Below, piece by piece: positions 1 to 64,000 of a DNA stretch of 64,000 nucleotides. The position numbers were made by a program, and so were the translations under genes. The stretch comes from Nostoc commune NIES-4072. GTDB lineage: Bacteria > Cyanobacteriota > Cyanobacteriia > Cyanobacteriales > Nostocaceae. Where the stretch lies: the NCBI RefSeq assembly GCF_003113895.1, contig NZ_BDUD01000001.1, positions 7,010,559-7,074,558 of the forward strand, read 5' to 3'. A model generated the notes under the pieces. The model made no database searches. It saw only the letters and a program-made list of their open reading frames with translations, and was not told the origin of the DNA. Each line of letters opens with the position of its first letter. The stretch's first letter is position 1.

Positions 1-914
1 CCTAAATTTAATTCGTCCTGAAATTTCTTGATTTTGTCTCGACAAGTCTCCACATCACCAATAATTGAGTTCTCAATCAAATAATCTTCGTCGAAACAAA
101 TGTTTGTGCGATCGAATGGTTTTTGGTTGGGATTCGCACTATTCTGTAATAATTCAGCCGAATTAGCTGTCATTTTCTTGCTAAATTGGCGAATGAAAGG
201 TAATGCCTCACTCACTGCCTCATCAAATGTTTTGCCAACATAAAAAAAGCGTGCCAGCACGAAATTTTCCGCACCACTAGAATTTAAGGCTCGATATTTA
301 GCAACAGTATCCTTCAATCTCTGTAGGGAGAATGGCGGCCCACCCATCAAGCTGAAGGAATGTTTAGCAGCAAACTCGATACCATCATCGCCGCCAGTGG
401 CAACATACACTGGTATTTGACTCTGCAATGGTTTTGGATAAATTGTTAAGCGATCGCATTGATAATACTTGCCATTAAATGATACATCAGTTTCATATAA
501 CAGCTTTTGAATCAGTGCGATCGCCTCTAGCATCCTGGGACGAGATTCACTTGGGAGTGTCGCAAAATGCTTGTTTTGTTGGGGAAAGGGGCCGCCTTTA
601 GCAACCCCAAATAATAATCGTCCATTGCACAGGTTATCCAGAGTGGCGATATCTTCCGCTACCCGAATCGGGTTATGGAATGGCAGTAACACCGCCGCAG
701 TGCCTAATTGGATAGTTGAAGTCAGCCCCGCCAAGTGTGCCATTAACAGCAACATAGAGGGGCTGAGATTGGATTCACTAAAATGATGTTCACTCACCCA
801 GGCTGACTCAAAACCTAAACTTTCTGCCTGTTTTACTAGCGCGACTTGCTCAAAGATGGCACGATGAGCATCTTGGTGATGATTATCGTAATTGCAGAAA
901 ATTCCAGTTTTCAT
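1..914 (-). CDS. LLM-class flavin-dependent oxidoreductase (luciferase-like), C-terminus beyond window
   Basis: The minus strand reads open from an ATG at 914 to the window edge, about 304 codons, so the C-terminus is missing. The N-terminus (MKTGIFCNYDNHH) is followed by AESLGFESAWVSEHHF, the beta-strand/helix signature of bacterial luciferase-like monooxygenases that use reduced FMN (F420 in some bacteria) inside a TIM barrel. Further on come GTAAVLLPFHNPIRVAED and GRLLFGVAKG, both typical of the family. The substrate cannot be deduced; members oxidise alkanes, aldehydes, sulfonates and other small molecules. No neighbour helps. Family assignment is secure, specific reaction unknown. Confidence 0.85.
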   Translation of the reverse strand, partial: MKTGIFCNYDNHHQDAHRAIFEQVALVKQAESLGFESAWVSEHHFSESNLSPSMLLLMAHLAGLTSTIQLGTAAVLLPFHNPIRVAEDIATLDNLCNGRLLFGVAKGGPFPQQNKHFATLPSESRPRMLEAIALIQKLLYETDVSFNGKYYQCDRLTIYPKPLQSQIPVYVATGGDDGIEFAAKHSFSLMGGPPFSLQRLKDTVAKYRALNSSGAENFVLARFFYVGKTFDEAVSEALPFIRQFSKKMTANSAELLQNSANPNQKPFDRTNICFDEDYLIENSIIGDVETCRDKIKKFQDELNL

Positions 915-1050
915 TACTTGCGTTAATACTTTGTGCTGGCTATTCTAGTGGTCGATAGGTTTGTAGTAAGCACTAAGCGTGCTTAAATATTTGAGGACTA
1001 AAGTCCCCACTACAAACACCTTTACTCCTCTCCATTAATGCGATCAAAGA

Positions 1051-1416
1051 CTAATTTGCAACCCACTGTAACTCCAACCATAGACGTGGGTTATTGTGTT
1101 TGATGTTCGACATCGGATCGCGCAATAATCGTTTGGCATTCATGCAGACTACTTGTACTAGACCCATGTTGTCTGCTACTTCTCTGAGTATTTCTTTGTG
1201 GGCTTGCACACAGGAAATCATTTCGTCAGAGCAATAAATTCCTATATATTGCAAGCGTCTCGCAGGTCGTCCCCAGAAACAGGTAATGACTTTCACATAA
1301 CACCCGTCTAGTAATTCTCCAACTTTTGGGTAGTATTCGTTGAGGACTCTTGTGAATTCTTTGGCTAAGATATCTTCAGCAATCATTGGAACTGATATTT
1401 CTGTAGCGTCCATCAC
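1051..1416 (-). CDS. Hypothetical protein, about 120 aa
   Basis: Not recognised. A soluble protein of 120-121 residues. The reading starts with GTG at 1416 followed at once by ATG at 1413, and the ATG is the likelier start. It contains several cysteines (CYVKVITCFWG, CSDEMISCVQAH) but no regular metal-binding spacing, and no membrane segment or signal peptide. It lies between the flavin oxidoreductase and an insertion sequence and shares no operon with either. The composition looks protein-like and no competing frame exists, so it is probably a real lineage-restricted gene. Confidence 0.6.
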   Translation of the reverse strand: MMDATEISVPMIAEDILAKEFTRVLNEYYPKVGELLDGCYVKVITCFWGRPARRLQYIGIYCSDEMISCVQAHKEILREVADNMGLVQVVCMNAKRLLRDPMSNIKHNNPRLWLELQWVAN

Positions 1417-1502
1417 GCTATTTAATATAACATAATTTTATCAATTAAACATGACAAAATAGCCTATTAAGGGACTTCCAGAAAATAAACTATTCCACTA
1501 GC

Positions 1503-1571
1503 AAGAATGATAATCATTTTAAAGGGGGGGGGAATGAAGGGGCTGCCGACGGCAGCCCCTTCATTCCCCTT
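1503..1571 (+). promoter_or_regulatory. Left IS end: Fur-box-like palindrome plus long hairpin upstream of transposase
   Basis: The core ATGATAATCAT (1507-1517) is a palindrome identical to the central 11 bases of the classical 19-base Fur box; by eye the 19-base window matches 15 positions. It is followed by nine Gs and a perfect 20-bp-arm hairpin at 1529-1569 with a one-base centre, then TTTT. The hairpin plus T-tract looks like an intrinsic terminator placed between the outside of the element and the transposase start at 1618, which would block read-through from neighbouring genes. Iron control is an inference only. Confidence 0.6.
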
Positions 1572-1617
1572 TTGTAGTAATTTGAATAATGATGCTTGTT
1601 TTTGAGTGTGGTAACTG

Positions 1618-2855
1618 ATGGACATAGTATTAACTGATTCTCTCAAAAAGTTGTTGATTGAAACTGTATCTGGATTAAAAGGTGCAGCAAAGCGCAAATT
1701 TATGGCACAGACAGTTCAGGGATTAGGTTTAGGAGGGCAAAGACTTGCACAATCAGAATTAGGATGGAATCGAGACACAATTCGCAAAGGAATAAGAGAA
1801 TTAGAAAGTGGTATTACTTGTATTGATAACATGAGTGGCAAAGGGCGTTATAAAGCAGAAGAACACTTGCCAAATCTTTTAGAAGATATAAAAAATATAG
1901 TAGATTCGCAAAGTCAGACTGATCCTAGTTTTAAAAGTCAAAGACTATATAGCAGACTCAGTGCAGCCGAAGTCAGAAAGCAATTAATTGAAAAATATGG
2001 TTATAGTGATGAAAATTTACATACATCAGAAACAATTCGAGTCAAATTAAATAATTTAGGTTACAAGCTCAGAAGGGTAAAGAAAGTTCAACCTCAAAAA
2101 AAATCCCACAAACTGATGCCATCTTTGAGCAATTAGACCTAGTTAATATTGATGCTTCGGAAGATAAAAGTATTTTACGTCTAAGCATGGATGCAAAAGC
2201 TCGCGTTAAGATTGGCTCATTTGATCGCGGGGGTAAAAGCCGGGACGGAGCGAAAGCTGACGACCATGATTATAACCCAAAAACAACTGTAACTCCTTAC
2301 GGTATATTTCTTCCAGAGCTTGATGAGCTATTTTTATACTTTACAGAATCGAAAGTTACAAGCGATTTTATTGTTGATATTTTAGAAGATTTTTGGTTAT
2401 CAGAAAAGCATCGTTTTTCTGATATTCAAACCCTACTTCTCAATCAAGATAATGGGCCGCAGAATAGTTCACGGCGTACCCAATTTATGAAACGTATAGT
2501 AGAGTTTGCCCACAAGCATCAAGTAAATATACGTTTAGCTTATTATCCACCTTATCATAGTAAATATAATCCGATAGAAAGGACATGGGCAATACTAGAG
2601 AATCATTGGAATGGCAACATTTTAGATGAAGTGGAGACGGCTTTAAAGTTTGCTAGTACTATGAAATGGAAAGGAAATCAACCAGTAGTTAAGCTAGTAC
2701 ACAAAACTTATGAGAATGGGGTAAAACTTACAAAAAAAGCTATGGCTCAAATTGAAAAACAGATTGAGCGGTTAACCGATTCTACTCATGAAGTCTTCCC
2801 AAATTTAGGTAATTGGTTTATTGATATTTGTTGTAGTAAAACAAAAGTTATTTGA
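1618..2855 (+). CDS. ISAzo13-family transposase, two overlapping frames joined by a probable -1 frameshift
   Basis: The first frame (1618-2136, 172 aa) carries the N-terminal DNA-binding part (SELGWNRDTIRKGIRELE). The second frame continues from the same region to 2855 and carries the RNase-H-like DDE domain: an SMDAKARVKIG strand with the first Asp, NQDNGPQNS with the second, and NPIERTW with the catalytic Glu. A run of eight As at 2096-2103 lies where the frames overlap: reading CAA-AAA-AAA then slipping back one base gives KKIPQTDAIFEQLDLVNID and joins both halves without loss. This is a standard way insertion sequences make the fusion transposase, so I treat it as one functional gene. A simple indel in a dead copy is the alternative. 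Confidence 0.8.
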
Positions 2856-2954
2856 TTTTAATAACAGCATTTATTTAGCTACAAAACATACTAATTTTAC
2901 ACTGTTTAACTTCAAAGCAGACGACAAGTGTATAGATTCTTCATGCATAGATGA

Positions 2955-3018
2955 GGGGGGGGGAAGGGGTTGCCTTCGGCAACCCCTTCCCCCCCCCCTT
3001 AAAATGATTATCATTCTT
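2955..3018 (+). repeat. Right IS end: long G/C hairpin plus Fur-box-like palindrome
   Basis: Mirror image of the left end. The hairpin arms are nine Gs-AAGGGGTTGCC and its complement around a TTC loop (2955-2997), followed by the inverted copy of the ATGATAATCAT core at 3004-3014. The stem sequence differs from the left-end stem (GAAGGGGTTGCC against GAATGAAGGGGCTGCC), yet both keep perfect pairing, which suggests compensatory change and hence selection for structure. Confidence 0.7.
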
Positions 3019-3195
3019 GAGAAAACCTGTCTCTTGTTTTTCTTGGAATAATTTATTCTTTGGAAGTCCCTTAGGCTTAAATAAAATATTAAATATTACA
3101 AAAAAAAGAGGCATACATTGTTTAGTATTACCTCAGATACGCGTAAAGCATCTTTATATTTAAATATAAAAGTATTGGTTTGAAAACCCTTAGTG

Positions 3196-3286
3196 CAGCA
3201 CGGTGGAAACAAACATACCATTTTAAATGGCGCAAGAGTTTAGAATACAATCTTGCGTGACTTTTGACTTCCGCCTTGCGGTATTA
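3196..3286 (+). repeat. Dispersed repeat R1, copy A
   Basis: Shares its two ends with segments near 7077-7169 and (inverted) 46090-46260: a left end GGTGGAAACAAACATACCATTT and a right end TTTTGACTTCCGCCTTGCGG-TA. GGTGGAA/GGCGGAA at one end pairs with TTCCGCC at the other, so the transcript could fold back. The centre differs in each copy. No coding capacity. The remainder of the 3074-3522 gap holds this repeat and the R2 repeat, and nothing else I can identify. Confidence 0.7.
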
Positions 3287-3350
3287 GACTTGGCAAATGG
3301 AATTCGCAGTTATAAGAGACTTAACCCACCTGCGTAGGTTAAACCAGTTA

Positions 3351-3439
3351 CAATACTTGTCGGGTTTTGGGGAAAAGGGAAAGGGGAAAGGGGAAATAAA
3401 AAACCTTTAACCTTTAACCTTTAACTTTTTCCCCAAACC
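3351..3439 (+). repeat. Dispersed repeat R2, copy 1
   Basis: Begins CAATACTTGTCGG, has a purine-rich arm of GGGGAAA units, then AAAAAACCTTTAACC and ends TTTTCCCCAAACC. The same arrangement occurs in reverse orientation at 21762-21842. GGGGAAAA and TTTTCCCC allow a fold-back hairpin. Variable numbers of 6-7-base units in the middle suggest slippage expansion. Confidence 0.7.
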
Positions 3440-3522
3440 AAATTTGAAAATTATGAATTCAAAGAAAATGCATTTAAATAGCATATCTTAATATTGAATT
3501 CTAAATTTTGTCTTTTTAATTA

Positions 3523-3834
3523 TTATCGAGCATTGCGTTCACAAACTAAGACTTCTGCTACAATATCCGGCACATTTACAAAGTCCGTAAATCCTTCAGA
3601 GCCACGGATTGGTGATATAAATGTGTAGTTTGGATCACACACTCCATTGTCATATACTTGAATAAACCATCTATCGGGAAACCCTTCTACACCTAATTCT
3701 ACAGTGTACCAACTCTCGCCAATCAGACGAGAGTTATATATTGTAAACCATTCCCGATTCTCTTCTGATATATTCCAATCTGCCATCAGCAGTTCTAAAG
3801 CTATTTGTCCCGCATCCGTTGAAGTCAACAGCAT
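3523..3834 (-). CDS. Hypothetical protein, 103 aa
   Basis: Not recognised. A small soluble acidic protein (start MLLTSTDAGQIALELL, aromatic-rich middle with WYTVELG and RWFIQVYDNG, which reads as antiparallel beta strands). Its ATG lies two bases after the stop of the upstream gene (end 3837), and the AAGGAG ribosome binding site is formed by the last codons of that gene, so the two are translationally coupled. Last of three genes transcribed together from 4576 downwards. The fold resembles small immunity or effector-associated proteins only superficially; no function is claimed. Confidence 0.65.
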   Translation of the reverse strand: MLLTSTDAGQIALELLMADWNISEENREWFTIYNSRLIGESWYTVELGVEGFPDRWFIQVYDNGVCDPNYTFISPIRGSEGFTDFVNVPDIVAEVLVCERNAR

Positions 3835-3836
3835 TT

Positions 3837-4178
3837 TTACTCCTTATTTGCGGCTTCAGTATTTGCAACTTCAGGATTGGAAACTTCCGGGTATAAACCC
3901 AGTTCTTTAGCTAGCTCACGCGCTACAAAAAATAAAAACTTAGCGCCATCTTGATTGCCTTCATGGGCAAACATAGTTGCTACTTGTAACATTGTCTCCA
4001 CAAATCCAGAATCAATCAATTCTGGCTTACTTTCCAAAACTTCTGGTTCCTGACCATTAGGACATTTGAGTAGCTCATCAATCAGATTGAAATATAGTTG
4101 TTGGCGTTGCTCTGACATAGTAATTTTGTTGATTTTAGTGAGTTGTGAATTAGTTACTGTTCGATACTGTGCTGCCAT
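3837..4178 (-). CDS. Hypothetical helical protein, about 94-113 aa
   Basis: The residues from the internal MSEQRQQLYFNLIDELL onward (ATG at 4118) resemble a helical domain that, in Nostoc-type cyanobacteria, is often found at the N-terminus of CHAT or TPR proteins; here it stands alone. The longer start at 4178 overlaps the upstream gene by 25 bases and has a GGAAAGG motif close in front, whereas the 4118 start fits the family better but lacks a clear ribosome site. The C-terminus (PEVSNPEVANTEAANKE) is a low-complexity acidic tail. Middle gene of a three-gene unit with a two-TM protein upstream and a 103-aa protein downstream. Confidence 0.6.
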   Translation of the reverse strand: MAAQYRTVTNSQLTKINKITMSEQRQQLYFNLIDELLKCPNGQEPEVLESKPELIDSGFVETMLQVATMFAHEGNQDGAKFLFFVARELAKELGLYPEVSNPEVANTEAANKE

Positions 4179-4576
4179 AGCCTTTCCAACATTTCAACTT
4201 GTTCTTTTAAAACAGCAGCACGATGAACAAGATATCTGTCGTAAAAAAGAATCCCTAACCCAATACAAATAGGGGTTAGCAAGAAGAACCATTGTAGGAT
4301 CGTGGCAAATTTATATTGTTCAGCAACAGTCAGCATTTGATGAATCACATTACGGTCAGAGGATTTGATGCTAGTCTGAGGGGAATGTGTACCCTCTGTC
4401 TGGGAAGCCAAGATAGGAGCATTTCTACTAGTCTTGTTAATTTCGCAGGCTAAGTTCTGGGATTTTACTAACTCCAAATGTCGTTCCCAAACTATGCCAA
4501 ATACTACTAATCCTGGAGAAAGCACTACTAAGGTAACTACGCAAACTGTGAGAAGATTTAAAAGTTTGGCTTTCAT
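4154..4576 (-). CDS. Hypothetical membrane protein with two TM segments, 140 aa
   Basis: Not recognised. One hydrophobic helix at about residues 8-28 (LLTVCVVTLVVLSPGLVVFGIVW) and a second at about 94-112 (WFFLLTPICIGLGILFY), separated by a roughly 60-residue polar segment rich in Ser/Thr, and followed by a short amphipathic tail (KEQVEMLERLWQ). It heads a unit of three co-directional genes that overlap or touch. A membrane protein plus two small soluble proteins could form one complex, but that is inference from proximity only. Confidence 0.65.
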   Translation of the reverse strand: MKAKLLNLLTVCVVTLVVLSPGLVVFGIVWERHLELVKSQNLACEINKTSRNAPILASQTEGTHSPQTSIKSSDRNVIHQMLTVAEQYKFATILQWFFLLTPICIGLGILFYDRYLVHRAAVLKEQVEMLERLWQHSIEQ

Positions 4577-5686
4577 TTCGGCTCTCCCCTGCTAGGTAGT
4601 ATGCACTCAGCAAGAAAATATCTTTTGCTGTTTATCTTAAGTAGCTATATATTTCTACTTTTTAAACAGGTTTGATATTAAAATATGTGTAAATGGTAGT
4701 TTTACAATCGTTAGTTGCCAGTCATTTTTATAATTACCACTGACTACTAACCACTGAAAAGTTACCAACTTTTTCACAAAACGTAGGATTAATCAGTCAG
4801 AAATAATACCATTTTGGATTTTAGATTTTGGATTGAGAATCGCTTTTTATTTGCGGGTTCAATTAATCCATCTGTCTTAATCATTTTTCAAATTGGTATA
4901 ACGCACTCAGATTCAGAGAATGTGATTTCATCTTCCTTTCAAAAGAGAGATTAAGAAGTCCCCCCTAGTTCACTAAGCTTTCGCTCAGGAATGTTGGGGG
5001 GTAGAGGGGAATCTCTGCGTAAATCCTATACGATTTATATCAGCCGCTCTCCACAAAACAGTTTACCCTAGCCCTGTTAAGATTATTAAATTCATTAGAA
5101 TAGTACTCAAAGCCTGTAATCCCTGCCTGATAAGTCTTACAAAAATTAATTGGGGTATGGGTGCTAGTGTTTTTGGGATGGGGTTCTAGTGTTTATGAGG
5201 TGGGGTTCTGGTATTTCTGCACTCAACCTCAAAGCAGTGTAGGCAATGATTAAGGACTGTTTTTGATGCAAATTTCGACAAACAAAAACTGCACTCAAAA
5301 GGCAATATCAATGTCTTTTGATAAAGATAGACTAATAAATTGGAAAAAACAATTAAATGTTATGAAAGTAAATTAGATTTACATAACATATAGAGGAGAT
5401 TAAAAATAATGGTAAAAATTATGCATAGATACAGAATTTATGCCCAATAAACAATAGTCAGCAATTACAAATGGTAAAATATAAGTATGGCAATCTAGCT
5501 TTCTGCTGAAGTGAGAATTAATGGGAACATCTGATAAAGGTTCTTCCTAAACTTTCATATTTTGTGATTTAGTTAGAATACATAGTATATGCACTCATTG
5601 AGACTAAACTGCAAATAAAATACACAAGAGCTTATTGTTATAAGTAAATACTCTGTACTAAGATTTAGGATTTTAGGAGTTAAATA
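4577..5686. other. 1.1-kb AT-rich intergenic region with a short degenerate repeat and a micro-ORF
   Basis: No convincing gene. At about 5151-5220 there are three imperfect copies of a roughly 24-base unit built on TGGGGTTCTAGTGTTT. Near 4960-5010 CCCCCC and GGGGGG stretches can pair. A 13-codon ORF (5409-5450) follows a good GAGGAG ribosome site. An AGGAG site precedes the cysK start. I see no clear NtcA site (the nearest GTA/TAC pair has nine bases between instead of eight). Confidence 0.5.
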
Positions 5687-6646
5687 ATGCGGATTGCTCA
5701 AGACATAACAGAACTGATTGGACGAACTCCTTTAGTTCAACTGAACAAGATTCCTCAAGCTGAGGGAGTAGTAGCAAGGATAGTTGTCAAATTAGAAGGG
5801 ATGAACCCAGCAGCTTCGGTGAAAGACCGCATTGGCTTGAGTATGGTACTTTCAGCAGAAGCTGCTGGCTCAATTTCCCCTGGAAAAACCATTTTAGTTG
5901 AGCCTACCTCTGGTAATACAGGTATTGCTCTAGCGATGGTAGCAGCAGCGCGTGGCTATCGTTTGATTTTGACAATGCCAGAAACAATGAGCCAAGAACG
6001 ACGGGCCATGCTCAGGGCTTATGGTGCTTCTTTGGAGTTAACACCAGGCGTTGAGGGAATGCGGGGAGCTATTCGCAAAGCCGAAGAAATTGTGGCTAAT
6101 ACTCCTGATGCTTTTATGCTGCAACAGTTCCGCAACCCTGCTAATCCCAAGGTTCACCAGGAAACCACCGCAGAAGAAATTTGGACAGATACAGACGGGG
6201 AAGTAGATATTGTCATTGCTGGGGTAGGTACTGGTGGAACGATTACTGGGGTTGCAGAAGTACTCAAACAGCGTAAGAAGACTTTTAAAGCGATCGCAGT
6301 TGAACCCAGCAACAGCCCAGTTCTCTCCGGCGGTGAAGCCGGGCCACACAAAATTCAAGGTATTGGTGCCGGATTTATCCCCGATGTTCTCCGCCTAGAA
6401 TTGGTTGATGAAGTAATTAGAGTCAGCGATGAACAAGCGATCGCTTATGGACGACGTTTAGCAAAAGAAGAAGGCTTATTATCTGGCATATCCTCTGGTG
6501 CAGCTTTGTGCGCTGCAATTCAAGTAGGTAAACGTCCAGAAAATGCCGGGCGGTTAATCGTGATGATTCAGCCTTCTTTTGGCGAACGTTATCTCAGCAC
6601 CCCCATGTTTCAAGATTTGTCCTTAGAAACTGCTAGCGTGCGTTAA
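5687..6646 (+). CDS. cysK: Cysteine synthase A (O-acetylserine sulfhydrylase)
   Basis: Makes L-cysteine from O-acetylserine and sulfide in the cytoplasm using pyridoxal phosphate. The 319-residue length is normal. The PLP lysine is in [10 protein letters not shown] (about K46), followed by the phosphate- and substrate-binding [16 protein letters not shown] loop and [20 protein letters not shown] near the C-terminus is the usual active-site serine region. The start at 5687 has AGGAG upstream. It stands alone, followed by a hairpin terminator. Cyanobacteria often carry several cysK paralogues, so this may be one isoform; cystathionine beta-synthase-like activity is unlikely at this length. Confidence 0.95.
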
Positions 6647-6671
6647 GAAAAGCAAGAAGATATCTAAAAAG

Positions 6672-6707
6672 TTAGGAGCGAGAAGATTTGTGACTTCTGG
6701 CTCCTAA
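6672..6707 (+). terminator. Hairpin downstream of cysK
   Basis: TTAGGAGC...GCTCCTAA plus inner AGAAG/CTTCT pairs with one mismatch and an eight-base loop. It lies 25 bases after the cysK stop. There is no strong U-tract after it, so it may be an RNA-stabilising stem as much as a terminator. Confidence 0.6.
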
Positions 6708-7306
6708 ACTATATTTATCATACTATGTAAATTTTATTACTTAATTTAACTGTTTATTTAAGTATATACTTTAATGCTATCTTTATGCGATTGTTAGTCA
6801 AATCGCAATAATATTTCACAAAAAAATGATAATTTAATCTATCTTAAGATAGATTTTAAAAACCCTCGGTAACAAATATGCTGTTACTACTAGCGTTTTG
6901 TGTTCCTGATTAATCGTTCCTGATAGATCATTTGTAAAGTAAATCTTAAGTGCTCAACTGATATATATTTTTCAGTTCTGTTTATGTTTAGGTTAGTGTA
7001 TCCAACAAAGTTAAATAAATGTTGTATTTTGCTTTGTGATAGTCAAAGTCATCTTTATGCTGGGAAACCATCTAGCACAGGTCGGCGGAAATAAACCTAC
7101 CATTTCATTACAGCCGAAAAGCCTATAATTAAAGACTTTTGATTTTTGACTTCCGCCTTGCGGTACTAGCCGCCTGTCTTCCTAAACTAGATACGCTTAA
7201 TAATTACTTTACAAGTAGTCAAAGTGATCTTTGTTGAGAGCGATCGTTTTAGATTATTCTCCAGTATTTTGTAGAACACACTTAGTATTTAATACTACTA
7301 AAAATA
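6708..7306. other. AT-rich intergenic region containing R1 repeat
   Basis: No gene seen. The only recognisable structure is the R1 repeat at 7077-7169. A HIP1-like CGATCG lies at 7241. The downstream phosphatase start has no strong ribosome site. Confidence 0.5.
7077..7169 (+). repeat. Dispersed repeat R1, copy B
   Basis: Same ends as the copy at 3196-3286: GGCGGAAATAAACCTACCATTT on the left and TTTTGACTTCCGCCTTGCGG-TACTA on the right. GGCGGAA and TTCCGCC are perfect complements. Confidence 0.7.
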
Positions 7307-8533
7307 ATGAGAAATTCATTCTTTCTTAAGAGTGCATCTGCTATATCTCTGCTTGTTTTTACTGCCATTCCAGCAGCTCATGCTCAGGTTCCTAATCAGC
7401 CAGATAATGTACGCTTTAACCCTAAAGATACTTTCACGAATCCCCAGTTTCCAACAATCCTAGACGATTCGCAGATTGTTGCTCCTACTGCTCCCAACTG
7501 GGTGATCCCCCAGAATCCGGTGAGAAAATTTGACAAGTTTATCCTTCCTCCACCGCCCTCTAATACCTCTGCCCAAACCGCAGATGAACTAAGGGAATTG
7601 AACCAATTGGCAGCTACTCGTACCAATCCTAATACGATCAAAGTTATTAGTCGTTGGAATTTTGACCCACCTGCTTCAAACTACAACTACTATTTTGACC
7701 ATTTAGTTCAACTTTATAAATACAGTCCACCCTTGGCAGCGCGTTGTAGCGCCATGCTGAACGAAGGCATCTATGCTGGGCTTTTAGCTGCCTGGTACAA
7801 CAAATTCATGTACCTGCGTCCCCGCCCGGATCAAGTAACTAATTATACTTTTCAAGCTGCTAATCCCATAATGCCCACACCTTACCACCCGGCTTACCCC
7901 TCTGGTCACTCCACTTCTGCTGGTGTCTTTATGGCTGTGGGGCCGGCATGTTTTCCTGAAGAACCAGTAGAGAATTTCGTTGCCTTGGGTAGAGAAGCCT
8001 CCCTTTCCCGCAGACAAGGAGGTGTACACTACTACTCTGACTCAGTAGCTGGTGAAGCCTTGGGGTATACCATTGGTAGTGCAGTAGTGAGAGGTTATAG
8101 AGACGACGCTTCCCCACTCGGTGGCAATACTGCCGCTTCTGTGTATAGTCGTCCACCGTCGTTTAATTCTAATGGTACGGCGACTACTACCCTTGTACAA
8201 AAGAAAGCCACCATTACTGTAGGGCCACAATTGAGTTCAGACCCAGGTAATCCTGGCAAGCAGAGGATTATCTTGGCGCCCATAAGGCCGAACGGACAGT
8301 TTTCAAATGCTCCTGTGGTACAGAATTCACCTAATTCACTGTTCAATATCCCAGCAAGTAGTACAACACAGCTTGGCCCTGTTGCACCAACAACTGTTAA
8401 CCCGACTGGAACAGGAAACAACGCCCCAGCTACTTTCTCTGATCCAAACCCAGCCCCTAGTTTCTTTATCATAAATGATTCTGGGCCTCTAGCTCCATTA
8501 AATCAGGTAGATTCTGCTCCCTCAAACAAATAA
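7307..8533 (+). CDS. Secreted PAP2 / vanadium-haloperoxidase-type acid phosphatase
   Basis: A signal peptide (hydrophobic SAISLLVFTAIPAAHA) ends with an AHA|Q cleavage site at about residue 26. The catalytic signature of the PAP2/vanadium haloperoxidase superfamily is complete: KFMYLRPRP (K-x6-RP), YPSGHS (PSGH) and SRRQGGVHYYSD (SR-x5-H). These bind phosphate or vanadate. The protein could be a periplasmic class A-type phosphatase or a haloperoxidase; the motifs do not decide. The C-terminal 130 residues are low-complexity, rich in Asn, Pro, Ser and Thr, and look like a cell-surface tail. Monocistronic, with a strong hairpin after it. Confidence 0.85.
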   Translation: MRNSFFLKSASAISLLVFTAIPAAHAQVPNQPDNVRFNPKDTFTNPQFPTILDDSQIVAPTAPNWVIPQNPVRKFDKFILPPPPSNTSAQTADELRELNQLAATRTNPNTIKVISRWNFDPPASNYNYYFDHLVQLYKYSPPLAARCSAMLNEGIYAGLLAAWYNKFMYLRPRPDQVTNYTFQAANPIMPTPYHPAYPSGHSTSAGVFMAVGPACFPEEPVENFVALGREASLSRRQGGVHYYSDSVAGEALGYTIGSAVVRGYRDDASPLGGNTAASVYSRPPSFNSNGTATTTLVQKKATITVGPQLSSDPGNPGKQRIILAPIRPNGQFSNAPVVQNSPNSLFNIPASSTTQLGPVAPTTVNPTGTGNNAPATFSDPNPAPSFFIINDSGPLAPLNQVDSAPSNK

Positions 8534-8577
8534 AATAAACTTCCCAAAGCATTGGTTTAGAAGTCCTTCAAAATTAG

Positions 8578-8608
8578 CTGTTGTGTATGTAAATTAAATA
8601 CACAACAG
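8578..8608 (+). terminator. Intrinsic terminator after the PAP2 gene
   Basis: Perfect 11-bp stem CTGTTGTGTAT/ATACACAACAG around a nine-base loop, followed by TTTAAAT. Confidence 0.75.
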
Positions 8609-8717
8609 TTTAAATCTGCTTCATGTATTTGAAGTGATTGGGCTTTGAGTCAGGGCCCTTTATTAATTACCAATATAGCGGTGCTTATCAAGGTGAACTA
8701 CAGCTTTATTTACTATC

Positions 8718-9611
8718 ATGCCATTACAAGAGTTTATTCCAGTGAAATTGCCTCTTCAGCTATGCGTTGTAGCATTTAGTCTTACAGCTACCGCTACACC
8801 CTTAATAGCTCAAACTCCTAACCCCAGACAGAATCAAGTTCACACTGAATCCCAAGGAGATAACAAACCTTCCTTTTTGCCGAAAATCCTTAGTGATATT
8901 AAGATTAAGCGTCAACCTCTGAAATCTAGCCTGTTATACGAAGGTATGACTCAAGCTGAGGTAGAAAAGGTAATGGGAAAACCAACTGATATTAAGGTGT
9001 TTTCCAATTCAGATTTGCACATTCAAATCCTGAATTATCGCCAAGAGCCAGTTATCACTAAAGTCTCAATAATTGATGGTTATTTATCAGGTATTGCTTG
9101 CGAAGTCAAAACCATAACTACTAATGATGTTCCTGCTTTTGCTCAGGGCATTAAAATTGGCATGAGTCGTCAAGAGGTTCTGAAATTAATGGGTGAGCCT
9201 TTGTCTGAGCAACGTAATGACATTTCTATTTACAAACTTGAGCGACTCACATACGCAAAAGATGGTCAACTACCAGTAAATATAATTCTCACAGATGGCC
9301 GGGTGGAGGCTATGAATGTCGGATTGGAAACTCCAGTCAAAATTCTGGGAGTAATATTGCCAGCAGAACCAGCCATGCCAAAAAGCGGGTCTGTCTCCCA
9401 ACGTATCCGAGTTGGCATGAACCCGCAGCAGGTGATATCGATTTATGGTCAGCCTACTTTTCTACAACCTTCAGTGTTTAAGCAACAGAAGGTTGTAGAC
9501 TTTGTGTACGCTACGCTCAATACAGATGCTTCTACTAGATTTACATTTATCGATGATGTGCTGACACGTTTCTCTTTTATTCCTCAAGCAAATTTATATC
9601 GTTCTAAGTAG
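8718..9611 (+). CDS. Secreted protein with three BamE/SmpA-like repeats
   Basis: 297 residues. A signal peptide (LCVVAFSLTATATPLIAQ) ends near residue 34. Three repeats follow, each with the pattern G-M-x3-x-V-x3-hydrophobic-G-x-P: YEGMTQAEVEKVMGKPT (about 76-92), IGMSRQEVLKLMGEP (about 152-166) and VGMNPQQVISIYGQP (about 232-246). This is the helix-turn seen in the BamE/SmpA (OmlA) fold, where small periplasmic lipoproteins assist outer-membrane protein assembly. Here there is no lipobox cysteine and the domain is tripled, so function may differ. Ends in a convergent arrangement with the giant kinase gene. Confidence 0.65.
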   Translation: MPLQEFIPVKLPLQLCVVAFSLTATATPLIAQTPNPRQNQVHTESQGDNKPSFLPKILSDIKIKRQPLKSSLLYEGMTQAEVEKVMGKPTDIKVFSNSDLHIQILNYRQEPVITKVSIIDGYLSGIACEVKTITTNDVPAFAQGIKIGMSRQEVLKLMGEPLSEQRNDISIYKLERLTYAKDGQLPVNIILTDGRVEAMNVGLETPVKILGVILPAEPAMPKSGSVSQRIRVGMNPQQVISIYGQPTFLQPSVFKQQKVVDFVYATLNTDASTRFTFIDDVLTRFSFIPQANLYRSK

Positions 9612-9648
9612 TGTGGCGCGAGTAGCAAATTAATTACTCAATTGTTTG

Positions 9649-9677
9649 TAGTTGGGGCTTTGCTAAAGCACCAACTA
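9649..9677. terminator. Hairpin between convergent genes
   Basis: TAGTTGG..GCTTT-gct-AAAGC..CCAACTA stem lies between the BamE-repeat gene (plus) and the giant kinase (minus) and may terminate both; no long U-tract. Confidence 0.55.
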
Positions 9678-9755
9678 TGAACCGATGAAATTAATCCTGC
9701 TGCCTTAAAGCGCGTAACTTTCCATCATCAAAAGTTGCCAAGAACGTTAAAGACC

Positions 9756-12700
9756 TTAGACATCAGTAGCAAAGTTCTTGCTGATTTCCTGGTAAACTGG
9801 AATGCGGATTTGAAACTCCGCTCCCTCGCCGGGTTCTGAGGTGCAAGAGAGTGAACCACCATGTTTTTCAGTGACGATTTGGTAGCTAATTGACAAACCC
9901 ATACCTGTGCCTTTGCCCACAGGTTTTGTAGTGAAGAAAGGATCAAATAGACGTTGCCGAACGGACTCTGGTATACCTAGACCATTGTCTGCAATCCGAA
10001 TTTCGACTTGATGAGCATCAATTTGTTCAGTGTAAATAGTAATAGTTGGAGTTGTTATTTGTCCTTGATTGTCTGCTAATGACTCTTCTAAAGCATCGAT
10101 CGCATTGCTCAACACATTCATAAACACTTGATTTAGCTGTCCTGCATAGCATTCCACTTGGGGCAAGTTGCCATAGTGTTTAATCAACTCGATACCGACA
10201 CGATCTGACTTTGCTTTGAGGCGATGTTGCAGAATCATGATAGTACTGTCAATTCCCTCATGAATATTAACGGCTTTAATCTCGGCTTCGTCCATACGTG
10301 AAAAGGTTCGTAGGGAAGCGACAATTTGCCGAATTCGGTCTGCTCCAACCCGCATGGAAGACAGTAGCTTAGGCAGGTCTTCCAGCAGGAAATTTAAATC
10401 GATCGCCTCCGCTTCTTGCTGAATCTCTGGATGGGGAGATGGGTAATGTTTCTGGTAAAGTTCCAGCAATCCCAGCACATCTTGAGTGTAGCCGTTGGCA
10501 TGAGTTAGGTTGCCAAAGATAAAATTGACTGGATTGTTGATTTCGTGGGCAACGCCAGCTACTAGTTGCCCTAAGCTTGACATTTTCTCAGTTTGCACAA
10601 GATGAGCCTGAGTTTGTTGCAATTTATGCAAAGATTTTTCGAGTTGCTCCGCTTTTTCTCGCTCTCGCCTTTCGGATGCTTGCAAAGCTTCATTATTAGC
10701 TTCGAGTTCTTGTGATTTTGCTTCCAGTTGTTCTGAGTAAGCTTGCAGATTGGTGTAGAGACGGGCGTTGTCGATCGCAATCGAAATTTGTGCTATCAAC
10801 AAACTCAGCACATTTACCCGTTCTGGGGTAAACGCATCAGAAATGAGATTATTTTCCAGATAAAGAATACCAGTAAACTTGCCAGAGTGAATCAATGGTA
10901 AACACAAAATGGACTTAGATTGGTAAGTGGTGATATAAGCATCAGCAGCAAAACGAGAGTCTTTAACAGCATTACCTAAAACCAGATTCTTTCTGGTTCT
11001 TTCGACATAATTGAATAAGGCAACTGGGAGTAAGGGTGAATCAGTTTTATCTTCTGCGTTAACAACAACACTAACCTCCTTACCTACAACTATTCCCGTT
11101 GCTTCTAGCATCCATTTATTCTTGTGTTTAGCAATAAAGTAACCTTGTTGAGCGCCAGCATTTTCGATGACATTTTTCAGCAATTTTTCGAGCAAGCGAC
11201 TCAGCACCATTTCTTCTGACAAGACTTGTGAAGCTTTCATCACCGTGATCAAGTCGAGAATTTGACCGCCTGCGGTAGTCGTAGAGCTTGTTTGAATAGT
11301 TTGCAGGTAATTCGTTTCTAGTTTTTCTGTATTTGATTGCACAATCAATTGGGGATAGCGTGCTTCTAAATCTTTGACTTTAGCGATCGCTCCCCAATTG
11401 CCATAGGCGTAGTAAGCATTTGTCATGTAGGTGCGGGCGATCGCTTCTTTACCCCATGACAAATAGAATTTGGCAGCGAGTTCGTGAGCAAGTGCTTCTT
11501 CGTTGATGTACTCGTTTTCTTTGGCAAGTGCGATCGCGCGATCGTACATCTCGATGGCTTCGATTTTTTCCCCTGAAACACGATGCCGTTCTGCCTCTAC
11601 TAGATAAAATTTGTGTAAATGATTTATCGGGGCATGATGCGCCCATTTTTGCATTTTTTCTTGATTAGCTTGGACGCGATCGAGAATCGCCTTTTGCTCT
11701 GACTCTTGGCGATCGAAATACACTGCTAGCTGTACTAAAGAATCGTAAAAATGGAATAGAGGAACAACAGGCAATCCTATCACTGCGTCCAAATATTTCT
11801 CTGCTATAACAGTATTTTCAATCGCTTCTGAGTAATTTTCAAACCAGTAACTAAGTAAAAGTTTGTTCCAATATATGTAGGCAACTCCCAATCTGTCGTT
11901 CGCTTGCTCGTGCAATTGAAACCCAATCTGCTCATCGCAGGCTTCACCCTTTAGAAGGCAGGGATTTTCACTTTTTCCGAGCAGATTTAATGTAGCCTGC
12001 CGATAGGTTTCTAGATAATGAAGCGGTGTTTCTTGCTTGATTTTATGAATAGCATCTCTATTGATTGCCATCTCTTTTTCAAGGACAGTCAGTTCTTTGC
12101 CGCTAAAGTAAGCGAGATAAGAGTACATTAGTAGACCATAAGCAGCAAATTCTAAATCACCTGTCTCTAGTCCGCTAGAGTAAACTGACACAAAAGGTTC
12201 TAAGGTTTCTCTCAGATGATCTTTCCAAGGTCGGATAAATGTATTTACTATCAGGAGTGTCTTGGCTTTGATTTCTTGAGCATTTAACTTTGACACTAGA
12301 GTTAAAGCCAATTGACCAAACTGATAACCTGAATCAATATCTCCTACAACTCCGCAAAGAAGAAGACCATAATTGGCATAAGCAAAGGGAGAGACAGAAG
12401 CATTACCATATTGAACGGATAAATTTACTTGTTTGCACACCGTCAATGGAACCAGTGCTGGCGCAGCCATGTATGCAGGAGCAAAGATACTTGACATCAG
12501 CCTCATGGCTGCTAATTTATAGCGATCGCTCATTTGAGACAGGTCAATTAAATCCTCAATTCGCTTTCCACTCAAAATTGCCGCAGTTTCCCCTAATGCC
12601 TGCCCAATATCTGATGGGTTAGGCTCTTGGGGAAACTCCACCCCTAAGAGCTTTAAAACTTTTAGTCCCGTATTAACTGCTTCTAGCAGCCTGTTTTGCC

Positions 12701-15254
12701 CTATGTAAGCTTGGATCTGGACTTCATAGACATTCACTTTGTCCAGCAGCGTTTTGGCGCAGTTTTGTACTATCTCGACGAACCTCTGCATTCCTTCAAA
12801 ATCACCGTTCAAAAAAGCTGCTTCTGCTGCTTCCTCATGCAGTGCTAATGTTAGGTCATACTGAGTGTGCCAACTATCTTCTGCTAACAATCCTAAACCA
12901 ACTTGCAAATATTTAACGGCAGAATCGTGTGCTGTAGCTGCTTTCGCTCTTTTACCTGCAATTAAATTGAGTTCAGCAAATTCATATTTTTCTGTTTCAA
13001 ATATCAGTAAATCAGCACCGTAATTGAGTTGATTAACTAAAGCAAATATATTTTCTTTGCGTTCTTCTGATGTAGTATTTAGCAGCAGTAATTGACCAAT
13101 TTTTAGATGTGTTGCTTTCTTCTGCTCATCGGGAATTAGAGAATACGCTGCTTGCTGCACTCGGTCATGTAAAAATTTGTAATCAACCTTGACATCAGTT
13201 AAGGTAACGCTGCCTGAATTCTCCTGATTAAATGCTAAGGGAATTTTGTAATCCTGATTTAATGGCAGAATTAACCCAGCTTGCAGGGCTGACCACAATT
13301 GCGCCGCAGTCGTTAAAGAAGATGCTTCGTTAACGATCGCTAATACATCCAGATTGAACGTGTTGCCAATACAAGCAGCTAGTTTAAGTACTTCTTGCGT
13401 TTCTAGAGACAGTTTACGAATATTTCTCGCCGTCAGTTCAACTACATTTAGGTCAGTAAGACCGATCGCTTGAATATGTTGGATATTCCACTGCCATACT
13501 CCTGAATGGAACTCATACGTTAACAAGTCTTCTTGATGTAGAGTTTTCAGCAGTTGTGTTAAGAAGAAAGGGTTTCCTCCAGTTTTGTGGAATAGTAATT
13601 CTGCTAGTGGCTTGCTGGCTTCTGTGTCATTCAACGTATCGCTAATTAACGTTTCCACATCCGTTAACTGCAATGGTGACAAGACGATGTTATCTACCAC
13701 TGCACCAGAAGATTGAATCTTGTCCAAACTCATCATAAGCGGATGGGTGGGCGATACTTCATTATCCCGATACGCGCCGACTAACAATAAATATTTGCGC
13801 TCGCTATCTGTCATCAATAGCTCAATTAAGTTCAGCGATGCCGAATCTGCCCACTGCAAATCATCGAGAAACACAACCAAAGGATGGTCTTGGCTTGTGA
13901 ATACGCCAATGAATTGCCCAAAAACGCGATTGAAACGATTTTGAGATTCAGCCGTACCCAGTTGTGTTACGGGTGGCACAGTTCCAATAATTAGTTCGAC
14001 TTCGGGAATCACATCAATAATGACTTGCCCATTCTCTGCTAATGCAGTTAGAAGTTTCTCTTTCCAAATTTGGATTTGAGCTTCGCTTTCGGTAAGTAAT
14101 TGCCCAATCAAGGATTGGAATGCTTGAATCAAGGATGCATAAGGAATATTGCGCTTGAACTGGTCAAACTTGCCTGCAATGAAATAACCCCTTGCTCCCA
14201 CAATCGGTTTATGAACTTCATTGACAACACTCGTCTTTCCAATTCCTGAATAACCAGAGACGAGCATGAGTTCGCTGCTACCACCTGCCACACGCTTAAA
14301 TGCAGCCATCAATGTTGCTACTTCTGCTTCGCGTCCGTATAGCTTTTGCGGAATCAAAAAATGCCCAGATTTGTCCTGTCTTCCCGGTACAAAGTTTTCA
14401 ATCTTTCCAGTCGTTTGAAGTTGAAACAAACATTCCTCTAAATCCGCTTTCAGTCCCCAGGCGCTTTGATACCGCTCCTCTGCTGTTTTCGCTAATAATT
14501 TAAAAATAACTGCACTAATCGCTTCTGGCACATCTTCCAAAACGCGACACACGGTTTCGCTACAAGGTGCGGGTGGTGTTTTGGCAATGTGAGAGTGAAT
14601 TAACTCCATCGGGTCAACAGCTTGAAAGGGCAAAATACCCGTCAGCATTTCATATAAAGTCACACCCAGCGAATAAAAGTCGGTGCGATAGTCAACCGCC
14701 CGATTCATTCTGCCGGTCTGCTCAGGTGACATATACGCAAGCGTACCTTCGAGCAAATTAGGATTGCTCAAGGTGGGATTTTCTTTATCAAGGCGCGAGG
14801 AGATACTGAAGTCAATTAGTTTGGCTTCCCCAGAATCGGGGTCAATTAAAATATTGTGCGGTTTAATATCTTTATGAATAATCTGTTGGGCGTGCAGTTC
14901 TCCTAAAATTTGTGCTAGGTTAATCCCCACCTTGAGGAAAGTAATTAAGGTGGTTGTTTGAGTTGCAATCAGTTCTTGGAGCAAGCAACCTGGAATATCT
15001 TCCAAAACCAAAGCCAGTCCATGCTGATAATTCTTTAACTCATAGGCTTTAACAATGCCAGGAATTTGCAGAGGCTCAATAATTTGATATTCGTGGCGCA
15101 GTCGAGCTATGTCTTCTAAGAGTGGATGTTCGCACAGGAGAGTTTTGACAATGACAGAGACGTTATCGGTTTCTCGCCGTCCCCGATAAATGACAGTTTT
15201 ACTACCAGAGTGAAGAGTTTCGAGGAGTTGATAACCAGATAAAGTAGCTGTCAT
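9756..15254 (-). CDS. Giant Ser/Thr kinase - AAA ATPase - GAF - histidine kinase
   Basis: 1832 residues. An N-terminal protein kinase domain (about 8-275) has Lys37, HKDIKPHN with catalytic Asp129 and Asn134, and IDFSISS where the usual DFG is DFS; the GxGxxG loop is degenerate. A P-loop ATPase follows (SGYSGIGKTS at about 333-342) with hydrophobic-DD at FLDDLQW, then a long helical TPR-like region. A GAF domain sits at about 1390-1535, a coiled coil rich in Glu/Gln (about 1535-1560), and a histidine kinase core with GVAHEINNP (His1570), the N box SNAIDAL and G boxes DNGLGIP and GKGTGMGLS. This matches the large dual kinases of heterocystous cyanobacteria and of PknK-like regulators. No response regulator is adjacent. 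The stimulus is unknown. Monocistronic. Confidence 0.9.
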   Translation of the reverse strand: MTATLSGYQLLETLHSGSKTVIYRGRRETDNVSVIVKTLLCEHPLLEDIARLRHEYQIIEPLQIPGIVKAYELKNYQHGLALVLEDIPGCLLQELIATQTTTLITFLKVGINLAQILGELHAQQIIHKDIKPHNILIDPDSGEAKLIDFSISSRLDKENPTLSNPNLLEGTLAYMSPEQTGRMNRAVDYRTDFYSLGVTLYEMLTGILPFQAVDPMELIHSHIAKTPPAPCSETVCRVLEDVPEAISAVIFKLLAKTAEERYQSAWGLKADLEECLFQLQTTGKIENFVPGRQDKSGHFLIPQKLYGREAEVATLMAAFKRVAGGSSELMLVSGYSGIGKTSVVNEVHKPIVGARGYFIAGKFDQFKRNIPYASLIQAFQSLIGQLLTESEAQIQIWKEKLLTALAENGQVIIDVIPEVELIIGTVPPVTQLGTAESQNRFNRVFGQFIGVFTSQDHPLVVFLDDLQWADSASLNLIELLMTDSERKYLLLVGAYRDNEVSPTHPLMMSLDKIQSSGAVVDNIVLSPLQLTDVETLISDTLNDTEASKPLAELLFHKTGGNPFFLTQLLKTLHQEDLLTYEFHSGVWQWNIQHIQAIGLTDLNVVELTARNIRKLSLETQEVLKLAACIGNTFNLDVLAIVNEASSLTTAAQLWSALQAGLILPLNQDYKIPLAFNQENSGSVTLTDVKVDYKFLHDRVQQAAYSLIPDEQKKATHLKIGQLLLLNTTSEERKENIFALVNQLNYGADLLIFETEKYEFAELNLIAGKRAKAATAHDSAVKYLQVGLGLLAEDSWHTQYDLTLALHEEAAEAAFLNGDFEGMQRFVEIVQNCAKTLLDKVNVYEVQIQAYIGQNRLLEAVNTGLKVLKLLGVEFPQEPNPSDIGQALGETAAILSGKRIEDLIDLSQMSDRYKLAAMRLMSSIFAPAYMAAPALVPLTVCKQVNLSVQYGNASVSPFAYANYGLLLCGVVGDIDSGYQFGQLALTLVSKLNAQEIKAKTLLIVNTFIRPWKDHLRETLEPFVSVYSSGLETGDLEFAAYGLLMYSYLAYFSGKELTVLEKEMAINRDAIHKIKQETPLHYLETYRQATLNLLGKSENPCLLKGEACDEQIGFQLHEQANDRLGVAYIYWNKLLLSYWFENYSEAIENTVIAEKYLDAVIGLPVVPLFHFYDSLVQLAVYFDRQESEQKAILDRVQANQEKMQKWAHHAPINHLHKFYLVEAERHRVSGEKIEAIEMYDRAIALAKENEYINEEALAHELAAKFYLSWGKEAIARTYMTNAYYAYGNWGAIAKVKDLEARYPQLIVQSNTEKLETNYLQTIQTSSTTTAGGQILDLITVMKASQVLSEEMVLSRLLEKLLKNVIENAGAQQGYFIAKHKNKWMLEATGIVVGKEVSVVVNAEDKTDSPLLPVALFNYVERTRKNLVLGNAVKDSRFAADAYITTYQSKSILCLPLIHSGKFTGILYLENNLISDAFTPERVNVLSLLIAQISIAIDNARLYTNLQAYSEQLEAKSQELEANNEALQASERREREKAEQLEKSLHKLQQTQAHLVQTEKMSSLGQLVAGVAHEINNPVNFIFGNLTHANGYTQDVLGLLELYQKHYPSPHPEIQQEAEAIDLNFLLEDLPKLLSSMRVGADRIRQIVASLRTFSRMDEAEIKAVNIHEGIDSTIMILQHRLKAKSDRVGIELIKHYGNLPQVECYAGQLNQVFMNVLSNAIDALEESLADNQGQITTPTITIYTEQIDAHQVEIRIADNGLGIPESVRQRLFDPFFTTKPVGKGTGMGLSISYQIVTEKHGGSLSCTSEPGEGAEFQIRIPVYQEISKNFATDV

Positions 15255-15473
15255 TGTTTTTTATTCTTGCAATATTAAGCATACTTACTATGCCCATCCA
15301 AGTTTAGCGTTGTAACATTTGTGACAAAACTCAGTATAGTTTTACGATATGTTACAAAGATAACTCTTAAGTGAGATTGTCTTGGGGATGTTGGTTGATT
15401 GACAGTATAGACATTTTGGTTTTCCACCCTAGCGAATTTGCTCAAGTAGAGTAAGGCATTCTTTGTGATTTCG

Positions 15474-15513
15474 TGACATGGTTATTCTCAGAACTCTGAG
15501 AATAACCATGTCA
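15474..15513. repeat. Perfect 40-bp palindrome upstream of the giant kinase gene
   Basis: Two arms of 19 bases, perfectly complementary, with a two-base centre (AC); left arm begins TGACATGGTTATTC. It lies 220 bp upstream of the kinase start and 107 bp downstream of the DUF4058 stop, in the 15255-15619 gap, where nothing else is apparent. No U-tract on either strand, so it is not a standard terminator. Confidence 0.8.
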
Positions 15514-15619
15514 AAAATTACTCTTTAATTTTCTAGCAATATGTATCAATCGTTAAGGAAAAACTTAAGGTAATATTGCGATCGCATAAGTATATGCTTA
15601 GAATTCACAGTATTTTGAG

Positions 15620-16503
15620 TTACCGTAAACCCTTATGCTGCAACAGTGCATCTGCCCAAGCTGCATCTGCTTCTGATAACGCTGGTACTGGTTGTTGACT
15701 ATAATCTACTACCAAATCATAGCCGTAGATATCATATACCTCATTTAACAATGTCTGCAAATCTATAACTGGTTCCGTATCTCCAGAACGCAAAGGCAGG
15801 GGAAAAGCTGGAATTATATCTGGTAAATTAAAAGCATATAAGTCAGCATAAGGACGGCGATCGCCACGACAAACTAAAAGTCTATAATGACTCTGAATAT
15901 CATTACCCATCATTGGCATGGGGTCGCCTTTACGTAATAAATCAATTTCAACTAAATTAGTGCGACTAGCTAATACTTGTGCGCGTTTTTCCTCATAAAT
16001 CTGCCGTCCTTTTCCTATACGTTTATTCGTAGGAGATAAAATTTCAATAGTAGTAATTAATATCTCTGTCTCTACTTCTCGTACTTCTAAATATCCTTCC
16101 CTAATACTCACTGGCATTGGAATTTTGACTTTTATAGGTTCAGATGTCGGTGCGGCAACTACTACATTTGTAATCGTGGAGTCAGTTAGAGTCTGGCGAT
16201 TTTTGACTATTATAGGACTTACGCACACTCTACGAATTCTCGGCGCTCTTGGCGTCTTGGCGGTTCGAGAAATTAAGCTTTTTAGCAATTTTTGCGTAAG
16301 TCCTATATTACATCAGGAATACCAACAAGCAAGGAATTCTCGTCAGTTGTTTCATACATCCGCACTTCTACCGCAACTCGATATTTAGGGCGCAGTTGTG
16401 GAGATAAAAATCTGGCAATTTCACTAATGAGTAAATGATGTAATCCTGGAAATAATTCAGGATGTTCTAAATAAGGGTTCATTCCAGGAAATATAGAAGG
16501 CAT
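15620..16503 (-). pseudogene. DUF4058-family gene interrupted by a MITE
   Basis: The N-terminal half starts at the ATG at 16503 (AGGAG upstream) with MPSIFPGMNPYLE, the hallmark of DUF4058, and runs to GIPDVI, where a TAG inside the inserted element stops it. The C-terminal half (VKNRQTLTDSTITNVV..., then TTIEILSPTNKRIGKGR) continues in another frame to 15620. Taking out 95 bp (the 93-bp element plus one TA) gives GIPDV-I-IVKNRQT in one frame, so the gene was intact before insertion. A TTG inside the element could start a downstream fragment but its first about 28 residues are element-encoded. The function of DUF4058 is not known. Confidence 0.85.
16211..16307. mobile_element. 93-bp MITE with TAGGACTTACGCA ends in the DUF4058 gene
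   Basis: Perfect terminal inverted repeats TAGGACTTACGCA (from 16213) and TGCGTAAGTCCTA (to 16305), each flanked by TA (16211-16212, 16306-16307), a duplicated target. No coding capacity. Precise removal restores the host frame, which fixes both boundaries and the target duplication. Confidence 0.9.
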
Positions 16504-16587
16504 TGATTTAACTCCTATTTTTAACCCAATCCTTTTTCCCGTAATGTGGTGTTCCACCAATAATTACGAACTAGTAATTAGTTCAAA

Positions 16588-16612
16588 ACAGCAGTTATCT
16601 AATAACTGCTGT
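16588..16612 (-). terminator. Hairpin terminator after ubiD
   Basis: Perfect 11-bp stem ACAGCAGTTAT/ATAACTGCTGT with a three-base loop, 14 bases after the ubiD stop on the minus strand, followed by a short T-rich stretch. Confidence 0.65.
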
Positions 16613-16625
16613 GATGAATAGCATA

Positions 16626-18134
16626 CTACTTCATATCGTAACCAAACAAATTTGGGTCTACTTCTCCTAACTGCAACTCTGCTAAACCATACTCCGCCCA
16701 TCGCCTTTCTACCATCGCCGCCACATCTGGATCAGATTCCAAAGGCGAACCCCATTCATGGTCTGTTTCCGGCGGAATCTTTGTAGTCGCATCAATTCCC
16801 ATGCGTCCACCTAAGCCAATCTTTTCACTGGCAAAATCCAAGGTATCAAAAGGTGTATTTGGCAGAATGAAGACATCCCGCACTGGATCAACTTTAGAAC
16901 TAATTGCCCACACAACTTGACGCGGATCGCGAATATTTATGTCTTTATCTACAACAATTACAAATTTGGTGTATGTAAATTGTGGTAAAGCACTCCAAAA
17001 TGCTAAAGCTGCCCGTCGCGCTTGTCCCGGATATGCTTTATCAATGGAAATAATCGCCGCTTTGTAACTCAAAGCTTCCATTGGTAGGAAGAAATCGACG
17101 ATTTCTGATACTTGTTGCCGCAGAATAGGCGTATAAATACGATTTAGTGCGATCGCCATCATCGCTTCTTCTTTAGGTGGACGACCGCTAAATGTTGTTA
17201 AGTAAATCGGATTTTTCCGGTGCGTCATACACTCAAAGCGGATTAACGGCGAATCCTCTACACCGCCGTAATAACCCATGTGGTCGCCAAAAGGCCCATC
17301 CGGTAAAACTTCTCCTGGTGTAATCGTCCCTTCCAAAACAAATTCTGAATCTGCGGGAACTTCCAAATCTACAGTTTTGCACTTCGCCAACTGCACACCA
17401 GAACCGCCGTAAAGTCCAGCAAACAGCCATTCTGATAAATCTACAGGGATGGGTGTAGCTGCTGCCATGATAATTAGAGGATCTACACCAAGTGCGATCG
17501 CAACTTCTAATTTCTTCCCACGTTCGGCCGCTTTTCGCAAATGCCTGGCCCCACCCCGCACCGATAACCAGTGAACCGTCATCGTATTCTTGGATTGCAG
17601 TTGCAAGCGATACACACCTACATTTGGAGTACCCGTCTCACAATCTTTGGTAATTACTAGTCCTAACGTGATAATCTTGCCAGCATCACCAATATAAGGA
17701 CGTATCAGGGGCAACTTGTTTAAATCTAAATCATTACCTTGAAGTACAACTTGCTGACAAGCAGGAAAAAAGTCACGCCCTGGTTTTGCTTTCAGCACAT
17801 CAAACAGCACTTTCCCAAAATCTATCGCTTGGGAAATCTTCTTCGGCGGTTTTGGCTGTTGCAGCATACTTAGTTTTTTCCCCAGAGTTTCCAACTCCTC
17901 TGGATGCTGCATATTCATCGCCCAGCAAATCCTTTCCACAGTTCCCATCAAATTCACCGCCACCGGGAAAGAAGCGCCTTTGACATTTTCAAACAACAAT
18001 CCTGGGCCACCTTTTTGTAGCATCCGGTTGGAAATCTCAGCAATTTCTAAATCTGGGTCAACTAAAGCTGAAATTCGCCGTAATTGTCCCTTATCTTCCA
18101 AAATTTTAATGAATCCCCGCAAGTCTCTTGCCAT
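16626..18134 (-). CDS. ubiD: UbiD-family decarboxylase
   Basis: 502 residues, the usual length. UbiD enzymes use prenylated FMN to decarboxylate aromatic or conjugated acids; in cyanobacteria this one is presumed to act on a prenylated hydroxybenzoate in quinone (plastoquinone) synthesis. Family motifs seen: MARDLRGFIKILEDKGQL at the N-terminus, GPGLLFENVKG, NVGVYRLQL, the PDGPFGDHMGYYGG segment with the conserved Asp/His and DHEWG near the end. Start at 18134. No ubiX-type flavin prenyltransferase is next to it. Monocistronic, followed by a hairpin. Confidence 0.92.
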   Translation of the reverse strand: MARDLRGFIKILEDKGQLRRISALVDPDLEIAEISNRMLQKGGPGLLFENVKGASFPVAVNLMGTVERICWAMNMQHPEELETLGKKLSMLQQPKPPKKISQAIDFGKVLFDVLKAKPGRDFFPACQQVVLQGNDLDLNKLPLIRPYIGDAGKIITLGLVITKDCETGTPNVGVYRLQLQSKNTMTVHWLSVRGGARHLRKAAERGKKLEVAIALGVDPLIIMAAATPIPVDLSEWLFAGLYGGSGVQLAKCKTVDLEVPADSEFVLEGTITPGEVLPDGPFGDHMGYYGGVEDSPLIRFECMTHRKNPIYLTTFSGRPPKEEAMMAIALNRIYTPILRQQVSEIVDFFLPMEALSYKAAIISIDKAYPGQARRAALAFWSALPQFTYTKFVIVVDKDINIRDPRQVVWAISSKVDPVRDVFILPNTPFDTLDFASEKIGLGGRMGIDATTKIPPETDHEWGSPLESDPDVAAMVERRWAEYGLAELQLGEVDPNLFGYDMK

Positions 18135-18529
18135 TGTTCTAATAAAGCTGATTATTTAAGAAGTGTGAAGCGCTTTCTTATATTATGGGGCATTAGGTAT
18201 TGGGCATTCAAAAGAGGACTTGGGGACAAGGGGAAACACTTGTTGCAAATTTTGATTTAAGTCCCCTTGTCCGCTTGTCTCCTCTGCTCACTCATCTCCC
18301 CATTTGGGGAATTGTTGGTTTAATTAGAAATTAACCTATTTAGTAACTTTTCTTAACTGTGTTTTCCAAAGTATTTAGTTATTGTATCTAGGGATATGCA
18401 ATTATTTTTTATAAATAAGCGCTAACCTAATCAAACATGGCCAGAATATACTATACCTTCCTGGCGGGTGGCCTTGTTATATGGCCCCTGCCGGATTTAT
18501 TTGTTACAAACTACGACTGTGCTTTGCTT
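18135..18529. other. Intergenic region with no recognisable gene
   Basis: AT-rich; carries GGGCATT-like heptamers near 18190 and a short GCCAG/CTGGC inverted repeat at about 18440-18465. Nothing coding is evident. Confidence 0.4.
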
Positions 18530-18649
18530 TTAAATTTTTCTAAATTCTGTATTCCAAAAACTATCACCAAAAGCAGTAGCTGCAATACCTACTAAACTGG
18601 CAAATTTTAAGAAATCACGTCGTCCTAGAAATCCATTAATTCGACTCAT
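18530..18649 (-). CDS. 39-aa ORF consisting of a twin-arginine signal peptide
   Basis: Starts ATG at 18649 and ends TAA at 18530. The residues GRRDFLKFASLVGIAATAFG form an almost ideal Tat signal (S/G-RR-x-FLK plus a mildly hydrophobic stretch), but only about ten residues follow before the stop. It may be the surviving 5' end of a lost Tat substrate gene, or a genuine small exported peptide. No Shine-Dalgarno sequence is obvious. Downstream sequence in all frames gives no continuation, so a recent single frameshift is unlikely. Isolated in a one-kilobase gap after ubiD. Confidence 0.5.
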   Translation of the reverse strand: MSRINGFLGRRDFLKFASLVGIAATAFGDSFWNTEFRKI

Positions 18650-18923
18650 CAATCTACCAGAAAACAAAGCTGTTCTCAGGAAGATATCAGACTTAAGCAA
18701 GATGCAACAGTACCTTTTTACACGATTTAAGAGTCATTTAATCTTCAGATAGCATCGTAATTTAGCACTTAAGTATGTAGGCATAACTAAACATACAATA
18801 AAATTATAGTTCGTAGTAAGTGATTAATCACTCATAGCAAGTTTTATTAGGACTCAAGTATTTACTACAAATCTTCAATTATTCACCCCTATGTATATAT
18901 TTTCTGTGTTCTTTAGGAATACT

Positions 18924-19051
18924 TAGGGACTTCCAGAAAATAAATTATCCAATTTACTCAGATCATATTTTTCTTTCTCCCCCAGCAAGAACTGCTCCCT
19001 GCCCCCCTGCCTACACCACGATAGGATATTTTTTTAGTTGGAAGTCCCTTA
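18924..19051. mobile_element. MITE with ISAzo13-type ends (about 125 bp)
   Basis: The left end GGGACTTCCAGAAAATAAAT-TATCC matches the left end of the complete element at 1471 for over 20 bases, and the right end TTGGAAGTCCC is its inverse. Flanked by TTA on both sides. The interior has no ORF and is C-rich. It could be mobilised in trans by the transposase at 1618-2855. Confidence 0.8.
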
Positions 19052-19091
19052 ACGAACTTTGGGGGTTTAAGTCCCCAGCAAGATAGGCAGC

Positions 19092-19130
19092 ACGTTTTGT
19101 GACGGGGATTTAGACCCCGACACAAAACGT
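19092..19130. repeat. Long hairpin next to Nostoc-type interspersed repeat
   Basis: ACGTTTTGTG...CACAAAACGT arms with inner CGGGG/CCCCG pairs and a seven-base loop. It is followed at 19131-19186 by repeats of ATTGCGA and a GCGTTAGCGGAGCGGGGC block, both common interspersed forms in Nostoc genomes. Lies downstream of the MBL-fold gene (minus strand). Confidence 0.6.
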
Positions 19131-19209
19131 AATTGCGAATTGCGTTAGCGGAGCGGGGCGTTAGCCCATTGCGAATTGCGAATTGGTTTAACTCTCTATG
19201 CCCAATGCT

Positions 19210-19941
19210 TCAAAAAGGCTGTATCCGCAGCAAAGCTGATAAATCTAGAGAGGCGAGGTGTTGATAAGCTTGATCAATAACGCGCTTGCCTCTGAGAAAG
19301 CCTGTATTAGCACCGGGACAAATGTAGCGGAGAGTTTCTGGTGTAAAATTTTCTAACAAGAATCGAAGACTCTGAATTTGCCTGGGCCAGTGAAAGGTTT
19401 TGGCTGTCCGTAATGGTACTGGTTCACCGTGCTGGTTAGGGAGTAAATGACGACCAGAAAATAATATACCTCCACGTTCGCTGTAGTAGAAGCAAGATGA
19501 ACCGGGAGAATGACCTGGTGTCCAAATTGCTTGGGCTGCGGCATCAAGCGTAAATTCCTGGCTAAAGGTAGTTAAGGTTAAGCCTGGTAACAAATAAGCT
19601 TCTTGCTCTTGAATCAAAACCTCGCAGCTAAAGATTTGCTGAAATTCAGCAGTCTTGCCAATTGCGCCTCGATGGGTAATAAATAACCAACGCACGCCTC
19701 CATGCGATCGCAAAAAATCTTGATTTGTTTGGTCTAGGGCAGGGCAGTCTATCAGGATATTGCCTTCATTTCTTACAATAAGATAAGAGGTTCCTCCTAA
19801 TGTGTCCCGATTGGGTGGAAAAGCAAAAATGCTCTCTTGTGCGAAGTTCGATTGTAGAGAACCTGCGCTAGGAACTTCGTTAGGGAAGACAGCCCGTGGT
19901 GGCTTAGTTGTATGACTTGGCACTTGAGGTAAAGGGCACAT
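19210..19941 (-). CDS. Metallo-beta-lactamase-fold protein with a degenerate metal site
   Basis: 243 residues with the MBL-fold order of motifs, but where active enzymes have T-H-x-H-x-D-H this protein has FITHRGAIGKT, so two histidines and the aspartate are gone. TPGHSPGS (third metal motif) is kept, while the later G-D segment is FSGRHLL. It therefore probably no longer binds two zinc or iron ions and may act as a scaffold or binding protein. Because the rest is well preserved and the reading frame intact, this looks like a neofunctionalised family member, not decay. Diverges from the M50 protease gene. Confidence 0.8.
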   Translation of the reverse strand: MCPLPQVPSHTTKPPRAVFPNEVPSAGSLQSNFAQESIFAFPPNRDTLGGTSYLIVRNEGNILIDCPALDQTNQDFLRSHGGVRWLFITHRGAIGKTAEFQQIFSCEVLIQEQEAYLLPGLTLTTFSQEFTLDAAAQAIWTPGHSPGSSCFYYSERGGILFSGRHLLPNQHGEPVPLRTAKTFHWPRQIQSLRFLLENFTPETLRYICPGANTGFLRGKRVIDQAYQHLASLDLSALLRIQPF

Positions 19942-20133
19942 GATAAAAGAGCCGAAACTGAGGAGTTGTAGACAATCTGGTGACAGTGTGGAAATTCTAA
20001 AGAATTGAAACTTGAGCGTTAACCAGCACTGTTAACCGTTTGAAAAAAATTGGGATTTGAGGTCTGCCTTGTAGTTAATGCTATGGTGCTGAAGCTACTG
20101 GTGAGACGTTTTGTCAAAATTACTGAAGATAAT

Positions 20134-21660
20134 ATGGCATTTTGGTTTCTATTTATCCTCCTACTGGGGCTAGCTACTTATCTAATGGTGCAGCACAGCG
20201 TCGCTCAGATCACCCGGACGCCAGTATGGTTATTGTGGCTGGTTTTAATGGCACCAGCATTACTGTTGAGTGGATGGACGCTGGTGTATGGGCCGAAACA
20301 ACCTCCACCGCCAGCGCTGATTCTTTGGTCGATATTTGTCTCCACAGTGTTGTACTGGACATTGTTTCAATGGGGACGTCGATCGCCAAGAGATACACAG
20401 GCCCAAACCCAACCCCAAGCCTCAGAATCACCCCCGACTATCCAGCCTATTACAGAACCAATAGTGCGTCCCATTGAGCCAACAGAAGAAACTCAACTAC
20501 GAAATTGTTTTCCTTGGTCTGTATACTACGTTCAAAATATTGAGTATCGGCCACAAGCTGTGATTTGCCGTGGTCAGTTGCGAACTAAAGCTAACAACGC
20601 CTATCAGCAGATTAAAACTAATATTGAAGCACAATTTGGCGATCGCTTCTTGCTGATCTTTCAAGAAGGTTTAAATGACAAACCTTTCTTTGTGCTGGTT
20701 CCCAACACTCAAGCTGCTAAAGAGAGAAATAATACAACACCACGACGCGAACAGGAACGCTTAACTCGACCAGGATTAGCACTTTTACTGCTAGCAGCTA
20801 CTTTGGTAACTACTACCTTGGTGGGAGTAGAAATTGCTGGTGTTTCTCTACCGCCTCTATGGGAAGCCGGTTCTTTGTTCAAAGTTCTATCTAACCCAGA
20901 TGTTCTATTCAAGGGATTACCCTATGCTTTAGGGTTAATGACTATTTTGGGTATTCACGAACTTGGGCATTATTTAACAGCTAGATTCTACAAGATTCGC
21001 TCAACTTTGCCTTACTTTATTCCCATACCCTTCTTCTTGGGAACTTTCGGTGCATTTATTCAGATGCGTAGTCCTATTCCTAACCGCAAAGCTTTATTTG
21101 ACATTAGTATCGCTGGGCCAATTGCAGGCTTTGTGGTGACTGTCCCATTACTAATATGGGGTTTGGCTCATTCTGATGTGGTTTCCATCACTGAAAAAAC
21201 CCGACTTTTAAATCCTGATGCCCTTAATCCCAAGTATTCCATTTTACTAGCACTACTCTCGAAGTTAGCCTTGGGTAGTCAGTTAACGGCAAAATCAGCC
21301 CTTGATTTGCATCCAGTTGCAGTAGCTGGTTTTTTGGGACTAATTGTTACAGCCTTAAATTTAATGCCTGTGGGACAGCTAGATGGAGGTCACATTGTCC
21401 ATGCAATGTTCGGACAACGAACTGCGATGGTAATTGGTCAAATTGCTCGTGTGTTATTGCTATTACTGGCTTTAGTCAGAGAAGAATTTTTGGTGTGGGC
21501 AATTATCTTATTATTTATGCCATTGATTGATGAGCCTGCACTGAATGATGTCACTGAATTGGATAACCAACGTGACGTTTGGGGATTACTGGCAATGGCA
21601 TTGCTGATTGTAATTATTTTGCCACTACCGCAGGCGATCGCTAACTTTTTGCAAATTTAA
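20134..21660 (+). CDS. Site-2 protease-type membrane metalloprotease (M50 family)
   Basis: About 508 residues from MAFWFLFILLLG at 20134; an upstream in-frame ATG at 20050 would add 28 residues without a signal. HELGHYLTARFYKI is the zinc-binding HExxH, and NLMPVGQLDGGHIVHA supplies the third ligand aspartate in the usual N-x-x-P-x2-x-LDGGH form. There are N-terminal TM segments, a soluble middle domain and then about six TM segments. This arrangement matches the EGY-like site-2 proteases of cyanobacteria and chloroplasts, which cut inside membranes. A target anti-sigma factor is not encoded nearby. Confidence 0.9.
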   Translation: MAFWFLFILLLGLATYLMVQHSVAQITRTPVWLLWLVLMAPALLLSGWTLVYGPKQPPPPALILWSIFVSTVLYWTLFQWGRRSPRDTQAQTQPQASESPPTIQPITEPIVRPIEPTEETQLRNCFPWSVYYVQNIEYRPQAVICRGQLRTKANNAYQQIKTNIEAQFGDRFLLIFQEGLNDKPFFVLVPNTQAAKERNNTTPRREQERLTRPGLALLLLAATLVTTTLVGVEIAGVSLPPLWEAGSLFKVLSNPDVLFKGLPYALGLMTILGIHELGHYLTARFYKIRSTLPYFIPIPFFLGTFGAFIQMRSPIPNRKALFDISIAGPIAGFVVTVPLLIWGLAHSDVVSITEKTRLLNPDALNPKYSILLALLSKLALGSQLTAKSALDLHPVAVAGFLGLIVTALNLMPVGQLDGGHIVHAMFGQRTAMVIGQIARVLLLLLALVREEFLVWAIILLFMPLIDEPALNDVTELDNQRDVWGLLAMALLIVIILPLPQAIANFLQI

Positions 21661-21761
21661 AAAGTTTCAACGCCAAGAGAAATATATCTAAGTTTTTCTT
21701 CACTATGGAATCAACCACAGTTTGCAATACTGCTCGGTTAAGGATTTTTAACTCAGAATCA

Positions 21762-21842
21762 GGTTTGGGGAAAAGGGTAAAGGGTAAGGGTTAAAGGTTT
21801 TTTCTTTCCCTTTCCCCTTTTCCCCTTAACCGACAAGTATTG
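21762..21842 (-). repeat. Dispersed repeat R2, copy 2 (inverted)
   Basis: Reverse complement of the copy at 3351-3439: CAATACTTGTCGG at one end, GGTTTGGGGAAAAGGG at the other, with GGTTAAAGG-type units between. It occupies most of the 321-bp gap after the protease; nothing else is seen there. Confidence 0.7.
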
Positions 21843-21981
21843 CCACAGTTTGGTATTTTGTTATTTGCACTTCTTCTAATATAAAAAGGTGCGTTATAGA
21901 CATTAGTCCTAACGCACTGAAATAACGCAGTAAAAATTTAGGATGGTGCGTAAGAGGGCGGCATAACACAGCCTACAAAAC

Positions 21982-22548
21982 CTAACTCGATACTGAATTA
22001 GCCGCTTCTGAAGCCTTCGCAGCTGGTGGAAAACCACCCATGCGAATCTCAGAAGTAAAAGAAGCGATACTAAATCCATCAGAACTCTTGAGGACATTTA
22101 CCCGCATTCGTAAATTGGGGCTAGCAAACCACAGACGCTCCTCTAACGACATGGTTTCATCCTCTATAGTTAGAATTAAAGCACCATCACTGTCAAATTT
22201 ATAGTGTCCAGCAACTGGAGTTTTATCGGTATCAACTATTTCCCGCAGTAACTTACCTTCAGCTGGATTATCTGCATCAGTTACAGAAACTAACACAGTT
22301 GAACCACTGTGTTTTGTTTTATCTTTTTCTATTGTGCCGTTCCAGGTAATTTTGGCAGCACAAGAAGCGGAACTAGGATTAATTTCGTACTGTTGACATA
22401 GTTTGATCACTTTTGGATCATCTAGTGCCAGCGTCTCAATGATGATGTCTGACTTACTCTCTTCAGATTCTTTAAAAGCTAAATGTTGACTTGTACGATG
22501 AGAAAACCATTTACCAGTACTTAACTGAAAAAACTCTTCAATATTCAT
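21982..22548 (-). CDS. CpcS/CpeS-family phycobiliprotein chromophore lyase
   Basis: 188 residues starting [16 protein letters not shown] (ATG at 22548), the classical N-terminus of the CpcS/CpeS group of lipocalin-like bilin lyases. They attach phycocyanobilin to Cys84-type positions of phycocyanin and allophycocyanin subunits. [11 protein letters not shown], the following beta strands, and ASFTSEIRM near the C-terminus fit. The Ala/Ser tail is variable in the family. The upstream gene (63 bp away, same strand) is a HEAT-repeat protein of the lyase/NblB kind, so this is a phycobilisome assembly/turnover pair. Which subunit it serves is not decidable here. Confidence 0.85.
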
Positions 22549-22617
22549 GAACAAAATTACCCTGCATCAAAATGCTAAAATTCTCACTTAATTATTAAAA
22601 GGTAGCAGGATTTAATA

Positions 22618-23298
22618 TTAAGCTTGATTGCCTATTCCCTCAAGCTTCTTGAGTCCAATCCTGGCTGCCTCGGCAACGTTGAAATGATTGTCTTTTTCTA
22701 AGTATTTTAAAGCTGAAACACTCTTGGGAGTAGGAAGATTACCCAAAGCTTCTGCCAAACGCTGCCTTACTAACCAATCATCTGATTGTGCGAAGCGCAG
22801 GATCTGATCGACTGACTCAATATCTTGAATTTCTCCCAGTGCAGAGATTGCTGCTTGTTGCAACACTACTTCTTTGCTATCCAATGCCTGAATAAGTATT
22901 TGATGGGCACGAGGATCTTTAATGTTACCTAAAGAAACGGCTGCACTAAAGCGTACTAGCCAATCAGTATCTTCATAAAATGCCCGTGAAAGTACTTCAA
23001 AGGCTCTGGCATCACCTAAATATCCTAAAGCACCAGCAGCATCAGCACGCATACCATAATCGGGGTCATTTTCGAGAATTCTGACCAAAATTGAATAACA
23101 CTCTGGTGTTGGCTTGATTCCAAGGGCAAAAATTGCCATAGATCGCAGTTGCAAAGATTCGTCATCTAGTACCTTTTTAATTAAAGGAACTGCATCCTCA
23201 GGAGACGCATGACGCAGATTGGCTAGGGCTACCATGCGATCGCGTAAATTCGGACTTTCTAACTGAGTAGAAATTTCTTGTAAGCTTAGAGCTGCCAT
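22618..23298 (-). CDS. HEAT-repeat protein, NblB / bilin-lyase-like
   Basis: 226 residues made almost entirely of HEAT (PBS-lyase) repeats of about 31 residues, e.g. DDESLQLRSMAIFALG, NDPDYGMRADAAGALG, EDTDWLVRFSAAVSLG, DSKEVVLQQAAISALG and SDDWLVRQRLAEALG. Length and repeat layout match NblB-type proteins, which take part in phycobilisome breakdown and chlorophyll protein assembly, and resemble the E/F-type bilin lyases. No catalytic residue is known. Its position ahead of a CpcS/CpeS lyase supports a phycobilisome role. A generic scaffold is the alternative. Confidence 0.75.
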   Translation of the reverse strand: MAALSLQEISTQLESPNLRDRMVALANLRHASPEDAVPLIKKVLDDESLQLRSMAIFALGIKPTPECYSILVRILENDPDYGMRADAAGALGYLGDARAFEVLSRAFYEDTDWLVRFSAAVSLGNIKDPRAHQILIQALDSKEVVLQQAAISALGEIQDIESVDQILRFAQSDDWLVRQRLAEALGNLPTPKSVSALKYLEKDNHFNVAEAARIGLKKLEGIGNQA

Positions 23299-23707
23299 TT
23301 AGTTCAAAGCGTTTTATTTACTTATATTAATTTACCTGATCCGTTCATCAGGCTGTCGCCATCGTGAAGTAGGAGTTTGGCCACTTTACAAAATGGCTCA
23401 ATTATGAGTGAAAAATAAACAAATGTTACAAGAGGAAACCGAGGTTAGCAGAAAAGAAGTATTAATGAAAACTTTAGTTGTGGGTATAAAGTTTATTAGT
23501 ATAAAATGTTAAATTTTTCCCTCAAACGCCACTTACTTATCCCTTCGAACTAGCCGCGAACAGGTTGGGAAAACCGCAAGGGCATAGTGGCTCTCCAACC
23601 AACGCAACTTTCAGTTTTCAGCCTTAACTAAACCATATTGCTTTTTAAAGAACCTGACTATTTGTAGAAATCTGGTTCAAACTATATATTTAAACTAGCT
23701 TCGAGAA
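23299..23707. other. Intergenic region upstream of HEAT gene
   Basis: Contains a structured, GC-richer stretch at about 23535-23610 (CCGCGAACAGG, GGGAAAACCGCAAGGGC) of the interspersed-repeat type; otherwise AT-rich. No gene is supported. Confidence 0.4.
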
Positions 23708-23792
23708 CGGAGAGGGGGGGATTCGAACCCCCGTTAAGTTTCCCTAAACAGACTTTCCAGGTCTGCGCCTTAAACCACTCGGCCACCTCTCC
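23708..23792 (-). tRNA. tRNA-Ser (anticodon GGA)
   Basis: 85 nt cloverleaf on the minus strand: acceptor GGAGAGG/CCTCTCC with discriminator G, D arm GCCGAGTGG, anticodon loop CTGGAAA giving GGA (reads UCC/UCU), long variable arm as required for serine tRNA, and T arm GGGGGTTCGAATCCCCC. CCA is not encoded. Confidence 0.95.
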
Positions 23793-23898
23793 AGGTGCCA
23801 CAAGTTACGATTATACTATAGAATCCCAGAAAATGCAAAGATAAAGAAAGATATTTTAGATTGAATCTGAAAGTCCCAATTCCAAAACGCAAATCCAG

Positions 23899-24267
23899 AT
23901 GTCCCGTACATATACAATTAGAGTTCGCGATCGCGCCACTGGCCAAACCCACACCCTGCAAGTCCCAGAAGACCGCTACATCCTGCACTCTGGCGAAAAA
24001 CAAGGGGTAGAACTGCCGTTTTCCTGCCGTAACGGGGCTTGTACCACTTGTGCGGTGAGAGTTTTATCGGGAGAAATTTACCAACCGGAGGCGATCGGAT
24101 TGTCGCCAGATTTACGTCGGCAAGGTTACGCCTTGTTATGTGTGAGTTACCCCCGTTCTGACTTGGAGGTAGAGACACAAGACGAAGATGAAGTCTACGA
24201 ACTCCAGTTTGGTCGGTATTTTGCTAGGGGGAAAGTTAAAGCAGGTTTACCCTTAGATGAGGAATAA
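23899..24267 (+). CDS. Plant-type [2Fe-2S] ferredoxin with C-terminal extension (FdC2/Fed2-type)
   Basis: 122 residues. The cluster cysteines are CRNGACTTC followed by LLC about 35 residues later, i.e. C-x4-C-x2-C-x-n-C. The C-terminal extension (ETQDEDEVYELQFGRYFARG) is longer than in photosynthetic PetF and matches the conserved FdC2/Fed2 group, reported to work in iron sensing/photosynthetic electron distribution rather than bulk NADP reduction. It overlaps nothing; the nuclease lipoprotein starts 180 bp later. It is read divergently from tRNA-Ser. Confidence 0.85.
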   Translation: MSRTYTIRVRDRATGQTHTLQVPEDRYILHSGEKQGVELPFSCRNGACTTCAVRVLSGEIYQPEAIGLSPDLRRQGYALLCVSYPRSDLEVETQDEDEVYELQFGRYFARGKVKAGLPLDEE

Positions 24268-24448
24268 ACAATTGAATAAGGCAGGAGGTTTTGCTCATCA
24301 ACCGCACCTGAGAAAGAGTCACTTGAAGAAGTTGGGGATTCAAACTAAAGTTATTTCTAGTTGCAGCACGAGGCAAAAGAGATTATTCCTCCTGCATCCT
24401 TTATTCAAAATCACTGATCGTGCAGCAGCGAACATAGGCGAAATTTTA

Positions 24449-24994
24449 ATGCCTATGCATCTTAGTAATTGGGTGCGAAAAATAGCGATTTTGGCTTGCT
24501 TGTTGCTCTTGGTAAGTTGCCAAGGTAAAAACCAACTGCCAAACAATGAGGCTCAGGTAAAAGTAGCGCGGGTAGTTAGTGGGCAAAGTTTGGAAGTGGT
24601 AGGCATGGCTGAACAACCAAATTTAATTTCCCAAGTGCGCTTAGTTGGCATTGATGCACCAGATTTGCGACAGCGACCTTGGGGGGACGCAGCAAAAGAA
24701 CAGTTAGAAAATCTAATTGGAGGTGCAGAACAATCGGTAACGCTGGAGTTTGATTTAGAAACAAAAGACAAAATCGGACGAACTCTAGCTTATGTATGGA
24801 AAAATAAGGTGTTGTTGAATGAGGAATTAGTGAAACAAGGGAATGCAATGTTTGTTGAGCGATCGCCTAATCACAAATATGACCAGCGTTTAGAACGCGC
24901 CCAACAATGGGCTAGACTTATGGGCCAAGGAATCTGGAACCCAGAAAAACCGATGCACCTTACTCCTGCTGAGTTTCGCCGTCAAAATCTTTGA
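24449..24994 (+). CDS. Thermonuclease-like (SNase) lipoprotein
   Basis: 181 residues from the ATG at 24449; the frame is open further upstream to 24257 but that part is not protein-like and this start puts a lipoprotein signal (ILACLLLLVSC) at the N-terminus. After the lipid-modified Cys comes an SNase domain: RLVGIDAPDLRQRPWG with the first catalytic Arg, and DKIGRTLAYVW with the second, then LVKQGNAMF. Such enzymes hydrolyse DNA and RNA with calcium. The family Glu is not clearly placed. It would sit in a membrane facing the periplasm and may recover phosphate or defend against incoming DNA. Confidence 0.75.
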   Translation: MPMHLSNWVRKIAILACLLLLVSCQGKNQLPNNEAQVKVARVVSGQSLEVVGMAEQPNLISQVRLVGIDAPDLRQRPWGDAAKEQLENLIGGAEQSVTLEFDLETKDKIGRTLAYVWKNKVLLNEELVKQGNAMFVERSPNHKYDQRLERAQQWARLMGQGIWNPEKPMHLTPAEFRRQNL

Positions 24995-24995
24995 A

Positions 24996-25121
24996 AAGTG
25001 GGGAGTGGGGAGTGGGGAGTGGGGAGTGGGGAATGGGGGATGAGGGAGCAGGGGAGGCAGGGGAAGAAAACGAATGACAAATGACAAATGACAAATGACC
25101 AATGACTAATAACTAATGACT
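24996..25121. repeat. Heptamer repeats GGGGAGT and ATGACAA
   Basis: Five tandem GGGGAGT units, a degenerate GGGGA block and then several ATGACAA/ATGACCA/ATGACTA units. The last units contain the start codon of the following gene at 25116. Confidence 0.9.
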
Positions 25122-25928
25122 AATCTACAAATTTTTCTAGATATTGCTACTGAAGCTGCCTTAGCTGCTGGTGTCGTTTTGCAAGGTTATTTAGGTAAAT
25201 TAGAAGACGCAATTATTGAAAAAGGTCGCCCTGGTGATTTAGTCACTGCTGCTGATAAAGCCTCAGAAGAGGTGATTTTAGAAATTTTGCGCCGCCACTT
25301 TCCCGATCACTCTATCCTTGCTGAAGAATCAGGAAAATTAGGTAATCAAGAGAATGAATACCTTTGGGCAATAGATCCCCTAGATGGCACAACCAACTAC
25401 GCTCATCAATACCCATTTTTTGCTGTTTCTATTGGACTGTTAATTAATGGCGTTCCGCAACTTGGTGTAATTTATGACCCTTTCCATAATGAGCTATTCC
25501 GGGCTGCTGCTGGCTTAGGAGCAACGCGTAATCGTCGCCCCATTAAGGTTTCGGCAACATCGGAACTTAATAAAAGCTTACTAGTCACAGGATTTGCTTA
25601 CGATCGCCGCGAAACCTCTGATAACAACTACGCAGAATTTAGTCACCTGACTCATCTAACTCAAGGAGTCAGACGAAGCGGTTCCGCATCGCTAGATTTA
25701 GCATACGTTGCCTGTGGACGTGTCGATGGTTACTGGGAACGAGGGCTTGCTCCTTGGGATATTGCAGCCGGAATAATTTTGTTACAAGAGGCTGGGGGCA
25801 AAGTTACCGCCTACGATGGGACACCTGTCAAAATTGAGTCAGGTAGAATTCTTGCTACAAATAGTTATATTCACGACTCTCTCAGTAACGAACTTTTACA
25901 AGTTCCACCACTGTCAGCATGGGTTTAG
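25116..25928 (+). CDS. Inositol monophosphatase family protein
   Basis: 270 residues. EESGKLG (metal-ligand Glu), WAIDPLDGTTNYAHQYP (the DPxDGT metal/catalytic motif) and LAPWDIAAGIILLQEAGG (third Asp) are all present, as in magnesium-dependent inositol-1-phosphate phosphatases (SuhB type). Histidinol-phosphate phosphatase or PAP phosphatase activity is possible in this superfamily and would fit the nearby hisZ, but the sequence does not decide. The start codon lies in a heptamer repeat array, so the 5' leader is repeat DNA. Confidence 0.88.
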   Translation: MTNLQIFLDIATEAALAAGVVLQGYLGKLEDAIIEKGRPGDLVTAADKASEEVILEILRRHFPDHSILAEESGKLGNQENEYLWAIDPLDGTTNYAHQYPFFAVSIGLLINGVPQLGVIYDPFHNELFRAAAGLGATRNRRPIKVSATSELNKSLLVTGFAYDRRETSDNNYAEFSHLTHLTQGVRRSGSASLDLAYVACGRVDGYWERGLAPWDIAAGIILLQEAGGKVTAYDGTPVKIESGRILATNSYIHDSLSNELLQVPPLSAWV

Positions 25929-26002
25929 CAGGTGGGAGCTTTCCCCCTGACTTTGGGTAAACTAAAAAGAATCTAAATGCTGCTTTGGTGCAAAACCTCT
26001 AT

Positions 26003-26953
26003 ATGTCTTTCAAAATAGATCGTGGACTATTTAAATATGATTTCATAGATCATCACGCAGTTTTATGCGTTCCAGTGGATGCGGATGTCAAAGAGATTCG
26101 CAAACGCTATCTCAAAATTGCCCGTCGCTTACACCCGGATAGTAGTTTTACTGAAACTGATGAACAAAAACAGCTAGGGAACGAATTTTTATCAAAGTTG
26201 GTTAACCCAGCTTACGAAAAACTGTGTGGCGATCGCACTCGCACAGAATATATTTTAATTTTGTCGCAAATTGGCAAGCGCCTGCTACAAGAATCTACTT
26301 CAGTGACTCTCACCACCGAGTTGGCTAAACAGTTAGCCCAGACGCCTAATCTTGAGCATTTCTATAAAAGTGCGATCGCTAAAATCGCTGAAACTCAATA
26401 TGATTCTTTAGAGCAAGCACTGCAAGTCATTGCCCAAGTTAGTGAGTTGAATTTAGTGTATTTAATGCGGAGTGCAAGCAAACTATCCGCAGCGCCGCGG
26501 CCACCTGCTCAACCCAAAGTCGAATCAGTTACGCCTCAGTCAAATACACCACCAGCACCAGCACCAGCGCCACCAAAAGAAGACTTGATTGTAGAACAGT
26601 ATATTCGTCGCGCTCAATCTTTGATTGATAAAAACCAATTTGCCCAAGCCAAAGTAGAGTTGCAGGATGCCCTCAAGCTAGAACCTAAAAATAGTCATTG
26701 CCATAGTTTAATTGCAATGGTGTATTTGAAGCAAAATCAGCTAAAAATGGCAAAAATCCACTTCGACAATGCTCTTAAATTAGACCCCAACGACGAAGCG
26801 GCTCTGCAATGGAAGCCTAAAATAGATAGAGCTATAGGACAACAACCAAGTGATCATAAGGTGACTTCATCCGCCAATAATGGAGATAAGCAACCAGATA
26901 AATCTGGTAGTGGTGGTTTGTTCGGTGGTTTGTTTGGTGGGAAGAAAAAATAA
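26003..26953 (+). CDS. DnaJ-domain / TPR protein
   Basis: 316 residues from ATG 26003; an in-frame TTG/GTG pair at 25985-25990 is the alternative. The N-terminal J domain holds the HPD tripeptide (RRLHPDSS) that stimulates DnaK. A Pro-rich linker (PPAPAPAPPKED) follows, then two TPR-like units (IRRAQSLIDKNQFAQAKVEL and HSLIAMVYLKQNQLKMAK) and a Gly-Lys tail GGLFGGLFGGKKK. It probably recruits Hsp70 to a client through the TPR part. Its stop overlaps the hisZ start by one base (TAATG). Confidence 0.85.
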   Translation: MSFKIDRGLFKYDFIDHHAVLCVPVDADVKEIRKRYLKIARRLHPDSSFTETDEQKQLGNEFLSKLVNPAYEKLCGDRTRTEYILILSQIGKRLLQESTSVTLTTELAKQLAQTPNLEHFYKSAIAKIAETQYDSLEQALQVIAQVSELNLVYLMRSASKLSAAPRPPAQPKVESVTPQSNTPPAPAPAPPKEDLIVEQYIRRAQSLIDKNQFAQAKVELQDALKLEPKNSHCHSLIAMVYLKQNQLKMAKIHFDNALKLDPNDEAALQWKPKIDRAIGQQPSDHKVTSSANNGDKQPDKSGSGGLFGGLFGGKKK

Positions 26954-28164
26954 TGGTGTATCAACCAGCAGCAGGAGCCAGGGATTTATTGCCCTTGGAT
27001 GTGGAGAAAAAACGCTGGATTGAAGATAGATTACAGCAGGTGTTTCACCGTTGGGGATATCACAGGATTATCACCTCGACTTTAGAACGCATGGATACTC
27101 TGATGGCGGGGGAAGCAATCCAGCGCCAGATGGTGATTCAACTACAAAATGGCGAAGATGATGAATTAGGGCTACGTCCAGAATTAACAGCATCCATTGC
27201 TCGCACAGTTGTCACTCGCATGGCAAATGCAACTTATCCGCAACGGTTGTACTATAACGCTAATGTGTTTCGCCGCACTTGGGAAAGTAGACACAATCGC
27301 CAGCAAGAGTTTTATCAAGCTGGGGTGGAATTATTAGGTGCTGGCGGATTGTTGGCGAATGCGGAAGTACTACTGTTAGTAGCAGATTGTTTAGCAGCAC
27401 TAGGGTTGCAGGAATGGCATTTAATTTTAGGTGAAGCGGGAATTACCCGATCGCTCCTGAGTGCCTTTCCTGCTAATTTACAGGATAAAGTTCGCAGTGC
27501 GATCGCTCATCTTGACCGCATTACTATAGATACTTTACCTCTAAGTGATAAACTACGCGATCGTGCCCGAACCATGCTAGATTTGCGTGGCCCCAGTGCA
27601 GACGTGTTGCAAAAAGTTAGTAGTTTGGATCTAGACGAAGAACAGCGAGAAGCAGTAAATAACCTCAAATCCCTAGTAGAATTACTGGAATCAGAGAAAA
27701 AATTTCCGTTAATCCTCGACCTCAGCCTCATCCAGACCATAGATTATTACACTGGTATCGTTTTTGAAGTTGTTAATGATACCGAATCTCAAGCTAGAGT
27801 TTTAGGGCGAGGTGGTCGCTACGACCAGCTTTTGGGGCTATATCATCCCCAAGGAGAAAACATTCCCGGTATTGGTTTTGGACTAAGTATTGAAGATTTA
27901 TACCAAGTTCTGTTGTCAACTCAGCAATTACCACAGGCAACTCCAACAAGTGATTGGTTGGTAGTACCAGAGACAGCTAGCGCTAACGCCTTTGCCTTTG
28001 CCTACGCGCAAAAACTCAGAGATTCTACTGATTTAGTGCGCGTAGAAATTGATTTAGGGGGAAGGGATGCAGACGCTATTCGCCAATATGCAAGCGATCG
28101 CGGCATTGCCCAAATTGTTTGGATGAAAGCTGATGGCTCACCAAAAATTGAACCATTGCGTTAA
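26953..28164 (+). CDS. hisZ: ATP phosphoribosyltransferase regulatory subunit
   Basis: 403 residues, a paralogue of histidyl-tRNA synthetase lacking its anticodon-binding function. It has the class II synthetase-like motifs ([52 protein letters not shown]) typical of HisZ, which partners the short HisG for the first step of histidine synthesis. It overlaps the DnaJ-TPR gene by one base, so the two are co-translated. A followed heptamer array and a ferredoxin gene lie downstream. hisG is not in the window. Confidence 0.9.
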
Positions 28165-28172
28165 GTGAGTTG

Positions 28173-28330
28173 GGTATTGGGCATTGGGCATTGGGCATTG
28201 GGCATTGGGCATTGGGCATTGGGCATTGGGCATTGGGCATTGGTGAAGAGTTAATATCTATAACTCCTAACTCCTAACTCCTAACTCCTAACTCCCCACT
28301 CCCCACTCCCCACTCCCCACTCCCCACTCC
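28173..28330. repeat. Heptamer arrays TTGGGCA, CTCCTAA, CCCCACT
   Basis: About nine tandem GGGCATT units, then four CTCCTAA and about five CCCCACT units, filling most of the gap between hisZ and the ferredoxin gene. Confidence 0.92.
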
Positions 28331-28377
28331 CCTGCTAGGCTAGAAATAGCCGATACAGAAAAGAGGGAATCGAGAAC

Positions 28378-28602
28378 ATGCCGCACACAATTGTTACAGA
28401 AGTCTGTGAAGGCGTTGCTGACTGCGTAGATGCCTGTCCAGTAGCTTGTATTCATGATGGCCCAGGCAAAAATGCCAAGGGAACTGATTGGTACTGGATT
28501 GACTTTGCCACTTGCATCGATTGTGGTATATGTCTCCAAGTTTGCCCAGTAGAAGGGGCAATTCTTGCAGAAGAACGACCAGAGTTGCAAAAAACTCCCT
28601 AA
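28378..28602 (+). CDS. Bacterial-type two-cluster ferredoxin, 74 aa
   Basis: Cluster motif two is canonical (CIDCGICLQVCPVEG, C-x2-C-x2-C-x3-CP). The first motif is CEGVADCVDACPVACI, with wider spacing, as in 7Fe or Azotobacter-type ferredoxins where one cluster is [3Fe-4S] or a modified [4Fe-4S]. The protein transfers electrons at low potential; partner unknown. Start ATG 28378. A perfect 12-bp hairpin follows 10 bases after the stop. Confidence 0.88.
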   Translation: MPHTIVTEVCEGVADCVDACPVACIHDGPGKNAKGTDWYWIDFATCIDCGICLQVCPVEGAILAEERPELQKTP

Positions 28603-28611
28603 TAGTCCATA

Positions 28612-28649
28612 GTCAACAGTCAATAGCTATTTTTAACTTGACTGTTGAC
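28612..28649 (+). terminator. Hairpin after ferredoxin gene
   Basis: Perfect 12-bp stem GTCAACAGTCAA/TTGACTGTTGAC; no U-tract follows, and it runs into an ATGACAA heptamer array that carries the next start codon. Confidence 0.6.
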
Positions 28650-28672
28650 CAATGACCAATGACAAATGACAA

Positions 28673-29401
28673 ATGACAAATGATTATTTACTAGATGTCC
28701 AAAATGTCCACGCTGGATACATTAAAGATGTAGATATCCTGCAAGGCGTAAATTTTTGCGTTGCACCAGGCGAATTGGTAACTGTGATTGGCCCCAACGG
28801 CGCTGGTAAATCTACTTTAGCAAAAGCAATTTTTGGACTTTTGATCCCCCACACAGGGACAATTACCTTCAAAGGTGAAAATCTCGTGGGGCTAAAGTCC
28901 AATGAAATAGTTCAACGAGGAATGTGCTACGTACCGCAAATCGCCAATGTTTTCCCCTCCCTTAGTGTTGAAGAGAACTTGGAGATGGGTGCTTTTGTGC
29001 TTAACGTTCCTCTGAAACCAATTAAAGATAAAATATTTACTATGTTCCCCAGACTAAGCGATCGCCGTCGTCAACGCGCCGGTACTCTCTCTGGAGGAGA
29101 ACGCCAGATGCTAGCGATGGGCAAAGCTTTGATGTTGGAACCTAGTTTGCTGATTTTGGATGAACCATCTGCTGCTTTGTCCCCGATTTTGGTGACACAA
29201 GTGTTTGAGCAGATTAAACAAATTAATCAGGCGGGTACTGCGATCGTATTAGTGGAACAAAATGCCCGTAAGGCTTTAGAAATGGCTAATCGCGGCTATG
29301 TACTGGAGTCAGGACGCGATGCTATTTCAGGCCCAGGTCAAGAACTGTTGAACGATCCTAAAGTGGGTGAGCTATATCTGGGAGCAGGTAAAAGACATTA
29401 A
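28673..29401 (+). CDS. ABC transporter ATP-binding protein, branched-chain amino-acid (LivF) type
   Basis: 242 residues. Walker A GPNGAGKST, signature LSGGERQ, Walker B LLILDEPSAALS and switch His-region VLVEQNARKALEMA are complete. The latter motif and the length place it with LivF/UrtE-like ATPases for amino acids or urea. No permease or binding-protein gene is next to it in the window, so it works with genes elsewhere. Its ATG is inside a heptamer array (ATGACAAATGATT), so no ordinary ribosome site is present. Confidence 0.9.
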   Translation: MTNDYLLDVQNVHAGYIKDVDILQGVNFCVAPGELVTVIGPNGAGKSTLAKAIFGLLIPHTGTITFKGENLVGLKSNEIVQRGMCYVPQIANVFPSLSVEENLEMGAFVLNVPLKPIKDKIFTMFPRLSDRRRQRAGTLSGGERQMLAMGKALMLEPSLLILDEPSAALSPILVTQVFEQIKQINQAGTAIVLVEQNARKALEMANRGYVLESGRDAISGPGQELLNDPKVGELYLGAGKRH

Positions 29402-30357
29402 TCCGGATTTTTCACTCTTCTTGCCCCCATTCAACATAAGACCACTTTAATCAGGAAACTTCACCAGGCGATAGCGATGTCTAAGGCGGGGTGCGCCTAC
29501 GCTATCTAAAGACTAATACAAAAGCTATAACAATTCCTGCCACTGCCGCGACCGTCGTTTTCGATGCTCAAAGAATTCTCCCCAATAATCCTTGCGTTTC
29601 TAATCACATCTACAGCGAGTAAAAAGGTAAAACAGGACATTCATTCAGGAAAAAATGATCAAAATCCAAATTAACTGGATTGGGCAGAACCCCAATTCAA
29701 CATGAAGGCTTACTGAACTTCCTATATATAAAGTTCTGCATCAGTTTTTAATATACTGCTGAGTCACAACAAATCCTGCAAAGCCTCTCCAGAGTACACC
29801 TGGAGCGTTTTCTCATGGTATAAAAACGCCTATGTTTACCCAATCAAAATTGATTGAGTGCTTTTGGCAATTTGGCATCCAAAATTTTTCTGTTGCAGTT
29901 TTAATTGAGATATCAACAGGGTTACTGGGACATTGAGAAAATTCTACAAGGGAGCGATTCCCGTCTCAAAAATCCCACCCAATGGCCAGTTGTTGACGCC
30001 CGTGTGAACTACCCTTTTAGGGTTGGATGCAGTTAACAAGTAGAGCGAGCGTCACCGCTTCACCACAACTGGCTAGAAATCAAATAGAAAATATATAGTA
30101 CAAATGGACTAATTTCATTTCATGAAATATCTGATATATAAGTAGGAGCGTATAGCTGTACGCCCCTATAGCCGATTAATTATATTGCAAAGATTTTTGG
30201 CAGAGATATTAACATACTAAAGCGATCGCTACCATTTATTTAATCTGTAGCTGCCTGAGTTTATTATTTGCCGAAAGTAGTAACTTTTGAGCTTTAAGAT
30301 AGGCTGTAGTACAATTTTGCACTTTTTCTAACTGATTAATAATACTTTGCAATTGGC
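29402..30357. other. Gene-poor stretch of decayed DNA
   Basis: No intact gene. Recognisable pieces: a GATAGCG/CGCTATC inverted block at 29469-29509 and CCAGTTGT/ACAACTGG inverted arms near 29982-30074 that enclose a GAACTACCC..GGGTTGG hairpin, which may be the end of a lost mobile element. Minus strand 30240-30410 gives an open but unrecognised stretch (SEIVSQAFQKSQKEATKHNR...). Confidence 0.4.
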
Positions 30358-30920
30358 TCAATACCCGATTGTGCTTGGTCGCTTCTTTTTGGGACTTCTG
30401 GAATGCTTGCGAAACGATTTCAGATGTACTTTTGTGGCTAGATGTTGGAGAATATCTACCATCTGATTGAGTGTAAAATCCTCAAAGCATTGCCAATGAA
30501 CCGGAGGAATGGCAATAGACCTCTTGCAAAAGTGCTTTTTGCACTCTTGGGGAAAAGGGTAATGGTTTTAGGGGAAGCGGATAATACAGAACTTTTTCCC
30601 CTTCCCCCTTCCCCTTTTCCCGACTTATGCAAGAAGTCTAATCATCATGCCCCGATAGATGCCGTGAATATCATCCACCAAGTAAAAATCAGATAGACCG
30701 ACTTCGATTTTGTCTACCCCATGTACACTTGTGCCAAAACCTGATTGAACAAGGAGCGTTCTTGGGAATGACCGTCTTCACAGGGGATAACATCAACCAC
30801 CAGTTTTGTCCCTGGGTCGAGAATGGCGATTGTTTTTCCGGGTAATGGTTTGGCAGCATGGGGGCGCAGCGCTGCTAGTCTGCGTTCGGTTCCAGCTAAA
30901 GGGAAGATAGCATAAGCAGG
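30358..30920 (-). pseudogene. Remnant of an IS4-family transposase
   Basis: The minus strand reads KPLPGKTIAILDPGTKLVVDVIPCEDGHSQERSLFNQVLAQ, then (after a frame change and loss of the central DDE part) SVHGVDKIEVGLSDFYLVDDIHGIYRGMMI, and after a MITE AIPPVHWQCFEDFTLNQM and KSFRKHSRSPKKKR. These are the middle and the C-terminal ends of IS4-type transposases (from memory of the family, not from a search). The 5' part is missing and the upstream border falls inside the chorismate mutase gene. Dead copy. Confidence 0.7.
30516..30640. mobile_element. 121-bp MITE nested in the transposase remnant
   Basis: Ends GACCTCTTGCAAAAGT (from 30518) and ACTTATGCAAGAAGTC (to 30638), flanked by TA on both sides. 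Taking out the element with one TA restores MMI-IAIPP in the transposase remnant. Interior is purine-rich (GGGGAAA units, resembling repeat R2) with no ORF. Confidence 0.85.
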
Positions 30921-31590
30921 AAACTACTTTGCAAGAAGCGCTTTGAAATTTCAGCAGGGGTGAAATTGCTAGACTCTGCACTTGCCGATCAATACCATCT
31001 CCCTGAATAATCACCTGAGAACGTGACTGAATTAATTCTCGTATCTGCGGACAACCTAGAACAGTAGTCACTTCTATTAAAGCTAAGACAAGTTCTGTGT
31101 TTAATTTATCTAACGATGGTCGCAATGTTTGGTTTAAGTCTGGCACATTAGGAAAAGATTTAATGCCTTGCTTTTGCCAGTTTTGAAAATCAACTGTTTG
31201 GATGACTTTTCCTGCTTCTATTTGTGCTTTAAAAAATGCTGCAACTCTATCGGGTTCTAGACTATGAGTTTTTGCTTGTTGCCTAACCTTTAATAGTAAC
31301 TCTTGTTCTCGCTTCAGATCCTCAATAGGACGTTTGTTATTCCATTTCCACCTGGCTACATCATGTGCAATTAGCAATCGTTGCTGGATCAATTTTAGTA
31401 ATTTATCTACAGATAGTTGTTGATCTGCAATCGTAATGGCTTGAGGATTTGCTGATTGTAGTGACCGAGAGTTATGAGCAGCTAAATACAATTTTAAGTT
31501 GGCAGCAACTACTGTACTACTGAAAAAAAGCCCAAAGAAAATTATTATGACAAACAACAGTGGATGCTTTTTGAAAAAACTTAAATTCAT
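30793..31590 (-). CDS. Secreted chorismate mutase (AroQ gamma-type) with a transposon-derived C-terminus
   Basis: Signal peptide (LLFVIIIFFGLFFSSTVVAA) and then an AroQ-type helical domain: LSVDKLLKLIQQRL, KWNNKRPIEDLKREQ (with the conserved Arg/Lys), and VAAFFKAQIEAGKVIQTVDF. This resembles exported chorismate mutases that convert chorismate to prephenate outside the cytoplasm. The final 41 residues (CLCYLPFSWNRTQTSS...) are not family-like: they are a second reading frame of the IS4 remnant, so the native C-terminus was replaced. The preceding helix bundle looks complete, so activity may survive. ctpA lies 52 bp upstream on the same strand. Confidence 0.8.
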   Translation of the reverse strand: MNLSFFKKHPLLFVIIIFFGLFFSSTVVAANLKLYLAAHNSRSLQSANPQAITIADQQLSVDKLLKLIQQRLLIAHDVARWKWNNKRPIEDLKREQELLLKVRQQAKTHSLEPDRVAAFFKAQIEAGKVIQTVDFQNWQKQGIKSFPNVPDLNQTLRPSLDKLNTELVLALIEVTTVLGCPQIRELIQSRSQVIIQGDGIDRQVQSLAISPLLKFQSASCKVVSCLCYLPFSWNRTQTSSAAPPCCQTITRKNNRHSRPRDKTGG

Positions 31591-31618
31591 GTAAAAAACC
31601 TTCTTCTAACTCTTGTAC

Positions 31619-31638
31619 AGACGCGATTAATCGCGTCT
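31619..31638. repeat. Perfect 20-bp palindrome AGACGCGATTAATCGCGTCT
   Basis: Occurs between ctpA and chorismate mutase; a one-mismatch copy is at 61911-61930. On the plus strand it is followed by CTTTTT. Dispersed palindromic repeat. Confidence 0.85.
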
Positions 31639-31642
31639 CTTT

Positions 31643-32887
31643 TTACACCTTCCCCGCCACAACCGAGTTTTTCTTCAAAAGTTCCATTGCTGCTTGATAT
31701 TGCAGATCCGCTTCCGTGCCAATCTGTTCGCGGTTAATTGGATCTTGGGAAATCACTTTATCTGGCTTAATACCTAGTTTATTGATATCCCGGTGTTGAG
31801 GAGTTTCATACTTAGCAATTGTGACTGCCAAGCCTGAACCATCGGATAATTCAAATAAAGATTGAATTAAGCCCTTTCCAAAAGTAGTTTCACCTACCAA
31901 CTGGGCGCGACCATTATCTTGGAGGGCGCCAGCAAGAATTTCGCTAGCACTGGCAGTTCCTTGATTCACCAAAATCACCAGAGGATCGTTCGTCAGGGCT
32001 GGCCCAAAGGCTTCAAAACTACCTTGAATACCTTGTCGGTTCACAGTGTAGACGATAGTACCAGAGTCTAACCACAGACGGGCGATTTCAATTCCTGATT
32101 GTAGTAACCCCCCAGGATTATTTCGTAAATCTAGAATGTAGGCATCAGCGCCTTTTTTTTCTAGACTAGAAATAGCGTGTGCCAATTCCGTTGAGGCGTT
32201 GGCATTGAATTGAGTAAGACGAAGGTAGCCAATGGGCGTACCCTCAGGAGAAACACGCAAATCTGAAACCACAGGGTTAAGAGCAATGCGCGAGCGTGTC
32301 AGTCTAATTTCTGTTTCTGCCTCTCCGTCTCGTTCTATGAGGAGAGTAACAAGGCTGCCACTCGGGCCGCGCATTTTAGTCGCAGCTTCATCTAGGGTAA
32401 GATTTTCTGTGGAAACGCCTTCAATTTTGAGAATGCGATCGCGTGGTCTAATTCCCGCTTTATCTGCTGGTGAACCTGCTATCGGAGCCACTACTTCCAA
32501 CTTCCCAGTCTCAGGATTTAAAGTAATTTGTAATCCTACTCCAGTCAGTTCCCCAGAAGTATTAACCTGTAAGCTGCGGTACTGTTCTGGATCTAAAAAG
32601 CGGGTAAAAGGATCGTCAAGGCTCTTAAGCATCTTCCCAATAGCCTCATAACTGGCATTTGAGTCTTTTAGTGGCTTCTCTAACACCTTTTGCCGCACAG
32701 CCGCCCAGTTTTGATGATTAAACGTCTCATCTAGATAAGTGCGATTAACAATTCGCCAAACTTCCGAAACCAGCTTTTGTTCAGATGTTAAAGCCATCGC
32801 CGGCTGCGTGAGCGTACCTAATGCCACCCAAAACGCCATTAACAATGAAAATCCAACCCGAAAGACTTGTTTGTTCATGAACCCCAT
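31643..32887 (-). CDS. ctpA: C-terminal processing protease (S41 family)
   Basis: 414 residues from the ATG at 32887, preceded by GAGGTGG; a GTG four codons upstream is the alternative. Signal peptide (LLMAFWVALGTLTQPAMA) for the thylakoid lumen/periplasm. PDZ domain at about 95-170 (ELTGVGLQI, GIRPRDRILKIEGV) followed by the S41 core with GTASASEI (catalytic Ser) and FGKGLIQ (catalytic Lys). CtpA trims the C-terminal extension of the D1 protein so that photosystem II can assemble its manganese cluster. Divergent from petB with a 515-bp gap; the gamma-type chorismate mutase is downstream. Confidence 0.93.
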   Translation of the reverse strand: MGFMNKQVFRVGFSLLMAFWVALGTLTQPAMALTSEQKLVSEVWRIVNRTYLDETFNHQNWAAVRQKVLEKPLKDSNASYEAIGKMLKSLDDPFTRFLDPEQYRSLQVNTSGELTGVGLQITLNPETGKLEVVAPIAGSPADKAGIRPRDRILKIEGVSTENLTLDEAATKMRGPSGSLVTLLIERDGEAETEIRLTRSRIALNPVVSDLRVSPEGTPIGYLRLTQFNANASTELAHAISSLEKKGADAYILDLRNNPGGLLQSGIEIARLWLDSGTIVYTVNRQGIQGSFEAFGPALTNDPLVILVNQGTASASEILAGALQDNGRAQLVGETTFGKGLIQSLFELSDGSGLAVTIAKYETPQHRDINKLGIKPDKVISQDPINREQIGTEADLQYQAAMELLKKNSVVAGKV

Positions 32888-33414
32888 TATCAATTCCACC
32901 TCAACCCAAATTGCCTAGATAATGCCCACTTGCTCTGTTGTTGATGAAATCTATCTCTCGATTATGTTACTTTTTTTATAGAAGTGGTGCATTCCTCTCA
33001 TCAAGTTGTTCAGTCAACTGATGCGTTGTATCCACTGATCAAAGGATAAAATCTACTTTGTGTCCACCATTTTCTGTGCAGGGGCGTAAAGAGATCGCAA
33101 TATATTCCTTCTTTACAGAGTGTAAAGTTTCTGAAGACTCTTAGCACGCTGAAAGCTGACAAGTAAACAAAACTCGCCTTTACTAAAATCCCAAAATTGC
33201 TAATTGGGAGAGAAGTCTGAGCGGCGGCTTATGAGAAGTCCGTAGACAATTCTGCTGCTACCCTAGCCTGTGGCAACCCCTTTCCTTTATCGAACGGGAA
33301 AACCTAAAGGCAAACTCACAGGATGCCGAGGCTTGAAATCATCAGAATTTTGGTCGCCGATTCAGAACTTCGGGATTTATCAACCGCAACCGACTTTTAG
33401 GAACTTGAGATTGT
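32888..33414. other. Divergent ctpA/petB promoter region
   Basis: Two upstream regions share about 520 bp. CTTTACA-gag-TGTAAAG is a perfect 7-bp inverted repeat (33111-33127), a possible operator. The 3' part (33220-33410) is GC-richer, with TAGCCTGTGGCAACC and AACTCACAGG able to pair, so petB probably has a structured leader. No gene is seen. Confidence 0.5.
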
Positions 33415-34062
33415 ATGGCCAACGTTTCCGACTGGTTTGAGGAACGCCTAGAGATTCAGGCACTCGCTGAAGACGTTACTAGTAAGTACGTCCCTCCCCA
33501 CGTCAACATCTTCTACTGTTTGGGTGGAATTACCCTGGTTTGCTTTCTCATCCAGTTTGCTACTGGATTTGCGATGACGTTCTACTACAGACCAACAGTT
33601 ACTGAAGCTTTCTCCTCTGTAGAGTACATCATGAATGAAGTCAGCTTCGGTTGGCTAATTCGCTCCATCCATCGCTGGTCTGCCAGCATGATGGTATTGA
33701 TGATGATTTTGCACACCTTCCGCGTTTATCTGACTGGTGGTTTCAAAAAACCCCGCGAACTGACCTGGATAAGTGGTGTCATCCTAGCTGTGATTACAGT
33801 TTCCTTTGGAGTCACAGGCTATTCCTTACCTTGGGATCAAATTGGTTACTGGGCTGTGAAAATCGTTAGCGGCGTACCAGAAGCAATTCCCGTGGTTGGC
33901 GTTTTGATTTCCGACCTACTGCGCGGCGGTTCGAGTGTTGGTCAAGCAACACTAACTCGTTACTATAGCGCACACACCTTTGTACTGCCTTGGTTGATTG
34001 CAGTCTTCATGCTGTTTCACTTCTTGATGATCCGCAAACAAGGCATTTCCGGGCCTTTGTAA
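33415..34062 (+). CDS. petB: Cytochrome b6
   Basis: 215 residues, the exact family length. Cys35 in [14 protein letters not shown] binds haem c(n). The b-haem histidines are in the two helix motifs [21 protein letters not shown] and [21 protein letters not shown]. It is the core of the cytochrome b6f complex, passing electrons from plastoquinol to plastocyanin or cytochrome c6. petD follows 254 bp later on the same strand, as expected; the divergent ctpA sits upstream. Confidence 0.97.
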
Positions 34063-34099
34063 TCTCAGCTATTAGCCCTCGGCAACATTTATCAGTTTC

Positions 34100-34243
34100 C
34101 AGATGAAGTTGTTTGTTTTAAACTTATGAAACACAAATTAATTGTACATAAGTTTCAAAAAACAAACATTTGTATCTGAAGGCTAAAGCTGGAGACACCC
34201 TCCAGGCGGCTGACCGAAAATAGACAAATACTGTTTGCCGCCT
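34100..34243 (+). other. Structured petB-petD intercistronic spacer (three hairpins)
   Basis: A long stem (34100-34178; GTTTGTTTTaAACTTATG and CATAAGTTTcaAAAAACAAAC), a short CTGGAG/CTCCAG stem (34189-34205) and an AGGCGGC/GCCGCCT stem (34204-34243) follow each other. The last two share a base or two and may be alternatives. Together they suggest RNA processing or stability control between the two cistrons. Confidence 0.6.
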
Positions 34244-34316
34244 GCTAGGGTTGTCTAGTAGCTGATAGCTTTCACAAATGCTTTAATTTAAGTTAAGCAG
34301 GAGAGCAGATTTCAAT

Positions 34317-34799
34317 ATGTCAACACAAAAAAAACCTGACCTGAGCGATCCTCAGTTAAGAGCCAAACTTGCTAAAGGCATGGGTCACAACTACTATGGT
34401 GAACCCGCTTGGCCTAATGACCTACTTTACGTATTTCCAATCGTGATCATGGGTTCCTTCGCTGCGATTGTGGCTCTAGCTGTGCTAGATCCCGCTATGA
34501 CCGGTGAACCAGCAAATCCTTTCGCCACACCATTGGAAATTTTGCCAGAGTGGTACTTGTATCCAGTCTTCCAAATTTTGCGATCGCTTCCTAACAAACT
34601 TTTAGGAGTGTTAGCAATGGGTTCTGTACCAGTAGGGCTAATCCTCGTTCCCTTTATTGAGAACGTTAATAAGTTCCAAAACCCCTTCCGTCGTCCAGTT
34701 GCAACCACAGTGTTCCTCTTTGGTACCCTGGTCACCTTGTGGCTGGGTATTGGTGCTGCCTTGCCATTGGATAAATCTTTGACCTTGGGACTATTCTAA
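34317..34799 (+). CDS. petD: Cytochrome b6f subunit IV
   Basis: 160 residues, the normal length. [19 protein letters not shown] at the N-terminus, [13 protein letters not shown] (the PEWY quinol-oxidation motif) and three TM helices are present. It completes the quinone-binding core with cytochrome b6. A clear intrinsic terminator follows at 34820-34883. Confidence 0.97.
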
Positions 34800-34819
34800 A
34801 TTAGTCACCACAAAGTGCT

Positions 34820-34883
34820 TTGACGCCTGTGAGTTTCAAGAGCAGATGCAGATGTGCTTTTGAAAAAAATTTACAGGCGTCAA
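34820..34883 (+). terminator. Intrinsic terminator after petD
   Basis: Perfect 11-bp stem TTGACGCCTGT/ACAGGCGTCAA with a long loop, followed by TTTT. Confidence 0.75.
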
Positions 34884-35157
34884 TTTTAATAATTCAGATT
34901 GCATCTGGGATCTGAGGTTTTGGATGGAAAAACTATTCCAAAATTTAAAATCACCGAAAGTCATCAAATACAAACATTTTTCACTTACTTAACGTAAGTT
35001 GCTAGTTACAATTCTCGAAATGTCAAAATCGTTCATGTTTTGTCTTTTGGGACATAGAATATCTAAATTTAGATTTTTCTATATCAGAGAAATTCTGCGA
35101 ATAGTGCAAAATTTAATAACTAGCAACTTGGGTTTACTTATATTTAAGTCACAGTTA

Positions 35158-35601
35158 ATGTTTAGCATAGTGCAGCAAGACCATCTGACGGTTAAGAGCG
35201 AACTTAGTCTCCTAAACCAAGTGCAAGAATGGTTTGAGCAATTTTGTCTGCAACATTTGTCTCAACTTGGCTGGTCAAAAACCCAACTTGATCGCCTAAA
35301 TTTAGCATTAGCAGAAGGCTTTACTAACGCTGTTCGTCACGCTCATCATGCTTTACCCCCAGAAACAACCATTGAGATTAACATTTATCTATGGATTGAC
35401 CGACTAGAGATTAGAATTTGGGATTATGGAAAACCTTTTAATCCTGATGCGATCGCAGAGCCAGAACCAGGTACACTGCAAGTAGGCGGTTATGGATGGT
35501 TTCTCCTGCGGCGGTTAGCTGATCGTGTTGTATACGAACGTGGTGCAGATGGTAGAAATTGCCTCCTCATCGTCAAATACTCTCAAGAAGCGCAAAAGTA
35601 A
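35158..35601 (+). CDS. Anti-sigma-factor-type ATP-binding protein (RsbW-like HATPase)
   Basis: 147 residues from MFSIVQQDHLTVKS at 35158; an upstream in-frame ATG at 34999 would add 53 unconvincing residues. It has the GHKL ATPase elements: LNLALAEGFTNAVRHAHH (N box), IWDYGKPFNPDAI (G1 box) and GGYGWFLLRRLADRV (G2). This is the serine-kinase/anti-sigma family (RsbW/SpoIIAB-like) that binds ATP and phosphorylates or sequesters a partner. No anti-anti-sigma partner is adjacent. Its target is unknown. Confidence 0.85.
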   Translation: MFSIVQQDHLTVKSELSLLNQVQEWFEQFCLQHLSQLGWSKTQLDRLNLALAEGFTNAVRHAHHALPPETTIEINIYLWIDRLEIRIWDYGKPFNPDAIAEPEPGTLQVGGYGWFLLRRLADRVVYERGADGRNCLLIVKYSQEAQK

Positions 35602-36142
35602 AAGTTAAGCAGTCAAAGGTAAAAGTAGATAAGAATACTTCTGATATCAATTTTGGGTTTTGAGCATAGGCGCAGCGTAGGGAAGGAGTACCCGCAGGGT
35701 GCGAAAGCTTGTCTTTTCTACAATACGTTGCACATAGCCTGATTATAATTAGGAGTACAACAAACAAAACTTCTTCTATGTCGCCGCGCAAGGGGCGGAA
35801 ATTTTGCCTTAAGTTGAGCCACTTATTTGAAAACAGAAACACGAGCAGAAGTAATTTATGCTCAAATATGTAGTTATTTGATTGATAAAAGTATACTTTT
35901 TTTCAATACTATTAGGATTGGGATAATATATTTTTTACGTAAAATTGCTTATGAATTATGATTTTTTTGTAAAGCTTCAAAAAATATTGTTGTATAAAAA
36001 GAATTAATGAATACAGTAAAGATAACATTCGAGTTACGCTATCTCCCTTGTTAATATTTGTCAGCAGTGTTGAGAGTCTTATTTTTATTCTCCAACAAGT
36101 GCCATTTTGTGCTTAAAGAGATAGAGGAATAGGGGAGAAAAT
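35602..36142. other. Intergenic region with interspersed repeat block
   Basis: A Nostoc-type palindromic block (GGCGCAGCGTAGGGAAGGAGTACCCGCAGG... cut here) lies at about 35667-35703. The rest is AT-rich with no gene; GGGGAG before the next ATG serves as ribosome site. Confidence 0.4.
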
Positions 36143-37132
36143 ATGATTAAGACAGCCCTAATTACAGGAATAACTGGTCAAGATGGCTACTATCTCAGCC
36201 ATTTGCTCCTCAACCGTGGTTACCGAGTTGTAGGATTAGTACCCCCGCATCGACAACCTAATTTGACCAAACTGGGAACACTGGCAAATCAGGTAGAAAT
36301 TTTTACAGTTGACTTGAGGGATAATACAGCGCTGTTGACCGCAGTTGAGCAGCTACGTCCCCAAGAAATTTATAATTTGGCGGCTCCCAGTTTTGTACCC
36401 GATTCATGGAACGACCCATTGGGAACCCTGGATCTAATAACCGGTACGGCTACCAGACTTTTGGAAGCAGTACGACAAGTTGGTTTATCCACCAGATTTT
36501 ATCAAGCCAGTAGCTCAGAAATGTTTGGCGATGTATTTATTTCGCCTCAAGATGAAGAAACGGCTTTTCGCCCCAAAAATCCCTATGCTGCGGCCAAGAT
36601 GCACGCTCATTGGACTATGGTGCATCACAGACAGCGCTATGGACTATTTGCCTGTAGTGGAATTTTATATAACCATGAGTCTCCTCTACGTCCGCCTCAG
36701 TTTGTTACACGCAAAGTTTCTTTGGCAGCCGCATCGATTAAATTGGGTTTAACTGACACCTTAGAAATGGGTAATTTAGATGCCAAACGTGATTGGGGTT
36801 TTGCAGGTGATTACGTAGAAGCAATGTGGTTAATGTTGCAAGTTGATGAACCAGAAGAATATGTGATAGGCACTGGTAAACTGCACAGTGTTAGAGAGTT
36901 AGTTGCCGCAGCCTTTGAGTCTGTCGGATTGGATTGGACACAGCATATAGTTTTAAATACCAGCTTATTGCGACAAGATGAACATTTTGAACTAGTAGCC
37001 AACCCTAATAAAGCTAAAATAAACCTTGGTTGGGAACCCCAAGTGAGCTTTGAAGAACTTTTAGAAAAAATGGTAAAAGCAGATTTAGAGCGGTTAAAAA
37101 GCGGTGCGATCGCACCTTTACCGCGAGTGTAA
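36143..37132 (+). CDS. gmd: GDP-mannose 4,6-dehydratase
   Basis: 329 residues. GITGQDGYYLSHLLL is the NAD(P)-binding P-loop of the GMD subgroup, the catalytic YAAAK (NPYAAAKMHAH) is present with SSSEMFG upstream, and NHESPLRPPQFVTRK is the GMD-specific GDP-mannose binding segment. It makes GDP-4-keto-6-deoxymannose for fucose/rhamnose-type sugars in envelope polysaccharides. The next gene, a glycosyltransferase 10 bp later, is in the same operon. A related NDP-sugar dehydratase is the alternative. Confidence 0.88.
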   Translation: MIKTALITGITGQDGYYLSHLLLNRGYRVVGLVPPHRQPNLTKLGTLANQVEIFTVDLRDNTALLTAVEQLRPQEIYNLAAPSFVPDSWNDPLGTLDLITGTATRLLEAVRQVGLSTRFYQASSSEMFGDVFISPQDEETAFRPKNPYAAAKMHAHWTMVHHRQRYGLFACSGILYNHESPLRPPQFVTRKVSLAAASIKLGLTDTLEMGNLDAKRDWGFAGDYVEAMWLMLQVDEPEEYVIGTGKLHSVRELVAAAFESVGLDWTQHIVLNTSLLRQDEHFELVANPNKAKINLGWEPQVSFEELLEKMVKADLERLKSGAIAPLPRV

Positions 37133-37142
37133 ATAACCTAAC

Positions 37143-38324
37143 ATGCATATCACTAGAGTGACAGAAAACCTTAAGTTAGGTGATAAAATTAACAAAAAAA
37201 CTAATCATGTCTTCGTGTTTTTAGAAATTTTTGCCCACGAAGGCGGTATTCAATCATATATAAAAGATATTTTTCGCGCCTATCTAGGATTGAGCCAAGT
37301 CTACAAAGCGGAAGTCTTTTTGCTGCGAGATAGTCCTGATAGCTTAAATCCGTTTAAAGACAAGAACTTAAAATTTCATTACTTTAAAAATCAGTCTTCC
37401 CAAATAGGGAGACTAAAAATGGCAGCAGCTTTACTTAAGTGTCTATTACAAAACCGTCCAGAACAAGTTTTCTGCGGTCATATTAACTTAGGAGTATTAG
37501 TACAAACTCTTTGCCAGCCCTTGGGGATTCCTTACACAGTGCTAACTTACGGCAAAGAAGTCTGGGAACCGCTCAAAAATCAAGAACGTCGCGCCCTGAC
37601 ATCAGCAGCTGGAATTTGGACAATTAGTCGTTACAGCCGCGATCGCGCTTGTGCTGCTAATAGTCTAAACCCAAAAATGGTACAGATGATGCCTTGTGCA
37701 ATTGACGGCGATAAATTTACTCCTGGTTCCAAGCAGCCAGAATTAGAAAAGAAGTATGGCTTAACTGGTGCTAAGGTGCTAATGACAGTAGCACGGTTAT
37801 GGTCAGGGGATATTTATAAGGGTGTAGATGTAACGATTCGGGCATTACCACAAATCGCTCAAGTTTTCCCAGAAGTGAAATATTTGGTAATTGGTCGCGG
37901 TGATGACCAACCGCGATTAGCTAAACTGGCTGCATATTTAGGTGTGAGCGATCGCGTCGTATTTGCTGGTTTCGTTGCTACAGAAGAATTAATGGAACAT
38001 TACCGCCTTGCTGATGCCTATATTATGCCTTCGCAAGAAGGCTTTGGCATAGTTTATCTAGAAGCAATGGCTTGTGGAGTGCCTGTATTATCTGGTGACG
38101 ACGATGGTTCAGCTGATCCTTTGCAAGATGGTAAACTGGGATGGCGAGTCCCACACCGCAGCCCTGATGCGGTAGCAACGGCTTGTATAGAAATGCTTCA
38201 AGGGAATGACCAACGATGTAATGGAGAGTGGCTACGAGAACAAGCGATCGCTCTGTTTGGCATAGATGCCTTTCAACAGCACTTGCAAAAAATTCTTCTA
38301 TCCCCAGCAATGAAATCCATTTAA
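37143..38324 (+). CDS. Glycosyltransferase family 4
   Basis: 393 residues, GT-B fold. N-terminal EIFAHEGGIQSYIKDIF, the C-terminal nucleotide-sugar site TVARLWSGDIYKGVDVTI and EGFGIVYLEAMACGVPVLSG (E-x7-E) are hallmarks of retaining GT4 enzymes. Ten bases after the gmd stop, so it probably uses or works with GDP-deoxyhexoses in exopolysaccharide or heterocyst-envelope sugar synthesis. Sugar specificity is unknown. Confidence 0.88.
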   Translation: MHITRVTENLKLGDKINKKTNHVFVFLEIFAHEGGIQSYIKDIFRAYLGLSQVYKAEVFLLRDSPDSLNPFKDKNLKFHYFKNQSSQIGRLKMAAALLKCLLQNRPEQVFCGHINLGVLVQTLCQPLGIPYTVLTYGKEVWEPLKNQERRALTSAAGIWTISRYSRDRACAANSLNPKMVQMMPCAIDGDKFTPGSKQPELEKKYGLTGAKVLMTVARLWSGDIYKGVDVTIRALPQIAQVFPEVKYLVIGRGDDQPRLAKLAAYLGVSDRVVFAGFVATEELMEHYRLADAYIMPSQEGFGIVYLEAMACGVPVLSGDDDGSADPLQDGKLGWRVPHRSPDAVATACIEMLQGNDQRCNGEWLREQAIALFGIDAFQQHLQKILLSPAMKSI

Positions 38325-38399
38325 ATCCAAATGACAAATGACAAATGACCAATGACTAAAATCGCTATCCTAGAAGGAGAGCAGGACGACATTTAAAAA

Positions 38400-38771
38400 A
38401 TGAGCTTTAAGTCATTTCAATTGAATCTTTTAAATCTCCGCCCTTGGCTTACCCTGCTGGCAGTTATTTGGTTGCTGGCATCACTGGGCTTGGGTTGGTT
38501 GGTTAATTCGTTACTAATTATTGTCGGGTTGCTGTTTTTAGCACCCATTGTGGCTTTTTTTGGCTTTCGTTGGTGGCTGCAACGTAACTTGGTTGCTGAC
38601 CAGTGTCCCGTCTGTCGATATGAATTTACAGGTTTAAATAACAGTCAATTGCAGTGCCCCAACTGTGGAGAGTCACTGTTAGTACAAAATAGTCATTTTC
38701 AGCGCTTCACACCAGAAGGCACAATTGATGTCAAAGCTGTCGAAATCCCAGGCAAATCACTAGAAGATTAG
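38400..38771 (+). CDS. Small membrane protein with zinc ribbon
   Basis: 123 residues. Two TM helices (LTLLAVIWLLASLGLGWLV and LIIVGLLFLAPIVAFFGF) are followed by a cytoplasmic zinc-ribbon pair, CPVCRYEF and CPNCGESL. Not recognised beyond this. The last codon and stop (TAG at 38769) form one edge of a 34-bp palindrome shared with the convergent gene. Confidence 0.7.
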   Translation: MSFKSFQLNLLNLRPWLTLLAVIWLLASLGLGWLVNSLLIIVGLLFLAPIVAFFGFRWWLQRNLVADQCPVCRYEFTGLNNSQLQCPNCGESLLVQNSHFQRFTPEGTIDVKAVEIPGKSLED

Positions 38772-38802
38772 TCATTAGTCATTTGCTAATGACTAATGAC
38801 TA
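38769..38802. terminator. Heptamer-repeat palindrome acting as a bidirectional terminator
   Basis: Perfect 15-bp arms of TAGTCATT units with a four-base loop, followed by TTTCTTT. Its two edges are the stop codons of the convergent genes (TAG 38769-38771 on plus, TAG 38800-38802 on minus). Confidence 0.8.
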
Positions 38803-39240
38803 TTTCTTTGTTTCTTGCGAGATTGAGAGGGTGTAGTTAAAGTTTGGCTTTTCTGGGGATTGTTCGCCTACAAACAGCAAGTATGTTCCTGCTTGCCAGA
38901 AACCAGAAAGTTCTGGCTTGCCTCCGGAATATTTATCTGCCATTACACAAAAACGACCCCCAGGGCCATCGATCAATAGCGTTGGCTTTCCTTCACTCTC
39001 TACTGTTAATCGCAAATAAGGCAGTGATTCTGTAACCTGGATAACGTGATTAGGTTCAGTGGTAATATTGCCACAATTACTTTTGACAGTTCCCCCAGAC
39101 TTTCCCTTCAAAATCAGTGGATCTGCTTGAAGATTCCGATTAATTTGGATTGTTGGCGTCTGTGCCAAATTAGTCTGGGCGAAAACCAAACTCATCGCCA
39201 AAGCTGTGGGAACGATTGTAAGTAGCCTAAGCGTTTTCAT
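38800..39240 (-). CDS. Secreted protein, 146 aa
   Basis: Starts ATG 39240 with a signal peptide (LRLLTIVPTALAMSLVFAQT). The mature part is beta-rich with two cysteines (SNCGNITTEP and GRFCVMADKYS) about 60 residues apart, possibly a disulfide. Related, from memory, to cyanobacterial periplasmic proteins of unknown role. Convergent with the zinc-ribbon gene, with the stop inside the shared palindrome. Confidence 0.7.
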   Translation of the reverse strand: MKTLRLLTIVPTALAMSLVFAQTNLAQTPTIQINRNLQADPLILKGKSGGTVKSNCGNITTEPNHVIQVTESLPYLRLTVESEGKPTLLIDGPGGRFCVMADKYSGGKPELSGFWQAGTYLLFVGEQSPEKPNFNYTLSISQETKK

Positions 39241-39612
39241 TTTAATTAATGCTCCAGATTTTTTGTAGAGCAATATTGTTATATCTAGGACTTAATAGAC
39301 GACGGCAATCCATCTTGGTTCCAAAAGCTACCGTATAAAGTAATACCATTAATTTAAGGATTTTTTGTGAAGATTTGATGGGTGTAAAAACCATTAATTG
39401 TGCAAATTATCTATGTGTGGTGGCGCTTTTACACCAAAATATTCTACACTTCAATCCGTAGTACGTTAAAATTCCAAAAATCATCATAATTTTTACTGCT
39501 AGAAAAGTATTGCATACACAGACATTAGCTAAAATCACTAAGACAACCACCAAAAATATAATTTGGTTGGTCTGTTGTGGAATAAGTGACCTAGCTGAGG
39601 TAGAAAAGATTA
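39241..39612. other. Intergenic region, nothing identified
   Basis: AT-rich divergent spacer; a weak CCACCAAAA/TTTGGTTGG hairpin near 39545-39575. No gene. Confidence 0.4.
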
Positions 39613-39948
39613 ATGAATCCTCAAAGAGAAGAAGACTTGCAGCGTCGCCTCAATAAGCTAGAGGCAGAGATTAATTCTTCGCCGGAAGTGGTTCCCCAAC
39701 CACAAAAACAGACTGAGGCATCTATTTTTACCAAATTTAATTTGCAACTGGAGCGATTTCAGATTTGGTTCAACAGCCTATCTGGAACAAAAAAGCTGGT
39801 AGTTTCGGGTGTGACAGTGCTAGTAGGCTTGGCAATGCTGCAAGCAGTGTTTAAACTGGTTGCATCTGTAATTAGTCTGGCACTTTTGGCGGTATTAGTG
39901 TATGTTGGATACAAAATTTTTGTGTCCAGTAGCTTTCAACGTAAGTAA
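39613..39948 (+). CDS. Small membrane-anchored protein, 111 aa
   Basis: N-terminal helical charged stretch (REEDLQRRLNKLEAEINS, coiled-coil-like), a central amphipathic part and one or two TM helices near 60-100 (LVVSGVTVLVGLAMLQAVF and VISLALLAVLVYVGYK). Not recognised. Precedes the hglK-like gene by 173 bp on the same strand. Confidence 0.65.
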   Translation: MNPQREEDLQRRLNKLEAEINSSPEVVPQPQKQTEASIFTKFNLQLERFQIWFNSLSGTKKLVVSGVTVLVGLAMLQAVFKLVASVISLALLAVLVYVGYKIFVSSSFQRK

Positions 39949-40121
39949 TAAGCTGATATGCATTTACTTTGCATATCTGTAGTTATGAAAGTCAGGAGCC
40001 ATGATCCAAAAGGCTCCTGACTTATAGCTCCAAAATTCTATTTCACGTTTTGCCGATTAGCTTAGTCTATTTTAACTGTGCCGATCGCGGCGTATAAATA
40101 ATAATCAAAGGAAATTATGCG

Positions 40122-42278
40122 ATGACGACACCAATTGTCAAAAGAAGTAATCAATCTGGGCAGTCCAAACAACCAGAAAGAGCCAATTCGTTGCTACTAG
40201 CAAGCAGGCGGTTTGCTGCTTGGGCGGCTGAAATTACACTAGTGGTTACAAGTGGGTTGATTCCCTTCAGCATTGGTGTCTATGCCGATTCTAGAAGTGA
40301 TTTTAACCGAGTGCCGCTTAATCCCGTTTTGGTAGTTACAGAAAGAGCGATCGCTAGACCCCTGGCCCTACCTGTTAGCTATGGCATCCGTAATGTAGCA
40401 TGGCCGACTAATATTTTGTGGACAATTGCCCTGTTAGCACCTGTAACTCTCTCATGGTGGCAATTATATTTACTGGCTAAGACTGGTAGCACAATTCCTA
40501 AACGTTGGTTAAAAGTGCGGGTTGTCAACGAGCAAGGAAGACCACCTGGTTTAGGGGCAGTAGTGATTAGAGAAGGAGTTGGGCGTTGGACTGTACCCGT
40601 TTCCATCGCCTATCTGCTGTGGCGCTACAGCTTTGCTTTTCCTAATTTAGGATTATTCACATTTTTATCTTTATTAATGATTGTGGGTGAAGGGATAGGC
40701 TTACCGTCGCGCCGGGGTCGTCGCGCATTGCACGATCAACTTGCAAGCACTTATACAATAGACGCGACTCGCCCCTTGCCATCCTCACTCTCAGCTAACA
40801 ACAAACAAGCTCAGTCTGCTGATGGTAATGATGAACCAGAAGAATGGCAGGAGGGAGAAGAATTAGCGGCAGCCCAAACCAATCAGTCGCCCAATATCTG
40901 GCGGCGGATACAGCAAAATCCTAATCTGACTTTGTTTGGGGTAGGGCTTACGAGTATGACTGCTGTATTGGCAACTTTAATCGGTACTCAAGTTTATATC
41001 CAAATTCAACAATCCCAGCGAGCAACCGAGAAAATCAACAGCCAACAGTTCCTCGAACTTGTCAAACAATTAGCTCCCAACTCTGGAGCAACTAATGAGC
41101 AACGCCAAAGTGCAATTTTGGCTATAGGTGGTCTTAATGACCCAGAGTCCATCAAATTTTTGGCGAATCTCTTGGTTAGCGAAACTAACCCCACCCTCTT
41201 AGATACAATTCAACAAGCTTTGACAACTGTCGGGCCCAAAGCCATCCCGGAATTAAAAAATAAAAATCAGTTTTTGGTTAGTGAACTAGAGTCTGTGGGT
41301 AGTGCTGCAACCCAAGAACGGGAATTACGGCAAGGGCGGTTACAAAGAAACCAGCGAACGCTCAACAAGATTCTCTCTGTTTATAGCGGTAAAATCGAGG
41401 GCGTTGACCTTAGTAATACCCAATTAGGTCAAAGCGGGACTCCAGGAAGTTCTTTCTTCAACTTGGTACTAGACAACCTTGATTTGTCAGGAGTTAAGTT
41501 TAAATCTGCAAATCTTAATCAAGCTAGCTTTAAAGGTAGCCGCTTTCGAGGCGTGGGTGAAGATGGACGTTGGGATACCTACGACGATGTAATGGCTGAT
41601 TTAAGCCAAGCCCAGTTGCAGCAAGCCAATCTTACTGATGCTAATCTCAGTCGCGTCTTGATGAACCGTACCGATTTGAGCCGCGCCACTCTCAACAGAG
41701 CCAATTTATCCAACGCACGTCTATATGAGGCTAAACTCAACAGCGCCCAACTAGTAGGAGCCGATCTCCGAAACGCAGTTTTGGAAAAAGCCAGCTTGAC
41801 AGGAGCAGATTTAGGTGACGCTAAACTGAACGAAGCCAATCTGTACGCTGCCCGTTTAGGTCGCGCCACTGCCATAGGAACACAATTATCCTTTGCCAAC
41901 TTAACGAACACTGATTGGCAAGGGGCAGATTTATCAGGAGCCTATTTGGATCGTGCTAATCTTAGCAATGCTAACCTCCGCGCCACTCGTCTAGCTGGTG
42001 CTGTTTTGCGTTCTGCCCAGATGGAAAACGTTAACTTGCAAAATGCCGACCTGAGTCTTGCAGATTTACGGGGAGCAAATGTTGCTGGAGCAGATTTCAA
42101 GGGAGCAATTCTCGCCCCTAGTAAACAAGATCCAGCCGATCAATTTGTAGAAACCCCAGATTTAGGCTCAGTATCTGCCGTAGTCCAAGGGGTTGATTTT
42201 TCTAAAGCCAAAAATTTAGATCCTAAGCAAATCGCATACATTTGTACTCAAGGAGGCATTCATTCTAGTTGCCCGTAG
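40122..42278 (+). CDS. hglK: HglK-like membrane protein: RDD domain plus pentapeptide repeats
   Basis: 718 residues. N-terminal RDD-type domain with membrane helices (about 25-210), a further TM at about 268-292, and then a pentapeptide-repeat right-handed helix (about 415-690) made of A(D/N)LxX units such as ADLSGAYLDRANLSNANL. HglK of Anabaena, needed to lay down the heterocyst glycolipid layer, has the same size (about 727 residues), four TM segments and many pentapeptide repeats. I therefore identify it as HglK. RBS AAGGA before the ATG. Upstream and downstream genes are small and unrelated. Confidence 0.72.
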   Translation: MTTPIVKRSNQSGQSKQPERANSLLLASRRFAAWAAEITLVVTSGLIPFSIGVYADSRSDFNRVPLNPVLVVTERAIARPLALPVSYGIRNVAWPTNILWTIALLAPVTLSWWQLYLLAKTGSTIPKRWLKVRVVNEQGRPPGLGAVVIREGVGRWTVPVSIAYLLWRYSFAFPNLGLFTFLSLLMIVGEGIGLPSRRGRRALHDQLASTYTIDATRPLPSSLSANNKQAQSADGNDEPEEWQEGEELAAAQTNQSPNIWRRIQQNPNLTLFGVGLTSMTAVLATLIGTQVYIQIQQSQRATEKINSQQFLELVKQLAPNSGATNEQRQSAILAIGGLNDPESIKFLANLLVSETNPTLLDTIQQALTTVGPKAIPELKNKNQFLVSELESVGSAATQERELRQGRLQRNQRTLNKILSVYSGKIEGVDLSNTQLGQSGTPGSSFFNLVLDNLDLSGVKFKSANLNQASFKGSRFRGVGEDGRWDTYDDVMADLSQAQLQQANLTDANLSRVLMNRTDLSRATLNRANLSNARLYEAKLNSAQLVGADLRNAVLEKASLTGADLGDAKLNEANLYAARLGRATAIGTQLSFANLTNTDWQGADLSGAYLDRANLSNANLRATRLAGAVLRSAQMENVNLQNADLSLADLRGANVAGADFKGAILAPSKQDPADQFVETPDLGSVSAVVQGVDFSKAKNLDPKQIAYICTQGGIHSSCP

Positions 42279-42357
42279 AATGGGAGGGGAGTAGAGGGGC
42301 AAGGGGAGGGGAGACGCAGAGGGAGCAGGGGAAGATGAGGAAGATAAAGCGAATAAT

Positions 42358-42415
42358 CAATGCCCCATGCCCCATGCCCAATGACAAATGACAAATGACA
42401 AATGACAAATGACTA
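42358..42415. repeat. CCCCATG and ATGACAA heptamer array
   Basis: Several GCCCCAT then five ATGACAA units before the next gene; preceded by a purine-rich stretch at 42283-42350. Confidence 0.85.
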
Positions 42416-42435
42416 ATTGGTGTGAGGAGTTAGTT

Positions 42436-42927
42436 ATGAAGTGTATTCAATATTTGGTTTCAGTTTTGGGGGCTGGCTTGGTGTTGAGTCTGGCAACTGC
42501 TAAACCAGTACAAGCTCAAGTAGCTTATGGCAGTTATGTCGGTATAGGCCCCACTGTTGGTTTTACTGATGGTATCCAATTGGGTGGAGTTCTAGCCGGT
42601 CGCTACAAGCTTTTGGAAGCGCCACTTTCACTACGTGCCCAAGTGTTAATTGGTAATAATACGGCAATTGTGCCAACGGTTTCCTACGATTTACCCCTTA
42701 ACTGGCAAGCTGATGCTTACCTGGGTGCTGGATTAGTGTTGGCTAGTGGTGGTGGTTCTTCTCCTGTGGGCGACAAAATTAGTTTTGCTTTACAACCGGG
42801 CATTGATTATATGATCCCAAATAGCAATACTGTACTTTTTGGCAATGCCATTATCGCTTTTGATGCCTACCGTGATAGCGGTGGTACAGCTATCTCTGTA
42901 CAAGGTGGTGTTGGTTTGAGATTTTAA
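42436..42927 (+). CDS. Secreted beta-rich protein, 163 aa
   Basis: Start chosen at ATG 42436 because GAGGAG precedes it. Signal peptide (LVLSLATAKPVQAQ). The mature part alternates short strands rich in Gly and aromatic residues (GIGPTVGFTDGIQLG, ADAYLGAGLVLASGG) and ends with F (VQGGVGLRF), typical of an eight-stranded outer-membrane beta-barrel. Not otherwise recognised. Confidence 0.65.
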   Translation: MKCIQYLVSVLGAGLVLSLATAKPVQAQVAYGSYVGIGPTVGFTDGIQLGGVLAGRYKLLEAPLSLRAQVLIGNNTAIVPTVSYDLPLNWQADAYLGAGLVLASGGGSSPVGDKISFALQPGIDYMIPNSNTVLFGNAIIAFDAYRDSGGTAISVQGGVGLRF

Positions 42928-43077
42928 GGGGCAGAAAAAAACCCTACTGCGATCGCTATCCCTATCCCTATCCCTAAGAAGCGTTAAACTTCATTGCAAA
43001 TTAAGAAGTTAGTCAAAATAACGTGATACTTTTTGTTCATGAAGAGAGACAGCATAGGATTAACACAGGAGAACACA

Positions 43078-43290
43078 GTGGCAATGGAATCAAATTTATT
43101 AACGAATGCAAGCGCAGATGAAATGAATCAAGATTTCAGTGAATATGTCGCCAACCTGCAACTTCACATGACTCTGCAAGCTCGCAATCTTGTTCCAACC
43201 CTGAAGCAAACACTGGTAGATAGTCGCCACCAATTACTCCATCAAACTCAAGCCCAATTTGAAAAGCTAGTTTCTCGACAAGGGCTATAA
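43078..43290 (+). CDS. Small helical protein, 70 aa
   Basis: GTG start at 43078 with AGGAG six bases before; an ATG two codons later also fits. Helix-rich (EYVANLQLHMTLQARNL, RHQLLHQTQAQFEKLV). Not recognised. Lies in a quiet stretch between the secreted protein and the GNAT gene. Confidence 0.55.
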   Translation: MAMESNLLTNASADEMNQDFSEYVANLQLHMTLQARNLVPTLKQTLVDSRHQLLHQTQAQFEKLVSRQGL

Positions 43291-43514
43291 AATATATACA
43301 AATTTTAATCAAAATTCCAATAAAATATAAGGCAGATGTTGTTGGGTTAATGCCAATGGTGTTCTCACAAGGTCTGCTTTTTCTGCTTTTTTAAGTATTG
43401 AGTTACTGAAATCACCCTTTTGGCGCAATAGTAAGGGGCAAAAAGCAGTTAATATTATTTCAGCAGTTCCTTTGAAGAGCAGTTAGTTAAGGCTAAATAG
43501 CGGCTCGAATAAAA

Positions 43515-44753
43515 ATGACTTCATTACTTCCCAGAAACCTCAGCGTTATTATCCGACCAGTCCAATACCGGGATCTGGACGGAATTGAGCGCATAACTCA
43601 AGAGTCATTCTCAGCCCTCACTCCCAAGGGAGCAGGTTTTGCTATCAGCCAGATGCTCATACTGCGTCGCTGGTATGGATTACTCAAATTTTTGAGTTGG
43701 TTTCCTAACCCGCTACAGTATCGCCTCTGTGCCTACATAGCAGAGCAAGGACGGATGCTTTTAGGGATGATTCAAGTGTCACCCTTTAACCGGACACGCA
43801 GCACTTGGCGCATTGATCAAGTGCTGTTAGAGCGTGGTGTCGATAAACAAGGAACTGGCTCACAACTTTTGCGTCATTGCTTTGAATCGATTCTGGAAGC
43901 TCGGACTTGGTTACTGGAAGTTAATATCAATGACATAGAGGCGCTGGCACTATATCGGCAAAATGGATTCCAGCGTCTGGCAGAAATGACGTACTGGGAA
44001 ATTGGGCCAGAATTACTGGCTGAATTGGCGCAAGCAGAGCCAGACTTACCCAACCTTTTGCCAGTAAGTAATGCTGATGCCCAGTTGCTATATCAATTAG
44101 ATACGGCATCGATGCCACCTTTGGTACGTCAGGTTTTTGACCGTAACACCCGCGACTTTAAAACCAGTTTGTTTGGTGCTTTAACAGATGCAGTAATGCA
44201 ATGGGTCAGCAAAACAGAAGTAGTGAGTGGTTACGTATTTGAACCGCAACGCAAGGCTGCGATCGGCTATTTTCAGGTGCAACTTGACCGTAAGGGTGAA
44301 GTCCCCCACGTTGCAACGCTAACTGTTCATCCTGCTTATACTTGGCTGTATCCAGAATTATTATCTCAGCTGGCTCGTATTGCCCAAGATTTTCCCCAGC
44401 AAGGGTTACAACTCGCTTCTTCAGACTATCAGGCAGAGCGAGAAGAATATTTGGAGCGAATTGGGGCAAAACGCATAGAACATACATTAGTTATGTCTCG
44501 CTCTGTATGGCACAAGCTACGAGAGTCTAAATTCGTCTCCTTAGAAGGAATTCAGTGGACTGATATGCTGCAAGGTTTACAACCAGCACGTAAACCTATA
44601 CCGGGTGGGATGTCATGGATACAACCAGGACAACTGCCATCGTCAGATAAACCACTGCAAAGCTTGTCAGAACCGATTAACTTTTCGGTAAAAAATCCTA
44701 GCGTGGAAGCATCACCGATTTCGGAATCAGCAGATGCACAGCAGGAGAATTAA
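43515..44753 (+). CDS. GNAT-family N-acetyltransferase
   Basis: 412 residues, about twice a single GNAT domain. The N-terminal domain (9-160) has the acetyl-CoA loop GVDKQGTGSQLLRHCFE (Q/RxxGxG/A-type) and NINDIEALALYRQNGFQRL. The second half has a degenerate GNAT-like fold (VATLTVHPAYTWLYPELL) and a low-complexity tail. Acetyl acceptor unknown. The stop lies two bases before the ruvX GTG, so the pair is coupled. Confidence 0.82.
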   Translation: MTSLLPRNLSVIIRPVQYRDLDGIERITQESFSALTPKGAGFAISQMLILRRWYGLLKFLSWFPNPLQYRLCAYIAEQGRMLLGMIQVSPFNRTRSTWRIDQVLLERGVDKQGTGSQLLRHCFESILEARTWLLEVNINDIEALALYRQNGFQRLAEMTYWEIGPELLAELAQAEPDLPNLLPVSNADAQLLYQLDTASMPPLVRQVFDRNTRDFKTSLFGALTDAVMQWVSKTEVVSGYVFEPQRKAAIGYFQVQLDRKGEVPHVATLTVHPAYTWLYPELLSQLARIAQDFPQQGLQLASSDYQAEREEYLERIGAKRIEHTLVMSRSVWHKLRESKFVSLEGIQWTDMLQGLQPARKPIPGGMSWIQPGQLPSSDKPLQSLSEPINFSVKNPSVEASPISESADAQQEN

Positions 44754-44755
44754 TT

Positions 44756-45232
44756 GTGATATCCCAAGAGCAACCAAAACCTTTTATTTCAGCATTGGGA
44801 CTAGATTTCGGTCGCAAGCGGATTGGTGTGGCCGGGTGCGATCGCACGGGTTTAATTGCCACGGGAATTACCACAATTGAGCGCACATCTTTTGAGCAGG
44901 ATGTGGAGCAAATCCGGCAAATAGTTAATGAACGCGAGGTGCAAATCCTGGTGATGGGCTTACCCTATTCAATGGATGGCTCACTAGGATTTCAAGCGCG
45001 TCAAGTTCAAAAATTTACTACAAGACTTGCTAAAGCACTGAAACTGCCTGTGGAATATATCGATGAGCGATTAACTTCATTTCAAGCAGAACAACTGCTG
45101 ATAGCTGAGAACCGCTCCCCGTCACGCCATAAAGGTTTGATTGACCGCAAGGCAGCCGCTTTGATTTTACAACAATGGCTGGATGTTAAGCGTGCTAGTT
45201 CCCGCAGTTCAGTTGCAGCTATTGAATATTGA
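44756..45232 (+). CDS. ruvX: Putative pre-16S rRNA/Holliday junction nuclease
   Basis: 158 residues. ALGLDFGRKRIGVAGCDR is the YqgF/RuvX RNase-H-like N-terminus with the first catalytic Asp; VMGLPYSMDGSLG and the DERLTSFQAEQLL motif (second catalytic Glu/Asp) and LIDRKAAALILQQWL complete the family. Starts with GTG right after GGAG. In E. coli the homologue finishes 16S rRNA 5' maturation. Coupled to the upstream GNAT gene. Confidence 0.93.
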   Translation: MISQEQPKPFISALGLDFGRKRIGVAGCDRTGLIATGITTIERTSFEQDVEQIRQIVNEREVQILVMGLPYSMDGSLGFQARQVQKFTTRLAKALKLPVEYIDERLTSFQAEQLLIAENRSPSRHKGLIDRKAAALILQQWLDVKRASSRSSVAAIEY

Positions 45233-45374
45233 TACCTTTTAACATGATATTCTGAAAACGATTAGCCAGCAGTTGTATCTACGTATAACGCTGTTTAGTT
45301 GGCATAATAATGTCATTAAATAGTTAAGCGATTTTCAAAGTTGCTGGTATTTATTAAATTTCTACATTTCGGCT

Positions 45375-45947
45375 ATGTTTTCCTCTCCATTTCCTGAAGA
45401 AAATGATAACGCTCATGCGGGTTCCATCACTTTAACCGATGATAAAGGGCGATCGCTCGAATGTTACATAGAGCATTCCCTAGAAGTCGATGGACAAGAA
45501 TACGTTTTACTTCTTCCTGTAGACTCACCTGTAGAAATTTTTTCTTGGGAAGGTGACGGTGAGGAAGAAGAAGCGGTTCTGGTAGAAGATGACACCATTA
45601 TTGAGCAAATTTTTGCCACTGCCCAAGCTGTACTATCTGAGCAGAACCTGATATTAAAGAATACAGCTTATGCTCTGACTGTTGCAGGTGATTTACCGCC
45701 CGTTGAAGAATCAGAACTTTTCACTTTAGAAATCGAAGACGAAGAGGCAGATTTAGATCCGGAGCAATTACAGCTACTCGCTAGCTTCTATGATGAAGAT
45801 CAGGAGTATGCAATTTATACACCCCTCGATCCCTTGTTATTTTTTGCACGGATAACAAAAACAGGTGAACCTGAATTACTTTCTCCAGAGGAATTTCGGA
45901 AAGTGCAGCCTCTGTTAGAAGAACATCTTTTTAATGAAGTGGAATAA
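45375..45947 (+). CDS. DUF3727-family protein
   Basis: 190 residues, very acidic. The N-terminal half (SITLTDDKGRSLECYIEHSLEVDGQEYVLLLPVDSPVEIF, quoted by segments) and the repeat in the C-terminal half (LFTLEIEDEEADL, EYAIYTPLDPLLFFARI) are the DUF3727/DUF1292 pattern, known in cyanobacteria and chloroplasts as a small protein of unknown role. Start at ATG 45375, 140 bp after ruvX. Ends in a strong terminator. Confidence 0.8.
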   Translation: MFSSPFPEENDNAHAGSITLTDDKGRSLECYIEHSLEVDGQEYVLLLPVDSPVEIFSWEGDGEEEEAVLVEDDTIIEQIFATAQAVLSEQNLILKNTAYALTVAGDLPPVEESELFTLEIEDEEADLDPEQLQLLASFYDEDQEYAIYTPLDPLLFFARITKTGEPELLSPEEFRKVQPLLEEHLFNEVE

Positions 45948-45951
45948 GATT

Positions 45952-45989
45952 AAAAATTCAAAATGTAACATTTTCATTTTGAATTTTTT
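45952..45989 (+). terminator. Intrinsic terminator after the DUF3727 gene
   Basis: Stem AAAAATTCAAAATG/CATTTTGAATTTTT with nine-base loop and T-run, four bases after the stop. Confidence 0.85.
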
Positions 45990-46089
45990 AACTGGGAATG
46001 TTTAATTGGAATACAAATTTACTTAAACCTTTTACCATGTCCCATTAACTGTGGAAGCAATGTAATTATTGACACTAAATTGGGACAAT

Positions 46090-46260
46090 TAGTACCGCAT
46101 GGCGGAAGTCAAAAGTAGCCAGTGCGTTGGGCGGCTTTGCCGACTTGTTCGCGCAGCGTCTCCGACAGGAGAAGCAACTGGCGTTCAAAATCAAAAGTCA
46201 AAAAGTTTATAGGGCAGACTTTTTGGCTATTTGGATTGGGTAGTTTATTTACGCCATACT
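46090..46260 (-). repeat. Dispersed repeat R1, copy C, carrying a nested insert
   Basis: On the minus strand: GGCGTAAATAAACTACC... to TTTTGACTTCCGCC-ATGCGGTACTA. About 70 bp of interspersed-repeat DNA (GCGTTGGGCGGCTTTGCC..CCAGTTGC) sits between TTTTGA and ...TTTTGACTT, absent from copies A and B. The rest of the 45990-46352 gap contains nothing identifiable. Confidence 0.65.
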
Positions 46261-46352
46261 GTACTATTCTTGTTTAAGATTCTGGAAAAAGCATTTTGGT
46301 AGGGATTTTAATTCCATTATCTAAAATCCAAAATTGGGATGAGGTGCTGAAA

Positions 46353-46979
46353 ATGGCTTATAGCGACTTTACATTAAGTAAATTTAAAAAGTCATTCAGC
46401 ATCCACATTGATGAAGAAACTGATTTATGTGCTGACATCGAACCTTTACAGCCAAGCGAGAAACTTATAAATTCTCTAGAAGAAACGGCAGAACTGGCTT
46501 TAGCAATTAATACTGAAAAAGCTCGTTCAGAAATGATTATCACTCCGATTTTGTTGGAGGTAAGACGTAGGGCTAATTATCCAATTAGTTTATTTTTAGG
46601 AACAGATTTTAATGTAGATGTCGAAAAAGGTCTAAATGGCTGTTGTGATTTTATCATCAGTCGCGCTAAAGAGCAATTAACAATTAATGTGCCTGTGGTG
46701 GTTATTATTGAAGCGAAAAATGAAAATATTAAAGGTGGATTAGGTCAATGTGCAGCGACAATGTTGGCAGCATAAATGTTCAATCAACGAGAAGGAAATG
46801 ATATTAGGAAAATTTATGGGGCAGTAACAACGGGAGATATTTGGAAGTTTTTGAAGTTAGAAGAAAACAATATATTTATTGATTTAAATAATTATTATAT
46901 TAAAGAGATCGATAAGATTTTAGGGATTTTATCTCAAAGTGTTCAGGGAGATGTACCAAAATCGAATTCGACTAACTAA
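46353..46979 (+). pseudogene. PD-(D/E)xK-nuclease-fold gene with an in-frame ochre stop
   Basis: Start ATG 46353 with GAGG upstream. 141 codons run to TAA at 46773-46775 (QCAATMLAA*), and the same frame goes on with MFNQREGNDIRKIYGAVTTGDIWKFLKLEE to 46979, which reads as the natural continuation. A single C-to-T change in a CAA codon would restore AAQMFNQRE. The nuclease-like triad is visible: GCCDFIIS and VVVIIEAKNENIKGG (D...E-x-K). Function unknown; the fold occurs in restriction and repair proteins. A real truncation or suppressor reading is the alternative. Confidence 0.75.
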
Positions 46980-47033
46980 ACTATATTGGGTTATGCTCAT
47001 TTGTCTAGAGCTACTTAAATTTCACTGTTGACT

Positions 47034-47573
47034 ATGGTCTGGAACAATCTTTTACAGCCTGACTTGATTTTAGAAGGTTCAGTGTTGAACCTAACACCAG
47101 ATATTATCCAAAAATACGGGCTTAAAGGGCTGGTATTGGATGTAGATGAAACCTTAGTACCCTTTAGAGTAGGGCTGGCTTCCCCAGAACTACAAGATTG
47201 GGTGGAGCAAATTCGCTCCTGTACTGCATTGTGTTTGGTGAGTAACAACCTGAGTGAAGCCCGAATTGGTGGAATTGCGCGATCGCTTAATTTACCTTAC
47301 TACTTAGGTGCAGCCAAGCCCTCCCGACGCAAAATTAGAGCAGCACTGAGGGGAATGGATCTACCAGTGCATCAAGTGGGGATGGTAGGCGATCGCTTAT
47401 TTACGGATGTCATAGCAGGTAATCGCTTGGGGATGTTTACTATTCTAGTTGAACCGATTGTCCATGCAGACGCAGCCTTGCGTTCTCATCCTGTTCGCAA
47501 CTTTGAAGTTTGGATATCTGAAATACTTGGAGCCTCTATTACACCCAAGAAAAGCAAAATTCACAAAACTTGA
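47034..47573 (+). CDS. YqeG-family HAD-type phosphatase
   Basis: 179 residues. LVLDVDETLVPF is the HAD motif I with both Asp residues, LVSNNLS motif II, and GMVGDRLFTDVIAGNRLGM motif III/IV. YqeG proteins are of the subfamily III-A without a cap domain and their substrate is not established. An ATG two codons earlier (47028) is equally possible. A strong hairpin follows at 47708. Confidence 0.85.
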   Translation: MVWNNLLQPDLILEGSVLNLTPDIIQKYGLKGLVLDVDETLVPFRVGLASPELQDWVEQIRSCTALCLVSNNLSEARIGGIARSLNLPYYLGAAKPSRRKIRAALRGMDLPVHQVGMVGDRLFTDVIAGNRLGMFTILVEPIVHADAALRSHPVRNFEVWISEILGASITPKKSKIHKT

Positions 47574-47707
47574 CAAATCATCAGGAAAGTAAATCTAAAG
47601 AAATGGTTAAAGAATCTTATTGAAATCCAAAAATCGGGGATCTTAAGTATTAATAACATGGGGTCAGCCAAAAAAGACCCTACAGCATACAAAATAAATA
47701 TAAACCC

Positions 47708-47755
47708 GTAAAGCGTCAGCCTTCACTATAGAGGGATTGGCGCTTTACAATTTCT
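47708..47755 (+). terminator. Terminator after the YqeG gene
   Basis: GTAAAGCG..CA / TTGGCGCTTTAC stem with a loop of about 16 bases followed by AATTTCTTT. Confidence 0.7.
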
Positions 47756-47756
47756 T

Positions 47757-47851
47757 TGGTCATTAGTCCTTTGTCCTTTGTCATTCGTCAGTTACTAATG
47801 ACCAATGACTAATGACCAATAACTAATGACTAATGACTAATGACCAATGAC
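47757..47851. repeat. ATGACNA / TTTGTCC heptamer array
   Basis: Alternating TTTGTCC and ATGAC(C/T)A units in opposite strand senses; the last unit holds the proB start codon. Confidence 0.88.
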
Positions 47852-48956
47852 GAAAACAATTGTTGTCAAAATCGGTACTTCGAGCCTAACTCAACCAGAA
47901 ACGGGACAATTAGCACTTTCGACCATCGCTACCTTGGCGGAAACACTCTGTTATTTAAGACGCCAAGGACACCGGGTGATTTTGGTTTCTTCTGGGGCTG
48001 TGGGAGTGGGTTGTGCGCGGTTGGGCTTAACTGAACGTCCCAAAGCGATCGCACTAAAACAGGCTGTAGCAGCAGTTGGACAAGGCAGGTTAATTCGTGT
48101 ATACGATGATTTATTTACTACCTTACAACAACCAATTGCTCAAGTATTACTGACTCGCAGCGACTTAGTACAACGCAGCCGCTATCTCAACGCCTACAAC
48201 ACTTTTCAGGAACTATTGGGGCTGGGAGTTATCCCCATAGTTAATGAAAATGATACCGTAGCAATAGACGAACTAAAATTTGGTGATAATGACACCCTTT
48301 CAGCATTGGTTGCTAGCTTAGTAGAAGCAGATTGGCTATTTTTGCTTACCGATGTCGATAGACTGTACTCAGCCGATCCACGTTCCGTACCAGATGCGCG
48401 ACCGATCGCTTTAGTGAGTAGCATTAAAGAATTAGCTCAATTACAAATACAAACAGGTTCCCAAGGTTCTCAGTGGGGTACTGGCGGTATGGTGACAAAA
48501 ATTTCGGCCGCGAGAATTGCGATCGCGGCGGGAGTTCGTACCGTAATTACCCAAGGGCGATTTCCCCAGAATATTGAAAAAATTATCCAAGGTGAACTGA
48601 TTGGGACACATTTTGAACCACAACCTGAACCAACTTCGGCGCGTAAACGTTGGATAGCTTACGGACTTTTACCTGCGGGTAAATTGTATTTAGATGAAGG
48701 TGCGATCGCGGCAATTTCTCTGGCGGGAAAATCGTTATTAGCAGCTGGAATTAAGGTAGTAGAGGGAGAGTTTCGCACACAGGACGCAGTGCAATTGTGT
48801 GATACCAACGGTAACGAAATTGCTAGAGGACTTGTGAATTACAACAGCGATGAATTGCAAAAGATTCGCGGCTGTCATTCGCGGGAAATTTCCGCAATTT
48901 TAGGCTATGCGGGTGTGGAAACCGTGATTCACCGGGATAATTTGGTTTTGATTTAG
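47847..48956 (+). CDS. proB: Glutamate 5-kinase
   Basis: 369 residues. [12 protein letters not shown] (ATP site), [27 protein letters not shown] (glutamate site) and [15 protein letters not shown] form the amino-acid kinase domain, and a PUA domain occupies about 275-365 ([20 protein letters not shown]). It phosphorylates glutamate for proline synthesis. The start codon lies in a heptamer array, so no normal Shine-Dalgarno site is seen. ProA is not adjacent. Confidence 0.95.
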
Positions 48957-49008
48957 GATGGAAATAAGATAAGTTTCCTAAGTACTAACTGCGAGAGTGA
49001 AAAATATT

Positions 49009-49593
49009 ATGACTCAAACGTTAGAAAATGCTGTTAACTTCCCAGAAGAACAACACTTCTTCAAACGTGGATTAAGTTGGGAACAGTTTAAAGCAATTCA
49101 AGCTAGCTTTGAAAATGTCGCGGGAGTGCGATTGTTTTATTGTGAGGGAATCTTAGAAATTGTGAGTATTGGCAAGCCTCATGAGGCAATTAAGTGTTTA
49201 ACTGGTTTGCTCTTGGGGCAGTATTTCTTGGAACAGGGCATTGAATTTTTCCCCAGTGGAAGTTTTAGCCAGGTTATTCCCGAGATAGTAGAATATCAAG
49301 CAGATTTATCTTATTGCTTTGGAACGGACAAAGCTGTACCAGACTTGTGCATTGAAGTCGTGATTACTAGCGGTAGTCCCATAAAGTTACAGAAGTACAA
49401 ATTAATGGGAGTCCCGGAAGTTTGGTTTTGGGAAGATGGCACAATTGAAGTTTACTGCTTACGAGAGCAAGAATATGAGAAAGTTGTTACAAGTGAGTTA
49501 TTCCCAGAATTAGATTTATTCCTGCTCAATCGTTGTATTTTGTTGTCGTCTCCCTTGGAAGCGCTTAGAGAGTTTCGCCAGGGTATTCAGTAG
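49009..49593 (+). CDS. Uma2-family (DUF820) putative endonuclease
   Basis: 194 residues from MTQTLENAV. The PD-(D/E)xK layout EYQADLSYCFG, CIEVVITSGS and KLQKYKLMGVPEVWFWEDG (D, E, K positions) is typical of the very large Uma2 family in cyanobacteria. Function is unproven. A GTG at 48997 is an alternative start. The stop abuts a MITE. Confidence 0.85.
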   Translation: MTQTLENAVNFPEEQHFFKRGLSWEQFKAIQASFENVAGVRLFYCEGILEIVSIGKPHEAIKCLTGLLLGQYFLEQGIEFFPSGSFSQVIPEIVEYQADLSYCFGTDKAVPDLCIEVVITSGSPIKLQKYKLMGVPEVWFWEDGTIEVYCLREQEYEKVVTSELFPELDLFLLNRCILLSSPLEALREFRQGIQ

Positions 49594-49683
49594 TAGACTT
49601 GTCGCTTTATAAAAAATTAGTGTCTGAAACCCTTGCTTTGCCTGGCTCGAAAAATTCAAAACCTTTATTAGGCGACAAGTCTA
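49594..49683. mobile_element. 90-bp MITE with TAGACTTGTCGC ends
   Basis: Inverted ends TAGACTTGTCGC and GCGACAAGTCTA; TA at both borders. Begins directly after the TAG stop (49591-49593) of the Uma2 gene. No ORF. Confidence 0.8.
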
Positions 49684-49693
49684 GTAATAGTAA

Positions 49694-49747
49694 CGCTATT
49701 TCGTTCTCATCTATCCCGCCTCAGAATAAATTCTGAGTCTAATAGCG
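49694..49747. terminator. Bidirectional hairpin between convergent genes
   Basis: Outer arms CGCTATT/AATAGCG enclose a CTCAGAA/TTCTGAG palindrome, between the Uma2 gene (plus) and the ROK kinase (minus). Confidence 0.6.
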
Positions 49748-49784
49748 AAAGTCGTCAAAAGACCAATACAGTTCAGTTAATGTT

Positions 49785-50750
49785 TTAATTATCCATTTCT
49801 GCTAAAGCCACCGCCCCCCACAACGGCGCATCATCCCCCAAAATCGCTGGGACAATTTCAAAATCAACTTCTGGTAAAGCCGTCTCCCGCGCCACTTGAC
49901 GCAGCACTTGCCAAAAATCTGCCCCCGCTTTCGTCACACCGCCCCCCAACACAAAGCGCTGCGGATTCATCAAATTCGCCACATTACCGATACCTACACC
50001 CAGCGCCCAAGCAGCCTTATGTAAAACTTCCTTTGCCAAATCATCCCCAGCCGCCGCCGCCTCACTTACCAACTGTCCCGTCAGCAACGTTAAATTATCC
50101 CCCACCAAACCCCTTAACACCTCTCCTACTTGGCGTACTTGGCGACTTGGCGGTTCCTTGTCCAAAATTTCCCTAACATTTTGTGCCATATAAGGCCCCG
50201 AAGCTAAACGTTCCACACATCCCCGCTTCCCACACAAACAAACTGGCCCAGCAGGATCTACAACAATATGTCCAATTTCCCCAGCCATCCCACCAGCACC
50301 CCGCCAAGGCTGGCCGTTGAGTATCCAACCACCACCCACACCAGTGCTTACAGTTATATAAAACAGGCTATCGTACCCCTGTCCCGCACCAAAACGATGT
50401 TCTCCCAAAGCAGCAACATTAGCATCATTGTCCACACCAACACTCACACCAAACTCTTCCTCTAACAAACCTTTAAGAGGAATATTTTCCCATCCAGCCA
50501 CATGATGAGATAGTCGCACCGTCCCCGTAGAAGCATCTACAGGGCCGCCAAAGCTGACACCGATCGCACCTGGTTTTGTGTCTTCTAGCAGAGAGTATAC
50601 TAGCGATCGCATAATTTCCAAGTCAGTACTAGCATTTGCATTCGCTGGCGAGAGACGGCGTTCATAACGCAGCCACTTTCTAGAACCTACATTTACCAAT
50701 CCTGCCGCCAATTTAGTTCCACCAAAATCGAGAGCTAAAATTAATGTCAT
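49785..50750 (-). CDS. ROK-family sugar kinase
   Basis: 321 residues. ALDFGGTKLAAGLV is the ATP-binding DxGGT motif, GVGGGWILNGQP and GEIGHIVVDP the ROK signature with the catalytic Asp-type region, and CLCGKRGCVER the Cys-rich zinc loop. It probably phosphorylates glucose or an N-acetylhexosamine. No sugar-catabolic neighbour. ROK transcriptional repressors are excluded because no helix-turn-helix is present. Confidence 0.88.
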   Translation of the reverse strand: MTLILALDFGGTKLAAGLVNVGSRKWLRYERRLSPANANASTDLEIMRSLVYSLLEDTKPGAIGVSFGGPVDASTGTVRLSHHVAGWENIPLKGLLEEEFGVSVGVDNDANVAALGEHRFGAGQGYDSLFYITVSTGVGGGWILNGQPWRGAGGMAGEIGHIVVDPAGPVCLCGKRGCVERLASGPYMAQNVREILDKEPPSRQVRQVGEVLRGLVGDNLTLLTGQLVSEAAAAGDDLAKEVLHKAAWALGVGIGNVANLMNPQRFVLGGGVTKAGADFWQVLRQVARETALPEVDFEIVPAILGDDAPLWGAVALAEMDN

Positions 50751-50850
50751 CGTTTTTTATCTTTATATAATAGGTGGTTTATTTCTCAAGAAAGATGTTT
50801 GCAAGCAAAATAAATTCAACACTAAAGAAGACTATATAATTTAGCAACTC

Positions 50851-51069
50851 ATGACTTCCGAACCTAATCCACTTATCGATTTCTCTCACGCCAAAGAAAC
50901 TCCTGTCTCTCTTGATATCGATAAATCTCAAGAGACAGATCCCATTGAACCTGAAGAAGTCACTGGAGAGAGTAAGCAAAACCCTACTCCTGATGATTTC
51001 AATAGCGAAGATGAAGATCCTAGAATCGGGGGTAGTCAAATAATTAGTGCCAATATTTCAGGTAGTTAA
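50851..51069 (+). CDS. Possible small acidic protein, 72 aa
   Basis: Composition (Glu/Asp/Ser/Pro-rich, e.g. TDPIEPEEVTGESKQNP) is that of a disordered peptide and lacks repeat DNA. No ribosome site. Sits alone between two minus-strand genes. May be a real small protein or chance. Confidence 0.4.
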   Translation: MTSEPNPLIDFSHAKETPVSLDIDKSQETDPIEPEEVTGESKQNPTPDDFNSEDEDPRIGGSQIISANISGS

Positions 51070-51086
51070 ATATTGCCATTACTAAG

Positions 51087-51839
51087 TTACTCATCTCTTT
51101 GTGAGTTGAGGACTCCATCAATAAACTGTTGCAATTTTTGATAATGTGAACCTTTCCAATAAATGCGATCGCAGTCTTGGCAATGCTGGAACACATCAAC
51201 TTGCGATCGCACTGTTTCTGGTAGCTTGTCAACGATGGATTGTTTTTCTACAGGTTCTAATAATCCATTGCAGCGCAAACACCTTTTAAATGGTGAGACT
51301 AATTTAAACAAGTCGTAGCGTTGCAGTACTTCCAAGATTTGTTGTTGAGGGTTAGTATTTCTAACATAATACCCATACGTTACCAAACTACGCATTAATA
51401 GACCCTTATCACGAGTCAAGAGAATACGCCCCTGGCTGTAGGATATCTCGGCTAATTTCTCATCCTCGTAGTCATTGCGGTATAAAGTATCAAAACCTAA
51501 AAGTCGTAGAGATGTCGCCAGCTTCCCCAAATGGATATCTAAAACAAAGCGGATAATACTGAGCGGTTCTGGCATAACCAAAACGTTTGTTATAATAGTA
51601 GTCCTAACAGAAATTGGATAAACATTAATAGTATCTCCATCCGAAACTATGTAAGAAAAATTTACATATTCACCATTAACATTGATAAAAGCAACTTCTG
51701 GATGAGGGACACCCAACGATTCAATCATGTCCTTAATTGAGCCTCTCTCCTCAAAAAAATGGGAGATTTTCACCTGCTTATGATGCCGTGGTAAAAAATG
51801 ATTCAATTCTCCATGAAAAAAGAAATATGCGATCGCCAT
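51087..51839 (-). CDS. Mut7-C RNase-domain protein with ubiquitin-like N-terminus
   Basis: 250 residues. The N-terminal 80 residues are a ubiquitin-like beta-grasp (FFFHGELNHFLPRHH, NGEYVNFSYIVSDGDTINVYPI) and the C-terminal part is a PIN-fold Mut7-C domain with RFVLDIHLGKLATSLRLLGFDT, LLTRDKGLLMR and a CXXC...CXXC zinc ribbon (CLRCNGLLEP, HCQDCDRIYWKG). The group is a prokaryotic relation of the exonuclease Mut-7; role in RNA decay is inferred only. Confidence 0.85.
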   Translation of the reverse strand: MAIAYFFFHGELNHFLPRHHKQVKISHFFEERGSIKDMIESLGVPHPEVAFINVNGEYVNFSYIVSDGDTINVYPISVRTTIITNVLVMPEPLSIIRFVLDIHLGKLATSLRLLGFDTLYRNDYEDEKLAEISYSQGRILLTRDKGLLMRSLVTYGYYVRNTNPQQQILEVLQRYDLFKLVSPFKRCLRCNGLLEPVEKQSIVDKLPETVRSQVDVFQHCQDCDRIYWKGSHYQKLQQFIDGVLNSQRDE

Positions 51840-52880
51840 ACTTAAAAATCTTTGGATTATTAGGAACTGCTGTATCCCCTTACTGGCAATAATTTGTCAC
51901 AATTGCAAAGCTTTATCTATTGTATTGAAAAAATCAATGCTTGCTCAAGTGAGCTATTTCCGCTATAAGATGCCCGTTAACCTTGATTTAACTTACCTTC
52001 TAGAGGTGAAAAACGTTAAAAATATTAGAAATATTCTCAAATACTTGCATTTATTATTAAGTTCAGTTACAGTCAAGGCAGAGGCATATAATCAAACCCT
52101 GACATGAGCTTCAGGAAGTTAGATTAGGTAAAAGGGTAAATAGCAGGTTTGTTAATGTTGATAGTTAGTGACGCTGCTAACAATTAGTCACTAATTTTGC
52201 TCATTAACTTATCGTGTATAAAGTACGGGGCACAAAGCGTTTACCCCCAATTTAATTGTCTTTATTTTTTCTGTAATAATTGACAATTATTCTCAATATG
52301 TATATATGGATAAATACATTAAAAGCAGATAAAAAAGTATTATCTGTTTATCAGGTGTTCTCGCATCTACTTTTAGGAATATGTTTATATGTAAAAACAA
52401 CAACTGTAACTAGCTATGTAAAAAAATTCAGCAAAACTTTAAATAACTATGTTGCTGCTAGCAATATTTTTGATTGTAATATCAGCTACATCTATATTGT
52501 AAGCAAGTTGATTGTCTGTTACTCTCTAAGCGAGCGCAAAAGATTGAACATATTTGATTTTGCGAAAGAAACCAAGTTTAGAAAAGCCGAGTTTCAGCAA
52601 GTGAAAATTTACAAGATACCAAATAACAATAAAACTAGATACAAAACTAACGCCGCGTATACGGAAAAATCTATTTTGATGCTGTTTATCTCTATTGTGG
52701 AGACTTTATTAACCGGAAAGACCTTGATCAGTAATGATGTTATAAAGTGGATACCTAGTTTTAACTAGGAAATGAATATTGTTCTTTTTTATCTCCTTTA
52801 GTCAAGGATATTGTAGCTAAGAACACAATTGTATTTTGTAATACCTTTCGTCCATAAAATACGCTAATGAGTACAGCGAG
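51840..52880. other. AT-rich gap with one weak ORF
   Basis: Apart from the weak ORF at 52280-52768, no gene is supported. The 3' part is AT-rich and lacks repeats. Confidence 0.4.
52280..52768 (+). CDS. Doubtful ORF, 162 aa
   Basis: Very AT-rich, rich in Ile, Tyr, Lys and Asn, no recognised motif, no ribosome site. Two hydrophobic patches could be TM. It may be horizontally acquired or simply open by chance. An unrelated protein begins 112 bp later. Confidence 0.22.
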   Translation: MTIILNMYIWINTLKADKKVLSVYQVFSHLLLGICLYVKTTTVTSYVKKFSKTLNNYVAASNIFDCNISYIYIVSKLIVCYSLSERKRLNIFDFAKETKFRKAEFQQVKIYKIPNNNKTRYKTNAAYTEKSILMLFISIVETLLTGKTLISNDVIKWIPSFN

Positions 52881-53858
52881 ATGAATACTTTTTTTTGTTC
52901 TGACGATTCACACCAAGTAGGAGAAGATGTTATTGGTAGCGCCACCAATTCTCAAACTTATATTTTAGTTGAGTGTCCTTTACCTTGGATATCAGAAGCC
53001 TTTAATTCCAAATGGGTACCCCAGAATTTGAGGATTTTGGTAGAGGAAGTGAAGCGTGCTAAACTACCGATTAGATTCCTCTTAATTGCCAATGATCAAT
53101 CACACAAAGTAAACCAGACTACGCTGTTGATTTATCAAAAAAAAGAAGGGCTAAGTAATGGATATCATAAAAAAGAGTTTAAGCTGCCAAATATTGAGCA
53201 AGTAGCAGCAGTTGTCCAAAAATGGTTATGGGGTATCAGTTCTAATTCTGAGATAGAAACGAGTACAACTAAAGATATTTTAGTTTGTACCCACGGTAGC
53301 CATGATAAATGTTGTGCCAGATATGGCGCTCCTTTTTACTTCAATGTAACAGCAAGGAACGCTGATTTGTGCTTGGATAATGTGCGAATCTGGAAATCAT
53401 CACACTTTGGCGGACATCGGTTTGCACCGACAATTATAGACTTGCCAGAAGGAAGATATTACGGTCGTATAGATATAGATTCATTTAGATCGGTTTTGAC
53501 TCGTACTGGCGATATTCAATGCTTAAATAAAGTCTATAGAGGCTGGGGAATTCTACCTGCTGCACTTCAGGTTTTGGAAAGAGAACTAATGCTTTGTAAT
53601 GGATGGGATTGGTTTAATTACAAAGTTGCAGGCAAAATTTTGGAGCAAAGTTTAGATAATAATACTATTCTGGGTGAGCTAAGTTTTGAACAACCTTCTG
53701 GTTCTCTCTACACTTACCAGGCTAAACTTGTGAGAGATGAAACTAAGACTCAACAACTGAAGAGTTCATGCAATGCTACACGAGAATTGGTAGTTACTAA
53801 ATATGCTGTCGGTAGTCTTTGGGTTAGTTCTAGTAAGGTGATGAGTTATAGTACTTAA
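52881..53858 (+). CDS. Sucrase/ferredoxin-like protein (thioredoxin-fold)
   Basis: 325 residues. The characteristic Suc_Fer-like motif is present: LVCTHGSHDKCCARYGAPF followed by SSHFGGHRFAPTIIDLPEGRYYGRID. The Cys and His residues can hold a [2Fe-2S] cluster in a thioredoxin-like fold, as in plant and yeast members. Biochemical role unknown. It ends convergently on the CnfR gene. Confidence 0.8.
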   Translation: MNTFFCSDDSHQVGEDVIGSATNSQTYILVECPLPWISEAFNSKWVPQNLRILVEEVKRAKLPIRFLLIANDQSHKVNQTTLLIYQKKEGLSNGYHKKEFKLPNIEQVAAVVQKWLWGISSNSEIETSTTKDILVCTHGSHDKCCARYGAPFYFNVTARNADLCLDNVRIWKSSHFGGHRFAPTIIDLPEGRYYGRIDIDSFRSVLTRTGDIQCLNKVYRGWGILPAALQVLERELMLCNGWDWFNYKVAGKILEQSLDNNTILGELSFEQPSGSLYTYQAKLVRDETKTQQLKSSCNATRELVVTKYAVGSLWVSSSKVMSYST

Positions 53859-53870
53859 AAGAGAGGAGTT

Positions 53871-53982
53871 TTTCAACGCAGAGGGACGCGGAGTCTTGCT
53901 GTATTTAGTATAATGCTGCACAAATTCGTAACAAAATCTCTGCGTACCTTTGCGTTTCCCTCTGCGTTCCTCTGCGTTGAAA
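53871..53982. repeat. MITE-like inverted repeat between convergent genes
   Basis: Perfect 14-base ends TTTCAACGCAGAGG (53871-) and CCTCTGCGTTGAAA, with internal CTCTGCG/CGCAGAG copies; about 110 bp. It fills the gap between the sucrase/ferredoxin and CnfR genes. Confidence 0.65.
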
Positions 53983-53995
53983 TTCCAAATCAAGA

Positions 53996-55585
53996 TTAAG
54001 TCATATTTAGCACTTTTCTTAAAAGTACTTGGTCTTCTAATTTGGCTTTTAAACGGCCATTTTCGATATCTCGAATCCAGCTTTGGCTTTTACCTGTAAG
54101 CTTTGCCAATTCTCTTTGAGAGAGATTCAAATTTTTTCGCGCCTGTAAAATCTGTTCACCCAGCAATTCGTTTGTAGCTTTAGGCTTCCTTTTGGCTTTA
54201 GCAGTTCTTGTTTTCTTTTTCTCTGATTCTGAAATTTGCTGTTCCCATTCTGGTGGGAGTTCAAAAGCCAAAATCCGCGCATTCATTAAGAGATTCCATT
54301 TACCACGGGGGCCTGTGTCTGTGAGGCGGGTTTCAGCACCACCGTCATTAGTCCAAAATTCTAATGCTTCATCTGGATCTTCTGGAAGATCAACTAACTT
54401 CGCCCATAAAGGTTGAATTTCTGGCGGGTAGGTAACCGGATCGAAAAGTGGTTTCATTCCATAGTGATTGAGAATTTCTAAGTCGCTTTCAAAAGTTCGC
54501 AGCAGACGTTTGCGTTCTTCTCGTTGTCTGGATGCAAGGGCAACTTTTTCTTCTCCGTAAGCAATCCGCAGCAAGGTAGGAATAGTAATACGTTGTTCCT
54601 TGCCCATTTTGGTTTTAAACAGCAACCACAGCATTAATCGGACTGCGCCTTCATGTTGCTGCCAAATGCTCATAACTGTAGTTAGCAGCGTTTTCGGAAG
54701 ACTACCGTATTGATAGAATGCGGTTCGCTGTTTACATGCTTGCTTATTTAAGAAATATTGTGCCCATAAACCTGCTTTTACTTTAAAAGTTAGCCCAATA
54801 AGATATTTGCATCCAAGATTGTCTTCTTGAAAGTGGTGCTGAATATCTACTAAGTGCCATAAGCGGCTACCTGTAATAGAAAATCCGTTAATTCGACCTT
54901 GTTGAGGCCAGTCAATGGAGATAAGCAGGGAGCAAGCTTGCTGGACAAGATTTTTCATTAAAGCTAGTTTGGCAGCTTTGCTTAAATCTTTGCGTTTCTC
55001 CATCCCCAAATATTTCTCAATTTGTCGCTCATCGATCGCAAATTCTTGCTCCCAAGGTTGCTCTAAAGCTGTAGCATAAGCTGCAAAAATTAGATGTATG
55101 CAAGCGGCTCTGATGTCAAGCCCCTCAATTGCTGCTAAATCTATGGCCTTGTCGTTAACTTTGAATGGATCTTGGATGTGAAAAGCGATCGCACCTCGTC
55201 CCTGATTGATTTGTCGGCTGTAACTTATATAGCCTTCTTCATCGGTTTCCCAATGTAGCGATGTACGTTGTGCTAGTACATTACAAGCTTCCCAAATAGC
55301 GATCGCTGAAGCAAATGGATTATTCTTGCCGTTAGAAAACAAGTCTAAACTGCTAGCATCTCTTGGTTCTATTTTGCATCTCCCTTTTTTTGACTGCCAA
55401 GGAATCGGAGAATTTGTTGGACAAGCTATTACACATTGCGGTTCTGAATAATAACCCTCACAATTATTACAAAGACCAGGATCAATCCAGTATTCATTGT
55501 CTTCTATTCTGATTGCACCCGTAGGACATTGGGGGCGGCAGTTGTCACATCCAACGCAACTGTTGTTAGGAATTGTATAAGGCAT
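53996..55585 (-). CDS. cnfR: CnfR/PatB, iron-sulfur nif transcription activator
   Basis: 529 residues from MPYTIPNNSC (ATG 55585; a longer reading from 55657 adds 24 unlikely residues). The N-terminus holds two ferredoxin-type motifs, CVGCDNCRPQCPTGAI and CNNCEGYYSEPQCVIACP, and the C-terminus an XRE-type helix-turn-helix (LNLSQRELAKLTGKSQSWIRDIEN). Length, start and layout match PatB/CnfR of heterocystous cyanobacteria, which senses oxygen through its clusters and turns on nif and related genes in heterocysts. From memory, in Nostoc PCC 7120 patB also lies next to the cox2 genes, as here. The fdxB gene lies divergently upstream. Confidence 0.92.
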   Translation of the reverse strand: MPYTIPNNSCVGCDNCRPQCPTGAIRIEDNEYWIDPGLCNNCEGYYSEPQCVIACPTNSPIPWQSKKGRCKIEPRDASSLDLFSNGKNNPFASAIAIWEACNVLAQRTSLHWETDEEGYISYSRQINQGRGAIAFHIQDPFKVNDKAIDLAAIEGLDIRAACIHLIFAAYATALEQPWEQEFAIDERQIEKYLGMEKRKDLSKAAKLALMKNLVQQACSLLISIDWPQQGRINGFSITGSRLWHLVDIQHHFQEDNLGCKYLIGLTFKVKAGLWAQYFLNKQACKQRTAFYQYGSLPKTLLTTVMSIWQQHEGAVRLMLWLLFKTKMGKEQRITIPTLLRIAYGEEKVALASRQREERKRLLRTFESDLEILNHYGMKPLFDPVTYPPEIQPLWAKLVDLPEDPDEALEFWTNDGGAETRLTDTGPRGKWNLLMNARILAFELPPEWEQQISESEKKKTRTAKAKRKPKATNELLGEQILQARKNLNLSQRELAKLTGKSQSWIRDIENGRLKAKLEDQVLLRKVLNMT

Positions 55586-56494
55586 AAGGCTCTTTTCCCA
55601 CTCTAATCGTTGAGATGTCTGGCTCAGGTCTCCCCTGGATGAGTCCTGTTTATTCATGACTCGCTACCACATATCTTTATGGCGAGAATAATTTTTTCTC
55701 ACCATACTCACTCCCCACATCCATATTTTGAGTTTGCATCCAATTGGAAGCTATTTAAGGCTTTAAAACCGAGCCGGATAAAACTTATTTATTAACTATA
55801 CATTTCATAAAAATAATGATTAATTTGTTTGTATCGAGCTTAAAGAAAATCTTAATATTTGTTGAAATTCTACCTCAATGAACATTTTACCTTTACCCAT
55901 AAAGTGCTTTTAGAAAACATTTAAGCTTGTTGTAATTACATTTCATCTGATTTATTACTGATTTTAATATTTAATGCATGATGATATTCTGCTACCAAGT
56001 TTACAGTTCCTTCATAATTAACTTTACTTTCTTGATGTAAAAGAATAATCTCTTTTGTCATCATTTATCTAAATAGATTAATTAAAGGAAAATCAAAATT
56101 GTTGGCTTTTAAAATACATATTGCATATATAAAAATGTAACTCATGAACATTTATTTTTGTATCAATCACTACTGTTTTGATATATTTATCTGACTAATC
56201 AAAAAATACTTGAAAAAGAATATCATCATTTTTATAGAGATATTTGTATCTTGTGGAAATAATAGTTATCCATACACAGTAGTAATTAGATACTTTAGCT
56301 CCCTACAACTAGACAATTATTATCAATAATCCTTATCTATAATTTGAAATTAAAAACAATGTAATTTTGTGTTCAAAGTCATCGGAATTTGATGACTAAA
56401 AAGTAATTTTTGAATATAAACGAATAAAAGATTAGGATAATATGATGATTAATGCACAAACAGATTGAAAGGCAAAATTGCCGAAGGATTATTC
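55586..56494. other. AT-rich 0.9-kb divergent cnfR/fdxB control region
   Basis: A GTA-N9-TAC pair at about 56278-56292 is one base too wide for a standard NtcA site. A 42-aa minus-strand ORF (55936-56064, MMTKEIILLHQESK...) is open but has no ribosome site. The region otherwise lacks repeats, in contrast to most gaps here, and may hold the CnfR/NtcA regulatory targets. Confidence 0.5.
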
Positions 56495-56788
56495 ATGGCA
56501 CAGCTAACAGGTTTGACATTTGGCGGTAAGGCTTGGACACCAAAATTCGCTCAAGAAATTGACAAGGACAAATGTATCGGTTGTGGCAGATGCGTTAAAG
56601 TATGCGGTTACAATGTTTTGGGTTTGAAGGCGCTCAATGAAGAAGGCGAATTTGTAGATGATGAAGATGATGATGAAATTGAACGCAAAGTAATGGCAGT
56701 TACTTCTCCAGAAAACTGTATTGGTTGTGAAGCGTGTTCACGGATTTGCCCCAAAAATTGCTACACCCATGTTGCATTAAACAACTAA
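56495..56788 (+). CDS. fdxB: Ferredoxin III, nif-specific
   Basis: 97 residues from [11 protein letters not shown] (AAGGA before). Two clusters: [15 protein letters not shown] and [15 protein letters not shown] (C-x2-C-x2-C-x3-C with a modified first motif, Gly instead of Pro), separated by an acidic loop. This is the nif-linked FdxB type that carries electrons in nitrogen-fixing cells. Divergent from cnfR and ahead of the cox operon. Confidence 0.9.
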
Positions 56789-57084
56789 GGTTTTTGAAGT
56801 TAGTCAAAATTGTTGTTCATTCAAGGAGGCACTGTTTGTATAAAGCGCAAATGTGCTAGGCAAGGTAACTTGAGGGGGATATTAAATATTTACTGTAACT
56901 AATAGAAAGTTCACAGTAAACAAATCCGTAAATCGCAAAATGTCAGTTATTAACAAAATTAAACTTGCTGCTAATATAGCCTAATCAATATTAGGTCTAA
57001 CAGTGCCCTCTTGGAACAACTAGCTTTTCTGGAAGCAGGGGGCTACCTTTTTCATAGGAGTTGAAATATAATTTGTAAGTTTCT

Positions 57085-57128
57085 GGGGGAAAGATATGGA
57101 AAAAATCTGGAAGTTTCCCCCATTTTTT
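57085..57128 (+). terminator. Intrinsic terminator / attenuator ahead of coxB
   Basis: GGGGGAAA/TTTCCCCC stem with a 21-base loop, then ATTTTTT. It is 300 nt after fdxB and 180 nt before coxB. Confidence 0.7.
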
Positions 57129-57149
57129 ATGGCTGCACGTTAGAAAGTT

Positions 57150-57290
57150 AATAAGTGAAAAGGGAATAGGGAATGGGGAATGGGGAATGGGGAATAGGGA
57201 ATAAATAACAATGCCCAATTACCAATTACCAATTACCAATCCCCAATCCCCAATCCCCAGTACCCAATACCCAGTACCTATAAAAGACTG
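57150..57290. repeat. GGGGAAT / CCCCAAT heptamer arrays
   Basis: GGGGAAT units then ACCAATT, CCCCAAT and CCCAGTA units immediately upstream of coxB. Confidence 0.88.
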
Positions 57291-57308
57291 TTTACACAGG
57301 TAGCATGT

Positions 57309-58352
57309 ATGCAACAAGTTCCTGTTTCACTATGGACTCTGGTTGCTGGGATAGTAGTTACAGCAATCAGTATTTGGATTGGTCAGAATCACACTTTGAT
57401 GCCGGTGCAAGCATCGTTACAAGCGCCTTTGGTAGACGGTTTTTTTAACGTCATGTTTACCATTGCGATCGCACTCTTCTTAGTGGTAGAAGGAACAATT
57501 GTACTTTTTTTGATTCAGTTTCGTCGCCGTCGCGGTGATGATAGTGATGGTGTGCGAGTAGAAGGCAACGTTCCCTTAGAAATCTTTTGGACAGCAATCC
57601 CAACAGTGATTGTTCTCGGCTTGGGCATTTACAGTGTAGATGTTTTTAACCGAATGGGCGGCTTTGAGCCTGCGGGTCATCCTCATTCAGCAGCTCATGT
57701 TGCTCATATACCGGGGAGTGCTTTGGCAGCCACATTAAGCGATACTGAAGCAACAACTGCCCCAGCAATAGCCCCAACAATTGGTATTGGCGCGTCTCCC
57801 AAAAACCTAGATAAACCAGCCGACTTAGTTGTTGATGTCAAAGGCATACAGTACGCCTGGTTATTTAATTACCCTGATAGTGGCATTACCTCTGGGGAAT
57901 TACACATACCCGTTGGTGCTGATGTACAACTCAACCTTTCAGCACAAGATGTAATTCATTCATTCTGGGTGCCAAACTTCCGCTTGAAACAAGATGCACT
58001 TCCCGGTATCCCTACCGAACTACGATTTGTCGCCACTAAACCAGGTACATATCCCGTAGTTTGTGCTGAATTGTGCGGTGGTTATCACGGTTCAATGCGG
58101 ACACAAGTAATTGTCCACACACCAGAAGAATATAATAACTGGCGGACAGAAAACCAGATTGCTCAACAGCAAAATTTAAATCAAGTCGTTGCAGTGAGCG
58201 AGTCCCCGTCTTGGCGGTTTCCGGCGATGGGGAACTCGCGAACCCAAAGGGTTAATCCAGCCGACTTATCAACATCAGAGTTTCTCGCACCCCACACCCA
58301 TGATATGGGAATTAGTGCAGCAACTCTACAGTCATTGGTCATTGGTCATTAG
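57309..58352 (+). CDS. coxB: Cytochrome c oxidase subunit II
   Basis: 347 residues. Two N-terminal TM helices, then the CuA domain with HSFWVPNFRLKQD (His) and CAELCGGYHGSM (two Cys, Glu, His, Met), so the CuA site is complete and the enzyme is a cytochrome c, not quinol, oxidase. The last residues QSLVIGH are coded by a heptamer-repeat stretch (see findings). First of coxBAC; adjacent to cnfR/fdxB, which suits the heterocyst-specific Cox2 oxidase that lowers oxygen for nitrogenase. Confidence 0.93.
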   Translation: MQQVPVSLWTLVAGIVVTAISIWIGQNHTLMPVQASLQAPLVDGFFNVMFTIAIALFLVVEGTIVLFLIQFRRRRGDDSDGVRVEGNVPLEIFWTAIPTVIVLGLGIYSVDVFNRMGGFEPAGHPHSAAHVAHIPGSALAATLSDTEATTAPAIAPTIGIGASPKNLDKPADLVVDVKGIQYAWLFNYPDSGITSGELHIPVGADVQLNLSAQDVIHSFWVPNFRLKQDALPGIPTELRFVATKPGTYPVVCAELCGGYHGSMRTQVIVHTPEEYNNWRTENQIAQQQNLNQVVAVSESPSWRFPAMGNSRTQRVNPADLSTSEFLAPHTHDMGISAATLQSLVIGH

Positions 58353-58518
58353 TCAAACGATTTTGGATTTTAGATTTGCGATTTTAGATTGGTTCCGCTA
58401 CGCCACTGGGGGATAAATCAAAAAATTATTTTAATCCAAAATCCAAAATTGCCCGATCAAGAGTCACATTTAATTGCTTTGAACATTTGACCCTGGTCTT
58501 TGCATAAGGGTAAAAAAT

Positions 58519-60207
58519 ATGACGCAGGTAGAATTTCCCCGGAATACTCCACCAGAAGAAAAGAAACCGGAAATGGTGGCTGGCCACACCTCCCATCCGA
58601 AGGCGTGGAAATGGCAAGACTATTTTACATTTAATGTTGACCACAAGGTTATTGGTATCCAATACCTAGTGACGGCGTTTGTGTTCTATCTCATCGGTGG
58701 ACTGATGGCTGTTGCTCTGCGTGTCGAATTAGCAACACCAGATGCAGACGTACTCGACCCCAATCTGTATAACGCTTTCATGACCAATCACGGGACGATT
58801 ATGATCTTCCTGTGGATTGTTCCTAGCGCCATTGGGGGATTTGGTAACTATTTGGTGCCGTTGATGGTTGGTGCTAGGGATATGGCTTTCCCGAAGCTGA
58901 ACGCGATCGCCTTTTGGTTAAATCCCCCAGCCGGTGCGCTGATTTTAGGTAGTTTCATTTTTGGCGGTTCGCAATCTGGTTGGACAGCTTACCCACCTTT
59001 GAGCTTAGTGACAGCACCAATCGCTCAAAGTATGTGGATACTTGCGATCGTCTTAGTGGGAACTTCTTCAATTTTGGGTTCACTGAACTTTGTGATCACC
59101 ATTTTGATGATGAAAGTTCCTAGCATGAAATGGGATCAAGTGCCCCTATTTTGCTGGGCAATCTTGGCAACCTCGTTGCTGGCGCTTCTCTCTACACCTG
59201 TATTAGCAGCCGGTTTAGTTCTACTGTTGTTTGACCTCAACTTTGGCACTTCCTTCTTCAAACCAGATGCAGGCGGTAATGTTGTAATTTATCAACACTT
59301 ATTCTGGTTTTATTCTCACCCGGCAGTATATTTAATGATTCTGCCCATTTTCGGCATCATGTCGGAGGTAATACCAGTTCACTCGCGTAAGCCAATCTTT
59401 GGTTATAAAGCGATCGCTTACTCTAGTGTAGCCATCTGCGTTGTTGGTTTGTTCGTCTGGGTACACCACATGTTCACCAGTGGCACACCCGGCTGGATGC
59501 GGATGTTCTTCACTATCTCCACTCTTATAGTTGCAGTTCCCACTGGCGTGAAAATTTTTGCTTGGGTTGCTACCCTCTGGGGTGGTAAAATCCGCTTCAC
59601 AGGTGCGATGCTTTTCGCCATTGGTTTGTTGTCCATGTTTGTCATGGGCGGCTTAAGTGGTGTGACGATGGGAACAGCCCCCTTTGATGTTCATGTCCAC
59701 GACACATATTATGTTGTCGGACATTTCCATTACGTTCTATTTGGTGGTTCCGTGTTTGGTATCTACGCAGGTATTTATCACTGGTTCCCCAAAATGACCG
59801 GACGAATGCTGAATGAAAGCTTGGCACGCATTCACTTTGCCCTTACCTTCATCGGTACTAATCTGACCTTTTTACCCATGCACGAGTTGGGCTTAAAAGG
59901 AATGCCGCGAAGAGTGGCAATGTATGACCCCCAATTTATCGACCTGAATCAAATTTGTACCTTTGGTTCATTTGTTTTGGCGATATCGGTAATTCCTTTC
60001 ACCATCAACATGATCTACAGTTGGCTGAAAGGGCCTTTGGCTGGTGATAATCCTTGGCAAGGTTTGACCTTAGAATGGACAACTAGCTCACCACCTGCAA
60101 TTGAAAACTGGGAAGTGTTGCCGGTTGTGACTCATGGCCCTTATGACTACGGTCATGATAATACTCTTGAAATACAGCCATCTGCAACACCGTCAGCTAA
60201 TGCTTAG
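58519..60207 (+). CDS. coxA: Cytochrome c oxidase subunit I
   Basis: 562 residues, 12 TM helices. Haem-copper ligands are visible: NHGTIMIFLW (low-spin haem His), FYSHPAVYLMILP (Cu-B His and cross-linked Tyr), WVHHMFTSG (two Cu-B His), and VVGHFHYV (haem a3/low-spin His). It pumps protons and reduces oxygen to water in the thylakoid or cytoplasmic membrane. It is 166 bp after coxB, a gap containing repeat DNA. Confidence 0.95.
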   Translation: MTQVEFPRNTPPEEKKPEMVAGHTSHPKAWKWQDYFTFNVDHKVIGIQYLVTAFVFYLIGGLMAVALRVELATPDADVLDPNLYNAFMTNHGTIMIFLWIVPSAIGGFGNYLVPLMVGARDMAFPKLNAIAFWLNPPAGALILGSFIFGGSQSGWTAYPPLSLVTAPIAQSMWILAIVLVGTSSILGSLNFVITILMMKVPSMKWDQVPLFCWAILATSLLALLSTPVLAAGLVLLLFDLNFGTSFFKPDAGGNVVIYQHLFWFYSHPAVYLMILPIFGIMSEVIPVHSRKPIFGYKAIAYSSVAICVVGLFVWVHHMFTSGTPGWMRMFFTISTLIVAVPTGVKIFAWVATLWGGKIRFTGAMLFAIGLLSMFVMGGLSGVTMGTAPFDVHVHDTYYVVGHFHYVLFGGSVFGIYAGIYHWFPKMTGRMLNESLARIHFALTFIGTNLTFLPMHELGLKGMPRRVAMYDPQFIDLNQICTFGSFVLAISVIPFTINMIYSWLKGPLAGDNPWQGLTLEWTTSSPPAIENWEVLPVVTHGPYDYGHDNTLEIQPSATPSANA

Positions 60208-60279
60208 GTAGTAAAGTGAGGAATGCGATCGCTCTCAAGCTGACTACAATTTCTAGTAATTTGATTTGAGAACTTGAAA

Positions 60280-60531
60280 CTTCAGCCTCAGAACTCGAAA
60301 GGCCGAGTTCAGAACTCGGAACTTCAGCCTCAGAACTCGAAAGGCCGAGTTCAGAACTCGGAACTTCAGCCTCAGAACTCGAAAGGCCGAGTTCAGAACT
60401 CGGAACTTCAGCCTCAGAACTCGAAAGGCCGAGTTCGGAACTCGGAACTTCAGCCTCAGAACTCGAAAGGCCGAGTTCGGAACTCGGAACTTCAGCCTCA
60501 GAACTCGAAAGGCCGAGTTCGGAACTCGGAA
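60280..60531. repeat. Six tandem 42-bp repeats between coxA and coxC
   Basis: Unit: CTTCAGCCTCAGAACTCG + AAAGGCCGAGTTC(A/G) + GAACTCGGAA. Copies 1-3 have A, copies 4-6 have G at one position; otherwise identical. Each unit holds two overlapping palindromes, GAACTCG/CGAGTTC around AAAGGC, and CCGAGTTC-N-GAACTCGG. The length is a multiple of three, which opens frames on both strands, but these are repeat artefacts. The gap of 470 bp holds nothing else. Confidence 0.95.
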
Positions 60532-60677
60532 CTTGGAATTTTGAGAATTCCTGAACAAGTGAAGAGTTGAGTTAAACAAGGATTTTGGATGAAGAATGAA
60601 ATATTTTGCCGCTTCAGACTTCATTCTTCATTCAAGCTTCCACAACAGACACAGTGGATAATATTGTCAAAAAATCT

Positions 60678-61277
60678 ATGACCATAGCTACAACCACAAG
60701 CGAAAATCACAATGCAGGACACGAAGAACATCCAGATTTAAGAGTTTGGGGATTGTTGACGTTCCTCGCTTCTGAATCCCTTATGTTTGGGGGATTTTTT
60801 GCCACTTATTTGTTTTTCCGGGGTACTACAGCAGTTTGGCCTCCAGAAGGAAGCGAAGTAGAACTACTCGTACCAACGATTAACACCATTATCCTGGTGT
60901 CTAGTAGTTTCGTCATTCACTTCGGTGATACGGCGATTAAAAAGAATAATGTCAAGGGAATGCAACTATGGTACGCAATTACCGCAATCATGGGGGCAAT
61001 TTTCTTAGGTGGTCAGGTTTATGAGTATTCAACATTAGGATACGGACTGACTACCAACGTCTTCGCTAACTGCTTTTATATCATGACAGGGTTCCACGGT
61101 TTGCACGTTTTTGTGGGACTGTTATTGATATTACGTGCATTGTGGCGATCGCGTCTTCCCGGTGAATATTCTGCAACCAATCATACTTTCATCGAAATGA
61201 CAGAAATTTACTGGCACTTCGTAGACATTATCTGGATTATTTTATTCACCTTGGTGTACGTTCTTACTTTGTTTTAA
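60678..61277 (+). CDS. coxC: Cytochrome c oxidase subunit III
   Basis: 199 residues from MTIATTTSENHN at 60678; an upstream in-frame ATG at 60606 lies in repeat-adjacent DNA and is unlikely. Five TM helices, WGLLTFLASESLMFGGFF (E conserved), and the C-terminal HTFIEMTEIYWHFVDIIW motif are typical of CoxC. Third gene of the oxidase operon. Confidence 0.92.
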   Translation: MTIATTTSENHNAGHEEHPDLRVWGLLTFLASESLMFGGFFATYLFFRGTTAVWPPEGSEVELLVPTINTIILVSSSFVIHFGDTAIKKNNVKGMQLWYAITAIMGAIFLGGQVYEYSTLGYGLTTNVFANCFYIMTGFHGLHVFVGLLLILRALWRSRLPGEYSATNHTFIEMTEIYWHFVDIIWIILFTLVYVLTLF

Positions 61278-61384
61278 ATTGGGCATGGGGCAGGGGGCAT
61301 TGGGCATTGGGCATTAATTATTCTGTCTCACTCCCTCATCTTCCCCAATCCCCAGTCCCTAGTCCCCAATCCCCAGTGACCAAT

Positions 61385-61870
61385 ATGCAAGCTAATACAA
61401 ACCAATTCTCATGGTTCCAGGTTCCAGAGGACATCAAAAATCTATTAATTTTAGCTGCACAAACCTGGGAGAACACATCAGAATCGGAAAAATATATTCA
61501 ACAAGCTTTAGCCAAAACTGGTGAAAATACAGATGTATTGGTAGCAGCATATAGATTTTTCTATTATAAAAATAATTATTCTCTTGCATTACAAACAACA
61601 ACTAAATTATTAGATAAAATTAAAGAAATAGAAAACTTGCCTGATGACTGGGAGCAACTTAAGCCGATATTAGTCAATCGCAAAGAAGACCCACAAATTC
61701 GATTGTACTTAAATGCTTATGCTGCTTCTGGATTAGTACTAGCAAAGTTAGGAGCAATTGAGCAAGCAAAAGAAATCAGCGCCAAAGTCAAAGAGATAGA
61801 CGAAAAGCATGATTTTGGAGCCGGAATTCTTCTGGATATTTTGACACGTCCAGCAGAAGAAGATGATTAA
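61385..61870 (+). CDS. Helical TPR-like protein, 161 aa
   Basis: Starts ATG 61385 within a heptamer array. All-helical: NLLILAAQTWENTSESEKYIQQALAK, VLVAAYRFFYYKNNYSLALQ, LYLNAYAASGLVLAKLGAIEQAKE, each resembling a TPR unit. Directly after coxC on the same strand, so it may assist the oxidase or nitrogenase apparatus. Not otherwise recognised. Confidence 0.75.
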   Translation: MQANTNQFSWFQVPEDIKNLLILAAQTWENTSESEKYIQQALAKTGENTDVLVAAYRFFYYKNNYSLALQTTTKLLDKIKEIENLPDDWEQLKPILVNRKEDPQIRLYLNAYAASGLVLAKLGAIEQAKEISAKVKEIDEKHDFGAGILLDILTRPAEEDD

Positions 61871-62200
61871 TTAGTCAATGCATATCTCGACAAGACGATG
61901 TGCGTTGTAGAGACGCGATTCATCGCGTCTGTAACGAGTGGGGAGACAAGGACACAAGGAGAATAACCCATGCCCCCTAATGCCCCATTCCCAATTCCCA
62001 ATGCCCTTTTGGTGAACAATCATGAACAATTGGTTATCTACCACATCATATTCCTCATACTCCCTATTAGGAGTAGCTACTGATAGCAACTCTATCATTC
62101 CTCCTATCACCATACCTACTAAACTTCCTGGAGGTAATAATATTCCTAATGTCTCTCCGATCATCATCATCCAATCTTCTCAGCTATCAATTTAAAAGTT
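61871..62200. other. Intergenic region with interspersed repeats
   Basis: Contains the AGACGCGATT-CATCGCGTCT palindrome (61911-61930), a GGGGCAT-type block and TTCCCAA repeats. A 99-aa minus-strand frame (61871-62170) passes through these repeats and is probably spurious. Confidence 0.45.
61911..61930. repeat. Palindrome AGACGCGATTCATCGCGTCT
   Basis: One-mismatch copy of the palindrome at 31619-31638. Confidence 0.8.
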
Positions 62201-62812
62201 ATGAAAGGTAAGGATTGGCTGCTAACGGGGGACGGTCATTATCAAGCCTGTAAAGCTGTAAGAGCATGGGATTTATTGAGAGAAAATTATCGCGTTTATC
62301 GGTTTTTAACTGAAATCGAAGATGTTCTCAATAGTGTGGACGATCAAACCAGTTGTCTGCCAGAAATCCGAATGCTCGTAAGGCGCTTAATAGTAAATTC
62401 CTACTGGGTGCGGAGTCAATATTTAGAGCCTTCGCCTAAAACGGGAACCTCTGTTTTACTCCTATACGATGAATTGGGTTTTCCGTTGACTGTGCAAACA
62501 GTAACATTTGCACCAGGAACTCGATCAACCATTCATAATCATGGGACGTGGGGAATCGTGGCGGTGTTAAAAGGTCAGGAAAAAAATACTTTTTGGCGAC
62601 GCACCCATAGCGCTGAAAATCTGGGCAAGATTGAACAGACAGGAGAGATAACTCTATTTCCAGGGGATATTATTAGCTTCACTCCTGATGCAATTCACAG
62701 TGTAGAAGCAATGGGTGATGAACCAACTGTGACTTTTAATATCTACGGCGAAACTGATCCGAGTGAGAGATTTGAGTTTGACCCGGTTAAGTGTAGTGCT
62801 AAAAACTTTTAG
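62201..62812 (+). CDS. Cysteine-dioxygenase-like cupin protein
   Basis: 203 residues. Cupin beta-barrel with the metal triad HNHGTW (His-x-His) and GIVAVLKGQEKNTFW, then FPGDIISFTPDAIHSVEAMG (third His). It fits the cysteine dioxygenase/thiol dioxygenase branch or a related metal-dependent enzyme that adds oxygen to a thiol. Sits between the cox operon and the nitrogenase-associated protein, so a link to sulfur or oxygen handling in heterocysts is possible. Substrate undetermined. Confidence 0.78.
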   Translation: MKGKDWLLTGDGHYQACKAVRAWDLLRENYRVYRFLTEIEDVLNSVDDQTSCLPEIRMLVRRLIVNSYWVRSQYLEPSPKTGTSVLLLYDELGFPLTVQTVTFAPGTRSTIHNHGTWGIVAVLKGQEKNTFWRRTHSAENLGKIEQTGEITLFPGDIISFTPDAIHSVEAMGDEPTVTFNIYGETDPSERFEFDPVKCSAKNF

Positions 62813-62825
62813 CATCACGCGGTAT

Positions 62826-62845
62826 GGGCGCACAATTGTGCGCCC
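62826..62845 (+). terminator. Perfect 20-bp palindrome GGGCGCACAATTGTGCGCCC
   Basis: 14 bp after the cupin stop, followed by TTAAAAAAG. A hairpin terminator or RNA stability element. Confidence 0.7.
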
Positions 62846-62881
62846 TTAAAAAAGAATAGTATTTTACAGCGAGGTAGTTGA

Positions 62882-63364
62882 ATGGCAAGAGTAATTTTCT
62901 ATAGTAAACCAGGCTGTAAAGGTGGTACTAAGCAAAAAGTTTTGCTTACAGCTGCTGGTCATGAGGTGATACCATACAATCTGCTAACAGAACCTTGGAC
63001 AGTTGAGCGGTTACGTTCATTTTTTGGCGATCGCCCCGTAGCCGAATGGTTTAATCCTTCCGCTCCAAAGGTAAAATCTGGTGAGGTAGTTCCTGAAAAA
63101 GTGGACGAACAAACCGCTTTGGCGCTGATGCTGAAAGAGCCGTTGTTGATTCGCCGTCCTTTATTAGAAGTAGGCGAACAGCGCGAGGTCGGATTTGATG
63201 TACAAAAGATTGATGCTTGGATTGGCTTACAAGCTGTGGATGAATCTTTACAAGAAATTAGCGACAATCTCATGAAGGAGAATTTGCAAGGCTGCTCTCA
63301 CGGTCATGGTCATCATCATGAACATGGTCATGAACACCAAAAGCAAGGCAACTGTAAACATTAG
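62882..63364 (+). CDS. Nitrogenase-associated ArsC/Spx-like protein with His-rich tail
   Basis: 160 residues. Thioredoxin-fold N-terminus ARVIFYSKPGCKGGTKQK with one Cys, and family elements LRSFFGDRPVAEWFN and LLIRRPLLEVG. This is the nitrogenase-associated protein family (NifO-type arsenate-reductase-like). The C-terminus GHGHHHEHGHEHQKQGN is very His-rich, a probable metal (nickel, zinc or molybdenum-independent) buffer. Together with cnfR and fdxB it strengthens the nif assignment of this block. Confidence 0.82.
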   Translation: MARVIFYSKPGCKGGTKQKVLLTAAGHEVIPYNLLTEPWTVERLRSFFGDRPVAEWFNPSAPKVKSGEVVPEKVDEQTALALMLKEPLLIRRPLLEVGEQREVGFDVQKIDAWIGLQAVDESLQEISDNLMKENLQGCSHGHGHHHEHGHEHQKQGNCKH

Positions 63365-63666
63365 TACAGCATATAGCGGTTCTCTGTTGAGTAGGTACTA
63401 AATCCCACCCCCCTTTTCGCAAGCACGGAGAGGGGGGACTGGAGTCGGTGAGAGACTTTGGGTTGGGGTTGTGACTTTGGGTCATTTGCGATCTTGGTGG
63501 TTAGCTAATTAATATTTCATGTATTATTAAGAGCGATCGCCCTCTCCCAACTCTTCAAAACTCTGGCATAATCAGACATGGTTGCACCTAAAAAGCTGAT
63601 TTAAAGCTTTACGCCGAATGGATATTTTAATAGAATAATCTCATCAAAAGATTCGCAGAAACATAA
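63365..63666. other. Intergenic region, nothing identified
   Basis: AT-rich; CCCCCCTTTT/GGGGGGACT stretches near 63409-63440 are low-complexity. HIP1 octamer at 63533. No gene. Confidence 0.4.
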
Positions 63667-64000
63667 ATGGACTGGATTACACTACTGCGATCGCTACAGT
63701 CTGATTTTATTAAAAGGTTAACATCTGGTTCTCTGCTTCATTGTGAAACAGAAGGTCAATATAGTGAAGTAACTATAATCTCTGGAGAAAGATTAAAGGC
63801 GCTACGGGAATTTTGCTGGCAAATGGCTGAGAAATATAAGCGTGTTTTGCCAGTCCGTGATGTTTTTCTTAGCTATCTCAAAGGCAAGTTGGGTGAGGAA
63901 GTTGTCAAAGAACGTTTAGCTGATTTTATTACGGAAGTTGATTATGAAAAGCGATTTGGCGGCGATGGCAATATAGATTTTACCTTGACTTCTGACCCAT
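63667..64000 (+). CDS. Unknown protein, C-terminus beyond window (possible nuclease fold)
   Basis: Starts ATG 63667 and is open to the window edge (about 111 codons). LREFCWQMAEKYKRVLPVRDVF, LGEEVVKERLADFITEVDYEK and FGGDGNIDFTLTSDP could be the start of a PD-(D/E)xK-type domain (Glu and Asp positions), but the Lys motif is outside. The assignment is tentative. Confidence 0.6.
   Translation, partial: MDWITLLRSLQSDFIKRLTSGSLLHCETEGQYSEVTIISGERLKALREFCWQMAEKYKRVLPVRDVFLSYLKGKLGEEVVKERLADFITEVDYEKRFGGDGNIDFTLTSDP

Follow-up and report, generated by a model that had tools for sequence, protein, structure and literature searches.

The window, a 64,000-nucleotide stretch of the Nostoc commune NIES-4072 genome, carries at positions 53,996 to 63,364 the genes cnfR/patB, fdxB, coxBAC, a tetratricopeptide repeat (TPR)-like gene, a cupin gene and a gene of the NifO family. 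Profile matches, motifs and predicted folds bear out every gene that a first-pass annotation had named there. Named Nostocales share this gene order, and so the grouping is not due to chance. The named genera of Nostocales form heterocysts.

Genes and order are identical to those of a block in Anabaena/Nostoc PCC 7120, all2512 (patB) - asr2513 - alr2514-2516 (coxBAC2) - alr2517 - alr2518 - alr2520; which tag corresponds to which window gene is in part provisional. The island is therefore not new, as a link of the all2512-alr2520 block to diazotrophy and nitrogen regulation was published in 2010 (PMC2821919). In that report, alr2517, alr2518 and alr2520 are described as common to diazotrophs and nitrogen regulated (section 11), and are marked as regulated under nitrogen depletion (Table 5). 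It is the only paper that we found to combine nitrogenase, cupin, cyanobacteria and the nif cluster. Papers that mention both cysteine dioxygenase and heterocysts look unrelated, judged by their listing. The strain of PMC7065334 is a cse deletion mutant. In the part of PMC5862535 concerning nitrogen-fixation co-occurrence module 9, all2512 (patB) and asr2523 are included, and alr2517, alr2518 and alr2520 are not named.

Genome samples

We read from sequence which genes are present, how they co-occur with nifD and in what order they stand, as well as the iron ligands and predicted fold of the cupin and the selection on a small reading frame. Co-occurrence was counted in 291 genomes, comprising 58 with nifD, 232 others, and G110, which was set aside because its nifD is partial (286 bits; its cnfR match scores 440 bits). 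Fisher tests ignored phylogeny and used 233 other genomes, with G110 overlooked for cnfR, and the test for the nif-associated cupin clade was post hoc. Among named relatives, 80 of the 145 found were kept; a species may be represented among both the named and the unnamed loci.

Nitrogenase activation and respiration genes

The cnfR/patB gene (53,996 to 55,657, reverse strand) encodes a nif activator with eight ferredoxin-like 4Fe-4S cysteines near the N terminus (34, 37, 40, 44, 63, 66, 75 and 79) and a C-terminal XRE-type helix-turn-helix domain (Pfam HTH_3, 34.6 bits against a cut-off of 23). Matches of at least 270 bits occur in 57 of the 58 nifD-containing genomes, of which four are partial: G002, G060 and G201 (39-42%, approximately residues 111-470) and G123 (residues 293-552). 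A damaged cnfR-like stretch in G112, which lacks nifD, scores 215 bits with six stops and was left out of the count. Oxygen-responsive activation of nif promoters is described for relatives of CnfR/PatB in part of PMC8510180. Next lies fdxB, for nif-specific ferredoxin III (56,495 to 56,788, forward strand, with a likely ATG start; the open reading frame is listed from 56,465), whose product exceeds the curated cut-off of TIGR02936 (139.6 versus 80.55 bits). Conserved 9-mers are present between cnfR, fdxB and coxB, but no CnfR site was identified.

The three cox genes, all on the forward strand, encode the subunits of a CuA-type cytochrome c oxidase. Subunit II, from coxB (57,309 to 58,352), matches TIGR02866 (168.5 versus 147.7 bits) and has the CuA ligands, with the CuA box CAELCGGYHGSM at residue 252 and the CuA His. 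Subunit I, from coxA (58,519 to 60,207), matches TIGR02891 (689.7 versus 670.75 bits) and is one of four coxA-like genes in this genome. Subunit III is encoded by coxC (60,678 to 61,277 from a likely ATG; the frame is listed from 60,606) and matches COX3 (107.8 versus 23.8 bits). We propose that cnfR and fdxB form one module, which would activate nif genes and supply electrons, and that coxBAC forms a second, which would remove oxygen by respiration.

The TPR-like gene

The TPR-like gene, of the alr2517 family, occupies 61,385 to 61,870 on the forward strand. Its likely start is the ATG at 61,385, as a TTG at 61,307 would read through heptanucleotide repeats. Its score for Pfam TPR_8 is below threshold (17.0 versus 25.7), so Pfam does not assign it to the TPR family. 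The structural model is helical (pLDDT 89.1), and its top structural matches are TPR arrays, with an E value of only 1.5e-3. The gene occurs in 39 of the 58 genomes with nifD and in none of the 232 others. Its product may serve as a binding scaffold.

A cupin with a modified thiol-dioxygenase-like active site

The cupin gene, of the alr2518 family (62,201 to 62,812, forward strand), narrowly exceeds the Cupin_2 threshold (27.6 versus 27.2 bits). The suggestion that its product resembles thiol dioxygenases holds up: the predicted fold is that of the CDO/3MDO/MSDO enzymes, and the iron-binding histidines H112, H114 and H166 are invariant in 25 sequences. However, the Ser-His-Tyr (SHY) motif of 3-mercaptopropionate dioxygenases (Azotobacter vinelandii 6xb9 and Pseudomonas 4tlf) and mercaptosuccinate dioxygenase (8vni), with which the window cupin shares approximately 21 to 25% identity, is replaced by Thr-Asn-Tyr, and Pfam CDO_I (PF05995) is not among the Pfam matches of the cupin at E values up to 0.1. 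The tyrosine is retained, while the histidine position holds Asn in 121, Gln in two and His in one of 124 nif-clade sequences, and Asn in all 27 outer-clade cupins. All 151 cupins have Thr/Ser - Asn/Gln/His - Tyr, and one (L132) lacks the G of HxHxxWG.

Cupin relatives were studied within cyanobacteria, in a search that listed the best 120 of 1120 hits. A tree was built with 60 of 84 sequences over 150 residues, for which family rows were thinned and partial or far rows omitted. Only one clade, of 27 rows, is nif-associated (support 100/100, or 97/73 for the nif-linked rows alone). Full-length outer-clade cupins are present in 14 genomes without nifD, and we therefore rejected the family at large as a marker of diazotrophs. 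The nif-clade cupin is unlinked to nif genes in seven of 44 genomes, within the stretch seen.

In the reading that we favor, the cupin would bind Fe(II) through H112, H114 and H166 and would use Y182 and R190 to oxidize a small carboxylate thiol, with cysteine or a mercapto acid derived from it as the likeliest substrate. With Asn in place of the SHY histidine, the enzyme is expected to be slow and to have a weak affinity for O2, and so would act mainly when O2 rises.

The same substitution could instead mean that there is no catalysis. The cupin might then act together with NifO as an accessory protein that binds a metal or another ligand (iron, molybdenum or a cofactor precursor). This idea fits the near-universal Asn, the His-rich tail of the NifO proteins in this family, and the location of the cupin and NifO genes beside modA and modBC in G014. 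Molybdenum genes were seen next to the cupin in that genome only, however, and the three iron histidines, the tyrosine and the arginine region are conserved across both cupin clades, which exceeds the needs of a plain binding protein. We consider a noncatalytic role unlikely.

Another view is that the cupin is an oxygen sensor comparable to plant cysteine oxidases or ADO, which on O2 leakage oxidizes a protein or thiol signal and thereby tunes CnfR-dependent genes. The thiol-dioxygenase fold is compatible with such a sensor, the Asn predicts a higher KM for O2, and the cupin adjoins cnfR in G256, G151 and G123. The X-Asp-Leu sequence that replaces SHY in N-terminal cysteine oxidases (ADO/PCO), according to a portion of PMC10966181, was not found in the 151 cupins. 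We assign the sensor hypothesis a similarly low probability.

A small gene between the TPR-like and cupin genes

A forward-strand frame of 57 codons (62,022 to 62,195), which was overlooked previously, ends 5 nucleotides upstream of the cupin ATG. The conserved stretch between the TPR-like and cupin genes had been considered as a promoter element, an idea that was dropped when the stretch proved to be a reading frame. The frame is present in all 66 named loci in which the gap is at least 180 nucleotides, compared with a mean of 3.08 and a maximum of eight of 66 for shuffled gaps; the criteria were fixed after the frames were seen and were applied equally to the shuffled gaps. Its dN/dS is 0.32, calculated from pairs of related sequences that are not independent. 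A reverse frame in the gap (dN/dS 0.41) was rejected because of 1150 stop-codon cells. The predicted products are rich in Pro and Ser and are 48-58 residues long. Database entries are only unnamed or "hypothetical", and no locus tag is given for this gene in the papers examined.

NifO, cysK and an inversion

The NifO-family gene (alr2520 family; 62,882 to 63,364, forward strand) encodes a protein that exceeds the curated cut-off of TIGR01616 (171.8 versus 109 bits). Within this nitrogenase-associated family, the PGC motif is present in 84 of 85 sequences and the His-rich tail in 83; the tailless copies, in G164 and G014, are outside the window's family.

In many relatives, a cysK-like gene follows NifO. 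The window differs from PCC 7120 by an inversion, which has displaced three genes to 3,526 to 6,646: the cysK-like gene (5,687 to 6,646, forward strand; 98% to the L001 cysK; PALP, 239.7 bits), an asr2523-like small gene (3,840 to 4,121, reverse strand) of the same accessory set, and an alr2524-like small gene (3,526 to 3,837, reverse strand), the latter two being 100% to L001. A search of the inversion ends for inverted repeats gave nothing beyond 9-20-base matches (best E value, 0.33). Of 74 named loci, no more than 41 have a cysK that starts within 1.5 kb of NifO, and cysK is on the opposite strand; both points count against the reading favored below. These three genes and the 57-codon gene were missing from the first-pass list.

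Separable modules and proposed roles

The proposal of an island for diazotrophy and oxygen protection is supported, but not that of a single compact unit, since the TPR-cupin-NifO triad can occur apart from the cox genes and cnfR. The first-pass annotation had also staked its case on the cupin and TPR-like genes not being absent from most heterocyst formers, and the triad is contiguous in all 32 sampled genomes of the window's family. Specificity of the unit for heterocysts is not supported, and we rejected a heterocyst-only reading, since outside this family the TPR-like gene occurs in seven genomes and the nif-clade cupin in 12.

Neither gene is essential for nitrogen fixation in all cyanobacteria, because 19 of the 58 nifD-containing genomes lack the TPR-like gene and 14 lack the nif-clade cupin. 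These absences, and that of the small gene where the TPR-cupin gap is short, would be expected if the three genes were passengers beside useful nif and cox genes, with little role in nitrogen fixation. We regard this explanation as highly improbable, given that the TPR-like gene is never seen without nifD, that the triad remains linked where the cox and cnfR modules have relocated and is present in the nif region of the distant genome G164, and that nitrogen regulation of alr2517, alr2518 and alr2520 has been published (PMC2821919).

On balance, we favor the reading that this is the heterocyst/diazotrophy island already known from Nostocales, that it comprises three separable modules, and that it would contribute to sulfur, thiol and metal supply. 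The third module, an accessory set of nitrogen-fixing cyanobacteria, would consist of the TPR, small-protein, cupin and NifO genes, near which many relatives also carry cysK and asr2523/alr2524. Gene neighborhood suggests that the cupin, with CysK and NifO, may tune how much sulfur, thiol and metal reaches the assembly of nitrogenase cofactors. More speculatively, and in our estimation very unlikely as a whole, the cupin is a natural His-to-Asn iron thiol dioxygenase whose weak O2 affinity lets O2 gate, like a valve, the cysteine sulfur that goes into nitrogenase assembly, and the 48-58-residue protein either partners the cupin or is the peptide bound by the TPR protein, the whole being an unrecognized sulfur/oxygen control module of cyanobacterial nitrogen fixation.

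Conclusions

A block that has been studied before includes a small protein gene under selection, a TPR-like gene that is seen only in nifD-containing genomes and has no assigned function, and a nif-associated cupin clade with an unusual substitution in a thiol-dioxygenase-like active site. If these details are borne out, the three genes are candidates for balancing O2, cysteine sulfur and molybdenum in nitrogen-fixing cells that make or respire oxygen.

Gene content of the island

Every gene named in the first-pass annotation was found at 53996-63364, namely cnfR (patB), fdxB, coxBAC, a TPR-like gene, a cupin gene and a NifO-family gene. More likely start codons were assigned downstream for coxC (60678) and for the TPR-like gene (61385), the latter because the upstream TTG start traverses short repeats. 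This island is the counterpart of the all2512-alr2520 block of Anabaena/Nostoc PCC 7120.

PMC2821919 lists 49 genes common to diazotrophic cyanobacteria, including patB, alr2517, alr2518 ("cupin 2 domain-containing protein") and alr2520 ("nitrogenase-associated protein"), and the last three carry asterisks for regulation by nitrogen depletion. Passages of other reports describe lowered coxBAC2, alr2517, asr2523 and alr2524 in a sigE mutant (PMC4390870), lowered patB, cox2 and alr2520 in a cse deletion mutant (PMC7065334), and a nitrogen-fixation co-occurrence module that holds all2512 and asr2523 (PMC5862535). On the strength of these published data, the island as such is ordinary and already known.

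Within its intergenic regions, 9-mers are common to up to 58 of 63 named loci between cnfR and fdxB (55658-56464; shuffled maximum, 14) and to up to 50 of 65 between fdxB and coxB (56789-57308; shuffled maximum, 8). These 9-mers around fdxB are likely promoter elements. A 42-bp tandem repeat (60269-60534; 6.3 copies, 98% match) lies between coxA and coxC; in relatives, this gap measures 53-724 bp. The coxA of the window is one of four coxA-like genes in the genome (L175-L178) and shares 64, 56 and 55% identity with the others.

A separable module associated with nitrogen fixation

Gene order was compared in named relatives, 80 of which were kept from 145 found. Among loci with enough flank, the TPR gene is directly upstream of the cupin in 74 of 75, and NifO is directly downstream in 79 of 79; coxBAC and cnfR are upstream of this triad in 66/74 and 62/70 loci, respectively. 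A sample of 291 cyanobacterial genomes includes 32 from the window's family, and the triad is contiguous in all of these.

In this sample, triad genes also occur in other surroundings. The distant genome G164 carries cysK-TPR-cupin-NifO-asr2523-like in a nifX/hesA/fdxB region downstream of nifD, and G014 carries cupin-NifO-asr2523-like between hesA/flavodoxin and modA/modBC. The TPR gene is flanked by fdxB and an asr2523-like gene in G099, and adjoins an asr2523-like gene 1.8-3.3 kb from fdxB in G141, G177 and G262. The cupin adjoins cnfR in G256, G151 and G123, and an asr2523-like gene in G166. These neighborhoods point to a diazotrophy module rather than a heterocyst-specific one.

The sample includes 58 nifD-containing genomes (49 above the TIGR01282 cut-off and nine family genomes whose nifD match is in two pieces) and 232 others, with G110 set aside as ambiguous. 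In raw counts that ignore shared ancestry, the TPR gene is present in 39/58 versus 0/232, NifO above cut-off in 46/58 versus 0/232, FdxB above cut-off in 52/58 versus 0/232, and cnfR at 270 bits or more in 57/58 versus 0/232, four of the cnfR matches being partial. G207, which has nifD, gave no cnfR match, and G112, which lacks nifD, has a damaged copy (215 bits).

The predicted model of the TPR-like protein is a helix array (pLDDT 89.1) whose best matches among solved structures are TPR arrays, at weak significance (E 1.5e-3). The PGC motif of NifO is present in 84 of 85 sequences and its His-rich tail (at least four His) in 83. The two copies without the tail are those of G164 and G014, and putative metal binding by the tail would thus be restricted to the window's group.

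A nif-associated clade of cupins

The cupin has a thiol-dioxygenase-like predicted fold, with T-N-Y instead of S-H-Y beside the active site. In a tree of 60 cupins, 27 form one clade (support 100/100) that contains all 20 nif-linked sequences and seven unlinked ones, every one from nifD-containing genomes. The remaining cyanobacterial cupins are outside it; they come from 14 genomes that lack nifD, from diazotrophs as second copies, and from five nifD-containing genomes (G105, G002, G060, G201 and G207). The nifD frames of the last four are longer and lower-scoring. We counted a nif-clade cupin in 44 of the 58 nifD-containing genomes (12 plus the 32 family genomes, 13 of the latter assigned by the tree and the rest by triad contiguity). 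A second, distant (27%) thiol-dioxygenase-like cupin of the N. commune genome (L163; G000:C1:659793-660338) has S-I-H-I-L at the position of the S-x-H-x-Y motif.

A small gene upstream of the cupin

A frame of 57 codons (62022-62195), missed in the first pass, ends 5 nt upstream of the cupin ATG. Where the TPR-cupin gap is at least 180 nt, the frame is present in 66/66 named loci, with its stop at exactly this distance in 57; under the same frame criteria, shuffled gaps averaged 3.08 and never exceeded 8 of 66. Where the gap is at most 131 nt, the gene is absent (12/12 named loci). Of the sampled family genomes, 22/24 with long gaps have it, compared with 0/8 with short gaps.

Median dN/dS is 0.32, with 99.8% of values below 1 (425 pairs from 37 sequences starting MNNW), and the other forward frames gave 1.14 and 2.46. 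The one reverse frame with a low value (0.41) was rejected, as stops interrupt it. The product has no match in Pfam, and its 25 relatives in the protein database are unnamed or "hypothetical protein". Any role for it as a cupin partner or TPR-protein ligand is conjecture.

Displaced cysK neighborhood

In 41/74 named loci, cysK starts within 1.5 kb downstream of NifO; among the listed cases below 1.5 kb, it lies on the opposite strand. In the window, a cysK-like gene is at 5687-6646, and asr2523-like and alr2524-like genes are at 3526-4121. The sequence after NifO in L003 and L030 corresponds to window position 15366 and below, reversed, and L001, L005 and L006 show this reversed segment incompletely. 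The displaced segment is explained by an inversion of about 48 kb (15367-63412) relative to these five Nostoc relatives, ending on the right about 50 bp downstream of NifO. A search of the inversion ends gave no long inverted repeat. Just beyond the right end, a 538-residue protein (L171:2226-3842, from window 63667) resembles a long TPR-repeat protein, and genes for a probable cyanophycin synthetase and a probable cyanophycinase come next; these were named by eye from sequence.

What merits testing is the active-site substitution in the cupin, its nif-associated clade and the small gene, as well as the sulfur- and molybdenum-gene neighborhood.
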